Part shown: one piece after another, positions 1 to 64,000 of the stretch | Layout of the letters: every line of letters begins with the position of its first letter | Numbering within the stretch: the stretch's first letter is position 1 | NCBI GenBank assembly: GCA_020152595.1 | Contig: JAIGNY010000566.1 | Coordinates: 1,785,001-1,849,000 of the forward strand | Direction: 5' to 3' | Length of the DNA stretch: 64,000 nt | DNA from: Chiridota heheva | Lineage: Eukaryota; Echinodermata; Holothuroidea; Apodida; Chiridotidae | The notes under the pieces: generated by a model | Told to the model about the DNA's origin: nothing | Seen by the model: only the letters and a program-made list of their open reading frames with translations | Database searches by the model: none | Position numbers and translations under genes: made by a program

Positions 1-60
1 GACCACCTGCATATATGGTAAGCAAAAAACAACAATACTTGATGCATCTATTATAACGAT

Positions 61-920
61 TGTTTGTTAGTTGATAAGGGCTTAATGGCACCATGACAGC
101 GAGTGTCAAATTGTGCCCGAGAGGTTAGATCATTCCAGAGGTAGGAAGGAAAGAAAACGGGGAGATCATGATGAAATAACCTTTCTTACGAGGAATGGTC
201 CATCAATCATTCATGGGTTTTGCACAAAGTTCTCCCAAGCATATAATTGTATATATTTTATTTAGGCTCTGCCAAGGACTAATCTGATTCGCATCACTGA
301 ACAGCAGTTATGTGTCTTGAGCCCAACATGAATGACCTATTGTGTACAGACAGTAGCTGCTTGCTAACAAGTGAACTGTGAATAGATTATGAAGATGTTG
401 TCAGTTAAGAAGGTATACATTACCCCTATGTTGTGTATGGTGTAACAATACCTGGATGCTGGTCAATGAATTGTGAAGAGTCTCTCAGTTGAATAGTGTG
501 GATTACCCCTGATTTTGAGAAAATCAGGGGCGTCGGGTTGGAGGGTCTAAGGGCCAAAAATTCTTAATATTGAGAGAAACACAAGAAGTAAAAGCCAGAA
601 AGCTGGTATCGAGAGAGGAGGTGCATGGGTGAAAAAAACCAAGTAGAGAGAAGGGGGTGGGAGAGGAGGACTAAATATGGTTGTAGAGGGAAGCATGATG
701 AAGAAAGGAGATAATTTTATCCACAGGGGTTTTCTGGAAGAGCTCGGCTATTGAGTTGTGGGGAGCGAGGGAAGCTCTTGGAAGATTGTACAGGTGGCAA
801 GCAAGGAGACGGTGATGGACTGTGAGGGTGCAATGGCACTTGTTGCAGAGGGGTAGGGGGGCCAATAAGAAGGTGTGAGTGAGTGAGGTGATGTATTATA
901 AGACGATCCAATGTAAATGC
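61..920 (-). mobile_element. LINE 3' fragment (RNase H LINE family), interrupted by another repeat
   Basis: On the - strand, 61-170 and about 565-920 match the 3' end of the LINE at 61228-63080. They hold the last codons of its ORF (P-H-N-S-I-A-E-L-F-Q ... S-F-L-H-H-A-S-L-Y-N-H-I) and the tail with the inverse complement of GGCTTAATGGCACCATGACA. About 390 bp of an unrelated dispersed repeat sits between the halves, showing nested insertion. Confidence 0.75.
170..560 (+). repeat. Dispersed ~390-bp repeat, copy 1 (diverged)
   Basis: It shares GAAATGGT-like, CAATCATTCA and a terminal GGGTCGG/GTCGGGT block with copies at 30441-30832 and 56188-56580. It is inserted within a LINE fragment. No coding capacity or class-diagnostic ends are visible. 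Confidence 0.5.
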
Positions 921-942
921 AATACCCCTTTACAGGGAAAAG

Positions 943-1158
943 TTAATTTTTTCCTTCTACTTTTTGATTTATAACTTCAACTACTCTAGTAATATTAAAA
1001 GTATTAGGAGGCAGTTCTTTTAAAAGATCTCTGTACTTGCCATACATAACCTTAACTGCAGGATAAAACCTAAAAACTTTATTTTTGACTTTTCCAGAAC
1101 CTTTTTCTGAATTCGATGGCTCAAGCTCATTTTCCCATTTGTGTTGTTGGCAATGCAC
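943..1158 (-). other. Unassigned 71-codon ORF
   Basis: This is an open frame with protein-like composition (F-R-F-Y-P-A-V-K-V-M-Y-G-K-Y-R-D-L-L-K-E-L and following residues). I do not recognise it. It lies between a LINE fragment and a MITE, so it may be a relic of a transposon ORF. No splice sites or partner exons were identified. Confidence 0.25.
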
Positions 1159-1210
1159 ACTTACTCCCTACCCTATAAGTCACAAAACAACTGAGACTCC
1201 CATAAAAGTC

Positions 1211-1810
1211 ACTATAAGGGGGTTTCAGCTGACGTCATGAGGTCACGTTTACATCGCCACTTTGTCAGGCGAGAATGATTGTCTACTGTACAATTATTAA
1301 GACTTACAAACGCTTGCAAATTATCATATAAGATAATTTTTGTAAGATAATTATGCCAGAATCTTGCTGTGCCGTTGGTTGCACTAATAGACGTGTGCCG
1401 GGCAATAAAAAGATGTTTTCTCAATTTCCATCTGATGCTGATTGACGTTTGAAGTGGGTTTCTGCTGTGCGAAGCAACGTCTTTTAACCTTCGGTTCACA
1501 CTAAGATTTGCAGTGAGCACTTTTATGTCAGGGATGTAGGCTTTGTCTGTGTATAACGAACAATCAGATGGCGTTCACGTAAAATTTACTCTTCGTATAC
1601 TTGGTGAATATATAAAACTTTAGGAAAATATGAAGTAAAATCCTCACCGTAAACAAAAACAATAAAATTCGCTGAACTGGTAACTTAGCAGGCAGTATGT
1701 TTGTTGTACATGTGATGTGAGCTGTGTGAAGACACATGAAAGGCAATGACGCTTGCCCGGCAAAATGGCTTCCAGATGAGTTAAGAGTCACGTGATGAAA
1801 TCCTCTTAGC
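1211..1810 (+). mobile_element. THAP-exon MITE, copy A
   Basis: The element begins TATAAGGGGGTTTCAGCTGA and ends ...GTGATGAAATCCTCTTA. The ends form imperfect inverted repeats including the GCCATTTTG(C/T)CGGG block. Inside, from about 1352, a frame reads M-P-E-S-C-C-A-V-G-C-T-N-R and later C-S-E-H-F, the C2CH pattern of a THAP zinc-binding domain. It is broken by two stops (at about 1442 and 1486). Four other copies lie in the window (B, C, D and reversed E). Confidence 0.75.
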
Positions 1811-2118
1811 ATTACAATCTTTTAATTTCTTTTTGCTTTGATTTTATTATATTACTCACAATACATTATTTTAGGGGGTATGTAAGAAGCATGTTAGTTA
1901 TATTGCTCCATGCCATGATTTACTGCAAAGTGAGAATTTGTTTTCAAGTCTTTAAACACAAATTAAAGATTATTTATATTACTGAAATCAAAGAATCATT
2001 TGCTTTTCTTTCCAATAAAATGATTTGACATTTTATCTCTTTATATAAACTATAATCCCCAGTATATGATTTTTTCTTGTTGTTGCAATTCACTTATTTC
2101 TATCTTATCTTTTCTCAG

Positions 2119-2205
2119 GAGTTCCGGACTGCAAATGATGGGGGAATGGTTTCAACGTTAATACATAAATTTTTCGCCTCTAATCAAAGACCAAAAAATA
2201 TACGA
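2119..2205 (+). CDS. COL27A1-like: Collagen exon: C-telopeptide/linker
   Basis: This 29-codon, phase 0/0 exon lies between TTTCTCAG and CGA|GTATGT. It encodes E-F-R-T-A-N-D-G-G and further residues without Gly-X-Y repeats or cysteines. Its place just before the COLFI exons suggests the telopeptide after the triple helix. Its assignment to this gene rests on position, phase and splice sites only. Confidence 0.6.
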
Positions 2206-5200
2206 GTATGTCTACTTTCACAAGGCAATTGTTCATATTTTGTAATAGAATTTTTTTCTTTTAGTTAATCTATACCATCTGTATTGAGTGCTGTGGCTCA
2301 GTGGTTAAGGAGTCATGCTCATATCCAAGAAGTACTGAGTTTGATTCCCGTTGTGAGCGCTGCATTGTGTCCTTGAGCAAGACACTTAACTCTACTTGAT
2401 TTACTGAGCTGTAAAATGAGTGCCAGCACTCCTGGGGAGTTATTCTGCGATGGACTGGCGTCCCGTCCAGGGGGAGTCATGTACTCTCATCCACTTGTGC
2501 CATGGAAACGGGAATAAGCATTGGCTCAACAAGCCTAATGGCTCGGATGGATTTAACTTGGCTATACCATCTAAATTTCTCCAGAATGGCATAAAAGTAC
2601 ACCATATATGAAGTCTTACTACGTGGATGCCATACTGTACATGCAACTGTGTGTGAAAAATGGTTCAAGAAAATAAAGGCCTTCCTCCATTTGAAAATTA
2701 TTCAGAATGTCCATGGATTACCTAGTTTACTTTCTCATGCATTAAAACATGCATATGTCAATTCTCTCACAGAAATGAGTGGAGGAGGCGGGGAATTGTC
2801 CTAATCTCTAGGGTCACTTGGATAAACTTAAGGGGTCTTCAAAAATGGAATAAGTACTAAAAAGACATCAGAAAATTATAAATCACAAATTAAAAAAGTT
2901 ATCAGTCTTGTTCCAACATTAATGGCAGAAAGTAAAATTTCATTTTCAGTTCAGTGAAAAGTATATAGCCTGGTGTCACAAAATTTTCTTGGTGACCATG
3001 TTTCACCCAAAACATACTTTTGCAAAGCTAGATTTTGTTTGATTGTCTTTCAGATTTAAACCCTTTTTGTTTGATTTACTTTAAAATAAATTTTACTCAA
3101 AATATATTTTACTCAAAATATAGTTTACTCATAATATATTTTACTCATAATATATTTTACTTAAAATATATTTTACTCAAAATATCCTGAGAATTAGATA
3201 GTGTAAGGAGAGCTCAACTTTAGTTTTAATGTTGCAAAAACAAATGTAATAGTTCTTTTTTAAAAAAAAGTACAATACAAAATTTAGTTCATCTCATCTT
3301 ACTTGCGATTTCTCACTTCAAATATACATTAAATGTTAATTACAAAATAAGAGAAATGCTTACTAAAATAAAATCATATCGTTTTAAAATCAAAATCACA
3401 TATACCCTCATATTAATCTACATTATTTTCTCATCCTCTTTTCAATTTCAGGAAAAAGATGTCCGAGACATGCTGTATTTAATGTTTAAATATTTAGAAG
3501 ATCTGAAGAGTCCCCCAGGATCTAGAACGCTACCAGCACGGACGTGCCACGACCTCACTGATTGTGATGTATCAAAAACCAATGGTAATGATTCTTCAGG
3601 AATTTTTACATTTGAAATTGCTTTTGATGAGATAATTAATAATTTATCAATTCCTTTTCAATTCAGTTCTTCTTTTTTTTTTTTTGGAGAGGGGAGGAAG
3701 GGAGGAGGAAGGGAAAGGCAGCAGTGGAAACATACCCAAAAGCTGAGTACTAAAACTGGCAATCTCAATGTGCCATGCCTCCACCCCTTGGTAGTGATAT
3801 TTTCTTATCATTCAGACAATTTTAGGTTTGGTTTGTCGATGTTTAACGGCATTGCGACAGTCAGAGTCAAATGTGCCAAGAGGGTGTTAATAAATAATGG
3901 TGTAAGAGTTAGGATAGTAAGGAGATGGAAGGTTTGTAAGGGAGATAAAGGGGAAAGGCTGAATGTGGGAGATAAATTTAGTTGAAAAGGAAGAGGGGTG
4001 TAAGGTAAGGTGTACAATTCCTTTTCAATTTAGTACCTTTTTTTTAAAGGGGGGGGGGGGAGGGAAGGAAGGGAAAGGGTAGCGGTGGAAACATACCAAA
4101 AAGGGAAGAAATTAAAGGGGAACAAACAAAAGCCGAGGACTAAAACTGGCAATCTCAATGTGCCACGCTCCATTCCTCTAAATATTTTATTCATTCAACA
4201 ATTTTGCTATCTGAAAGTAATGACTTACTTGGCCTAAAAGGCCCACTATGGTCATCCAGCATACACAACAGTACAATCTTTTTAAACTTTCTTCTTTGTA
4301 TCATTGTTTTGATTTGATTGTATCTATTAATTTATTTTGAGAGACTTGTAAATATTCCAATGTCATTACTTGTCTTATAACGTTATCACTGTATTTTAGG
4401 GGCCTAAGTTTCATCATGTTGCCGCAGTATTCTTATCCTTATACATGCTTTCTTACAGCATAACATTTCTCTTTAATTTCTTTATTGCTTTTTGTTTCCC
4501 CTTTGTTTGTTGGTAACTTGACTCATTTTACTGGATTTCACATCTTGTTATGTACTTAACATTAAGTGTGCAAGTTCTTTCCTTTCAGTATGCTATCATA
4601 GGGGCATTAATAATATGCCCAACGTGCATCAGATGGAGGCATAATATTACACTCGCACGTGATGGCAATGTAATTAGATCGTACCTGTGCCAGGACAAAC
4701 AAATAATGATATCTTATTAGGTTGCCCTTGCTTTGGCGGCGTGTGATGTGCAACCGTCATTTTGGCCAAAATCGGAGGTACACATCATAAAAGCTTTTAA
4801 AAAATGTTGGAAATACATTAAACTCACTTCATATATCCTACCTTCTATTCTTTTATTATGCAATATTACCAGCATAGGATATAGGTATAATTCCTGTAAA
4901 AACCTCGACTAGTACAAAGTGGGGGAATAAACATTGCTCCCTATCCTGGTGTGTCTTTATGAGTTTGTTCATTTACACTCAGATTACTATTGGATAGACC
5001 CTGACCTTGGCTGCCCGTTGGATGCCGTCAGGGTGTTCTGTGATTTTGATGGTGGTGGTTTGTCGTGTCTAGAACCCACACAATCCGATGAGGTAAGAGG
5101 AAAATCAAAGGTGTACCTTATTCTCAGCAGTCGTTATTATCTATACTGACATTCAATCTGAAAACAACAAAGTTGAAATTTTGAATATTCATTTATAAGA

Positions 5201-6832
5201 ATTATTTTATTATTTCTAGGGGACCCCCTTATATATTGGCCAAATGACCCAATATATTTCAAAATATTTTAATGTACATAATATCCAACGGATATAAATT
5301 TAACAAAATATATACACAAAAGAATTTCGATGAATGTGAGGATGTGATGTGACAACTTGTCTGATTTCATTCGATTCTGCACAAATGAGACAGAACTTGA
5401 AAGCATAGTATCTTCATGAATCAGTATTTTCTAACACTTTCTTCACCATTTTGTTTCTGTCAATGCCATCCTTCCTATACGATGAAGTTGCTTGACCACT
5501 GAACTTAATACTTTATCAGTCTTCCTAAATGCTCAAATACCTAGTACTTTGTATGTCCATTGACCTTAAGAAAAGATCTAATAAACATGTAACAAGAATT
5601 GAAAAAGTTCATTGACCTCTCATCCATCTACAGTTCAGATATGACATTACTCGACCTCAGATAAACTTCCTGCATTTATTGACGACATCAGGGAGCCAAT
5701 ACATCTTTGTCCATTGCTGGGGAATGCCTGTATGGAAAAACAACAAAGGCAATTATAGGAATGCAGTTTCATTTGAAGGCTGGGATGGAACTATATATTC
5801 ATACCATGATATACAACCTGAAGTACCACGGGATGAATGTAGAGTGAGTACCTATTTTGAGTACTTGTACTGTAGCATATTTTGAGTTACTTATAAAATA
5901 TTTTGAGTATTTGTAGCATATTTTGAGTACTTATAACATATTTTGAGTACTTGTCACATATTTGGGTACTCGTAGCATATTTTGAGTACTTATACAATAT
6001 TTTGAGTACTTATAACATATTTTGAGTACTTATAACATATTTGTACTTGTAGCATATTTTGAGAACTTCTACCATATTTTGAATACATGTAGCATATTTT
6101 GTGTCCGATCGTGTAGCATATTTTGAGTACTTATAACATATTTTGAGTACTTGTATCATATTTGGGTACTTGTAGCATATTTTAAGTGCTTAAAAATATT
6201 TTGGATATTTGTAGCATATTTTAAATACTTATAGCATATCTTAAATACTTATTACATATTTTGAGTACTTGTGACATATTTGGGTACTTGTAGCATATTT
6301 TGAGAACTAGCATTTTTTGAATACATGTAGCATATTTTGTGTCCAATCTTGTAGCATATTTTGAGTTGTTGTAGCATATTTTGAGTACGGTACTTGTAGC
6401 ATATTTTGTGTCCAATACTTGTAGTATATTTTGAGTACTTGTAGCATAATTTGGGTACGGTTTTACCATATTTTGGGTGCAGTACTTGTAGCATATTTTG
6501 AGTACTTGTAGCATATTTTGAATACTTGTTACATACTGTTTTGTAACAACTTATTTTAAATTTTGATAACGTATTACAAATTTTAAACACTTAATACAAA
6601 TTTTAATTACCAAATTCTGACTCGGATTTTAAAGTTATGGCCACCAAAGAAACAAAATGATTTGACTTTTTTGTTACAGAATGAAAACCGAAAATGGCGG
6701 ACAACAGTTTTCTTATTTAGAGAATTAGAAGTACGGAGGTTACCGATTGTAAATATCATACCAAGTCCTGAAATCCAGCTTTCCGATAACCACAGATTCA
6801 AAATCGAGGTCCAGAGTGCATGCTTTGATTAA
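2119..6832 (+). CDS. COL27A1-like: Fibrillar collagen alpha chain, clade C (type XXIV/XXVII-like), 3' part: telopeptide and COLFI C-propeptide
   Basis: Five exons join in phase: 2119-2205, 3452-3584, 4983-5092, 5634-5843 and 6680-6832 (TAA). All have AG/GT borders. The product is the C-terminal propeptide that drives trimer assembly of a secreted procollagen in the ER and is then cleaved off. Visible COLFI landmarks are the P-A-R-T-C-H-D-L start, the Ca-site stretch [12 protein letters not shown], the segment N-F-L-H-L-L before the H-C cysteine, and an R-L-P-I-V block before the terminal A-C-F-D. All eight conserved cysteines are present. About 26 residues found in type I/V chains between the P-T-Q motif and the N-F-L-H-L-L region are absent, as I recall for COL27A1/COL24A1, so I place the chain in clade C. 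The Gly-X-Y exons are not in the window; the gene is cut at the left edge. COLFI identity is sure; the clade is probable. Confidence 0.9.
2291..2561 (+). mobile_element. tRNA-derived SINE (V-SINE-like), copy 1
   Basis: The head has an A-box-like TGGCTCAGTGG and a B-box-like GTTTGATTCCC. A conserved body follows with TTGTGTCCTTGAGCAAGACA and a GATGGACTGGCGTCC block. The same order occurs at 21469-21745 and, reversed, at 25871-26152. It lies in a collagen intron. Confidence 0.75.
2562..3451. other. Collagen intron sequence with a small tandem repeat
   Basis: This is AT-rich intron. At about 3085-3185 a 16-17 bp unit containing TTTTACTCAAAATATA repeats about six times. I see nothing else. Confidence 0.6.
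3452..3584 (+). CDS. COL27A1-like: Collagen exon: start of COLFI (Cys1-Cys2)
   Basis: The exon follows a pyrimidine-rich TTTCAG and ends at AATG|GTAATG (phase 1). It encodes a short helix-like stretch ([15 protein letters not shown]), then S-P-P-G-S-R and the [11 protein letters not shown] motif that opens the fibrillar collagen C-terminal domain. Confidence 0.9.
3648..4185 (-). mobile_element. LINE-tail-like insertion flanked by a ~140-bp duplication
   Basis: 3822-4010 resembles, on the - strand, the LINE-type tail also seen at 57300-57475 (TTTGGCACATTTGACTC, with CAAAC-rich end). It is flanked by two similar segments (3648-3790 and 4014-4180), both with CAATTCCTTTTCAATT, a purine tract and AAAACTGGCAATCTCAATGT. 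It lies in a collagen intron. Confidence 0.45.
4983..5092 (+). CDS. COL27A1-like: Collagen exon: COLFI calcium-binding segment
   Basis: The exon enters in phase 1 after TTTACACTCAG and leaves in phase 0 at GATGAG|GTAAGA. It encodes [19 protein letters not shown], the Asp/Asp/Cys/Asp pattern of the procollagen calcium site, then [11 protein letters not shown]. It carries Cys3 to Cys5. Confidence 0.93.
5420..5516 (-). mobile_element. End of an AAAGGATTAGTTCAGTGG-type MITE
   Basis: The segment with TTCTTCACCATTTTG, then CTTGACCACTGAACTTAAT, matches the right terminal repeat of the element at 41866-42423 and of the fragment at 63083-63200. The left end is not recognisable. Confidence 0.5.
5634..5843 (+). 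CDS. COL27A1-like: Collagen exon: COLFI chain-recognition region
   Basis: This is a 70-codon, phase 0/0 exon (TCTACAG | TTC ... AGA | GTGAGT). It encodes [16 protein letters not shown], then V-H-C and, after a variable region corresponding to chain selection, R-D-E-C. It follows directly on the P-T-Q-S-D-E end of the previous exon, with no exon for the W-Y-rich segment seen in type I/V chains. A minisatellite begins about 8 bp after its donor. Confidence 0.9.
5850..6545 (+). repeat. Minisatellite in collagen intron, unit about 20 bp
   Basis: About 28 degenerate copies of a unit built on TTTTGAGTACTTGTAGCATA occur, with a higher-order variant containing TGTGTCCAATC. The first copy starts within about 10 bp of the exon donor AGA|GTGAGTAC, and the unit core GAGTAC repeats the donor's own GAGTAC. 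In most units the donor GT is replaced by TT. Confidence 0.9.
6680..6832 (+). CDS. COL27A1-like: Collagen terminal exon: COLFI C-terminus and stop
   Basis: The exon has 51 codons including TAA, after TTTTGTTACAG. It encodes [19 protein letters not shown] and the closing S-A-C-F-D. Cys8, one residue from the domain end, matches the conserved final cysteine of procollagen C-propeptides. Confidence 0.92.
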   Translation, partial: NENRKWRTTVFLFRELEVRRLPIVNIIPSPEIQLSDNHRFKIEVQSACFD

Positions 6833-6969
6833 CCAATCAATTTTCATGTATTTTTGTAGTATTAATACAACAAGGCCTTCTGCAGTAAAACTCATCCCTA
6901 CATTAACGATTTTCACATCCTGCTGGTCAATGGTTCTTGAGTATTTTTGAACCAAATCACTGAAACAGG

Positions 6970-7690
6970 TGGCCATAATGGGGACATCATCCTCACCATA
7001 ATGGGGGCATTGTCCTGACCATAATAGGGACATCGTCCTGACAATAATGGAGACATCATCTTGACCATAACGGGGACATCGTCCTGACCATAACTGGGGC
7101 ATCGTCCTCACCATAACAGGACATTGTCCTGACTATAATGGTGACATCGTCCTGACCATAACAGGGACATCGTCCTGACCATAACTGGGGTATCGTCCTC
7201 ACCATAACAGGGACATCGTCCTCACCATAACAGGGACATCGTCCTGACCATAACAGGGACATCGTCCTGACCATAACCGGGACATCGTCCTGACCATAAC
7301 GGGGACATCATCCTGACAATAACGAGGACATCGTCCTGACCATAACGGGGACATCGTCCTGACCATAATAGGGACATCATCCTGACAATAACAGGGACAT
7401 CGTCCTGACCATAACGGGGACATCGTCCTGACCATAACGAGGACATCGTCCTGACCATAACGGGGACATTGTCCTGACCATAATAGGGACATCATCCTGA
7501 CAATAATGGGGACATCGTCCTGACCATAATGGGGACTTCGTCCTGACCATAACGGGGACTTTGTCCTGACCATAACGGGGACTTTGTCCTGACCATAACA
7601 GGGACATCGTCCTGACCATAACGGGGACATCGTCCTGACCAGAACCAGCACATAATCCTGACCATAACGGGGACATTGTCCTAAACAAGT
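6970..7690 (+). repeat. Minisatellite, 23-bp unit, downstream of collagen stop
   Basis: About 31 copies of a unit with core ACATCGTCCTGACCATAAC begin about 140 bp after the collagen TAA, so the array probably lies in the 3' UTR. Because 23 is not divisible by 3 and the - strand unit lacks stops, long - strand ORFs arise that encode repeats of a W-S-G-R-C-P type. These are products of the repeat, not a gene. A run of T's at about 7690-7712 follows. Confidence 0.92.
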
Positions 7691-7712
7691 TTTTTTTTTT
7701 TTTTTTTTTTTT

Positions 7713-9059
7713 AGTATAAAATGAGATATATTTTTGTAGGATTAGATTTTCAATTAAATTGATCATTTGGGCGCTTTGTATTCAATTGTGATCTGAAGAG
7801 GAGTAGATGGCCAAGATTTCAAAATCCTTTTGCTGACCTGGATAAAATCTTTTTATTGATATTGGTTATCATTATCAGCAAAAAAAGATTGTTGTTGTAC
7901 TCTATCTTATACCTCTGTGGGTGTATCATACACTCAAAATGAAATACCCAGTAGGTTTACCAAGGTCCTGACAGGCCTCTATTGGAGTATTAAGATCAAG
8001 TCACCCACTGCCATTTTATTAACCAGTCGTGGAGCACTGGTTGGAGACCCACTGGGAATTGAATCTGGGATGCTAGAATAAAAAGCTGAAGCTTTTACAC
8101 TGCCAGGTGTGATATTTCAAATTCCTGAATGGCAATGGGGGGGAGGGGGGTTTAGGAATTTAGCTATCAAAGCTAGATGAGACTCAGGAACATAAAACCA
8201 GCATGGCAGATGAGATGTCTCTAGTGGTCATTAATGAGGGCATAGTTTACTTGGGAGATGGTTTCCCAACAAAAGAACAGAACCCAGTGGCATAGTCATG
8301 AAGAGAATGGTGGGTAAGGGTCCCTCTACTTTTCAAAAAATTACCTTGTAAAGGTCCTTCTGACATACCACATGTTGGGTATTGGCTTTAAAAGTCATGG
8401 TAGGACTCCCAACATTTTAAATGCTGGTTTTACCACTGGCATTATCAAGACATATTTAAAACAAAAATGATTGATAATATGAATTAGCAGATGGAGATCA
8501 TGATGTCTTAAAAATGTTGGTTTGGTAGGCATTTGATTAAAGAGCAGAACTTGTAGTTAAGTGACAAAAATTTGAACACATTCATAACCTATTAATGTAC
8601 TATTTTGTAAATAAAGATCAAAAGAAATTTTCAGTTAAACTTGAAATATGAAGTTCAATTTTGTCTGGGTAGGATTCTTACCACATGGTCTTGACATTGC
8701 CTGTGTGTTAAGAAACATCAATGAAAAATCAAAGTGATAGCTACAACAAGCGTATTGCCTTTCAAGGTGGAGATCTAAATTGTGCTTCTGATAAAATCAC
8801 GTACAAAATAATTGGATCTACGCATATTATTTTTGTTATAAAAAGCAGCCTGTTTTTTTTTCTTTTTCTTGCAAACATATTTGCAGCAGTACTGATTTGG
8901 TTCAAACACATCTCAATTACCACTGACCAGTGCATTGTACATTTAATGTTCTACCTAATGTCATAGAATATTGCGTTTGTGAAATACGATCCCAGAATTT
9001 ATCTTGTTACAAAAGTTTGGGATACAATTTTTAGGCACAAATTAGGCACACGTCTTAGG
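7713..9059. other. Intergenic or 3' UTR sequence
   Basis: No supported gene. A reverse tRNA-like stretch at about 8030-8110 (box-B-like GGGAATTGAATC on the + strand) may be a degraded SINE head. Otherwise it is AT-rich unique-looking sequence. Confidence 0.4.
8077..8082 (+). promoter_or_regulatory. Candidate AATAAA polyadenylation signal, collagen
   Basis: This is an AATAAA about 1.25 kb after the collagen stop. A second AATAAA is at 8610-8615. Which one is used cannot be told from sequence. Confidence 0.3.
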
Positions 9060-10175
9060 TACCGATAGGTCCTAGGTACTTGCAGATCTTAGGTACCTGT
9101 ACCTACATGTCTAAGTACCTACAGATATTAGGTACCTATAAGTCTAAGTACCTACAAATATTAGGTACCTACATGTCTAAGTACCTACATATATTAGGTA
9201 CCTACATGTCTAAGTACCTACCTATATTAGGTACATACATATCTAAGTACCTACAGATATTAGGTACCTACATGTCTAAGTACCTACAGATATTAGGTAC
9301 CTACATGTCTAACCACCTACAGATATTAGGTACCTACATGTCTATGCACCTACAGATATTAGGTACCTACATGTCTAAGTACCTACAGATATTAGGCACC
9401 TACATGTCTAACTACCTACAGATATTAGGTACCTACATGTCTAAGTACCTACATAAATTTGGTACCTACATGTCTAAGTACCTACAGATATTAGGTACCT
9501 ACATGTCTAAGTACCTACAAATATTAGGTACTTACATGTTTATGTGCCTACATATATTGGGTACCTACATGTCTAAGTACCTACAGATATTAGGTACCTA
9601 CATGTCTAAGTACCTACAGATATTAGGTACCTACATGTCTAAGTACCTACATATATAAGGTACATACATGTCTTAGTACCTACAAATATTAGGTATGTAC
9701 ATGTCTAAGTACCTACAGATATTAGGTACCTACATGTCTAAGTACCTACAGATATCAGGTACCTACATGTCTAAGTGCCTACAGATATTAGGTACCTACA
9801 TGTCTAAGTACCTACATATATTAGGTACCTACATGTCTAAGTACCTACAAATATTAGGTACTTACATGTTTATGTACCTACAGATATTCGGTACCTACAT
9901 GTCTAAGTACCTACAGATATTAGGTACCTACATGCTAAGTACCTACAGATATTAGGTACCTGCATGTCTAAGTACCTACAGATATTAGGTGCCTACATGT
10001 CTAGGTATGTACATGTCTAAGTACCTACAGATATTGGGTACCTACATATCTAAGTACCTACAGATATTAGGTACCTACATGCCTAAGTACCTACAGATAT
10101 TAGGTACCTACATGTCTAAGTACCTACAGCTATTAGGTACCTACATGTCTAAGTACCTACAGATATTAGGTACCT
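9060..10175 (+). repeat. Minisatellite, 33-bp dimeric unit
   Basis: About 33 copies occur. Each 33-bp unit is a diverged dimer of a 16-17 bp half that begins GTACCTACA, one half continuing GATATTAG and the other TGTCTAA. Because 33 = 11 codons and the unit has no stop in one frame, uninterrupted + strand ORFs of up to 192 codons result (Y-L-Q-I-L-G-T-Y-M-S-K repeats). There is no sign of selection or splice sites, so I do not call it a gene. A decayed tail runs to about 10480. Confidence 0.92.
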
Positions 10176-11249
10176 ATATGTATAGGTGTTGGGCTGCTAC
10201 AGATCTTAGATTAGTCTTGGTTACATATAGATATTAGACACTTGCATATCTCAGGCACCAATAGAATACATCTACAGGTTCAAGGTACCTATAGACATAT
10301 TTAAGGCACCAACATATCGTAGGCATCTAAAGATCATAGGCATCTACTGATGATAGACATCGGATTTAGGCACCTACAGGTCTAAGGTACCTATACTTCG
10401 AAGGCACCTACATATCTTTGGCCTCAAGACGTCCTAGTCATCTGTAGGTTTTATGGACCTACCTACCTAAAGCAATTACAGGACTCGACACTGTATGGGT
10501 ACAATGCTTCATACACACTCATAATGTGATTCACGTTTTGCAGTGGAGATTTTCCTTTTGCCGCTTACATACTTCAAAAGTCTTGAGAATGTTCATGTTG
10601 GAAGGTCAGAGTTCGTCAATAGGAACAAGCACACAGCTTTGAGCCCCTGTCAATTTTAAGCATCAGGACTTTAAACAGGATTTGTTCTGTACAATGATTT
10701 AATTAGTCAAATTCTGCAGGGCTTTCTAAGAAAATCATCAGTTTTGCCAAAATCCTCCAGGCCACAGCTTTTCCAACCAGTACATAGTTTACATAACTTT
10801 TCCAGCAACTTCAAACAGCTTTTATTTCTTTAGATTCCAGGTAAAAACCTTTACATTTATATTTCAGACATTTCCAAAACATAGTATGATAAATAATGAC
10901 TAAAATTTGTTAATAAGCATTCCAAGTTTATACAGAGCCAGTTAAACAATTGTGTTATATTTCTATATTATATTTTTGTGGATCATATATAACTTGGCAT
11001 TGACCTCCACTATTCGGCTAAAGTAGTATGACAAATAGATTCTTTTAAATTTACTGCAAATTAGTTGTCATTTATAAATATCAGTTGGAGTTAAACTCCA
11101 GGTTTCTTCCACCATCTAGTTAAATAAAAGTTAAAAAAATTTCACCAAATTTGGAGCTTGTTGCAGTAAGATTTGACCACCCTTTCTGAACGTAAAAATA
11201 CAACAACAAAAATCTTAGATTTGTACCAGGTATAAAATAACCATTATGG
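10176..11249. other. Intergenic; decayed repeat tail then plain sequence
   Basis: 10176-10480 contains degenerate AGGCACCTACA-like relics of the preceding minisatellite. From 10480 on I see no gene or repeat. Confidence 0.5.
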
Positions 11250-11736
11250 GTTTAATAATTGACACCTTATTTTAACCAATCATCGTACGAATTTGCCTAG
11301 CAACAAAATCTGTGTAACTAAGTGGGAGCAAACATCCTACGTGGTACTGGTACAGTACAGCTAGCTACCAATGAACGCTCACGTAGTCAATGCAATTTAC
11401 TGTACAAAACAAATTTCTGTACACACAGACTGAGTGACAGCAAAATGGTGAACAAAAATTGCTCTTACAGCCCGCTGCGGACTTTGTAAATCTGTTTGCT
11501 GTTACCCAAAACAGTTAGCAAACTGAATTTTGTTTATCCTATTTGCTCAAAACTCTAAAATTCCAGAGAAGTGCTATAAATGAATTAAAGCTTGCGCAGC
11601 TAGGCCTCGCGAACATTTAAATATCAACACATTGGTAATGCATGATTGCGGATTTGAGGTTTGTTTGCCCCATATAGTTACCGCATTGCTATGGTGGGCG
11701 TGGCCTATTTGGAAACCTGGTAAAGTTAATTTAAGA
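11250..11736 (+). mobile_element. ~490-bp MITE (TTAACCTTT-type), copy 1
   Basis: It shares GAATTTGCCTAGCAACAAAA, TACTGGTACAGTAC and a terminal GCTATGGTGGGCGTGGCC block with copies at 14267-14748, 32458-32954 and (reversed, partial) 49093-49425. In the best copies the ends form inverted TTAACCTTT repeats. No coding. Confidence 0.75.
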
Positions 11737-12607
11737 TCAACTTAGGCATTTTAATTTGCTTTTGAGATGACATGTTTGATACGTATTCCAAGAATATTCA
11801 AAGTTTGTATCATTTTGGTTCAAACATAGAAAGGGGTGTGTGGAAGGCTGTAATTCTTCTTTAGAAAGGGGTGAGGGTGAGGGAACAAGGCCATAATCTT
11901 CTTTTTAAGGTGTGCATGTTTTCCTATAGAACACAAGACGCAAGTTGGCAGTATGATATATAGGTGTATTACTGTAGGTAACTTTTTTTTTTTTTGTTCT
12001 TAATTATATGTATCTTACAGTCTTACATGTAGTGTCATTCTAAGTGCCAGATGTCTGAATTCTTAGAAGGTACTTTTGATGCAAAAGTGTTTTATTTTAT
12101 TCCGTTCTGTTTAGCCCTAATCCACAGGGTGTATATGCTGCAAGTAATGAGACTACCTCACTAAAGATGACTGGATGCATAAATGAACTGATTTTGCTTT
12201 CCCTCATTACACTGTAGATATCTAAAACTTCCAGTGGGGTGGGTCTATGCATAGATGAGGAGAACATTTGTCACTGCTAGAAAGAATATTCAAATCATAA
12301 AAATAACAACTATTTCATGAATATTTAAACTTCAAAATAAGAATTATTATTATATATTAGCACTGATTTATAACTAGCACTTCATACCTACATGTACTTA
12401 CCTAATTTTTCAATATCGGACTAAACTAAGCCCACACTATTTTCTTTACTGTTGACACACTGTATATATCAGTTTTAGACTAAAAAGAGGGTCTTAAGGA
12501 ATTGAAATATGTCAAATCACCTTAGCTCAGCACTAGCAAACTAATATACATTTTGAATGCTGATGTGTTCACAGATGTTTAAGGACATAAATGGTAACAT
12601 TCAAATT
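11737..12607. other. Intergenic, nothing recognised
   Basis: AT-rich sequence without supported ORFs or clear repeats. Confidence 0.5.
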
Positions 12608-12912
12608 TGTTTGATTGTTTGTTTGATGAGGGCTTAACAGAACCATGACAATAAGGGTCAAATTGTGCCTGAGAGGTCAGATCATTCTAGAGGTAGGAAG
12701 GAAAGGAAACAGGGTGAGAATGAGAGAAATTCAAGAACAAAAGGTCAGAAAGCTGTGATCGAGAGGGGAGGTGCATGGTTGAAAAAAAAAAAAAAAAGAG
12801 AGGGGTGGAAGAGGAGAATTTAATATGGTTGTAGAGGGAAGCATGATGAAGGAAGGAGATAATTTTATCCAAAGGATTTCTCTGGAAGAACTCGGCAATT
12901 GAGTTGTGGGGG
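12608..12912 (-). mobile_element. LINE 3' fragment (RNase H LINE family)
   Basis: The - strand encodes the same ORF end as 61345-61550 (H-N-S-I-A-E-F-F-Q, S-F-L-H-H-A-S-L-Y-N-H-I) followed by the tail with the complement of GAGGGCTTAACAGAACCATG. It is 5'-truncated, as usual for LINE copies. Confidence 0.75.
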
Positions 12913-14266
12913 GCGTGTCTCACCACACACTTCAAAGATGAAGGCTTCAGAATGCCGAAACAGTTTCAACCTCACACGAGAAGATTTGGGAGGTATAACA
13001 TCTATTCTTTTCCTTAAAAACCGCTTCCAACAACTTCCTTGGATATTTCCAATGACTTCTTCAACAATAAAATATCACACAACAAAAATAATTAGTTGAA
13101 TTTTTACAAGTTTTATATCTCTTTAAAATTGTTTCTAAAATCAGTTCATTTATGTTATCTGTATCTTAAGACTGTGAAATGTACATAAGAAGTTGACAAA
13201 GAACTTCCTATTACTAAATATATTTTCATAATATTCAATTCTGCGCATAGTTTAATAGTTTATACTATTTTCCAACCAAAGTAAGATGTTTAGGAAATGT
13301 CATAGATTGATAGGCTGAATTTCTCGTTAGTTGTTAAAACCCTCGTAATGCAAATTTGAAAGTTTTCTGAAGATGCATTTGTTATGTTTAATTTTGTTTG
13401 TAGCAAGCTTCCCTTTAAGGAAGCAGGTAGTCACTCAAGCTGATTAGGATGAAAGCCTGGGATGAAGATTTATAACTTATTTCATATTTTGAGGGCTATT
13501 TGCTGTATTATTTGAGCTTCTTATTTATATTTATGGATGATAATACATTTTTGTAGCAGTAACTGGCAAAAAATACAGCTGAAAAACCTAATGTAAAATT
13601 TTCGTCTTGAAAGCCCATTTTAATTTGTAAGTGGGAGAGAATTTGTTGAAGAACTGACAGGAAAATAAAAAATTGGTGGATAAATTGATGATTCCTATTC
13701 CGAGTACCACGTTTTCTTCAACAAAAAACTTAAAATCTGTATTGCTTCAGTCTACATAGCATGAATGTCAATTTGCTGAGGATGGAGGGGGAGAAGGGGG
13801 GGGGGTAGTGTGTGATGTCCTGTCCAGTTCTCTCATCCTCTTCCAACAAGGAATACACACCAGCTTTCAAAAATTTCACTTAACTACAGTAACTAAATAA
13901 GTAATTCCATGTTACATTAATTACCAATACCTTTTCCTGTGATTGAAAAGAAAGGTTTTTAAGATACAGATGGCCAAGTAACAAGGAGGTATGGCAGAAT
14001 CTTCAGCAATTTACCTAGTGGGGTTGAGTTCTATTCCCTTCAAGTTTTTCAAACTTGTCAGTAAATTTTGAAAATCCTCATCAATTTATACAACTATAGT
14101 TTTTGGTGAGGCTTAACAGCACCACAACAGCAAAGGTCAAATTGTGCCCGATACAACCATTTGTAATTTTTCGTAGTTGATAATTTGTGAATGGGAATTT
14201 CCTTAGTTGATAATTTTATGAAAGATATTTTCTGTAGGTAATAAGGCACACATCTCAACATGTAGA
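12913..14266. other. Intergenic with a short LINE tail
   Basis: Mostly AT-rich and featureless. 14105-14150 is a short LINE 3' tail (GAGGCTTAACAGCACCAC) on the - strand. Confidence 0.5.
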
Positions 14267-14748
14267 ATTAACCTGTCTGAGTTAGATGATTGACAGCTTT
14301 TTCAACCAATCACTGCATGCATTTGCCTAGCAACAAAATCTGCATAACTAAGTGGGGCAAACATCCTACGCGGTACTGGTACAGTACAACTAGCTACCGG
14401 TGCATGCTCATGTAGTCAATGTAATTTACTGTACAAAACAAATTTCTGCACACACTGAGTGACAGCAAAATGGTGAACAAAAATTGCGCTTAGTGGCCCG
14501 CTGCGGGCTTTGTAAATCTGATTGCTGTTACCCAGAACACTTAGCAAACTGAATTTTGTTTATCATTTTGCTAAGATAAAGATGCGGAGAAGTGCCATAA
14601 ATGGACCAAAGCTTGCGGTAGGCCTCGCGAACATCTAAATGTCAATGCATTTTTAATGCACGACTGCAAATTTTGAGGTTTGTTTGCCCCCAACTAGAAC
14701 CGCATTGCTATGGTGGGTGTGGCTTATTTCGAACTCAGAGACGTTAAT
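14267..14748 (+). mobile_element. ~480-bp MITE (TTAACCTTT-type), copy 2
   Basis: It has the same internal blocks as copy 1 (CCTAGCAACAAAATCTGC, GCCCGCTGCGGGCTTTGTAA, CGCATTGCTATGGTGGGTGT). It starts at ATTAACCTG and ends at GACGTTAAT. Confidence 0.75.
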
Positions 14749-15090
14749 TCTTTTAGGAACAGGCAATGGTTATTTTTATCCGATCAATGATAGATCAATT
14801 GAGCACCCACCCAAATTGTGCAAAGAATCTAGTTAAAAATTAGCGCTATAATTATTTTAGATGACTGTAATAAGAGTCATTGTACGTAGTCCATAGACAA
14901 TGCCAATAGGAATTGCTTGTATCAACAAATGTATAATTTGAGTGATTTCAAATTTTAGTTTAAAAAAAATAGTTTTAAGAACAAAGTTTTGAGCTTAAGT
15001 AAAACAGTATGGAAGAACCCACCCCAATTTAGGAAAGCAGTTTGGTTATATTCACCACAACTGTATGTGTGATACTATTTCCACAGCTTA

Positions 15091-15560
15091 AAGGCCGTTA
15101 CACACTGAACGCGATGCGGCCAGCAATATTTTAGATAATCATTACAGGAAACAAATATTATAAGATGCTTTGACTTTGTGCATATACACGGTAAAGTTTA
15201 CAATTAAGGCTTTCTGATTGATTGATTGATTGATGAGGTCTTAACGGCACCACGACAACGAAGGTCAAATTGTGCCTGAGAGGTCAGATCATTTTAGAGG
15301 TGATGATACTGGAAAATTTGCTAAAAATACTTAACTGTAGAGAAATTCGCTTTAGTGGGGCGCGATTTTCTGTCGCAACACGAATTTTGCTTTAATGAGC
15401 GTAGAAACGCCCTTTCAATCAATTATTAGTTATTATCTGAATAGCCATGCGATGATGATCCTTCTCTGAAAACAAGGAACAAATTGTTTCTTTTTCTTGG
15501 TTTTGTTCAATTTTGTTTAGAAAATCACTCGCCACGTCGCGTTCGGAGTGTAACGGCCTT
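15091..15560 (+). mobile_element. AAGGCCGTTACAC MITE, copy 1, with nested LINE tail
   Basis: The terminal inverted repeats are AAGGCCGTTACACACTGAAC at the left and the complement GTGTAACGGCCTT at the right, flanked by TTAA-like sequence. A LINE 3' tail on the - strand (15212-15302, including GAGGTCTTAACGGCACCACG) is inserted inside. A related copy without that insert is at 33393-33780. Confidence 0.8.
15212..15302 (-). mobile_element. Short LINE 3' tail nested in a MITE
   Basis: The tail matches the RNase H LINE family (GGCACCACGACAACGAAGGT). GATT repeats lie at its end. It is younger than the MITE it interrupts. Confidence 0.65.
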
Positions 15561-15764
15561 AACAGTAGTATTTGTGGAAATATTCAGTGGAAAAAGTAAG
15601 ATCCATAAGAGAACAAAATATCATTTCAGAGAGAATATTAAATAGAAAAATCAAACTGATTAGGCCAAATATTAAACAACTTCAACATCATTTTTAGAAC
15701 TTAAAACAGAAAGTATTTTTTTGTTGGAAAAGAAATTAAGATCTTCCACACACTGTAAATATTT

Positions 15765-15845
15765 CATGCTGTGCTAGCCCCAATGGCCTCTATGTTAATC
15801 TAGTATGTGCTAGCCTTAACGGCCTCTATGTGAATCTAGTACATA
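15765..15845 (+). repeat. Two-copy ~46-bp direct repeat
   Basis: GTGCTAGCC...GGCCTCTATGTtAATCTAGTA occurs twice in tandem, with few differences. Confidence 0.6.
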
Positions 15846-15974
15846 CTGTATATTAAATTTCACTAAGTGACTAGAAACTGTGAAACAGACATTAATGATT
15901 TTCTTTCTAACAAAATATTATTTTGACAAAACATCTGAAAGATGTATTTGAAATCTTATCCTTAATTTGTCACT

Positions 15975-16263
15975 TACCATATTCCACATATTAAGCGCCT
16001 TTTATTAGCGCTGACGAAAATAGAATTGCACCACTATTTAGGCCCAAAGTTTCTTCCTGATAAGCGCCCATGCTCTGGTCGCGTACAGTGTGCTATTCGA
16101 TACACTGCATTGTGTGAACTGGTTCTATACTAGCCCCACAATAACCACCACAAAAATATCACCAGCATCAGATGCAAAATAAAAATAAAGTATGTTATTA
16201 GTCAAAAAATGTTGGGTGGGCGCTTATTAGAGCAGTGGCGCTTAATGCATCGAATTACGGTAA
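15975..16263 (+). mobile_element. ~290-bp MITE with AAGCGCC ends
   Basis: The left end TTACCATATTCCACATATTA plus AAGCGCC is mirrored by the right end (complement of GGCGCTTAATGCATCGAATT then ACGGTAA). Both ends also carry inner TTATTAGCGC / GCGCTTATTAGAG blocks. No coding. Confidence 0.65.
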
Positions 16264-16800
16264 CTTAATATTTTATAAACCAACGGATTAATCCGTCTGT
16301 TATTAATACAGCTGTCGCTGTCGTATATCAACTTAACTGCACAATTTAGGTTTTTATTTTTACATAGAGCTTTTTTCCCTGGTAAGTTTGATGTCCATTT
16401 GTTTTGTTAGTATCCATATAAAAAATGAGGGAAAAGATTGGTGTATATTGAAATTATGTCAGATGCTGCTCAGTAGGTTTATGTTCGTTTTTGTACGCTC
16501 CTAGCTGTTCCTATTTCTCAGTTGCTAAGGCTTTCTAAATTTTAGTTATTGCGTCAACAATTTCTTTGTGTGAATTAGATCACAAATGTATTAGATAGAA
16601 CTGGTTTATACAATAGAGGCTGCAAAATGGAAATAAATATTAGTCAAAGATTTTGACAAAACTTAATCTTTGGGAGTTTTCATTGTTGTGTATTTTTTTT
16701 TATATAAGATAATTATTTGTATGCTTATAAATGCTTATCTACATAGATAGACCACAGTCGTCATGGGGCAGGGGTTGCGTGTGTACAAAATATTATGCCC

Positions 16801-17424
16801 AATAAGGGTATTTCAGCTAACGTCATGAGGTCACATGACTTTGTTTACATTGCCATTTTGTAGGAAAAAATACTGTCGTCTGCTGTACACTTAATTAGAT
16901 TTACATGCATTTGCACGTAGTTATATAAGATTATCTTTGTAAGATAATTATGCCAGAATCTTGCTGTGCCATTGGTTGCACTAGTAAACATGTGCCGGAA
17001 AATAAAAAGAAGTTTTCCCGATTTCCATCTGATCCTGATCGACGTTCGAAGTGGGTTTCTGCTTTTCGACGCGACGGTTTTTAAACTACGGTTCACACAA
17101 GGATTTGCAGCGAGCACTTTATATCAGGTTTGTGGGCTTTTTTTTAGTATAACGAACAATCAGCTGGCTATAACATTAAAGTTACTTTTCGTATACCTGG
17201 TAAATATATAAAACTAAGGGAAAATATGAAGTAAAATCGGAAGTGAACAAAAAACGGCACTTAGTAAAATTCGCTGAAGTGGTACTGGTAGGTTAGCATG
17301 TAGTATGTTTGTTGTACGTGTGATGTAATTGAGCTGTGTGAAGAAATGTAAAATGCAACTACGCCGCTGCCCTGCAAAAAGGCTTCCAGATGAGTTAAGA
17401 GTCACATAATGAACGCCCTCTATA
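16801..17424 (+). mobile_element. THAP-exon MITE, copy B
   Basis: The frame from 16950 reads M-P-E-S-C-C-A-I-G-C-T-S-K-H-V-P, then F-P-S-D-P-D-R-R-S-K-W-V-S, and after one stop C-S-E-H-F. This is the best-preserved THAP-like frame in the window. The ends match copy A. Confidence 0.75.
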
Positions 17425-18560
17425 GTGAAATTATATGAGGAAATGGAGAAAGTGCCCTCAAAACATCCTCTTAGAGGTTTTGTACACTTTGTTCGATCCC
17501 CGATCGAGTCATACCAAAGACTACAAAACTGTCATTTAGTGCTCAGCATGAGATACCAGGGCAGGGTAATGGTGCAGGCCAGTGGCATAATAGGATGGGG
17601 GGGGGGGGGTGGGAAAAATCCCCCCAGCAAAGCTTTCTGAGGGGCGCCAAAATCTTCATGAGAAAAAAAACTTAGGCCCTGGGGAAATTTACGTGTTGAT
17701 CAATAACTTCTTCCTATACAATTAAGCAAGTAATACTCTATTTGTGTAGTCCAAAAAGGCATGAGTTTTCCACAGAAAAAACTAAAGTTTCCGCCATTTT
17801 CCCACCATTAGCACTCGAGCGGGACCCTGGATTTCATGCTCGGACAGAAACCGATGCATGGCGATAGCTTGTTGGCAATATTTCATATCTGCTCCTGCCA
17901 TGAAAGGCAAACAATTTGATTGAATACAGCTGGTAGAAGCTTTTCGAGAGGGCGCCAAATGCTCACAGTGGCACAAAAATTGTTATGAAAATATACTCAT
18001 ATATACTTTTTATTATCAATGTTGTAAATATTTTTTTCTCAAAGACTTGTTATTACATCAGAAACATGAAAACCATTCCTAGACCCCACAACTAAAGACA
18101 CATATTGAAGTCAATGGGATCCTGCATTTGAACATTCGTTCCAAAATGATATTCCTTTTAACGAACTTTAGTTCCGAATTGACATAATTTTGAGCAATTT
18201 TCTGCTACCAAAATCACGCCAAAAGGCTTCCTGGGGCTTCACCTCTTCGTCGCCTAGGACGTCGATCCTGGAGCACCCTATTAAGCAATTTTCTGCTCTG
18301 AAAATCGTGAGAAATGCAGGTATTCCTGGGGTTTCGCCCCAAAGCCCCTATACATGCAGCTTCGCCCAATAGATGCTACACATTTTACAGCCCTTTTCTG
18401 CTATAAAAACCATGACAAATGTAGGGCTTCGACCTGCGAAACCATGGGTCCCCACCAGGGCTTCGCAACCTTCGCCCCCTATAGCATGCCTAGAGTTGAC
18501 ACATTTTTAAGCACCCCAATAATGAATGTATTACAAATTGATTTTCTTCGGGAAATCTTT
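17425..18560. other. Intergenic repeat-rich block
   Basis: At 17578 a CAGTGGCATAATAGGAT plus poly-G start resembles the end of a DNA transposon. At 18190-18480 a roughly 90-bp unit containing AATTTTCTGCT and GGGGTTTCGCCC-like blocks repeats about three times in degenerate form. No gene is supported. Confidence 0.4.
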
Positions 18561-19000
18561 AATATCTGAAAAATCTCCAATTTTCAGGAATTTTCCTTCG
18601 TTTTCGTGAATTTTGCTTCCATTTTCATGAAATTTCCTTCATTTTCTGGATATTTTCTTCAATATTTGGGAAATTTTCTTTAATTTGCAGAAAATTTCCT
18701 TCATTTTGCGGCAATTTTCTTCAAAGTTTTCTTCAATTTCCGAAAAAATTCCGTAGTTTTCAGGAAATTTCCTTCATTTTCGTGAAATCTGCTTACATTT
18801 TTGTAAAATTTCCTTCATTTTCGGGAATTTTATTTTAATATTTGGAAATTTTCTTCAATATTTGGGAAGTTTTCTTCAATTTTCTTAAATTTCGGAGCAA
18901 TTTGTCTCAACTATTGGGAATTTTTTCTTCAATTTTGGGAAATTTCCTTTATTTTGGGAGGTTTCCTTTATTTTCAGGATATTTCCTTCAATTTCTGAAA
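18560..19000 (+). repeat. Degenerate T-rich tandem repeat
   Basis: Variants of TTTCCTTCATTTTCGGGAAA and TTCTTCAATATTTGGGAAA follow one another about 18 times with irregular spacing. Similar stretches occur at 42460-42560 and 48600-48780, so this is a dispersed family. Confidence 0.6.
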
Positions 19001-19001
19001 T

Positions 19002-19044
19002 TTTAATAATAATAATAATAATAATAATTATAATAACAACAATG

Positions 19045-19084
<40 letters not shown>

Positions 19085-19095
19085 TAATAATAAAC
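19002..19095 (+). repeat. (AAT)n microsatellite
   Basis: Imperfect AAT/AAC trinucleotide run of about 95 bp. Confidence 0.95.
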
Positions 19096-19647
19096 AGAAA
19101 CTTTTTTAAAGGTGATGATATTAATTCTATTTTGTATGCTCTAATTAAAGGTAAAATCACTATGAACTTTTCTCCTCAAGCAAATGAACAAAACACATGA
19201 GAAATCCCTATTCACTTGCTCTCAAACAAATATACTGGTTTTCAATTAAGCCTAAAAAAAATTGTTTTCCCTCTTCTGCCGCCCTAACCACTTTTGCATT
19301 GCCATATTACATATTACCCTACAAGTAGCGAGATACTGTAGGGAAAAACTGTTTTGGCAAACACGAGCCACGTGATACAATTTGTTCGATCACTTCATTT
19401 TTATGTCTCCCCCTCTGCTCTGTGTGCTTCGAACTTTCAAACGCATGACCTTTGACTGGATTTCAATCTAATAGAAAAGATGTCAGTTGTCAGTGTGATA
19501 ACAATCTTTAAAGACAAGAAAACATGGCGTTCGCCCCTCCCTTACAATTTGTCAGGGCAAACAAACAACTTGTGTTAGGGCTTATCACATTGCAATGAGG
19601 AATACCTGAAATACTTTGATGACAAACATTGCCTTTGAGCCTGTCCA

Positions 19648-19751
19648 TCAATATCTTCTGAGCTGTTTCTTAAATCTTTCGTAGTGGTAATCATCCGTGG
19701 CTTTTTCGTGGTGGCCGTGCCTCTTCTGCGATTGGTTTGGCTTGCCTTTCT
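19648..19751 (-). CDS. C9orf78 (TLS1): TLS1 exon 10 and stop
   Basis: After TTCTCACAG it encodes a basic His/Lys-rich stretch and the hallmark C-terminus E-K-A-T-D-D-Y-H-Y-E-R-F-K-K followed by R-R-Y and TGA (19650-19648). Confidence 0.95.
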
Positions 19752-22700
19752 CTGTGAGAATAAAAAAACAATATTACCACCATGAGCGAAAAGCCTTTTG
19801 CATCAAATATCTTAAAGGTCTATGGACGTGTAGAGTTAAATAGTCTAAGCACATGTAGAGGTAAATAGTTTATGGATGTGTAGAGTTAAATAATCTATGG
19901 ATGTATAGAGTTAAATAGTCTATGGATGTGTAAAGTTAAATAATCTATGGATGAGTACACTTAAATAGTCTATGGACGTGTAGAGCTAAATAGTCTATGG
20001 ACGTGTAGAGTTAAATAGTTTATGGACGTGTAGAGTTGAATAGTCTATGGACGTGTAGAGTTGAATAGTCTATGGACATGTAAAGCTAAATAGTCTATGG
20101 ACGTGTAGAGCTAAATAGTCTATGGACGTGTAGAGTTAAATAGTTTATGGACGTGTAGAATTAAATAGTCTATGGATGTGTAGAGCTAAATAGTCTATGG
20201 GTGTGTAAAATTAAATAATCTATAAATGTGTAGAGTTAAATAGTCTATGGACGTGTAGAGTTAGATAGTCTATACATGTGTAGAGGTAAATAGTCTATGC
20301 ATGTGTAGAGTTAAATAGTCTATGGATGTGTAAAGTTAAAGAGTCTATGGATGAGTAGAATTAAATAGTCAATGGAAGTGTAGAGCTAAATAGTCTATGG
20401 ACATGTAGAGATAAAAGGTCTATGGATGTGTAGAGTTAAATAGTCTATGGGTGTGTAGAGTTAAATAGGCTATGGACATGTAGAGATAAAAAGTCTACGG
20501 ACGTGTAGCATTAAAATGTCTATGGACGTGTAGAGTTAGATAGTCTATGGGTGTGTAGAGTTAAATAGTCTGGACGTGTAGAAGTAAATAGTCTGGACTG
20601 TAGACTTAAATAGCCTATGGACGTGTAGAGTTAAATAGTGTGTGGAAGTGTAGAGTTAAGTAGTCTATGGATAGGTAGAGTTGAATAGTCTATGGACTAT
20701 AGAGCTAAATAGTCTATGGATGTGTAGAGTTAAATAGTTTATGGACGTGTAGAGTTGAATAGTCTATGGATGTGTAGAATTAAATAGTCTATGGATGTGT
20801 AGAGTTAAATAGTCTATGGATGTGAGAAGTTAAATAATCTATGTATGTGTAGACTTAAATAATCTATGGATGTGTAGAGTTAAATAGTTTATGGATGCGT
20901 AGACTTAAACAATCGATGAACATGTAGATTTAAATAGTTTATGGACGTGAAGAGTTAAATAGTCTATGGACGTGTAAAGTTAAATAGTCCATTGGAAAAA
21001 ATTCTCAATTTTGAATAGAACAGCCTTAAAATTGTGGAAACAGCAACGAAATGATTGGGATTATGGTAAAGATGCTAAAAACATTTGCTAAGAACTTAAT
21101 TAACTATTTTCAAGAATGGTGACAGACATTACAAGACTAACAGAAAATATCAAGGTCACCCAGTCAGCCATCACAAATTTACTTAAAATGCCAAAAAAAT
21201 AAAAAGGCTGTAAAATGGCTGATATTTCAACACATTTTGATGGAGGTTATGGCTAATTTCATGATTCTTAATCAATTGTAAAAGCATTTTAGCTAATGTT
21301 ACCTCTAATTGTCCATAAACCTATAATATTTTGAATGCAGCATCTTGAGTTTCTGTACTATGGCTGTGCAAAGTATGAAGATTGTTTGAGATGTGCAATA
21401 TTTGAGTGTTGATGTGAATGGGAAAACAGCTTTAGATGTTTCTGTTAATTCTTTTGTAATTTTTAAAAGGTGCAGTGGCTCAGTGGTTAAGGAGTCAAGC
21501 CCATATTCGAAAGGTACCAGGTTCCATTCCCATCATGAGCGCTGCATTGTGTCCTTCAGCAAGACACTTTACTCTACTTGCTTCAGTCCACTCAGCTGTA
21601 AAATGAGTACCAGCACTGCTGGGAGTTAATCTGCCATGGACTGGCGTCCTGTCCAGGGGGAGTCACATACTCTCATCTGCTTGCGCCATGGAAACTGGAG
21701 ATAAGCACTGGCTCTATGAGCCTAATGACTCGATGGATTTAGCTTCTACTCAAATTTTACTTATTTAAAATGATGAGAATGTTTTTTCACATAAGATATT
21801 GATTGGGTGATTTGTCAAATCCACTGCTCTTCTTCAGAAACTTGTTACAAAGGATATAATTATAGGGAGTTTATATCAAAATGTCTTTTTAATGCATAAA
21901 ATAAAGGGAATTTGCATATTTAAAGTTAAAAAATGCTGAAGGACTTTACACCTTAATTTAAATCTTTGTAACAAGTACTGTAGAGGGATTTCATCATGTG
22001 ACTCATCTTGAAGCCATTTTGCCGAGAAAATGTTGTTGCGTTTCACGCATCTTCACACAGCTCAGTCACATCACATGTACAACAAACATACTGCCTTTTA
22101 ATCTACTTACCAGTTCAGCAAATTTTATTGTTTTTGTTCGCGACAGCGATTTACTCCATATTTTCCTAACGTTTTATATATTCACCTGGTATACGAAGAG
22201 TAACTTTAACGTAAACGCCATCTGATTGCTCAGAACAGTTTGGCAAACATTGCCTCTATGTAGGCTTGACTGTTTTTATCAAATATAGGAATAAAATTCT
22301 TATCTTTTCTATTCTTTATCTTGTTTACCTGTTCCTTCTACTTGGTATTTTTCTAATTTGTAAACAAGGTTAAGGGTGCAACCCAGGCAGCTGGCAAATG
22401 CATGCCAGGTATATGTATATGTCTGGTATGCCTGATGTGTTCATTATTATGTTAATTGTTATGTAATAAGGGTTTTGCCTATAAGCACCTAAGTGAGGGA
22501 AACAAAACATTTTCAGTTGGCAGTTAAAACTCATTGAGAGAAGTTCATGGGTGCAACGCATAAATACTAGAATATGAGCTTAGTGCTCAAGAGGTACAAC
22601 TTGAATTTGAAGCACAGTTTTTCTTGAAATCAGTGTGCGGTATTTCCAGAAGATTGTTGTTTAACCCTTACTCTACCACGTGGCGATATTATCACTGTTT

Positions 22701-25700
22701 TGGGTGCCCCATCTGTGGCCCCGCCTCCCAAGCGCATTTTCAAAAAAGTGCTGGTAGAGTAAGGGTTAATCAACCCGCGACAAATGCACCAACTGGAAAA
22801 TATAGGCAGCATGGTCCCAATGGGCAGCCCAGCGGGTCCGGGAAGAGGAACGGGTCCGACTCTGCTGCCTGGAAGACAGAGGACCCTTCAATAATCACAC
22901 CTTGATTAACCCTTACTCCACCACGCGGCGATATTATCGCCATTTGGGTGCCCCATCTTTGGCCCCGCCTCCCGAGCGCATTTGAAAAAAAGTGCTGGTA
23001 GAGTAAGGGTTAAATCAGGACTAAGACGGTGTTCCTTATTGCCTGGTTTTACTCTCTGCTCAGATGTTAAGCAGGTAATGTAAACTGGTAGTTAAAGCAT
23101 ATCACCTGTGTGGCAAAACAGCAGCAAACAGGATTCATTGACTAGAAACCGAAGACGGTTTACATGTATAACAAAGTTCCAGAGATAGCGTAGTGAGCGA
23201 AGATAACTTAGCGAAGATGATTTAGCACAAATAACTTAGCGCAGAAACGAGATACAACGGAGCTCATGCAGTTTACTTTTAAGCTTCCATTGTTTGTAAA
23301 GAGTTACGTCAGATTAATCAGAGATTCAGTTGTGACCAACAAGATTTTATTTTACAACCTACAGGTTGCTTTGTGTTTATCGCATATTGCTTTAACTAAT
23401 CGGCAACACACACATATTGGCCAATAAGCATAATGGGGTATTGACCCTTGTGACAGTCTTATAATACATATTATACATATAATATAAGCATACATTAAAT
23501 AAATGTTTATCACATATTGCTTTAACTGATCGGCAACACACATATATTGACCAATAACCATACTGGGGTATTGAACCTTGTGACAGTCTTATAATACACA
23601 TATTATACATATGATATAAGCATACATTAAATAAATGCATATAATACAAATACACATGGCATCGACAGAAGCTAAGATAGTTTTACTCATCTGGGGTCAA
23701 ATATTGCAATTTGAAATAGCTCAGAAGATAAGAAAAATAAAGAAGTGATATTCTTACGTAACCATTCTGGATCATCTGCATCTCCGACAACCACTGGTTT
23801 GGGTTTGGGTGGCTCAGGCGGTTTGTGGAATCTTGCTTTGGGCGGGTTTAGCTCTTCATGCATATCTAAATAAATAAGAAATGAGAATTTGTCTTCAACT
23901 GAGAATGCAAGTCTTTCATTGAAATTAAAAATAGTGAGATCATTAAATGTATATATCTTTTATCATTTTGATGTTGATACCATGCATGTCTGTACTGGTC
24001 CATTAACATTAGTAAATTAAACATTCTGAAATATGTGTTTTATTGAATTGGCCAGATAACATCATAATGAGCCTGATAATCATACTATAGTAACAAGATT
24101 GCTTTTTCCATTAGCAAATTAAACATTCTGAAATATGTGTTTTATTGAACTGGCCAGATAACATCATAATGAGCCTTAACATATAGTAATGATTGCCTGC
24201 AAATTAAACATGAAATATGTGTTTTACTAAACTGGTCAGATAACATCATAATGAGCCTGATAATCGTACTACAGTAACAAGATTGCTAAGAGGAATAATC
24301 TTCAGAAGCATAAAGAAAATATGGAATTTTCATCCTAACAGCTAATCCGATGTAACAGAATCAATCAGGAGAAATTTATGATAATAAGAATACTTTTGAA
24401 TGAAAAGGCCTTCTAGTATCACTTTGAAAACCCTAGCATAAATTTCGATTGTGGCCATAAGTGTTGGGACAAAGTCACACAAATAATTATAGCATTACTC
24501 CCCCCCCATAAAAAATAAAACAATTTTTAAAATAATATTAAGTGTTGGGACAAAGTCACACAAATAATTATAGCATTAAAACGAAATAATAATAATAATA
24601 ATAATAATAAGTCTAACAAAGTCCCAAATATCTAAAGCCTCCCCCTTAAAAAAATAAAAAATAATAATAAAATATATATATATATTTATATATATATATA
24701 ATGATAATAATAGTAAGTATTAGGACAAAGTCACACAAATAATTATAGCATTCCTTCCCCCCCTGACATTTCAACATTGTGCATTTTGCAAGAAGGCAGG
24801 GAAAATATGACTTTCAACATTAATCAAGTGGAGAGTGTTTGGTGGATTGGTGGGGTTTAACAGCGAGGGTCAAGTTGTGCCAGAATGTGGATTTGTCCCA
24901 ACAAATTTTGGCTACGATTATAGACTATAGGGGCTAAGTATGCATAAAGCTGTTACAACTTGAAACTCATGATTCTTAAAGGATTAGTTCAGTGCTCAAG
25001 AATTAGTTCATTAGTGAAGCGACTTCATCTTGCTCATCAAAAGTTGAACTTGCTTGACCAATGAACTAATCCTTTAAGACTCGTGACTTACACCTAGCAT
25101 GCTGCACATAATTCACTGCCATGTTTGTTGGCACAAAAGAGGTTTTGTTGTTCTTTTTCCTCCTGCTTTCTGCAAGATGCTTCTGTTTTGCATCTTCTGT
25201 GGCCTCAATATTCTTTATCTTAGCACTGGAAGAACAGAATGAGATAGAATAAAACAAGCTGCATGGCTCAGATATGGGAGGTAAATCAAACTAAAATAGC
25301 TGATTCTCCAATTATGAACATGAAGAAGGTAGCAAGCTAATATAAGCAGCATATAAAAGCAAGAGTTAATGGTTTATAGAGAGATAATCAGAAATTTCAT
25401 ATTTATTCGAAACAACTTAAAATTCTGAAGAGAGTAAGCAATCTTTAAAGAAGTACCTGTAGTTCACACATTATGGCGGATCATTTGTTTGATGCAAAAG
25501 TTGTGATGTGCGAAAGAGGAAATGGTTCAAAATATTGAATGTAATACTTAAAATGTATGTCCTAAACTGAAGTCACTGATAATCGCCAGACTGTTTTCTC
25601 CTGCTAAATCTTGATTGGGTGTATAATGGAGATTCCCAACCTCTTGGTCCATATTCAACTTCACCCATTCAAAGATAGTTAACATTGACATGTTAACAGA

Positions 25701-28700
25701 GGAAAATTCATACAATTTTTCCTCATGATGATTAATTGTGATTATATATTCCAAAACACTGTTTCAGCAACATGTAATCAAATGGTGAAAAGCAAATAAA
25801 AATGAAATAAAAATTCATGAAAATGAAATGCTATGTTCAGAAGAAGGATGTATCAGGTTAATAAAAAAAGCTAACTCCATCCAAGCCATTATAGGCTCAA
25901 ATGGTTGTTGCTTATCACCAGTTTCCATGACGCCAGCAGATGAGAGTACACAGCTCCCCCTGGACGGGATGCCAGTCCATTGCAAATTAACTCCCCAGCA
26001 GTGCTGGTACTAATTTTACAACTAAGTGGACTGAAGCAAGTAGAGTAAAGTGTCTTGCTCAAGGACACAATGCAGCATTCACGACGGGAATCGCACCTGG
26101 TACTTTTCGAATACGAGCATGACTTCTTAACTACTAAGCCACTGCGCCTCTCATAGTTCCAGAGAGGATTCAGCTAAAATAAAAAAAAACTGAGTTGCAA
26201 ACAAAATATCACTTACTCCACCCCAAGGTCAACTTCTGGTATTCCTGACAACATCTGGTTTGAAAGCATTTCTTCTGAACCCTTCTGGGATTCCGTTTTT
26301 AAATTATCTGGAAGTTCATACAACTTATCCTCTGGAGACTTGTATCTGCATTCAAGAAAGGAAAAGATCGTGACAAAATAATTTTAGGATATTAAATTCT
26401 CTTCTAAATTTTACATGAATCCCTATATTTCCATACTGAAGACTGCATACAGTTTCAAACATAATCTCTTCCATTGGAAAACACTCATATCAACTCTGAA
26501 TTTTTCATGGCTGCCTTGTCTTTACAATTCTATGAGTCCGTATAGTGATGATACAACTATTTTTAAAATGATATAATCATCCATAACTTTGTTATAACTA
26601 TAAAGTTGTTGAAAAGCATTTGCAGCAATAGATACAATATGATGTCAACCAATAGTACACAATCAAATAATGGTCAGCTTAACTTTAAATCAAAAATTAA
26701 TAACTTGCCAACATAATTAAAAGAAAAGCATTTGTTTTGGACAACATTTTTCAAGCTAAGTCTCACCCCCAATCCACATTTAGCAAAATAAGTTAATGTA
26801 TTACTCATCAATGACAAAATTTCAAAAATCAAAATTGACAGAATAACATCAAGATACATGTATCAATATCAAAAATTGTATTCATCAAATTTTTTGGAAA
26901 CTGGTGAAAAAATCTCCAAAAGTAAAAAGATTTTTGGGCAAAATTCAGAGACACTTCTGAATTTCATGCCTTCTTATTGATCACACAACTCATCAATAAA
27001 TATATATTTGTGGTTTTACGTGAGTGGGTATCATGTTGGGGTTTGTAAATTATCCACTTCACTTTCCTTGCTGATGACAGTAAATATGATATTTTGCAAA
27101 AGAAAAGGAATGACGCCAAGGTTTATTGCAACATGAGAATATTAAGTACAAGATGAGAATCCTCTTTTTTTAACATTTTCGTTTTTTTATTTTCCTGTTA
27201 AATTTCAAATTACTGTCTTGTTTTTTCTTAAACCGAGTGCCACACACGGAAACCAGAGATACCAATTATAGTATCTCTGGAATGACCTGATTCAGGATTG
27301 AATCTGCACAAATAAGCAACACACGGCCTTCAGTAAACAATACTTACGGCCATCAGTAGACAATACTTACGGCCATCAGTAGACAGTACCTACAGCCATC
27401 AGTAGACAGTACTTATGGCCATCAGTACGGCCATCAGTAGACAGACGGCCATCAGTACCTACAGCCATCACGGTCAGTAGACAGTACCTACAGCCATCAG
27501 TAGACAGTACTTATGGCCATCAGTAGACAGTACTTATGGCCATCAGTAGACAGTACTTACGGCCATCAGTAGACAGTACTTACAGCCATCAGTAGACAGT
27601 ACTTATAGCCATCAGTAGACATTGCTTACGGTCATCAGTAGACAACACTTATGGCCAACAGTAGACATTGCTTACGGCTATCGGTAGACAATACTTACAG
27701 CCAACAGTAAACAATACTTACAGCCATCAGTAGACACTGCTTACAGCCATCAGTAGACAATACTTATGGCCAACAGTAGACAATACTTATGGCCATCAGT
27801 AAACAATGCTTACAGCCATCAGTAGACAATACTTACAGCCATCAGTAAACAATACTTACAGCCATCAGTAGACAATACTTACAGCCATCAGTAGACACAA
27901 CTTACAGCCATCAGTAGACAATACTTATGGCCATCAGTCGACACAACTTACAGCCATTAGTAGACACAACTTACAGCCATCAGTAGACAATACTTATGGC
28001 CATCAGTAGACACAACTTACAGCCATCAGTAGACAATACTTATGGCCATCAGTAGACAATACTTACAGCCATCAGTAGATGATACTTACAGCCATCAGTA
28101 GACAATACTTAAGGCCATCAGTAGACAATACTTACAGCCATCAGTAGACAATACTTACAGCCATCAGTAGACAATACTTACAGCCATCAGTAGATGATAC
28201 TTACAGCCATCAGTAGACAATACTTAAGGCCATCAGTAGACAATACTTACAGCCATCAGTAAACAATACTTACAGCCATCAGTAAACAATACTTACAGCC
28301 ATCAGTAGACAATACTTACAGCCATCAGTAGACACAACTTACTTTTCATCTTTGTGTTCATCCTGCTCATCCTTCTTGTTCTTCTCCATGTTATCTTCAA
28401 TAAATTTCATCCTGTAACAACAAAAAATATTAAAAGAGAAAATACAGAGACAAAAAACTACACACCTTTATTTGATTTATGATACAGAAGTTTGAAACAA
28501 ACCAAACTGCTAAAAAGACATTAAACAAAAGCAAAAAGTGTTTAAAATATTGGCTTGTAAAGTTTTTTCACGAAGTTACCATTTTCTAATTCTAGGATGA
28601 CAAGATCCTGTTCAAAAAATTGGCATCAAAATGGGCCATGAATTGACCAATTTACAGCCTTTTGAAATTGAAGGAATTAATATGCAAATTTGTGATGCAT

Positions 28701-31700
28701 AAGCAGGTATAATGTCTATTTTTATTAATCCATTCTTTGTTTTTTAATCATGTATTACAAGTGCTTGCAGGAGAGTAGTTGATTCTGAACTTTGGGATCG
28801 CAACCAACTTTTAGATTGAGAGGACTTTCTTATCACTTTCAAGAAATGAAATTGTTAAGAAAAATTTTAAAGACTAAGAATTTTATACTCCTATTAATTA
28901 AGAAGAAAAGAAAATTTCTTTAGGTGTCTTTAAAGCCTTAAGAGACTTGTGTAGAAAGGGCTAAGTCTAAGATCCCACTGTCACATTCCTCACAACCTTT
29001 GTGTGATGTGATGTAGAGTCATAATCTTCAAACATGAGTACGATTGACTCTCTATAAGGGTGTTTCAGCTGACGTCATGAGGTGACTTTGTTTACATTGT
29101 CATTTTGTCGGGCAAGAACAATCATCTGCTGTACACCTATTTAAACTTACAAATGCTTGCATGTTGTTATATAAGATAATTTTTGTAAGATAATTATGCC
29201 GGAATCTCGCTGTGCCGTTGGTTGCACAAATAGACATGTGCCGGGGAATAAAAAGACTTTTTCTCGATTTCCATCTGATCCTGATTAATGTTTCAAGTGG
29301 GTTTCTGCTGTACCACGCAACGTCTTTTAACCTTTGCTTCACATTAGGATTTGTAGTGAGCACTTTATGCCAGGAATGTAGGCTTTGTCTGTGTATAACA
29401 AACAATCAGATGGTGTTTACGTTAAAGTTACTCATTGTATACCCGGTGAATATATAAAACGTTAGGAAAATATGAAGTAAAATCAATAAAAACAAAAACA
29501 AAAACAATAAAATTTGCTGAACTGGTAAGTATGCTGAGCAGGCAGTATGTTTGTTGTACATGTGGTGTGACTGAGCTGTGTGAAGATGCATGAAACCCAA
29601 CAACGCTTTCCCGGCAAAATGGCTTCCAGATGAGTTAGAGTCACATGATGAAATCCCTCTACAGCACTTGTAACACACATTTAAATTAAGGTGTAAGGTC
29701 CTTCATCTGTCTCAAAAACTACACTATTTCCATACATTACAGATCATTAACCCCTCAATAGCTCATTCCTTACATGTCTGCCTCTTCATCTCTCCTGTTT
29801 GTCTCTGCTGCGAATGTAGCTCCCATGTTGGCAACGTCTCGGTCAAGATCCTCAGACCTTCAACAAGAAGATAACACGTCAGTAAACATAGTCACAACAC
29901 AATACATACTCCAACGTCAGAGTAGATCATATTTTTCTACCACATTGAAATTTTTCAATATTTTACTTGATCTTATCTGAGGACATTAATATCAGTTTCA
30001 AATTTCAATACTTTTCTTCCAAATTATCAAATTGAACAGGTGATTTGTTCCTAATACTTTAAATTAAAGTTAACTTCTCACAACAAAATTCCCAAACTTA
30101 TACAAAATTTTGAAAGACTTAAACATAATAAGAACTACTTCAGACATGTCTTTGAGTCTTCTTTTATGTCCATGCCGAAAAGTTTTTCTATACAGCTTTC
30201 TGTACCCGACACCAAACTTTATATATAAAAAGTCCAGTATAATGATTTTTTTTTATATTTGGCCTCCATTCTGGTTTCTGTCATATCAAATTTTTCAAAA
30301 ATTGGATAAGTAGCTCCCTTCTCTAGCACTCAACATTTAAAAGACACAATGGTGTGATAATTACATGGTGACTTGTTGCACTATTGTGATTGTAGCAAGG
30401 AATTAACCTACCCCAGTATTTACCCTGAGATTTTCAACATGAAGCAATATCCTTCCTTAGGAGAAATGGTTCGTCAATCATTCACAGTTAATGCACATTA
30501 TGACCTCAGGCATTATGATACCCAGCTATTTTTATCACCAGTTTGAAAACAAACTTCTCCCACTAAGACACCTAACACGGATGAGTGATTTCAATCACAA
30601 AAGTGTCTTGATTATTCAGCTCTGGCTTTGTGTAATCTTACACACACAAATAGCCTTGGGCTATTTTGGCTGTGGTTTGCGTGGGAATGGGAGATAAACA
30701 TTAATTGTGTAGAAACACAATATACTGAATAGGAAGTCGAGTTGGTTGTTGTCAACCCTGATTTTTCAGGATTAACTCAGGTGTCGGGTGCAGGTAGGCT
30801 TAAAGAGAAACTTTTCGGCATAAAAGTGCAATGGTACTTGGTTAACAGTGAGTGCATCTAAACACTAACAATTATCAATTGCTATCCTTTACCTGTCTCG
30901 GTTTCTGTCCTTGATTTCTCTGAGATTTATGATCCCGCCCGTTTTTAATTTGAATGGATCATTCTGAAATACAAAAAAAAAAAACCTGAACAAAAAAACT
31001 TAGATGTGTTGGAACACACCTTGCTGATTATATGAATATACATTTTTCATATGTTGATACTGTACATTGAGAATGCAAATGAGTCAATCAAAGTTTCCAT
31101 TTCAAGCAGTTAATGATTGATTGATTGATTGATTGGTTAACGAGAGTTATCAGCATGTCAACAGCAAAGGTCAAATAGTGTCAGACTGTCAGAGAGGTTA
31201 AACCTATCAAAACTTTACAAAAGAACAATGGTGCAATGTAAGAGAAGGATAAGTGTAAGTACAGCAATTCCGAGAATTAAAAGGTAGTAGTGAAGACTTT
31301 ATCCGATGTTAATGAGAAGAGACTTCAAAATTCAAATTAATGATATAGAACTTTGAACAGATTTGATAAATCAATATTTTGGTATCTTCATATTCAACGT
31401 AAAACACAAGAAACACCACAATCTGTAACATGAAAATGTTTTTACATCCTGAATTGTTCCTCCAAGCTTCCACAAATTACATTTGCTACGTCTTCTCTTG
31501 TTTTGGTATTGATGCATGTGCTTTCTGCTAAGTATGGGTGGGGGTGGGTTCCAGGGTTGTATTTGAGGGTTGGGTGCCTGGGTGTAAGTTTTTGTGAGGT
31601 AGGGTAGGGTCCTATTTTGACTACGATTACATGCACACTTACAATTAAAAGTGGGGATGGGGGCGTAAATATCAATATTTCATTTCAGCTTCAGTAAGAT

Positions 31701-34700
31701 CACACGGAGTGCTCACCATCTTAGGCTCAGAAGAGATTTTATAAGCACTTCCACTCACATTTTTCTCTAAACATTGTATGCATTTATGCCTAAACTATAT
31801 TCATATATTTTGCTGCTTCATGTTCATTTGCTATTTATATCTATACCTGTAAATGTTGAGAAGAAACAATTAATCCAATCCAATCTAATCCAATCCAATC
31901 ATAAAAAGCCATTAAGGGATCACATTAAAAACTCAAACAAGTCACTACCATTGAAAAATGTCACACCGGAGAGTTCAATCTACACTGGGACAGGAATGTG
32001 AGTACACACTATGCATTACATCACACATTTACTTTATAATTACCTCTTAAACAATTAACTACCTCTAAAACATATTAAACAATTGTTTGCTTTATCTGTT
32101 ATTAGAAAACTTAAATCTATGAATTTTTAAAACATAAATATGCTCTGAATCATGAGTGATAGCTGATAATAATTTCTAAGATTTTGTAATGGGTATAAAA
32201 TATTGACTATACCTGAAGCAGTTCTTCTGCTTTGGACAACTTCTTCCCAAATGCTAGAGACATTGCACTGTAAGAAAATATGAGAAAATTGGATTGCAAG
32301 TGTATGTAGGGGAGAAGTTCACAAATTTAGCATCACCTTATAGTAAAACTAACTTATGAAATGTACATCTGGACAGGGGAATCCAATTAAAACTCCCTCC
32401 TCACTCAGCCTTTTGAGCAATTCAAGTTTATCTAAAACTGTACTTGCTTGTAACAGTAATTAACCTTTTTGAGTTTAACGATTGACAGCTTGTTTTAACC
32501 AAAAACGCACGAATTTGCCTAGCAACAAAATCTGCCTAACTAAATGGGGGCAAACATTCTATGCAGTACTGGTACAGTACAGGTACTGTAGCTAATGGTG
32601 CAAGATTATGTAGTCAATGCAACCTACTGTACAAAACAAATTGCTGCACACACAGACTAAGTGACGGCAAAATGGTGGAACAAAATTGCGCTTACGGGCC
32701 CGCTGCGGGCTTTGTAAATCTGATTGCTTTTATCCAGAACAGTTAGCAAACTGAATTTGGTTTGTCCCATTTGCTCAAAACTCTCAAAATCCAGAAGTGC
32801 CATAAATGAATCAAAGCTTGTGGCAGGCCTCGCAAACATCTAAATGTCAACGCATTGGTAATGCAAGATTGCGGATTAAAAGTTTGTTTGCCCCACATAG
32901 TTACCGCTTTGCTATGGTGGGCGTGGCCTATCTGGAAACCTGGAAAGGTTAATTGCATGTGAAAGGAAAAAATGTTCTACTAGAGACCTGAACAAACAGG
33001 TTGACTACCTACCTGGTGGTCATCCACTTCTGATCCATACATACCACACACTATTTGGATGGGATTGTTGGGAGGATCATTATTCGAAAACAACAAACTA
33101 ATTATTCAGCAAATGAGGACAAATGTAGTAAGGGCCCCAATTATAAAAGTATGCTATTGATGACTAAAATAAACTCTTAATCCTAAAAAAATCTTTAAAT
33201 TAGTTCCTGTAGAATTTTTCTTAAATAGATATTCAAATTTTGTTCATCATTACAATAGATCTTGAATTAATCTCCCTCTGAAACTCAAACAAGCTCTTAA
33301 TCATCCATTCTGGCACCAGTCTTGTTCCATCTGTCACTTAGCATAGTAACTGTTCTTCGATCAGCCAAAGTGGTTTCTCAATATCAAGACTAGAGGCCGT
33401 AACACACTGAATGCAACACAATTATTTAGATAATCACACAGGAAACAAATATTATAAGATGCTTTGACTTTTTGCATAAACTCGATGAACTTTGCAATTG
33501 AGGCTTTCTGATGATACTGGAAAATTTGTTAGAAGTGCTTTTTTTGTTCAAACTGTGGAGAAATTCGCTTTATTGTGGCGCGATTTTCTGTTCACGTCTT
33601 GAATTTTGCTTTAATGGGCATAGAAAGGCCCTTTCAATCAATTTTCATTTATCATCTGAATAGTCATGCGATGACGATCCTTCTCTGAAAACAAGAGGTC
33701 AAAATGTTTTTTTCCTTTATTCCATTCAATTTTGTTCAAAAAAATTCTTGCCGCATCACATTGGTGTGTAACGGCCTTTAAAGAGGCAAAATCGTCATAC
33801 GGACACAATGTTTGGAACTCCATTGAAATGGTTTGATTGGTTGCTGCACAATTCATTGGCTTTTTTTTCACAGTATATATTAAATAAAACCTCAAGCATG
33901 AAGAATGTGATATAGCCCAGTTGGTTAAGGTAATGGACTTCTGATTTTTTCAAACCAACTTCAAAACCCACTAGAACCATTTTGCTCAAATTTTGCTATT
34001 TCATTTTTTGCTCATTGTTATTTTTGTCTGGTGACTGTTATTGTAGTATTGTCTTAATAATCTTTACTTTAACTTTTTCTTTCTAACAAATACATTGAAA
34101 AAAAGTTTCCATTGATCATTATGTTATGCACTACAGTTGAATCTTCACACACACACATAATGCCAAAGTGATGTAAAAGCCGGAAGTGACGTAAAAGCCC
34201 TGCTTCCCCATATTTTGCAGAGACCAATGACGTACGAATTGAGACAAGCCTCCCTCTTTAAATGATTATAAGATCAGAACTTCTTCACAAACTTGTTTAA
34301 AATTGTGCATGCCTTATACACATAAATATACAAGTAACTTGTATAAAATTTAAAGAGATATAACAAACCTCACTCCTCGTTGTTTCTCTCTATATTTCTG
34401 TGTCTCTTTCGTTTCTTCTAAAATATTGCTGTAAAGAGATTACATAGAAACATCTTTTAAAACAGTTTGTAAAATTTTATCTCTTTTTCTATAAATATTC
34501 AAAGTGTAAAAAGTTAACCAACATAATTAAATGAAATAAGAGCAACGTGTGTACATCTCTTTGGATATGGGAGCTTTAAGAGAAACAAGAATACTAATAA
34601 AACTTACATCTCAAATTCTGGTTGATTCTTCCCAGACCCAAAATGCAGCAGACGGTTGTCAAAAATCACCATAGCAAGCGTTGAAAAAGAGAGACACCAA

Positions 34701-37700
34701 ATGGGCTGCTCTTTACTTATAGTTTAATTTAAGTTTAAACACAGAGATTGCCCCCATCACAATTATGGAGCAAACCTGCCAAGGCTGATCAGGAGAACAG
34801 ATCTGGTTTATGTTTTGAATTAACCTAGCACCTAGACTAAGTAAACATCCAGGAATTATTATGGTTTACATGTAGCTCTTATTTAAGGAATCAGTTTATT
34901 ATAGTTTAGCTCTTAGTTTAAGTACATCATAAATGGACCAGTTTATATACAACAAGGTATCAAAATCACTGCTAGCTGGTTGAATAAGACCACTACTTGC
35001 TGGTCACATAAATTGAACAAATAAACTTAGCAGGCGCTTGCTGCTTGTCACACAATCAACAATCAAGACATTGATGATTAAAATACAGTCCTAAGGCTTA
35101 GAAATTAAGTTTAAAACAGAGTTAAGCTGGCATTAAACAGGCCTAAGGTTACTGAGATCTTTTGCACTAATGTTTTATTAAAAATGTTATTTTCATGATT
35201 TTAGTGCAGTTGAAATTATAGGCGCACACTTTTGATGCACATCTCTTAATAAATTATAGCTTTTTTTTTTTAAATGTTTAGAAGAGTCAAGTTCTTGATA
35301 TCCTAAACACAGGAAAACCTCTTCATACTGTATTGCATCTTCAGCCTTTTGTTGAATATTTTATTATATTATTTTGACTATCAAATAGATGATTTTGGTG
35401 CACATTTCTAGACATTAGCACACATTTTTTAAATCTTGGTGCACATTTTCTAGACATAAGGGCACATTTGAGTTTAAAAATTATCTTCTGCGCATACTTT
35501 GTAAACTATGCAGTCTGGATAGCAGTCATACTGTACATGGTCAGATAATCAGATTGTTATCAACTTAGAGTAGGCTACTACTGGCTTAGTATAGTAACTA
35601 TACCTTCATCAACTTCATTCACAAAGTTGATTTTAGGTATAGGAAAGTGCCAATTGAAAAAAAAAACACACGTTGAAGCAAAATTCAATGGGATTTTACA
35701 TGTAATCAAAAAAAGTTGCTCTATTTCAGTATCAAAATAAACACCAATATGCATGAAAATTCATACACTCTTACTTCAAAATATTTTATACAATCTTACC
35801 TGATAATAAACACTTAATTTGCTCAAGAATATGTCAAAAAATTGTAAATAAAATAAAATTCCAACCTATTTTGTTTCGCGTAAAGTATGCTAAAAAGGAT
35901 AACATGCAGTGTCACGCACAGAATTGCATCTTTACAATGTGTACCATCAATCGCATATAGGCTTGGACCATATACCGGTACTCATGTAAGTACCTGTACC
36001 GCGAATACCAGAAGTCAAAAGGTTTGTTACTACTACCAGTACTGCCAAAAAGTACCATTGGCAACTCTTAAAATATAAATACTATTAATCCAAATCATGT
36101 GTTTTTAATACCCAAGTCATGTGAATCACATTATATTTACCTCGCAAGAGGCTTGTATTTAATCCATTTATCAAAACACCACCAACAAAAACCCTGCGTA
36201 ATTATTCCCAAAGCTGCTAACAATCTCACACACACATAATCAAACTATTACCAGTAATCCATATACTGTACATTGAAAGAAATTGGGATTCCTTACCTGC
36301 TGCTAGTGCACACCATACTTAAGCCTACACAAATTACATACTGCACAAGTCAGTCCATTATTTTGCAATCTGGCAACACCTCACAAAAAAAGTTAAAGTT
36401 CTCAATGAAACTATTTCAGTCACGCCTGTTTTTTACCATTCATGGCCCAGCTAACACACTGCTCTAACTATAAGACTGCTACATACAGTGTACATGTACA
36501 TCACAATGATCACGTAACGTTGTGTTGTACATTTCATTATTAAGGCTTTGCAACCATTCATGTGCACATGTTCAGAGCTTGCAAAATTTGCCATGTTTTT
36601 TTTATCGCAGAAATTTTAAAACATAAACTTGCGGTTCTACACAGCCCTTGCAGCCATTTTCGAGGCAATTTTGCTGTAACAAAATGAAGATGGAACTCTA
36701 TTTTTACCAATTATTATTGACTGGAGGTATTTTAAAAGAATTTTGAAAGGTATTTTATGCCATGTAAATCATTGGGTCTGGGGCATTAGTGTGTCTTAAC
36801 GAAAGTACCAGTGCTGAATTTTCTTGGTACCACCCAAGCTTAGTCACGCGGGTGCATTTTAAATGTCTGGCAGAGTACAGTGAAAAGAATCTAGGATGAG
36901 CGTGGTTTACGCTTGCATGCTTTTTACTGGTACCCTCACTCGAAAAAGACAAAAACTAAGGAAATGTTTGCGCAACACGTACAAAAGTAGAATAGCTGGC
37001 GGATCTGTCAATCTTCGATTACATGAGTACACACCTGTCAATCATACATTTGGTTAGTCTTGATTACGCGATATTTATATTGTTCAAGCATTTTGAGTCA
37101 ATTTTGTCAAAAAATCTTCTGTTTTTCTACTTTTGAGGAACAATTTCGCTTAGATACCCAGTCTACCAAGTTTTTAAACATCCTAGCTACATGTACAAGG
37201 TAGCCTAATCTTTGTAACATTTGGAGGTTATATAGGAAAGCCAGTGTCACTATGAAGAAAAAACTTTGAGATCATCGTAAACTTTGCACAAAGAAGTCAA
37301 CGGATCTTTCCCCATCTACTGCTGGCTAGTAAAGTTTAATAGGCCAGTAACAATAACAGAAAGTCTCAACAATATGGGAGCATTGGAAAAATCCTAGTAT
37401 AGCAGGAAATCGCTATATTAGGAATTAATTTCATCATTTTTAATACTTATTGGTGAAAGATTTCCTTGAAACTTTCAGGATTGATAAAGATTGAAAAATC
37501 TTAAAACATCAATTTTAGTCAACAATCTAGGAATGTTAGGGCAAAAAATAGATATTTATTTTAATCTGATAAAAATTCAAGAAAATTATGCTTATTAACT
37601 GTTAGTCATTTTCAAAAAATTTCTTACCTTTCATCACCAATTTTACTGTTCTTTATCTTCCCATTATTCCAAAATAATTTCAAATTGATACCTTTTCAAC

Positions 37701-38384
37701 AAATTTCGTTAAAGAAGGATAATTTTTTACGCATACTATTTACGCTCGGTAGGCGTTCATGTCCTCTTGAAGGATTTTTGCCGACTTAACCGATTCAGAT
37801 TCAGATTCAGATAATAAATCACGAGTTCACAAATTGTTCATTCTTATTGGCAATTATAAACAAAACTAAAGAAAAAAAAGCTGAATAATGGTACGGAGGA
37901 ATTTTAACAATGTCAAAATCCTAAAACCTAATCCTAACAACCTAATCCTAAGCCCAAAACCAAACCTGAAAATGAGGATCAACATTAATTATGAGCATGT
38001 TTTTATTTTTATATTATTCTTATTTTACTTAACATAACACATTTAAATGGCATTTTACCAGAACATATTTATTCCTAGCTGTGTTTTTAAAGACGGAAAT
38101 TATTTCCACTCTAAAGATAGAACATATAATAAGTCCTCTTAGCATTAGAAACGACTTTTGAAATATGAATCCTTTAAAATCAATTCTAATTTTCATGTTC
38201 TAAAACATTAGATTAACCCATTTTTCGCGCAACTAATACATGCTGATTCTTATGCTGTGAATAAATAGTGCCAGATTGATAAGAATACAACAAACCTTAA
38301 GTCGGCAGCATCTCCTTCTTCATCCGAAGACGATGAATGCTTTCGTGGTCGATAACTCCTTCCCTTCTTCAATTTTGTGGCCAT
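19648..38384 (-). CDS. C9orf78 (TLS1): C9orf78/TLS1-family spliceosome-associated protein, complete
   Basis: Ten - strand exons join in phase to 300 codons plus TGA: 38384-38296, 34428-34369, 32267-32213, 30963-30893, 29857-29774, 28411-28343, 26345-26217, 25225-25092, 23865-23758, 19751-19648. The human protein is about 289 residues. Family hallmarks are the Ser/Asp/Glu-rich N-terminus, D-P-F-K-L-K-T-G-G (69-79), the A-E-T-N-R-R-D-E-E-A-D-M-M-K core, M-L-S-N-Q-M-L-S-G-I-P-E-V-D-L-G, T-S-F-V-P-T-N-M-A-V-N-Y-V-Q-H, and the terminal K-A-T-D-D-Y-H-Y-E-R-F-K-K. The family is nuclear. Human C9ORF78 and fission yeast Tls1 act in pre-mRNA splicing with the Brr2 helicase (SNRNP200). The start is the first ATG, with A at -3 and G at +4. 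Introns 6 and 9 contain minisatellites and several contain MITEs, yet all exons are intact. Identification is firm. Confidence 0.96.
19819..20990 (-). repeat. Minisatellite in TLS1 intron 9, 25-bp unit
   Basis: About 47 copies. The + strand core is GAGTTAAATAGTCTATGGA. In the transcript sense each unit carries GACTATTTAACTCTA, which includes a TTAAC that fits the loose metazoan branch-site pattern. The array ends about 70 nt upstream of the exon 10 acceptor. Confidence 0.92.
21469..21745 (+). mobile_element. tRNA-derived SINE (V-SINE-like), copy 2
   Basis: It has CAGTGGCTCAGTGGTTAAGG, box B GGTTCCATTCCC, TGTGTCCTTCAGCAAGACAC and CATGGACTGGCGTCC. It is oriented against TLS1, in intron 9. Confidence 0.75.
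21981..22235 (-). mobile_element. THAP-exon MITE, copy E (partial, reversed)
   Basis: It starts TAGAGGGATTTCATCATGTG and continues with GAAGCCATTTTGCCG, the reverse complement of the right end of copies A and C. It is truncated before the THAP exon. Confidence 0.65.
22661..22769 (+). mobile_element. 109-bp MITE with perfect-looking ends, copy 1
   Basis: TTAACCCTTACTCTACCA at the left is the reverse complement of TGGTAGAGTAAGGGTTAA at the right. The interior has GGCGATATTATC and GGCCCCGCCTCCC. A second copy follows at 22906-23013. Confidence 0.85.
22906..23013 (+). mobile_element. 108-bp MITE, copy 2
   Basis: Same orientation and structure as the copy at 22661-22769, about 90% alike by eye, with one substitution in the left end (CTCCACCA). 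Confidence 0.85.
23372..23642 (+). repeat. Two-copy tandem duplication, period ~130 bp
   Basis: TTTATCGCATATTGCTTTAA at 23376 recurs at 23506 as TTTATCACATATTGC and the following 125 bp match closely. It lies in TLS1 intron 9. Confidence 0.85.
23758..23865 (-). CDS. C9orf78 (TLS1): TLS1 exon 9
   Basis: Encodes Y-M-H-E-E-L-N-P-P-K-A-R, then a proline-rich P-P-E-P-P-K-P-K-P and V-V-G-D-A. The donor TTAC|GTAAGA is chosen because an alternative TG|GTTACG donor would create TGA at the junction. Confidence 0.93.
24005..24290 (+). repeat. Three-copy tandem repeat, period ~105 bp
   Basis: A block with GAAATATGTGTTTTATTGAA, CCAGATAACATCATAATGAG and AGTAACAAGATTGCT is repeated three times; the middle junction is partly deleted. 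TLS1 intron 8. Confidence 0.8.
24455..24760 (+). repeat. Interspersed 37-bp repeat with AT microsatellites
   Basis: GGACAAAGTCACACAAATAA occurs three times (about 24468, 24548 and 24723), separated by (AAT)n and (AT)n runs and a poly-C/A tract. TLS1 intron 8. Confidence 0.7.
24838..24886 (-). mobile_element. Short LINE 3' tail
   Basis: GGGGTTTAACAGCGAGGGTC and AAGTTGTGCC match the tail of the RNase H LINE family. Confidence 0.45.
24979..25079 (+). mobile_element. ~100-bp hairpin MITE next to TLS1 exon 8 donor
   Basis: AAAGGATTAGTTCAGTGCTC at the left pairs with GACCAATGAACTAATCCTTT at the right. It belongs to the family of the element at 41866-42423. It ends 13 bp from exon 8. Confidence 0.7.
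25092..25225 (-). CDS. C9orf78 (TLS1): TLS1 exon 8
   Basis: Encodes A-K-I-K-N-I-E-A-T-E-D-A-K and the strongly conserved T-S-F-V-P-T-N-M-A-V-N-Y-V-Q-H. The reading frame requires the donor AGGT|GTAAGT; the alternative AG|GTGTAA would give a stop in the next exon. A short hairpin MITE lies 13 nt beyond the donor. Confidence 0.96.
25871..26152 (-). mobile_element. tRNA-derived SINE (V-SINE-like), copy 3
   Basis: Reverse complement of copies 1 and 2 (box B region GGGAATCGCACC, GTGTCTTGCTCAAGGACACA on the + strand). It lies in TLS1 intron 7, sense to the gene. Confidence 0.75.
26217..26345 (-). CDS. C9orf78 (TLS1): TLS1 exon 7
   Basis: Encodes K-L-Y-E-L-P-D-N-L, then E-E-M-L-S-N-Q-M-L-S-G-I-P-E-V-D-L-G, near-identical to the human protein in this stretch. 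The donor is GGA|GTAAGT. Confidence 0.96.
27305..28342 (-). repeat. Minisatellite of splice-donor-containing 23-bp units in TLS1 intron 6
   Basis: About 44 copies. On the transcribed strand each unit is GTAAGT followed by ATTGTCTACTGATGGCT, with variants. I count about 24 exact GTAAGT (including the true donor at 28342-28337), at least four GTAAGC, and several in which GT is mutated (ATAAGT, TTAAGT). Decoys are preceded by CT rather than the AG/AA that completes a strong donor. The array begins directly at the exon 6 donor. Confidence 0.95.
28343..28411 (-). CDS. C9orf78 (TLS1): TLS1 exon 6, donor merges into a minisatellite
   Basis: Encodes M-K-F-I-E-D-N-M-E-K-N-K-K-D-E-Q-D. The donor AA|GTAAGT is the first copy of the hexamer repeated through 27305-28342. 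Reading past the donor gives an immediate in-frame TAA (GAA AAG TAA), so any downstream decoy donor would produce a truncated message. Confidence 0.95.
29051..29663 (+). mobile_element. THAP-exon MITE, copy C, in TLS1 intron 5
   Basis: It runs from TATAAGGGTGTTTCAGCTGA to CATGATGAAATCCCTCTA. The frame from about 29196 reads M-P-E-S-R-C-A-V-G-C-T-N-R-H-V-P-G-N and F-S-R-F-P-S-D-P-D before a TAA. It lies antisense to TLS1. Confidence 0.75.
29774..29857 (-). CDS. C9orf78 (TLS1): TLS1 exon 5
   Basis: Encodes E-D-L-D-R-D-V-A-N-M-G-A-T-F and A-A-E-T-N-R-R-D-E-E-A-D, the core family motif. THAP-MITE copy C ends about 110 bp away in the following intron. Confidence 0.95.
30441..30832 (+). repeat. 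Dispersed ~390-bp repeat, copy 2, in TLS1 intron 4
   Basis: About 80% similar by eye to 56188-56580 over its whole length, sharing GATGAGTGATTTCAATCACA, GTGTCGGGTGCAGGTAGGCTT-like and GAAGCAATATC blocks. No ORF or clear terminal repeats, so the class is unknown. Confidence 0.7.
30893..30963 (-). CDS. C9orf78 (TLS1): TLS1 exon 4
   Basis: Encodes N-D-P-F-K-L-K-T-G-G-I-I-N-L-R-E-I-K-D-R, matching the conserved D-P-F-x-x-K-T-G-G motif of the family. The donor is CAG|GTAAAG. Confidence 0.94.
31110..31195 (-). mobile_element. Degenerate LINE 3' tail with GATT run
   Basis: (GATT)n, then a GTCAACAGCAAAGGTCAAAT block like the LINE tails elsewhere. TLS1 intron 3. Confidence 0.4.
31868..31903 (+). repeat. 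(AATCC)n pentamer run
   Basis: About seven AATCC/AATCT pentamers, in TLS1 intron 3. Confidence 0.8.
32213..32267 (-). CDS. C9orf78 (TLS1): TLS1 exon 3
   Basis: A 55-bp exon between CTTACAG and CAG|GTATAG, encoding A-M-S-L-A-F-G-K-K-L-S-K-A-E-E-L-L-Q. It leaves in phase 0. Confidence 0.9.
32458..32954 (+). mobile_element. ~495-bp MITE (TTAACCTTT-type), copy 3, in TLS1 intron 2
   Basis: The left end is ATTAACCTTTTTGAG and the right end GGAAACCTGGAAAGGTTAAT, giving inverted TTAACCTTT repeats. Internal blocks are as in copies 1 and 2. Confidence 0.8.
33393..33780 (+). mobile_element. AAGGCCGTTACAC MITE, copy 2, in TLS1 intron 2
   Basis: It runs from GAGGCCGTAACACACTGAAT to TTGGTGTGTAACGGCCTTT. 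It lacks the LINE insert seen in copy 1, so it gives the empty-site structure. Confidence 0.75.
33905..33985 (+). mobile_element. Possible degraded tRNA-type SINE head
   Basis: TATAGCCCAGTTGGTTAAGG resembles a tRNA A box with D-loop. The B box is poor and no cloverleaf is possible, so it is not a tRNA gene. Confidence 0.3.
34369..34428 (-). CDS. C9orf78 (TLS1): TLS1 exon 2
   Basis: A 60-bp exon between TTTACAG and GAG|GTTTGT, encoding I-L-E-E-T-K-E-T-Q-K-Y-R-E-K-Q-R-G-V. It corresponds to the L-E-E-T-R-E-V-Q stretch of the human protein. Confidence 0.92.
34429..38295. other. TLS1 intron 1
   Basis: A 3.9-kb AT-rich intron. It includes a GATTCA hexamer run at about 37790-37815 and a short CCTAA-like run at 37918-37955. 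No internal gene is supported. Confidence 0.6.
38296..38384 (-). CDS. C9orf78 (TLS1): TLS1 exon 1 (start)
   Basis: The ATG is at 38384-38382. The exon encodes basic residues M-A-T-K-L-K-K-G-R-S-Y-R-P-R-K-H, then S-S-S-S-D-E-E-G-D, like the acidic and serine-rich human N-terminus. The donor is AAG|GTTTGT. Confidence 0.9.
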
Positions 38385-40849
38385 ATTGATCAATTATCGT
38401 CCAAGTAGAGTGAGTAAAATAGATGTCACACAGCCTGACAGCAGTAATCCAAACCGAGGTGCACTAGTGCTAGTTAGTAGGCCTAGGCTAGTATATCGTC
38501 GCGTCAACGACGTCAAGAAAAAAAGAAGAAAAAAAAAACCCCAAGTTTTAATGCAACCAAAAAAGCACACAAAACATAGACTTCAGTGAAATCAATTTAG
38601 GGAGCCTGATATGATGGTTCTGCCAGACAAAATTGTTGGCCAATCAATTTTGTTTTGTAGGAGTTCGGGAAGTGGGGAGAAGAGTTTCTGGTGGGGAGAT
38701 AGCGAAAGCATGTGAGAAATTAGTCTTTATTCAGAAAATTATTTTGTCGGTTATCATGCTTCTCGCGCGTCAATTTTTTAACCTAAGCCTTTAACCTCCT
38801 TGAATTGATTATCACGCTACAGTGGACGACCCCACACTTTCCGGCAGAACAATTAAAATACATGAAGGTGTTGAACAATGGCATCCCCATATACTTTGTG
38901 GACTGAAGAAAAGTACGATGGACAATGGTCCCATGCATCACCCTGCCTCCACCCCATTCAGTGTGAAGCACAATTATACCCTCATAGGCGGCGGAACCAG
39001 AGGCACAGAGGGCACGTGCCCCTCACTTTTTTCAAAAGTTTAAAAAGTGCCCTTTTCTAGAGAGGAAAAGTGCCCCTTTTCTCGGAGGAAAAATTGCCCT
39101 TTTTCAGAAGGAAAAGTGCCCTTATTAGAAAAGAAACCTGCGCTTTTAAACATTGGAAAACTTTTTCTTTAATGATCTTTTTATTAAAAAAATAACACAA
39201 ATTAGGCCCTGAAAAGACTAAAACTGTGAAATTTCACACGCTTTGCACACATACACTATTCAAAATTTTCCCCAAAGACAAAGCTTGGGGCCCAACAGCT
39301 CTACATATTGGAATTGTCCATACTACCATTGTTTCCAGCTTATAATTTGTAAAAACGCTTTAAAATAGGGCCTTTCTAGAGTGTGCGAGCCACCTCAAGC
39401 TTCATTAGTGGGGAATCTTTGAAATGGGCTATGCAGAGCAAAACTTCATATTTGGACCCGGACCATTGTCACGCTACATAAACTGACGTGCCCTCTCCCA
39501 TTTTCTTTGTAAAGATTAAAAAGTGCCCCTTTACAGAGATGAAAAAAAATAGTTATTTGAATTATCAAAAAATATTTAAGTCTTCTTATAACAATTTAAT
39601 TTTTTTTATTGACAGATTATGTAACACGAGACATTTCTTGTGGAAATCCTTTAATTTGGATTTTGCCATTGACTCGCTGAAGACTGGGTGTGAAACTGGG
39701 CCATCTGGTCTAATTTATAGGCCTATTGATATACAGAGTTATATTTATTCTCAGCAAGAAAATGATGGCCCCCTGAATGATAATCTAGGTCTCCTTATTT
39801 GCTTAGTTTCACATTATTTTAGACATTAAATATATTCCGATTTATGACCAATACAAATGGCTAATCATGATCTATAAGACTTTCTATAAAATTTCCAATC
39901 TTTGTAAATTTTTGTATACATTTGTTTTACCTTACCGAATTTTGAACCAAAATATCTCACCTTTCTTGAAGCTGTAAATAAAAAAATAAAAAAAGGAAAT
40001 GGGTCACTAGTAATTTTTGGACCAATAAAAGTTTGTAAATTTTCGGCGGGGGTGGGGGTGGGGGTTGACCTTATAAAACTGTACTGCTGTGCTACATGCT
40101 CAAGTTTGAAAATACGACAGTTGGAAAGTGCCTCTCAAATCCTGCACCCCCTCCTCCAGATTCAAACATCTTCCACCGCCTCTGGCCCTCACCCTCCACA
40201 CATCCACATACACACATTATTCTAACTTAAATGTTCTTCAAAATTAAATCGTATCTCCAGACAGTCCTTGCCAATTCTTACCATCTAAAATTGTAAAACT
40301 GGCAAATACAACGCCCTGGTCAAAAGAGGACCATGATCCGATATATTAAACTACAGACCGGAAAGCCTCTAGTCGGCGAAAATAATACAAAAATTATTCT
40401 AATAACTTTAATTGATAGGCATATGTCATAAAATAGTTGCATCTGTGACAGTTTGCTGGAATACTTTGATTCATAAATAACAAGTTTGATACATTTCAGA
40501 CACAACACAGGGACATCATTTTGCGGACAACGGCCTTGTCCCCTCACTTTCAATGAGAACATAAAATTGGAAAATAAATCGTCTTTGAATGCTTGGAATT
40601 AGGATGTACATCTTGGGTAAAATGTAGATTTTCGTAGAAAGTGTGTGTGTGTGTGGAACCGTAATTTATCCTATTTGATCCACCGTAACCTCCTACCCCT
40701 GACTCATACAACAACAACAAAGGAGAAGCGTATACTTCGTATGTAAATCGTATCACCGTACTGCCTTATTAATCTAGTATCTATACTGGATATCACAGTG
40801 ACAAATCACATAATAACATAACAAATTTTTCTTTTTAGAATATCAGCAC

Positions 40850-41660
40850 TCTATAGAGCACATAACTCTGCCCCGTTGCAATTCCACCATGCTTAGAATA
40901 GTTTTAGGGTTCATTTGATCCCCATACCCACTATAACCTATCTCATCAATCCTAGGCCAACCAAGATTCATCGCCACTGTAAGGATCATTTCCATTCTGA
41001 ACATTTGAAAATTATTTTTGACTGATTTCTTCCAAGGCCATATTCATAGTTTTTAGTTTCTTTGAGGCTAAGCATTTAATTGTTTGACTTCCATTCAGTT
41101 AAGATTAACATTCCATCATTTTTTATTCATGGCAAATTTCAATTGTTCTTATTACATTGATAGTTTTGGCGGCTTGATATAATTTTTAATCAGTCCAGAA
41201 AATTGATTATTGGATTATTTTGCATGGCGTAAATTCATTGTTCATGGAAGATTCAACTGTGTCTTGACAGACCTTACCCCAAACACCCCACCCTTCAATT
41301 TTACCCTTTCCTTATATCAACACGTCCCTAATTTAAACCACTTGTTCCTGAAGTACCAATAAAACCACACATCAAATTTAATTCAAATCCAAACTCACCT
41401 TAAATTGTTTGAGTTCCATTCAGATAAGATTAATATTCCATCATTTTTCACCCTTTCCCTGTTCTAATATGTTTCAAGTTTTAATAACTTCTTCCTTAAG
41501 CAGCAACAAAACCACAAACCAAATTTAATCCAAATTCAATTATCAGTTCTTAAGATATCTTTGATGACAAACAAACAAACAAACAAACAAACAAACAAAC
41601 AGACGGAGGCAAAAATATAATTTCCGTCCAACTCCGTTGGCGGAGGTAACAACTTATAAA
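40850..41660 (+). mobile_element. Probable RTE-like LINE/SINE 3' tail
   Basis: It ends in a (CAAA)n run (about 41569-41602) followed by GACGGAGGC and CTCCGTTGGCGGAGGTAA. Upstream are AAATTTAATCCAAATTC and GATATCTTTGATGACAAAC, a form typical of RTE-type 3' ends in marine animals. TCCATTCAGxTAAGATTAA blocks are duplicated about 310 bp apart. Confidence 0.5.
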
Positions 41661-41865
41661 TGGTATTAACGAACAATCATGCACAAATGTCCTTAATTGT
41701 TGACAAATCAGGCTTGCTTCCGTGTTTCATTCCCACTCTCCCATTCTTTATTTACCAAAAACGATTTTTCTGGGATTTCAATACTTGTCTTGGAAGGAAG
41801 AAGAAAGTTACAACATTTTGGGTAGGGGCGTAGGAAGTGTAACCTAAAAAATTTACTGATAAATG

Positions 41866-42423
41866 AAAGGATTAGTTTAGTGGTCAAACAAGTTGACCAT
41901 ATTTGAAAGAGGACTTTAAAAACCTGAAACAAAATGTGCAGAAATAATTTTAAAATCTTACTCAGTGAAGGAGATGTTCAAGTTTAATGTTCTATCTAAT
42001 CTGTGTACAAATCATTTGACTGGCGTATAGTAAGTCTACTAGATACAGTTGGTGCCCTCGTTTTCACATTCTTAGCACTTGTTAATGTATTTTAAAAAAT
42101 TTATTTAAAATTTTTACTATAAATTTGAATTTTTTTCCTCGAACTTTCTTCGGGTGGTATATAATTACCCTTACTAGATTCTGTTTTACTACTTTCCTGA
42201 CATATCCAATGGTTTTTGAGCCATTGTAGGGCAAAGTATGATAAAATACATAAAGACTGAGGAATCTGAGGCTGTGATGTCACAAATAGCCTAATTTCAG
42301 TATTTTCTACTTAGATATCTCCTTAACGGAAGAATAGTTGCGAATGTTTTCTTCATCATTTTGTTTTTGTGAAGTCCTCTTTCATATAAGATGAACTTGC
42401 TGATCACTGAATCAATACTTTAA
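41866..42423 (+). mobile_element. ~560-bp MITE with ~75-bp inverted ends
   Basis: The left end AAAGGATTAGTTTAGTGGTC, then TGAAAGAGGACTT and AACAAAATG, is mirrored at the right by CATTTTGTTTTTGTGAAGTC, TTTCATATAAG and CTGAATCAATACTTTA. Relatives are at 5420-5516, 24979-25079, 47193-47216 and 63083-63200. Confidence 0.75.
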
Positions 42424-42637
42424 ATATATTTCTATTCACGCTGCTGCTGATTCAGAAATTTCTTCTTTTTCGAGAAGCTCTGTTTAACTTTTGGGAAATA
42501 TTCTTCGCTTTTTCGTAAATGTTCTTCAATTTTGTGAATTTTCTGGAAGCATTTTCCGGGCAAATGAATACTCTCAAATGAGGAAGCTCAGTCCCCAAAC
42601 TACCATCATGTCCCCTAACGTTTTTGTTCTTTTCTAC

Positions 42638-43391
42638 AGTCCAGAATGTATTGCCATTGCAGATTTTTTCAGCCAATCATATACAAGAATGACAATGACG
42701 TAAATAAATATGAAAATTTATATCCAATATTAGGGTGTTTAACGTTGCATATTCATATATGTTGGCAGACACCGTCTAAACTGCTGTATATGATATGCTA
42801 CGATTAATGTATAGTTTTTTTTTTAAAGTAAATTTCACAACTGTCAAATTATTTGAGTAAAAATGACTAAGATTTAAACAAAAGACTATTTGGGCATGAG
42901 CTCGTACTAGGCCTAGGCATACCTACAACTAGTGCAAGTTATCTCACTTAAAAAAAGGAGCTTTCAATTTGCAGGGTATTCTATACTTACTCCAATACTT
43001 CATAGTGCAAACACTGCTGTAACTTTAATGCAAGGGAAAGTCGCTTAACTACTACTTTATCAATTATGTCTTAATTTTCATACAAGGAGCGAGTGTTAAA
43101 ACTTCACCTAGAATACCACTTACCGAGATATTGTTAACTACTTCCTCGATATTCAAAGGAGGATTCGCTTCATAGCACATTTTAAATTGTGCCATATCTG
43201 TAGTGTCAGGTTTTTTTCATTGTTTTCCGGCAAAGTAATGTTATTCACTCACGGTCATGGAATTACTAAGTCCCAAATTATTTTGTCAGACGATATGTCA
43301 TAAGTTGTATATAAATATTCATATTTAATTACGTCATCGTCATTCTTGTATATGATTGGCTGAAAAAATCTGTAATGGAAATTCCGGACTG
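42638..43391 (+). mobile_element. 754-bp MITE with ~85-bp inverted repeats
   Basis: The left arm contains TTTTTTCAGCCAATCATATA and CAAGAATGACAATGACGTAA. The right arm (from about 43308) is its reverse complement with few changes (TTACGTCATCGTCATTCTTG, then TATATGATTGGCTGAAAAAA). The interior has no ORF. Confidence 0.85.
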
Positions 43392-43619
43392 CAGAAAAAG
43401 TGTCTTCCCCCTCCACATGTTCCAATGCCTCTGCAGTTATTACATTACAACGTCATGTTTACATGGATTTCCCGGATCCTGATCTTCCACCCATTTATTT
43501 TCACACATTCCATGCATCAGGCTGCTAGGCGCAGCTTAGCGTCTTTTTATCATATATTGCTGGCAAGCCGTTTTACTTTATATACACTTTTTACAGATAT
43601 CATAAAATGATTAATGATA

Positions 43620-43990
43620 ATATCCAATAATTCAATGATATCTTTGATTCTAATTCATCAATTTAAGTTTAAAAAAGCTATGATACCAACAATTTGATAC
43701 CGGTATCATTGAATATTGCAAGTTTATTTGTTGATATAAAAATATAATAGATTACTTGAAATAATTATTTATTTTACTGAGTAATTTATATCTCATTTCA
43801 CAAGTTCTTAAAATCTAATTTAAGATTTGTGATATCAAGATGTAATTCAAGATGTCGTTAGTAATGGTTTATTCTTTATGCCTTCACGAATTGATTTCAA
43901 CATTGAATTCATTATATCATGAATTGAATTCAAGATATCACGGATTAATTGCGTGACTAATATCACGAATCCAGTCACTGATATCATTAC
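43620..43990 (+). repeat. GATATCA/TGATATC-rich degenerate block
   Basis: Many spaced copies of (A/T)GATATCA, ATATCATGAATTGAATTCAA and related palindromic words occur. Period is irregular. Confidence 0.45.
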
Positions 43991-44533
43991 GACAGATAGA
44001 TGGGAGACTACTAAAGGGAGGAAGGATTGTGCTAGTGTGTGTGGTGGCTGGGGAGGGGGGAGGGAATATTTTATAATAGGCGATTGGCAAAGAAAATGAG
44101 GCGATGCCAAAACAAATGTGAATATTTGTCCTTCTGATATATTTTTCCTGTTGCTTTTGAACCACAATCAATACATAGCAAGATGACGGACTAAGAAGGT
44201 AATTCACCCCATAAAAAGTCCAAACTAACACCACACAAGTGCCAAAATTACAAAAGTATTATATTTATTTTCTTATCATTTTTCTTTAAAGCCATGGTTT
44301 TGCCTGACAAAATTTGACACTCCAAGATCAAAAGCGGCGGCATGGGGAGGAAATGAAGGTCGGATGGGGAATAAAAGGGGGGGAGGGTAGGGGTAAGGTT
44401 CCGTACACAATGTGTTAACTGTTATCTTTTAGTTTTGCTTTTTGTGTTGTGTAGCACTTAGCTAATTCTTCACTGCTACCTGCCTTCTGTAGTCTGACAA
44501 AGCAAAAAAATAGTTTATAAACTCTTAATCATC

Positions 44534-44598
44534 ATGTCGGGAGCTCCATTGCTTACAGAACCACATAAAGGTGGATTTGTTTTTGAAAATGTCCGAAG
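44534..44598 (+). CDS. PSMB7: PSMB7 exon 1 (start, propeptide)
   Basis: Encodes residues 1-22, [10 protein letters not shown], then G-G-F-V-F-E-N-V-R, which matches the G-G-F-x-F-x-N propeptide motif of beta2. The donor is AAG|GTAATA. Confidence 0.93.
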
Positions 44599-47500
44599 GT
44601 AATATCCATTCAGGGGACGTGGTTTTTGCATTTGTTTTTAATATCTTCTCGTTTATTGTCTTATAAATGTAGGCCTTGCTAGGCATTTTCTCCAATTGAC
44701 TGTAACATTATAAAGCACGTTAGGCTATTACGTGTAGGCCTAAGCCCCATCGTTAGGTTTTCCAATGAAATGTTCTAATGACATCATGAAGAAGCAGCAC
44801 TTTAAAGTATCTTTCAAACTAACTTACAAATGAAAGGATGAACACTTTGTACGTAAAAACTTCAAAATTACAAAAGTAATGACATTCCGACTACTTTGTA
44901 CTTCCCTCACTTTTAAAAACATGTACACAATTAGTACCTGAGTGCGCTGTCAACTGCTATTCTGAAAATGTTTGTCAGTAAATGTGCACAGTTTTCAAAT
45001 TAATGCTATATGCACGTTGACTTCACCAACGCTCTATTGTTCGCCAACTTTTCAACTAATTATATGTAGATAAATCCAACCAAGGCGCTGTTCGAAAAAT
45101 AAGTCAGTAGCAAAGACTCTCGCACAAAACGCAACTTTTCAGTTTTTTCATTAAACCCATGCTTAAAACGTAAGTGAACAGCTCAATTTAGCATTATTGA
45201 TGATATATATTTATTTAGAATTATGTAAGTGTTTCATGACGATAAAAGGCATTGTCCTGAGCTCATCGCTGAAAGGCCTATGGTTTTCTAGTGCATAATC
45301 AAAATTTATCTACACTTCTATGATAAGCCAAGGCAGCAGTTTCAGTGTTATAAAGAATACAGCATTTTCTGACTGTGTATAGCAGCCATATAGTGCCTAT
45401 AGCATATTCACTTGGTTGTATATCTGGGAACTTCGTAACCGAGGTCATCAGACCGTGTAGTAACGGTGCGCATTGGAGTGAAAGCAAAGCAGTAAGCTGT
45501 GTTTTGTTTACATGCCATACATATAGGCATACAGTGAACACATGGACTTGTACCGCGCAAAGCTTTGTTTTCACTCCAGCAAATGACATCATCTCCCGGA
45601 AGTGTGGTGGCACAACCAAGTGAGTACTATAGTCAGATCTTATCTGACTATCTTACCATAGGCTATCCCTGTGTACCTTTCTTGCTTTAATTCTTATATG
45701 TACAGTAGTTCTTTAAAGTTGTTTTAGTGCTCAAAAACACCAAATTAGAAGACCCTTTATGCTTGTTTTGGCGAAAACGTTTTTTCCGGTCAGATCTTCA
45801 AAGTTTCTGTTACTCTTAATTGTTTATGTTGACGTCGTATTACTTCTATGGTTGTGTAAGGCCTACAGCTGATTGGCTAACAACTCATGCACAATTAAAT
45901 TGATTCAACTAACAAGTATAAGTAAACATTTTTATCAAACTTTGACCTCATAAATAATCAACAAAATTAAAGTAATGGCTGAATAGTTGTTCTTATCGCA
46001 AACAGAAGACTCACAGCAAATAGATCAATTCTACCATTTCCTAGTAAGTTTGAAACGGCAGGATTTTGTGGATAAACAGTACATTTGTTGTGAACCTGGT
46101 GACTCTCCTGCCATCGGAACCGCCATTTAACGTCCTGATCCGACCATTATTCACTTCTGCTGGATGAGATGAGGAGTAGGAGCTGCAGACGACATACTTT
46201 CATTTTGATGTTTGACCTATCTGTATGCATTGCTGTGGAAAAACTTGTTAGTCTAGTGTGAGCCTGGAACCTCCAGCATCTCAGTCGTGCACTCTACCAA
46301 CTGAACTACCTGCCTCCCTGCACTGTGTGGTTCCGTCATGGTAGTTTCACCCAGATTTTCTGGGAAAGGAAACAATGTTTTCCGCCCCAAATGGGATAGT
46401 AAGGAATTTGTAGGAACTGTAGAATTGAATGGATTGATCTAATTATCTTTTAATTGTGCATTTATATATCTCTTGTTTTACTTCAGGCTTATGTGAGGAA
46501 CATAAGGATTCATGCATTTTAAGACATTTTAGATCAATTCTCTTGTTGCACAATATTTGCTAGACAGATGAGGAAACAAAATATAGTATTAATGAAAAAT
46601 AATGCATTGAAGTTTTGTTTAAAATCTCAAGTATTAAGCAAATGATGTTGTTTGCTTAAAAACAATCTTTTGTATTTCACATTTTTAAGGGGTGTTTACT
46701 ACCAGGAGTTAAAAATAAACTAGGTTCACATCAAACTTGTCAAGTGGGTTAATTTATTTAAAGTTTGAAGGGGATTATAATTCAGCTTGTCATCAAGCTT
46801 GACCTCCCAACATGCTTGGACAAAATATTGAACATACAGTATTGCAGACTTTGTATTTTGCACTGAAAATTGTCCGCTTGAATGTTGGGAGTTGAGATTA
46901 TGTATTCAGCCCCATACAATATTGTTGCAAAAATATTTTGCTTTTAAGGTTTGTTTTCAGATAGTTTGTGTATTCTTCATTGGTATTTCAAATTGGTTTT
47001 TGTTTCTTCTTATTTCCAGGAATGCATTACTTGAATCAACAGGTCTGAAGGGACCCACAGCCAGGAAGACTGGAACCACAATTGCTGGAATTGTTTTTAA
47101 AGTAAGTATATTATTATCAGGATCTCTCCAACAGTCTAACAAGCAACATGTTACCATCATTTGAAAGGTTCTGTGGGTAACACGTTGCCCAAGGATTAGT
47201 TCAGTGGCCAGACATGTCTATAAGGGTGTTTCAGCTGACATCACGAGGTCACATGACTTTGTTTACATCGCCATTTTGTCGGGAAAGACCACTGTTGTCT
47301 GCTGTACACTTAATTAGACTTGCATGCATTCGCATGTTGTTATATAAGATTGTTTTTGTAAGATAATTATGCCAGAATTTTGCTGTGCAGTTGGTTGCAC
47401 TTATAGATGTGTGCAGGGGAATATAAAGACATTTTCTCGATTTCCATCTGATCTTGATCAATGTTCCAAGATGGGTTAGTGACATTAAGTGTTCTGTTCA

Positions 47501-50500
47501 GGAGATATCAATTTTTAAGTTGTAACACATTTGTATGAAAATGACTAGAAGAGCAATGTCACACCCATTAGGTTTAACAATGGCTGAATTTTATTGAACA
47601 TTTGTTTAACTTCTTTTACCAATTGCAATTTTTTCTTTCTTCAGAATCTATTCATTTGGTAAATCAATACTGTACTAGAGTCTATTTTAGTCTTTTTCTG
47701 GTTGGAAAGCTTATCTGATATTCTTTTCGAAATATTAGTTACTTTATCAGTGTGTTTTATTATTTTTCAAAATTTAAAGATCATTTCTGAAGTTGAAAAA
47801 TTATCAAAATATGCACTGAACACAAACTTTTCATTTCATTATTGTAGGATGGCATAATACTTGGAGCAGATACCAGAGCTACAGAAGACACCATTATTGC
47901 TGACAAAAACTGTTCAAAGATTCATTACATTGCACCAAATATTTAGTAAGTTCAGCTGCTTGAAAAAACAAAACAAACATACATCTTAGATAGGAACATA
48001 TTGTTACCAAGTAGTGTGGTGTACAATTTATATAGTGTATAAAAAACAATTACGGATCCAGGATTTTCAAAAAGATGGGAGGGGGGTAGGAGGGGGTCAA
48101 AGGTCAAGTTGTGAAAATGATCCTAAATTTGATGGTGTGTGATCCATAAGCATGTACAAATAAATGTAGAGTGTGTGGGCCATGAGGGGCCTGGGTGGGT
48201 ATGGATGGGTGTACTGTTTTCAAGTTTTTTTACAACACTATTTTGCAGGCCTAACTAAAGTTCTGAAAAATCTTTTCGTGCGAAATACATTTTTATTTTC
48301 TCCAAATAGATTAATAGATGTCAAAGTTGATTTCAGGAACATAACCACATACAATGTAATTCTTTGCAATTTGGGTAAAATGAATTAAATTATTATATTG
48401 AGAGTGAAAACAATGATGTCAAGACCCGCCCAGTGGTGTATTCAGTGGAGGCCAGGGGCAACTTGTCCCCCCCTCCATGTGAAATTTTATGTAAAATGTA
48501 AGTAGCAAGGATATACTAGTATATAATATGCTATACATATTAGGGAAATAAGCTGTAAAAAATGAATATATAGCTAAATATCACCCAAATTTGGAAATGA
48601 TTTTGTTACCAGCTAAATACAATTTTCAGAAAATTTCTTTAATTTTCAGGCAATTGTGTTCAATTTATCAGGTAAATTTCTTCAATTTTCGGCCAATTTT
48701 TTTAATTTTTCGGCTAATTTGTATCATTTTGGGGTAATATTCTTTGATTTTCGGTCAATTTCTTCCAGTTTCATGTTTTTTTTCGGGCAGTTGGGAAAAG
48801 TTCTGCCATTTTGGCACAGGAATTCTTATTTATTTTCAGAAAATTATAAAATAGTTCCACAAATTTCCAATAATTTTACATTGTTAACATTAACAATAAT
48901 ATCAAGTTTCCTTCAATTTTCAAACTTAATAATTTCCCTATTACTAGAACGGTGAAGTCAGTCACCCCCCTTCTCTCACACAGATTTCCCCCCTACATGC
49001 CTCTGGGTACAGCCCTTTAACTGTAACCGCTCTAAAGAGTAAACATCAAAATTAATTTCAAGTATAGATTCATTGGATTTACATGTATTCAAATTAACCT
49101 TTTCCAGGTTAAGAAATAGGCCATGCCCACCATAGCAAAGCAGTAACTAGTTGGGGCAAACAAACCTCAAATACACAATCATGCATGACCAATGCAATGA
49201 CATTTAGATGTTCATTTGGCCTGCGTAAGTTTTGATCCATTTTTGGTACTTCTCCGGATCTTTCGAGTTTTTAGCAAAAGGAATTAACATTATTCTGTTT
49301 GCTAACCATTCTGGATAATGGGAATCGGATTAACAAAGCCCGTAGTGGGTCTGTAAGCACAATTTTATTCACCATTTTGCGTCACTCAGCCTGTGTGTGC
49401 AGAAATTTGTTTTGTACAGTATATGTAAAAATTGAAAAATTTATGCTTTCAAAAAAAATTACTTTTTAAAATTATTGACGTAAAAGAAACAAAAGATGGT
49501 CCATGGGGACGAAGCCCCTGTACCTTTCAAAATTTGGTTATTTTGCCACTGTAATAAACAGAAATCGATAACTTCAATGATTATCAAATAAAAGCAATTA
49601 TCCAAGATTATAAGAAATAGAAATAAAAAGGATTAAAGTTTAATACTGAAAACAGTTAGTTGTGGGAAAATATATGGTTTAGTGGTATAAATTTCTTTAG
49701 TGAGAATTCCAAAGGGGGTGTCTGACCCCCTCCCCCCCCCTTCCCCACCTCTCTTTTGGATCCGCCCTTGAAAAATAGTTTAATGGCAGTACATTCAATT
49801 CATGGATGGATTAGGCCTATAACAAAAACTGTCTTGTTGGTTACACTAGCGTACAAATATTATGAAAATGATCTGTTTCAGTATTGCAGTTCTTGATTTT
49901 TTATCCTAAACTCGAGTAAAACTGAAAAATTGAGTACATTAGTACAGTGGTCAATATTTGCATGGTAGAGGGCAAGAACTTTGATGAAACTTTTGTGATA
50001 TCTTGCTCCATTCTGGATATATTTCAGTTTAAATTTGTTTGAAAATGACTGGTGTAGTAACTGTAGTAGGCCTAAACTGTACAAGAGTGATGTCACACCC
50101 TTATAAATATTATCACTGTGTTGTATTGGAAATAAGTTAATACACTTTTTTACTAATTGAAAATATTTGATATAAAATTCTTCATGTTTGACTTATTATC
50201 TAAGACAGACCCATGACACTCTGAGGAATTATTTTCTGTAGATGTTGCAGTTTCCGTCTGAAGCCTTAATACTGCGGCATAGAATTTTATTTTTAATATT
50301 CATCCTATTTCCTGATATGCTTAACCTTTCTTGAATAGTGTGGGCGTCTGTTTTGCCATATCAAGGAAATTTTGCAATAACATGGGTCTAATGTTGATAC
50401 CTGTGTCGTTGAAAAATTACTTAAGTGTTCATAAGAAATAATAATTATTTTGAATATTGGTATCAAAGGTTTTCAGTATCATCACATGAACGAAAAGTTG

Positions 50501-53500
50501 TGCTTGATTAATCTTGGGACTCAAGTGAAATATGCCCTCGCTTTTTGGTCACCAGCTCCTTTAAATCAACTAGTCCAACTAAGACAACCTATTTCCGTAC
50601 TCTTTCTTTTTACAGTTGCTGTGGGGCTGGTACTGCTGCTGATACCGAGATGACGACACAGATGATCTCATCTAACCTTGAACTACATTCCTTGTCTACA
50701 GGGAGAGAGACCAGAGTGGCCACAGCCAACAGGCTTCTTAAACAGTTTCTCTTTAGGTGAGGTTCTTATGCTTGAGATTTGCATGGGATATGCATATTCA
50801 TGCCTTGCTTTAGATTTGCATAGAGTATGCATATTCAAGCCATTTGTTAAAGATTTTTTTTTGTTGTAGTTTTTCTGTAGAGTTCAGAAAGTGGGGATGA
50901 ATCCTGAGTGTTAACAGTGGCTCAACTCCTTGCGGGTCCATGAAGAATTTAGCATTCTTGGCTTTCAAAGATACATATCACATTAATGTTATTGCTTGTG
51001 CCCTTTAAGTCTAGATTTTGGTTGGGCCCTCAAAGCCTTGTTGTGCATCTGGCTTCGAATTTTTGATTATTGCTCGAATCCTTGAACATGAATAGTAGTC
51101 TTTATAGACGGGTACATACGGGGGGTTAATCTGCACCCCCCCCAGGACTCTTCCAAACCAACTTTTTTAGCTTCTTTTTATAGTCCTAAAACACATTCAC
51201 GATGTTAACAAAAAAAAAAATCCGGCACTCTGGAGATATTCAAGATGGCGTCCAAAATGGCGCCAAAAATGGGACAATTCTCTAAAAAGTCATATATTGG
51301 CCATAAGCAATAATTATCTTTAAAAAGAAACCTCAAAATATTATCATAGGAGCTGTTGGGAACACTTGCAACCATATTTATATTTTTGCATAACTTTGCC
51401 ATATTCCAAATCAATATGGCGGCCAATATGGTGTCCAAAATGGCCGCCAAAATGACAAAATTCTAATTTAAAAGTCATATATTGTCCATAATTAAAAGAA
51501 AGTACAGAATATTATTTTAGGGCCATTGGGAACTCTTACCAACCATGTTTGTATTGTTACTATTTTCTAAATCATAGATGGCGATGGGAAAATTGTTTTG
51601 TATGCATCAATTTGGTCTGCATGAATCCAATTTACCCTTTTAAAATCCAAGTCGGTATCGCAGACCGTTTTGCAGAGTCCTATTCGAAAATTTTAGACTG
51701 AGTTAGCAACAACACTACAACGTTAAAATGGCTCATTTAATAGAGGAAAACATAACCTTTAAAAAAAAGTTGAAGACCCAGTACACACACAAGTCTCAAT
51801 TCCCAGAACCAAAGAGCACTCTCTTAAGCTAGACACACCTGCTCCATTGCCACCTTTTCATATTGCAAAGAGAAAAGGTCCTAACATAGACCTACAGAAT
51901 GTCCAGCAGCCAGAAGAAAATTTGGCTTTGTTACAGAGAGCTTTAACAGTGTACTTCATCTGGGCTTTCTGTCGAAAAGCAAGTAGTACTGACAAGCAGC
52001 AGATACCAGCACTGTGTGGGTTCATTTCTGCCATTGGATGCCCCCAAGTGAACTTACCACCATTGACTTTTATCCGTCCATTACCGAGCCTATCACAGAG
52101 TACAATGTTGTGAAAGAACTGTTGCGTCAATGCGAGAAGGCTACTGAGGAAGTTGGACAGCGTTACACAATAACTACATTTGACCTTGGTGTAATCATGA
52201 AAGCCATGCCTATCATATGGGACAACCCTGCAGCTTACAAGAACCACATCGTCCTCATTGGAACCTTCCATACCATCATGAACTACTTGAATATGCTTGG
52301 ACATAAGATGGCAAGTTCTGGCTACTCTGAGCTCATTATAGAAGCAAATCACAACCTCTGGCTGCCTGAAAGGAGTTCTAAATGGCAAAGCGTATAGCAA
52401 GTCCATGTGGTGTCTGAAAGTAGTAAGTGAAGCCTTAGAACGACTACTTCTTTCAGCTTATATCGCCCAGAGGGATGAAACTGCTCACGGCCCCACAAAT
52501 GCAGATGCTCTGGATGCCTTGATAACACTCTGTAATGCTGAGAACTTTAATGCTGTTCTTCAAGATCCTACAATTCAGCAGTATCTGAATGACTACACGG
52601 TGTTCCAAGAGCGAGTCGAAATGGAGAACTAGGAAAGACCGCCAAGTTCTGGATATCTTTTTGGATCATGCACACCGTATCTTTATGCTGCTCTATGCAG
52701 TAAAGACAAACAATCTGAAATTGTACCACAAGTGCATGGCGGACATGGCAGACTTGTTCTTTAGCTTTGGAGGAATCAATTACTCTAGATACCTCACCTG
52801 GTTTGATGCATTTCTTCGCCAACATTGAGGTCAGTCATCCAGGAGCTACTCGATTACTAGAGAAAGGAGCCATATCCGTTGCCAGGTCTAGAATGCCGGT
52901 AACGTATGTGCCGTGAGACAAGGCGATAGAGGAAACCTTCATGAAGTTTGCCAAGTCCCATGCTGGTGCTGGTGGAGCTGGTCTTACTGGAATCTTAGAG
53001 AACTACGGTGCTTACCAGCGATGGATTCGGACGACATCAGAGCGTAGTAAGTACTACCAGGCCACATTGGAGATATGTGACATGTGTCTTGACAATGATA
53101 ACGCCAAGTGTGGCAAGCACCGTGAGCAACTCCAGACAGAAATCAAAGGAGTGAAGCTGCAGTACAACGAGTAATGGATGCCATAGAAGGCTTCCTCAAC
53201 CCATTCGACATAGCAGACAAAGACCGCTTGTATGAGATTTCATCTGGCAATCCCATACCTTCTGAGATAGAACATGATGTTCTAACTGCTGAGGAAGCTG
53301 GCAGGTTGGAGAAGGAGAAGTTTGTTGAGGAGGCTAAAGAAAAAGATGACGACGAAGGACGAAAGGAATTCTTTGACCCGTTGAAGAAGTTAAAGCTGAA
53401 GACCATGCAAAAGTTGAACAAGAAAGTTAAGCTAACATCTGCTCAAGGAAATGCTTTGAAATATCAAGAGCAGGGGGATATAGCCTTTCAAATTCTTGTG

Positions 53501-56500
53501 AAGTCACAGATGCTCTCTCAACCTGTAAGCATTGATGAACTGATGAATTACTGCATTACACTAGTACCTCATGCTCTAGGTACTCCCGATGGCTTCATGG
53601 CAAAAACCAACAAAGCAGCAGCAGTCCACTTCCTCACAAGCGGCGTGCCTCAAGCTTCCTTACCGTCCAGAAATGCTGGAGAAACACTCTTCATTGAAGA
53701 TGGGAATGCCCATTTCCATACATTGAAGGATCTGCCTCCAACCTTCAAGCAAATTTCTTTCAAGCTGCTTGACCAAATAAGCCATAAGCCAGATGTAATC
53801 TTCTCAACTGACATGTATCTGGAAGAGTCCATCAAAAGTCAGGAGCGGCTTCGCACGTGGCTGCAGTGAGAAAATCCTCTTGGAAGGCATCAACACCAGA
53901 AAGCCAGCCAATTTCAAGGTCTTTCTGACGAAATGCGAAAATAAAAAGCAGTTGTGTCAGCTCATGCTTCGCTCTTGGAGTAGTCCAGAAGCAGCACGGC
54001 GTTTAGTAGGAAGGAAAGTTATACTTGTGGTTGAAGGTGTTCCGTTCTTGCTAACATCTACCGGACGGTGCATCTGTGCAACAACATGAAATCCCAGGGC
54101 TTAGATCAAACCAAGAGGAAACAGACAGCCGAAAGTGATCCTGTATTTGTTTTATGCCAAGGAACATGGTTACAAACAGGCAGTTGTACACAGCCCAGAT
54201 AGCGATATCTTCTTCATATTGTTGTACTATGCAGAGAAATTGCGACCACTGACTGTTCTGTTTGACACTGGCAGTGGAGTTAACCGGAGACTCCTTGACA
54301 TCTGTGACATAGCAAAAGACTTGGGACCCACATACTGTAAGGCACTTCTCGGCATTTACTGCTTTACTGGTGCAGATTGCACTGCGCTTTTAAAGGAAAG
54401 GGGAAGAAAATTCCTCTGAAGACACTTGAAAAGAGGCCACGCTACCAAGACTCTTTCGTGAAGTTGGGCAATAGCTGGGAAGTTGAGGAGAGTCTAGTTG
54501 ATGAGCTGGATGAGTTTGTGTGTGCTCTATATGGCTTTCCTAGACTTAAGCATGCCAATCAAGTTCGATGTGCAATGTTGAAGAAGATGATTGAAGGAGA
54601 GACCATCAAGTCATCCAAAGTAGATTTGTCCAGGATGTCACCTTGTAGACAGTCGCTGATCCCACACATCAAACGTGCAAATTACAGGGTAGCTCAATGG
54701 AAACGGGCACACATACCCATACTTGAAATCCCGCCTCCTACAGCACATGGATGGGCTCTTTGTGATGGATACATTGAGCCAGTGTGGTCAGAGGGACCTA
54801 TCTTGCCGTCATGTCTTCAAGATATATTGGCTGATGACACTGAGGAGGATTCATCTGATGAAGAATATCCTGAGGAAGATGGTGTTCCAGATGAATCAGA
54901 TTATTCCAGCCTAGACTCTGATTCTGACAGTGACTGATTCATTATAAACACAGGTTATTTTAAATGTATAAAATATGAACATTGTAGAAGAAACTAGTAA
55001 CTCTTATGAAAAAAGAAGCGGTGGACATTCGCTATATAAAATGTCCATATGTAAGCAATTTTTTCATGATTTTCTTTTGATATACTTGGCGGCCATTTTG
55101 GATGCCATACTGGCCGCCATATTGGATTTTGAACATGGCAAAGTTATGCAAAAATATAAATATGGTTGCAAGTGTTCACAACACCTTCTAGAATAATATT
55201 TTGAGGTTTCTTTTCAATGATAATTATTGTTTATGGCCAATAACTTTTGATTTTTTTAATTTGACCATTTTGGCGCCATTTTGGACGCCATCTTGGCCGC
55301 CATATTGGATTAGGAACATGGCAAAAAATATGAATATGGTTGCAAGTGCTCCAAAAAGCTTCTAGAACAATATTTTGAGGTTTCCTTTCAATAAAAATTA
55401 TTATTTATGGCCAATATATGACTTTTTATAGAATTTTACCATTATGGACGCCATATTGGACGCCATTTTGGACGCCATCTTGAATATCGCCAGAGTGCCG
55501 AGATTTTTTTGTTGTTAACATCTTAAATGTGTTTTAGGACCATAAAAAGAAGCTAAAAAAGTTGGTTTGGAAGAGTCCTGGGGGGGGTGCAAATTAACCA
55601 CCCGTATATACCCGACTATTATGAGGTAAGCTTTTTATATCTACCAATTCTGTACATTGTATTCACATACTGCAAATGATTTTTAAGACACTCCCAATTT
55701 TTTTTTACCAATGTCTATAAACTGCAGTCAGCATTGAACATTGCCATACTGATGAAAAATAAGGACAGTGTGCATATGTGAATAGGCAGTCCTTTTATGA
55801 TGTGGCTTATGTAGGCACATTGGCACTGTAATATGGTGAAGTCGTAAATCATACTTGCATTGCCGAACCTACCTTTACTAGCCCATTTGTAAAACCAATT
55901 TATGATTATTCATGTATTCTTACTCATCCTTCTTGCAGGTACCAAGGACATATAGGAGCAGCATTGGTTCTTGGTGGTGTGGACCTCAATGGACCCCATT
56001 TGTACAGCATCTATCCACATGGCTCCACCAATAAACTTCCCTATTGCACCATGGGTTCAGGATCCCTTGCTGCCATGTCAGTTTTTGAAGATAGATACAA
56101 GCTTGGTATGGAGGTAAGTTAGTTACTACTTTATCTTCTCCTTTTTGCATTAATTAAGTTTACAACATGTTGGCCTTGCTTTCCCGTGAAGCAATATCTT
56201 TCCTTGGAGAAATGGTCTGCCAATCATTCACAGTTAATGTACACATCACCTCAGGCATATGATACACAGCTATCTTTATCATCAGTTTGCAAACAAATTT
56301 CTCCCACTAAGACACCCAACACAGATGAGTGATTTCAATCACAAAAGTGCCCTGATTACTCAGCACTGGCTTTCTGTAATCTTATACACACAATTAACAT
56401 TGGGCTACTTGGATGTGGTGTGCGTGGGAATGGCAGATAACCAATCTATTGTTTGGACTGGAAACACAATACACAGAATAGGAATTCAGGTTGGTAATTG

Positions 56501-57882
56501 TCATATCGGAGTTTTCAGGATTAACTCGGTTGTCGGGTGCAGGTGGGCTTAAAGTGAAACTTTTTGGCATGCTGGAGTGGAAATATAGTTACATGAACTA
56601 GCGATTGTTGTAGAAGTGAACACTTTGAAGTAATTGTTCATTATAATCTCTTTACTTTCAACAATTAATAACCTGGCAATAGCCTATCTCAGCAATTGTA
56701 GACGGAAACATTTTACTACTAATTTGTAGCAGTACATATTAAATCAATGGATTTGCCTTAAGAAGTGGAGAGCTTTGCACAACAATATTTCATCTCAAGT
56801 TGTTTAAAACTTGGCAAATTTTTATCTGATTCTGACTTTATTTTTTGGGGGTGGAGTGATTAAGCCTGTGAGCTTACAGCAGCTCTTTCGGGGTCCTTAG
56901 ACTTTTACAAACAAATAGCCATCACTAGTGCATCCTTAACTCTTGTATTTTATATTCTTTAATCAGGAGGAGGAAGCCAAGACATTAGTCCGAGATGCTA
57001 TAGCAGCAGGTATATTCAATGACCTGGGGTCAGGTACAAACATTGACCTTTGTATCATCAAGAAAGGCAAAGTAGATTATCTTCGACCATATGATGAGGC
57101 TAACAAGAAGGGTGTCAGGTGAGAATCAACTTCAGTTTGGTCTTTTGAGTACTAGAGGCATCTAGAAAATTATTATGTGCCAAAGAGCATCAAAATCTGC
57201 GAAGAGCACTGAAATATTAACCGAAATATTTTGTTTCTTAGTTATGACTTACCAACGTTCCAAGAATATATAATATGTGTCTCGGAGGTGTCTTTTCTTT
57301 TTCTTTCCTTCCCTATCCCCTCTCCTTCCTTCTCTCTATCCTCCTTACTCCTCTTTCAAAGTCTTATGTATTCTTCTCCCTGTCTTTACCATTGCACCAT
57401 AAATTTGTAACACCCTTTTGGCACATTTGACTCTGGCTGTCGCAGTGATGTTAAACACCAACAAACAAACGTGTCTTGGAGGCATTTCCAAGATCTTGAT
57501 GCAATTCTATAAATTTTGTACTTCAAATTCTACCTTTTATGACTTGAAAAAGAACATTAAAACGGTTAATTGGGGGTATGATCAAGTTGATGGGTTTATT
57601 TAAAAGAAACTGGAATGTAATTCAATTGATTACGGTACATCACCAATTTGCATATTTTCAACTGATTACGGTACATCACCAATTTGCATATATTTATGAA
57701 TAATAGGACCTGAAGATTTACAGAAACTGCAAAATGATCAATTTTGAACGTTCCTGTATTATTTGTTCTGCAGACAAGGGGATTACAGCTACAAGAGAGG
57801 AACAACCGCAGTGTTAACGACCAAGATAACCCCACTTCCTTTCGAGGTCATTGATACCACAGTGGAAGCCATGGAGACATAA
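44534..57882 (+). CDS. PSMB7: Proteasome subunit beta type-7 (beta2, trypsin-like), complete
   Basis: Seven + strand exons join in phase to 273 codons and TAA: 44534-44598, 47020-47101, 47848-47945, 50616-50756, 55939-56113, 56967-57118, 57774-57882. The human protein is 277 residues. The product is the trypsin-like catalytic subunit of the 20S core. A 40-residue propeptide ends K-T-G and is removed to expose Thr41 (mature Thr1). Asp57, Arg59 and Lys73 are mature Asp17, Arg19 and Lys33 of the active site. Other hallmarks are [31 protein letters not shown], and the long C-terminal arm (Y-K-R-G-T-T-A-V-L) that wraps the neighbouring beta3 subunit. The start has A at -3. All splice sites are GT/AG. 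It is the constitutive beta2; the immunoproteasome paralogue is a jawed-vertebrate form. Identification is firm. Confidence 0.97.
45408..45632 (+). mobile_element. ~225-bp MITE in PSMB7 intron 1
   Basis: TTCACTTGGTTGT at the left mirrors ACAACCAAGTGAG at the right. Inner arms TTGGAGTGAAAGCAAAGC and GCTTTGTTTTCACTCCAGC also pair. No coding. Confidence 0.6.
46075..46320 (-). mobile_element. tRNA-derived SINE, second family
   Basis: On the - strand a head with GGTAGTTCAGTTGGTAGAGT (box A) and GAGGTTCCAGGCTC (box B) precedes a body whose + strand reads GCCATCGGAACCGCCATTTA and ACGTCCTGATCCGAC. The acceptor and T stems do not pair properly, so it is not a tRNA gene. PSMB7 intron 1. Confidence 0.6.
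47020..47101 (+). CDS. PSMB7: PSMB7 exon 2 (propeptide end, catalytic Thr)
   Basis: Encodes N-A-L-L-E and later [12 protein letters not shown]. Thr41, after K-T-G, is the catalytic nucleophile. Acceptor TTTCCAG, donor AAA|GTAAGT. Confidence 0.96.
47193..47216 (+). mobile_element. MITE end fragment
   Basis: AAGGATTAGTTCAGTGG is the end of the 41866-42423 family, cut by THAP-MITE copy D. Confidence 0.45.
47217..47477 (+). mobile_element. THAP-exon MITE, copy D (right-truncated), PSMB7 intron 2
   Basis: It starts TATAAGGGTGTTTCAGCTGA. From 47370 it reads [15 protein letters not shown] and F-S-R-F-P-S-D-L-D. It breaks off within the THAP frame. Confidence 0.7.
47848..47945 (+). CDS. PSMB7: PSMB7 exon 3 (Asp17, Arg19, Lys33)
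   Basis: Encodes [13 protein letters not shown] and D-K-N-C-S-K-I, holding three of the active-site residues. Confidence 0.97.
48049..49775 (+). mobile_element. Possible composite DNA transposon in PSMB7 intron 3
   Basis: ACGGATCCAGGATTTTCAAA plus a G-rich tract at the left is mirrored by a C-rich tract and TTTTGGATCCGCCCTTGAAA at the right. It contains the T-rich repeat (48600-48780), a CAGTGGTGTATTCAGTGGAGG stretch and MITE copy 4. The boundary call is tentative. Confidence 0.35.
49093..49425 (-). mobile_element. MITE (TTAACCTTT-type), copy 4, partial and reversed
   Basis: AAATTAACCTTTTCCAGGTT, then GGCCATGCCCACCATAGCAA, is the reverse complement of the right end of copies 1-3. It is truncated at about 49425. 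Confidence 0.7.
50616..50756 (+). CDS. PSMB7: PSMB7 exon 4
   Basis: Encodes [14 protein letters not shown] and [14 protein letters not shown]. The downstream intron holds the 4.5-kb transposon. Confidence 0.97.
51104..55621 (+). mobile_element. 4.5-kb DNA transposon with ~400-500-bp modular inverted repeats, in PSMB7 intron 4
   Basis: The termini read ATAGACGGGTACATACGG at the left and the complement of ATAGTCGGGTATATACGG at the right. After them GGACTCTTCCAAACCAACTT and AGATATTCAAGATGGCGTCC (or near copies) occur in inverted orientation. The arms consist of ~170-bp modules, each with ATGGCG(T/C/G)CC-type words, a GGTTGCAAGTG(T/C)TC-like block and an AATATTTTGAGGTTTC block. There are two or more modules at the left and three at the right. 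Between the arms lies a decayed coding region (51790-54937). I cannot assign it to a superfamily. Confidence 0.85.
51790..54937 (+). pseudogene. Decayed transposon protein(s): conserved unknown region plus PIN/FEN1-like domain
   Basis: Consecutive + strand open segments shift frame at least six times (near 52025, 52350, 52620, 52825, 53870 and 54400) with few internal stops. The first part has [32 protein letters not shown] and [20 protein letters not shown] recall such sequences in many uncharacterised invertebrate proteins. The later part has N-Q-E-E-T-D-S-R and [17 protein letters not shown], an acidic pattern like PIN/FEN1-type nuclease-fold domains. It ends in an acidic Ser/Asp tail. No DDE triad was identified with confidence. 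The order suggests one long ORF originally, or two adjacent ones. Not functional as it stands. Confidence 0.7.
55939..56113 (+). CDS. PSMB7: PSMB7 exon 5
   Basis: Encodes [26 protein letters not shown], and [10 protein letters not shown] with the structurally conserved S-G-S. The donor is GAG|GTAAGT. Confidence 0.97.
56188..56580 (+). repeat. Dispersed ~390-bp repeat, copy 3, PSMB7 intron 5
   Basis: Same orientation on the + strand as 30441-30832, with conserved start GAAGCAATATC and end GGTTGTCGGGTGCAGGTGGG. Confidence 0.7.
56967..57118 (+). CDS. PSMB7: PSMB7 exon 6
   Basis: Encodes [18 protein letters not shown] and [10 protein letters not shown]. These end-of-fold helices and the G-S-G-T-N-I-D motif are typical of beta2. 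Confidence 0.97.
57300..57475 (+). mobile_element. LINE-like 3' tail, PSMB7 intron 6
   Basis: A pyrimidine-rich lead is followed by TTGGCACATTTGACTCTGGC, TGTCGCAGTGATGTTAAAC and CAACAAACAAAC. It resembles the LINE tails at 59690-59955 and (reversed) 3822-4010. Confidence 0.55.
57618..57695 (+). repeat. Two-copy ~39-bp direct repeat, PSMB7 intron 6
   Basis: TGATTACGGTACATCACCAA followed by TTTGCATAT occurs twice in tandem. Confidence 0.85.
57774..57882 (+). CDS. PSMB7: PSMB7 exon 7 (C-terminal arm, stop)
   Basis: Encodes the beta2-specific C-terminal extension, [15 protein letters not shown] and V-E-A-M-E-T, then TAA at 57880-57882. Confidence 0.95.
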
Positions 57883-58483
57883 CTGTGGAGGTTTTTTTAA
57901 AGAAGATTATGTATGTTACCGTGGAAATATTCATAATGCTTTCAGATAAAAACATTCTTGACTGCTGAAGACTTTTTTTGGAGGTGTTTGTAGAATGTAA
58001 ATTGTGTTGGTATACCGTTGTTGCTTTTTATGAAATGGATGTCATTTGAACAAGAAGGAAGATTGTTTCACTGCAAAGAGAGTTTAAAATTAAACTGAAA
58101 AAGGAACATAATTAATTGGAGCAGCTTCGTAATGAGCAAGATATGAGGTTCAAATTTCTGCCTTTAGAGGCTATTCGCGTAACAAATTATCTTGTGCTGA
58201 AAGTTCATGAAAACTGAATAGAATGAAGTTAGGCTGTGTTTATAGTTTAATTCTTCACAAAATCTCTATTAGAATATGGTTTAGTAACGTGATGTTGCAA
58301 AGTTGCGGAGAACTTTTTTGTTATTCCTTTTGTTTATCAACAAATCTTCATTTTATGTCCCTGTTTATAAGTTGATAAATCCTGGCATGTAAATGCACTA
58401 TTCACCAAAGCACTTACAACAATCGTCTACACACAGCGAAACCGAAATTGAGTACCTGGGGGCTTTACTGTGGCTGATTATGT

Positions 58484-58489
58484 AATAAA
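58484..58489 (+). promoter_or_regulatory. PSMB7: Candidate AATAAA polyadenylation signal, PSMB7
   Basis: AATAAA about 600 bp after the stop. The 3' UTR could extend further, so this is a candidate only. Confidence 0.45.
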
Positions 58490-58670
58490 TCAAATTAGCA
58501 TTGCCAAATTGTAGTGTTGTGGATTTCAGCTGTTGTGTTGTATACTTAGTGATTCAATTTGTTCAGGTTGTTCATGAAATTGAATAGCATTGCCTTACGA
58601 AAATACCCGAAACTAATTCTCCGTTGAAAAGGTTCTGAAGCTTTTATGGATTTGTACAGTCCTAGTTACA

Positions 58671-58910
58671 TTCTACCAGGAGATGTGTATACTATGAATT
58701 GCTGCCCAGACCCCCAAGTACGTTGAGAGCAATACCTCATTTTATATCCCTTGTCTAAAACTTATTCATCATTACATTGCCTTTTTTAGTTCTACCAGGA
58801 AGATGTGTATACTATGAATTGCTGCCCAGACCCCCAAGTACGTTGAGAGCAATACTTCATTTTATATCCCTTGTCTGAAACTTATTCATCATTACATTGT
58901 CTTGTTTAAT
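58671..58910 (+). repeat. Two-copy ~120-bp tandem duplication downstream of PSMB7
   Basis: TTCTACCAGGAGATGTGTAT and the following ~110 bp recur from 58790 with very few differences, so the duplication looks recent. Confidence 0.9.
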
Positions 58911-58999
58911 TAACTTGATCATTGTTTTGTTTTTTTGTACATCATATTAGATATGGTAGGACTCCTTTTGAAAAGCAGGAATGATGAAGACTTGGGTTT

Positions 59000-59680
59000 G
59001 AGGAGAATCTTGGCATGACAATGATTTGATTAAGTGGGTTTTGTACTTACAATAATCCATCTTAGATGCTCTGAAATTTAAGTTCCAGATGATAAGTCAT
59101 GTTGATCATAAGTTCACAAATACCATGAAACGTTTAATTTTGGAAAAATGGCTTATAAAGACAGCAACTTACGATTGAAAATATGTGATATATTTTGTTG
59201 TTCTTTTAATGAATTATCAACACCATTTTACATTGACAGATTTCATTGTTTTTTTGCAAGAATTTGGGGAAAAGTTTTAAACTTGTTTGACCTCTGCTAT
59301 TTAGAGGAGGCATGCTTTATCTCCGTTATCCATTAAAGTGAATTGTGAGGAATCATCATTAAAACAAGTATGATAAAAGAAATCACATGAAGATGAGGCT
59401 TTTGTTGTGTGATTTTCTTTTCCCATTGAATGTCTATGAACTTGTAGCAGTAAGATTAGCTATATTGCTTTAAGATTTGTTACAAATCATGGAAGTAGCA
59501 AAAGATTTCTCCAAAATTTGGTAAATTGTCCATTTCAGCTGTTTGAATATCAGGCATTAATATGCAAATTGACTAGTCTTCTACCCAATACTTTCCAACT
59601 CATTACCTCTTGATGTCAATAGACCTTTAACATAAAGTCTATGGACACAAAAGGCAACATTAAACTGCTTTAAATCCGTG
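59000..59680. other. Intergenic, nothing recognised
   Basis: AT-rich sequence. A 62-codon ORF (59148-59336) has no features that support a gene. Confidence 0.4.
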
Positions 59681-59689
59681 AAATCCATC

Positions 59690-59955
59690 TTCCAAGAAAA
59701 ACCTCCAGACAAAATTGTCTCCTTCCTTCTTCATGCTTCCCTCAACCATATTTAGTCCTCCTTCCCCACCCCCTCTCTCTACATTATTTTTCCACCCATG
59801 CGCCTCCTCTCTCGATCCCAGCTTTCTAGCTTTTAGTTCTCGTGTTTCCCTCAATCTCCCCCTGTTTACTATCCTTCCTTACTCTGGAATGATCTAACCT
59901 CTCAGGTACAATTTGACCCTCGCTGTTGTGGTGCCGTTAAACTCTCATCAAACAA
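59690..59955 (+). mobile_element. LINE 3' fragment (RNase H LINE family)
   Basis: On the + strand it has TTCTTCATGCTTCCCTCAAC, a C/T-rich stretch and the tail TCGCTGTTGTGGTGCCGTTA with a CAAACAAACAAA end. It is the opposite orientation to the LINE at 61228-63080. Confidence 0.7.
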
Positions 59956-60519
59956 ACAAAATCCATGAAAGTTAAAAATGACCATTACAGCTTTTTGGTG
60001 ATCATGCGAAGCATATTAAATGTGAACCTATGTTATGGCGATATCGGACGGCCGGCCACAGTTTTTCCAGAGATTTCCTCAGAAATGTTAAAGTTTTTTT
60101 TTTAAATTCCTCAGAAATTGTTAAAGTTTCTTCACAGTTCCTCAGAAAAAGTTAAGAGTTTCTTCAGATATCCTTATGGAAGGTTAGAATTTCCTTACAA
60201 AATGTTAAAGTTTTTCAGAGACACTTATGACTGCTTGACTAGTTTCCTTAAAAAGTCTATAAAGCATTTGATATTTCTTTAGAAGATAACTGTAAAATAA
60301 AATAATTTTCCAATATTCTTCAGAGATCCTTAAGTGTCTCTCTAGTAGCACTGGAGATTTAAAATCCTTCAGAATATTTGGGCACCAACGCTTGTATCAG
60401 GCATGATTATTAAACTCCGCCATTATTATTGTGTTCATTTGCATAAAGTTGCTACAGTATATGAACTGACCAGACTTATTTGGTATGCTTAGTCGGGAAG
60501 TGTGACAGGATGTGACTGC

Positions 60520-61015
60520 GTATGGACATAGGGAGGGATGCCATGTGGGACATGGATGGGGGCCATGCGGGTATGGATGGGGGCCATGCGGGACATGATC
60601 TGATATATACCACACGGTATACACCAAGGGCTATATGAGGCATAATTATTTGACTCCCCTTTTTTTTTCCTTATTCAACTGGTCATTTTCATATAAGTTA
60701 TTATATGAACTGACACTTTCATACATAGTATGCTCAATCAGGGACTGTGATAACTAGGATGAGACTTCTTATGGAGCCTATGGGATGTCATGTGGGACAT
60801 GGGGTGTGATGACATGTGGGACATGGAGCCTTGTGAAACGGTGGAATGCCATGTAGGATATGGTGGAATGGGATGTCATGTGGGACATGGGGTTGGATGC
60901 CACAAGTAACACGAGTGTGACAGGTTTGGATCCCCTGTGTGACATAGGTTAGGGGTCTATTTGGGACAGGGTAGGAGGTCATGGGGACATGGGATGTGAA
61001 GTTATGTGGGACCTC
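60520..61015 (+). repeat. G-rich degenerate repeat (GGGACATGGxxTG words)
   Basis: GATGCCATGTGGGACATGGA and variants such as GGGGCCATGCGGGACATGAT recur irregularly in two clusters (60535-60600 and 60780-61010). No gene is supported. Confidence 0.6.
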
Positions 61016-61227
61016 AAATTTACAATTTTGGGTAGAACACATCTTGGAATTTCAGATGTAACTTTTTTATTCTAGAGCTTTGGCTGATCAAAATTTGAGG
61101 AATTTTAATATATGCTTAATTTGTGACGCACGACTGGACAGTAAGCTCAGAATATTGATATGATTTTCTTATGTCAGTCATTAGAAATTATTATTTACGT
61201 CTAGAATTTCACTGAGGGTATGGTAAA

Positions 61228-63080
61228 GTTTGTTTGATGTGGGCTTAACAGCACCTCGACAGCAAGGGTCAAATGAGGTTAGATCATTTCAGAGGTAGGA
61301 AGGAAAGAGAACGGGAAGATTGAGAGAAACATGAGAACTAAAATTCAGAAAGCTGGGATCAAGAGAGGAGGTGCATGGGTGAAAAAACAAAGTAGAGAGA
61401 GGGGAGGGGGAGAGGAGGGATAAATATGGTTGTAGAGGGAAGCATGATGAAGGAAGGAGATAATTTTATCTGGAGGGATTTTTTGGAAGAGCTCAGCTAT
61501 TGAGTTGTGGGGAGCGAGAGAAGGTTGTACAGGGGGCAAGCAAGGAGAACGTGATGGACTGTGAGGGTGCAATGGCAATTGCTGCAGAGGGGTTGAGGGG
61601 GAGCCAATAAGGAGGTGGGTGTGACCTATTCTAAGATGGGTAATGTGAACGTTGTCGACACGGGAGAGGTTGTGGATGATGGGTTTGATCAAAATAGTGG
61701 GCTGGATGACGTGGAGTTTGTTATCAATTTCGGAGTCCCAGGTTTGCTAGCTAGGTCATGAATAAGGGAAGCGATAAGCGGTTTGATGTCAGAAAAGGTT
61801 GTGGCAATTGGAGTAGGGGGGAGTTTGCGGGCAAGCTTAACAACTGCATCAGCCCTGTCATTGCCAGGGATGCCAAGATGGCTTGGTATCCAGAAGAAAA
61901 GAATACTTTTCCTGCAGAGGGTGGGCGGAAGGAGTTTATGGAGGAGGTGGGATGTGAGGTTATCCCACTTAAGATTAAGTAAAGAAGTAAGGACAGCCTT
62001 GGAATCGGAGAAGATGGCAAAGTGGGGAGTACTCAGTAAAGTTGAGGGCGAAGTGCATGGCTTGGCCTCGGCCAAAAAGATGGACGAGTAGTCGGGAAGC
62101 CTGCTACTGAGGGTGATGTCTTAGATGACGGCAGCAGCAGTCGTCTTGACGCCTTCCTTAGAGCCATCAGTATAGATGGAGGTGTAGTTTAAAAGTTGGT
62201 CTTTGATTTCGTTGGGTAGTTTGATGAAGAGGTTAGGGTGAGTTTGAAGAAGAGGTTAGGGCGGGTTTGGGTTTTGTGATGAGTGGAGAGGCCCAGGTGG
62301 ATAGAAGGGAGGGGGTGGCTCAGGGAGGAAAAGTGGGCCAGGAGAAGGTGCCAAGAGTGGCGGGATTTATGCCGGGATGGAGGAGGTCTGATTTGAAGCA
62401 CAAGCTGAAGGGAGGGGATAGGGTTTTAGTCATATCAAAGAGGGTGGAGAAATTGGGGTACCTAATGAGGTTGTAAACAGGGTTCTGGGTTGGGTGCTGT
62501 TGAGGGCTCTAAAAGCATAAGAGAGGCCAAGCTTTCTACGTCTTAGCAGAATGGGGGGTTTATTGGCTTCAACATGAAAGCTGGTGATTGGGGAGGTCCT
62601 GTAGGCACCCAGACAAAGACTTAGGGCTTTATTTTGGATGGTGTAGATGTGGTTGAGGTAAGAGTTGTGAGCGGCACAGTACACAATATTGCCATAGTCA
62701 AGATTGGCACGAATGCTGAGCCTGAAGATTTTGAGGAGAGCATGGCGGTTCGCACCCCAAGTGGTGTTGGAAAGGAGGCAGAGAAAGTTCAGGGAGCTGT
62801 TGCATTTTTGTTTCAGGTTTGTTATGTGTTGCTTGTAGGAGAGCTTGGGTCTAGAGGTAAACCCAGGAACTTAGTGTGGTCAACTTTAGGGATGCGATTG
62901 CCATTGAGCACGAGGTTCGGGTTTGAGTGGAGGTTGTTGAAATGACAGAAGTGCATGCAGAATGTCTTGTCTTTGGAGAATTTAAAAGCGTTATTGTTGC
63001 ACCAGTCTTGCAGTCGGTTGAGGCTAAGTTGGAGCCTATTTTCGACAGTTTTCAGTCGTTTCTCAGTACACAAATTATAC
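61228..63080 (-). mobile_element. 5'-truncated non-LTR retrotransposon with RNase H (I/Jockey-like)
   Basis: On the - strand in order: RT end at 63073-62822 (L-N-R-L-Q-D-W-C-N-N-N, F-S-K-D-K-T, then H-T-K-F-L-G-L); linker at 62684-62430 (I-Q-N-K-A-L, G-A-Y-R-T-S-P-I, R-R-R-K-L-G-L); RNase H at 62075-61750 (F-S-D-S-K-A-V-L, then W-I-P-S-H-L-G-I-P-G-N-D-R-A-D); and a C-terminal tail ending near 61345 with L-R-I-G-H-T and S-F-L-H-H-A-S-L-Y-N-H-I. The 3' UTR ends in the complement of GGGCTTAACAGCACCTCGAC. Frames are disrupted, so it is inactive. It is the parent family of the fragments at 61-920, 12608-12912 and others. Confidence 0.85.
61689..62075 (-). pseudogene. LINE RNase H domain remnant
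   Basis: The open frame holds D-S-K-A-V-L (acidic catalytic site) and H-L-G-I-P-G-N-D-R-A-D (His plus final Asp), characteristic of LINE-encoded RNase H. The upstream catalytic residues fall in the preceding, broken frame. Confidence 0.8.
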
Positions 63081-63082
63081 CA

Positions 63083-63200
63083 AACTTTAATATCTCCTTG
63101 ACGGAATAAGATTTTTGAATGCTTTCTTCACCATTTTGTTTCTTTTCAAGTCCTCTTTCATATAGGATAAACATGCTTGACCCCTGAACTAATCCTTTAA
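63083..63200 (-). mobile_element. MITE end fragment (AAAGGATTAGTTCAGTGG-type)
   Basis: TTCTTCACCATTTTGTTTC, TCCTCTTTCATATAGGATAA and CCTGAACTAATCCTTTAA match the right arm of 41866-42423. It separates the two LINE remnants. Confidence 0.65.
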
Positions 63201-63360
63201 CAGACCACTTAAAGAGTAATATATTAATATGTTAATTAAAACCAACACGGATAATTCAAGACGACTTTATAAGGAAATGATCATGTGAATTACAAATCTT
63301 TTTTGGTATTGGAATTATCTCACAAATAAAATTGATCAAGGGCAACTAGTCGGGGAAGGA

Positions 63361-63785
63361 GTTGATATTCTTTATTTGGATATGAATATAAAGCATTTAC
63401 CATACAAAAAACTTATTTTGAAGCTACAAGATTATGATATAGAAGGAAATATCTCAGAATGGATAAAGGAATGGTTAAATAATCGTAAGCAAAGAGTACT
63501 CCAAGGAGTAAAGTTAAGTTGTAAAAATGTATAACCAGTTCAGTAGTGCAAGGTTCAGTGCTTGGACCCCTCTGTATTATCGTGTATATGGACGACTTGG
63601 AAATGGGCACTTCATCTTTCACCAGTAAATTTGCTGACGATACAAATATTTTGCATGTAATTAAGTAATTGGAAGACAAAGAAAATTTACAACAAGACAT
63701 TGATAAGCTAACCTTGTGGATTAGTAAATGGCAAATGAAATTCAATGATAAGAAATGTTTGGTTCTTCACTTTGGGTATGTAAAC
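63361..63785 (+). pseudogene. LINE reverse transcriptase fragment, decayed
   Basis: The + strand reads Y-D-I-E-G-N-I-S-E-W-I-K-E-W-L-N-N-R-K-Q-R-V, then across a frameshift a V-Q-G-S-V-L-G-P-L-like block, V-Y-M-D-D-L-E, K-F-A-D-D-T-N-I-L (catalytic D-D of RT) and W-Q-M-K-F-N-D-K-K-C. A stop and a frameshift show it is dead. It belongs to a different LINE lineage (CR1/Jockey superfamily) from the neighbour on the - strand. Confidence 0.8.
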
Positions 63786-64000
63786 ACAAATTGGTCATAA
63801 GTTAAGTTTAGGTTTAAGTTTATTACACTTATATGGCGCATTATCTAAATAACTTATTCTAATGCGCCTTACAAAATATGCATATAAAGAAAATAAATTC
63901 AAATGTGTAAACAAAATAAGCATGAAATATAAAAAAAACAAAGAACAATTTTCTTTTATACATGATGAATGACAAAATACTATCAACAAAGAAAAAAGAA
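63786..64000. other. Right edge, AT-rich
   Basis: AT-rich sequence with inverted GCGCATTATCTAAATAA / TTATTCTAATGCGCC arms around 63837-63872. Nothing else is supported. Confidence 0.4.

Follow-up and report, generated by a model that had tools for sequence, protein, structure and literature searches.

A minisatellite beginning at the 5' splice site of a C9orf78 homologue in Chiridota heheva, with comparable donor-anchored arrays in unrelated genes

The window (the whole 64-kb stretch of DNA analysed, with a GC of 0.36) carries on its minus strand a homologue of C9orf78/TLS1, as the first-pass annotation had proposed. The protein, assembled manually from nine exons, matched Hep_59 (E 6.4e-28) and human C9orf78 chains over residues 3-270 of 270 (E 1.1e-79). 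C9orf78/Tls1 acts with Brr2 in splicing, and the hexamer GTAAGT is the ideal match to U1. Exon 1 was not found by motif search and the numbering of exon 6 is therefore nominal. In the assembly the stretch holding this exon is matched in full once, no second haplotype being seen, and the 39 other scored matches cover part of the upstream intron only, a dispersed repeat. Marker searches with COX1 and GFP gave no match. A stretch resembling a dispersed repeat, perhaps SINE-like, lies in a neighbouring intron of the gene (25870-26160), and its last intron holds a 25-bp array of 47 copies (19818-20989) that ends 66 nt from the acceptor. Elsewhere in the window, long open frames in runs at 51490-54940 and 61690-63130 resemble mobile-element remains, the latter also resembling, by eye only, a reverse-transcriptase end.

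Nominal exon 6 ends at the donor AAAA/GTAAGTTG (28343/28342, minus strand), and this true donor is unit 1 of a minisatellite whose boundary falls exactly at the exon end (Table 1). TRF returned a period of 23 and 44.0 copies, filling the first half of the host intron. Within 27305-28349 the transcribed (minus) strand has 24 exact GTAAGT and the plus strand has 0; across the whole window the numbers are 45 and 18, respectively. TRF and these counts agree with the initial description of about 44 units of 23 bp with about 24 GTAAGT, the first being the true donor. Distal units 39-42 of the parse are scrambled. The true donor is preceded by AAA and the array copies by GCT or GCC. The description of the decoys as having CT at -2/-1 holds for most copies and not for the rest; among the 39 full decoy units, positions -1/+1 read TG in 23, CA in eight, CG in five, CT in two and TA in one. 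These pairs look like the decay of an original CG, one route of which would keep the GT while the other would lose it. The open frame of exon 6 closes with Lys at 28342 and read-through past the donor gives Lys and then TAA, as had been foreseen. Intron phase and the GTAA of the donor force this stop, which is consequently no sign of design.

Table 1. Coordinates in the window of the two donor-anchored arrays and the exons and intron around them.
Feature	Position	Strand	Basis
Fibrillar-collagen C-propeptide exon; donor TGTAGA/GTGAGTACC	5634..5843	+	Sequence; COLFI E 2.4e-6 on frame
Second donor-anchored array, unit of about 20 bp	5844..6535	+	TRF 5867-6535; start at donor, motif counts
Next, last collagen exon, with stop codon	6680..6832	+	Sequence; COLFI E 0.0019, below curated cut-off
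Next exon of C9orf78/TLS1 homologue, nominal exon 7	26217..26345	-	Exon chain
Host intron; acceptor ...TTGAATGCAG	26346..28342	-	Sequence, exon chain
23-bp minisatellite, 44 copies; transcribed-strand consensus GTAAGTATTGTCTACTGATGGCT	27326..28342	-	TRF, unit parse
True donor GTAAGT, opening hexamer of array unit 1	28337..28342	-	Sequence
Nominal exon 6 of C9orf78/TLS1 homologue; ends GATGAAAA	28343..28411	-	Open-frame exon chain, C9orf78 match

The second donor-anchored array of the window, in the collagen gene, also starts exactly at an exon donor and its unit holds no exon bases. It contains one GTGAGT (the true donor and first copy) and no GTAAGT. The other copies read TTGAGTA, matching the donor from about +2 onward without the donor GT. 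Two other minisatellites were seen on this side of the window, one with a 23 bp unit directly past the collagen stop codon (6973-7682) and one with a 33 bp unit (9099-10181).

Seven further donor-anchored arrays were identified in the 1.1-Gb genome (L043, L051, L056, L057, L058, L069, L086), and in five of these (L043, L051, L056, L057, L086) the unit includes exon bases. L043 is a lambda-crystallin exon (PDB match, E 2.6e-16). L051 is a CUB exon (CUB, E 2.5e-12) with an array that was not chosen for GTAAGT and a unit made up of roughly the final 30 bases of the exon and GTAAGG. L086 (G000:C1259:441159-441740) is a Sushi exon from a sample blind to repeats, and its unit consists of the exon end and GTAAGA. 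As exon end and donor are both repeated in these three, local sequence can hardly separate their copies. The remaining host genes are named less firmly: L057 has a weak ankyrin match (E 0.03), L056 is an open exon with weak, conflicting matches (CwfJ_C_1, E 0.015; PDI-A6 chain, E 0.019), L058 is an open exon without a firm family or a PDB match, and L069, with a short array, is importin-7-like by a weak match. The GTAAGT-array loci were picked by pattern, partly with AG before the first donor, among the matches listed, and therefore give no frequency: 4/20 fetched regions have a GTAAGT array starting at or over an exon end (L043, L056, L057, L058), and among 15 further regions one array is donor-anchored (L069), two start outside the stretch and one region has no array. 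The arrays of L070 and L071 extend past the fetched stretch and start outside view, and the locus-by-locus reading left out L001-L038. Two candidates were set aside: in L048 the copies are dispersed and form no array of GTAAGT, and in L073 the pattern at the exon end is due to chance and no array is present.

A genome-wide excess of tandem GTAAGT was rejected, with 323+455 matches to GTAAGTN17GTAAGT in the 1.1-Gb genome compared to the commoner reversed control (950+1838). Tandem arrays of all kinds are very common, 54 with a score >= 150 being present in the window and 20 regions; 34 of the 54 were not picked for GTAAGT, and two of the 34 were judged by eye to be donor-anchored (collagen, CUB). 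The Sushi sample consisted of 40 matches, one per contig, from 150 scored out of 1010 candidates, 20 with both sides of the exon and 20 with the end side only; a few ends lacked a clear donor. An anchored array was present at 1/40 exon ends (L086) and at 0/20 exon starts, where one start near a 2.1-copy, 12-bp repeat was not counted. With expected counts taken from the array density of the 64-kb window only, the 40 ends, which form 27 similarity groups, would have 0.18 arrays in 27 (P = 0.16). When the window's two genes were pooled in post hoc, adding about 11 donors counted by hand and excluding the donor of the first-pass annotation, the result was 2 of about 38 compared to 0.25 expected (P = 0.027). 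A crude exon score found six donor-side candidates compared to one on the acceptor side, with two of the six doubtful (a within-array call in L057; L058 1421-2297), and it misses the collagen and lambda-crystallin donors. Together these counts suggest a possible excess at donors, which would make them hot spots for arrays. A literature search of open-licence papers found no genome-wide count of splice-site arrays.

At the window's density an array would start by chance within 85 nt of about 0.7% of donors, and this figure and the abundance of arrays in the genome speak for a rival reading, in which a ready-made dispersed satellite landed at the C9orf78 donor or an array came to abut it by chance. 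A 20-nt word of the unit, searched through 1.1 Gb, had 15 exact and 10 one-mismatch matches, all of them inside the C9orf78 array, and 18 two-mismatch matches, five of which lay outside it. The 23-bp unit is thus essentially private to the locus, indicating that the array grew in place, and the search mostly refutes the dispersed-satellite version. The donor itself also lies inside unit 1, and exon bases lie inside the unit in L043, L051, L056, L057 and L086. We give arrival from elsewhere or chance abutment very little credence. The original proposal that the array was seeded by duplication of the donor is supported by the donor being unit 1, by the near-private unit and by arrays of other sequence at the donors of other genes.

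The farther a unit lies from the exon, the more it diverges from the consensus (rho = 0.56, p = 7.5e-5), with values of 0.043, 0.084 and 0.129 in successive thirds, and exact GTAAGT falls from 11/14 to 9/15 and 4/15. In blocks of eight units the pairwise difference is 1.9 and 1.8 bases near the exon and 4.0 and 4.4 at the far end. Intron bases 1-80 are identical to those 437 bases further on, which indicates that the donor end exchanges with the array interior. Rho in seven donor-anchored arrays, one of them (L051) truncated where its locus ends, was 0.56 (C9orf78 array), -0.15, 0.73, 0.19, 0.00, 0.25 and 0.24, so that the exon-to-far gradient is strong in only two of the seven, the other five ranging from -0.15 to 0.25 with none at p < 0.05. 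Among 44 arrays parsed from TRF rows, two had |rho| >= 0.5, the C9orf78 array and a non-anchored one in L040; this table breaks the L043 array into pieces and misses its gradient. As a general rule the age gradient is mixed, and this counts against the reading we prefer below.

Within the 40 full units, G+1 was kept in 29 and lost in 11; among the 23 columns only +8 varied more, and +23 varied slightly less. T+2 to T+6 were conserved in 36 to 40 of the 40, and the TAAG of the core is nearly invariant, with several splicing-unrelated columns equally conserved. There is no constraint on the donor G of the copies, and selection on the copies as donors was rejected on the variability of G+1 and the collagen copies without the donor GT. 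By U1 pairing, computed with the U1 5' end, 21 copies reach -6.5 to -7.6 kcal/mol compared to -5.6 kcal/mol for the true donor. On this scale the decoys are no weaker than the true donor, and since 21 copies pair better, decoys may on sequence alone be used; the better pairing, like the nearly invariant TAAG, counts against the reading we prefer below. The pairing energies and the stop codon that any decoy use would bring in could be taken as signs of regulation, in which decoys bind U1 and divert or delay splicing, decoy use leads to a stop and mRNA decay, and the array sets or autoregulates C9orf78 output. We regard this as highly improbable, because G+1 is lost in more than a quarter of the full units, intact cores become rarer with distance from the exon, the arrangement recurs in unrelated genes, GT is missing from the collagen copies, and phase and GTAA explain the stop. 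The reported effects of C9orf78 also concern NAGNAG 3' splice sites and exon inclusion (passages of PMC8894380), and the string 'autoregul' is absent from the main text of that paper. The roles that the first-pass annotation had suggested (U1 titration, exon definition, autoregulation, suppression of intronic polyadenylation) found no support, given the counterparts in unrelated genes, the lack of conservation of the copies as donors, the effects reported in that source, and the two AATAAA of the host intron (27191 and 27127), both of which lie past the array. The same annotation had also allowed that the array could be neutral, and of its options this fits best.

The array might instead aid the true donor, either because many U1 sites strengthen exon definition or because a fold hides the decoys and leaves the true donor open. 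The predicted openness of the true C9orf78 donor ranks 1 to 3 of 24, depending on setting, and the true donor is also predicted to be highly open in L058, L051 and L086. A segment of 201 nt reaching from the end of the exon into the array gave a better fold than its shuffled versions (z = -2.3), of which 5/200 did as well. In L043, L056 and L057, however, the true donor is predicted to be no more open than the copies, so that exposure by folding, seen in three of six sister arrays, is a mixed prediction and not a general one, and we consider help from the array very unlikely. Position and exon definition are general candidates for the success of the first donor.

Splice-site minisatellites are already known from lancelet mirages and human IFI6, and by analogy the C9orf78 array is akin to them. 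The name 'mirages' was reportedly given in lancelets by Canestro et al. in 2002. In humans, a minisatellite of IFI6 (6-16, G1P3) is said, in work attributed to Turri et al. in 1995, to supply multiple splice donor sites in the transcript. Passages of PMC3087553 and PMC3902484 describe the lancelet cases (Adh3, the globins BflGb6 and BflGb9, troponin C, PGBD5) as minisatellite-like tandem copies at exon/intron boundaries, many with splice signals, and report regular splicing as undisturbed; the first repeat of PGBD5 adjoins the 5' splice site (PMC3902484, in part) and the globin case has three to six units (PMC3087553, in part). The C9orf78 array is a splice-site minisatellite in a wide sense (tandem units of 10-100 bp, one of them a real splice site). 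The five arrays with exon bases in the unit (L043, L051, L056, L057, L086) also have the anatomy of a mirage in the strict sense, in which the repeat includes exon bases, and share with mirages their place at the boundaries of ordinary genes. Mirages in this sense are further marked by lengths that are unstable between haplotypes or cells. The C9orf78 and collagen units differ in holding no exon bases, as the unlike triplets before the true C9orf78 donor (AAA) and its copies (GCT/GCC) attest, and in a copy number above that of the globin case. We therefore file the C9orf78 array as a splice-site minisatellite that is mirage-like. In IFI6 the repeat likewise carries multiple donors; two downstream units are reported to serve as donors (passages of PMC4526556), whereas the C9orf78 array is known from its sequence. 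The Rogers model of intron gain via tandem duplication of splice signals, as cited in part of PMC3087553, likewise involves tandem copies of DNA carrying splice signals, but the C9orf78 array enlarges an existing intron and no new intron was seen.

Taken together, the reading we favour, and think likely, is that of a neutral, donor-nucleated minisatellite without a function of its own, of which the first donor is spliced. A minisatellite would nucleate at the 5' splice site of the intron it then extends into, with selection preserving the exon together with unit 1, the first donor, while downstream copies would be free to duplicate, reshuffle or vanish. Most new copies would arise close to the exon end, and copies would decay the farther out they lie, which would explain why intact GTAAGT is commonest near the exon. 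The exon-proximal donor is presumably the one used, because any other would add an immediate stop codon. As unrelated genes of the same animal share the arrangement, the array probably arose as a neutral side effect of the genome's richness in repeats. The presence of such arrays in collagen, crystallin and other genes argues against any special tie to a splicing-factor gene, and the connection with the splicing role of C9orf78 looks accidental.

A bolder conjecture, which we think possible though rather doubtful, is that minisatellites in this animal arise preferentially at 5' splice junctions. Arrays with tens of copies of the donor would then follow a few percent of all donors, amounting to thousands of introns. 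Position or exon definition alone would lead the spliceosome to the copy next to the exon, although many others are equal or better U1 sites, and turnover at the junction would go on feeding alternative donors and new introns. The donor-anchored arrays turn a single curious gene into a recurring feature of the genome and provide natural experiments on the long-standing question of how cells select the correct 5' splice site when others lie nearby. They are also examples of minisatellites that begin at splice junctions, and new introns have been proposed to come from such a source (passages of PMC3087553).
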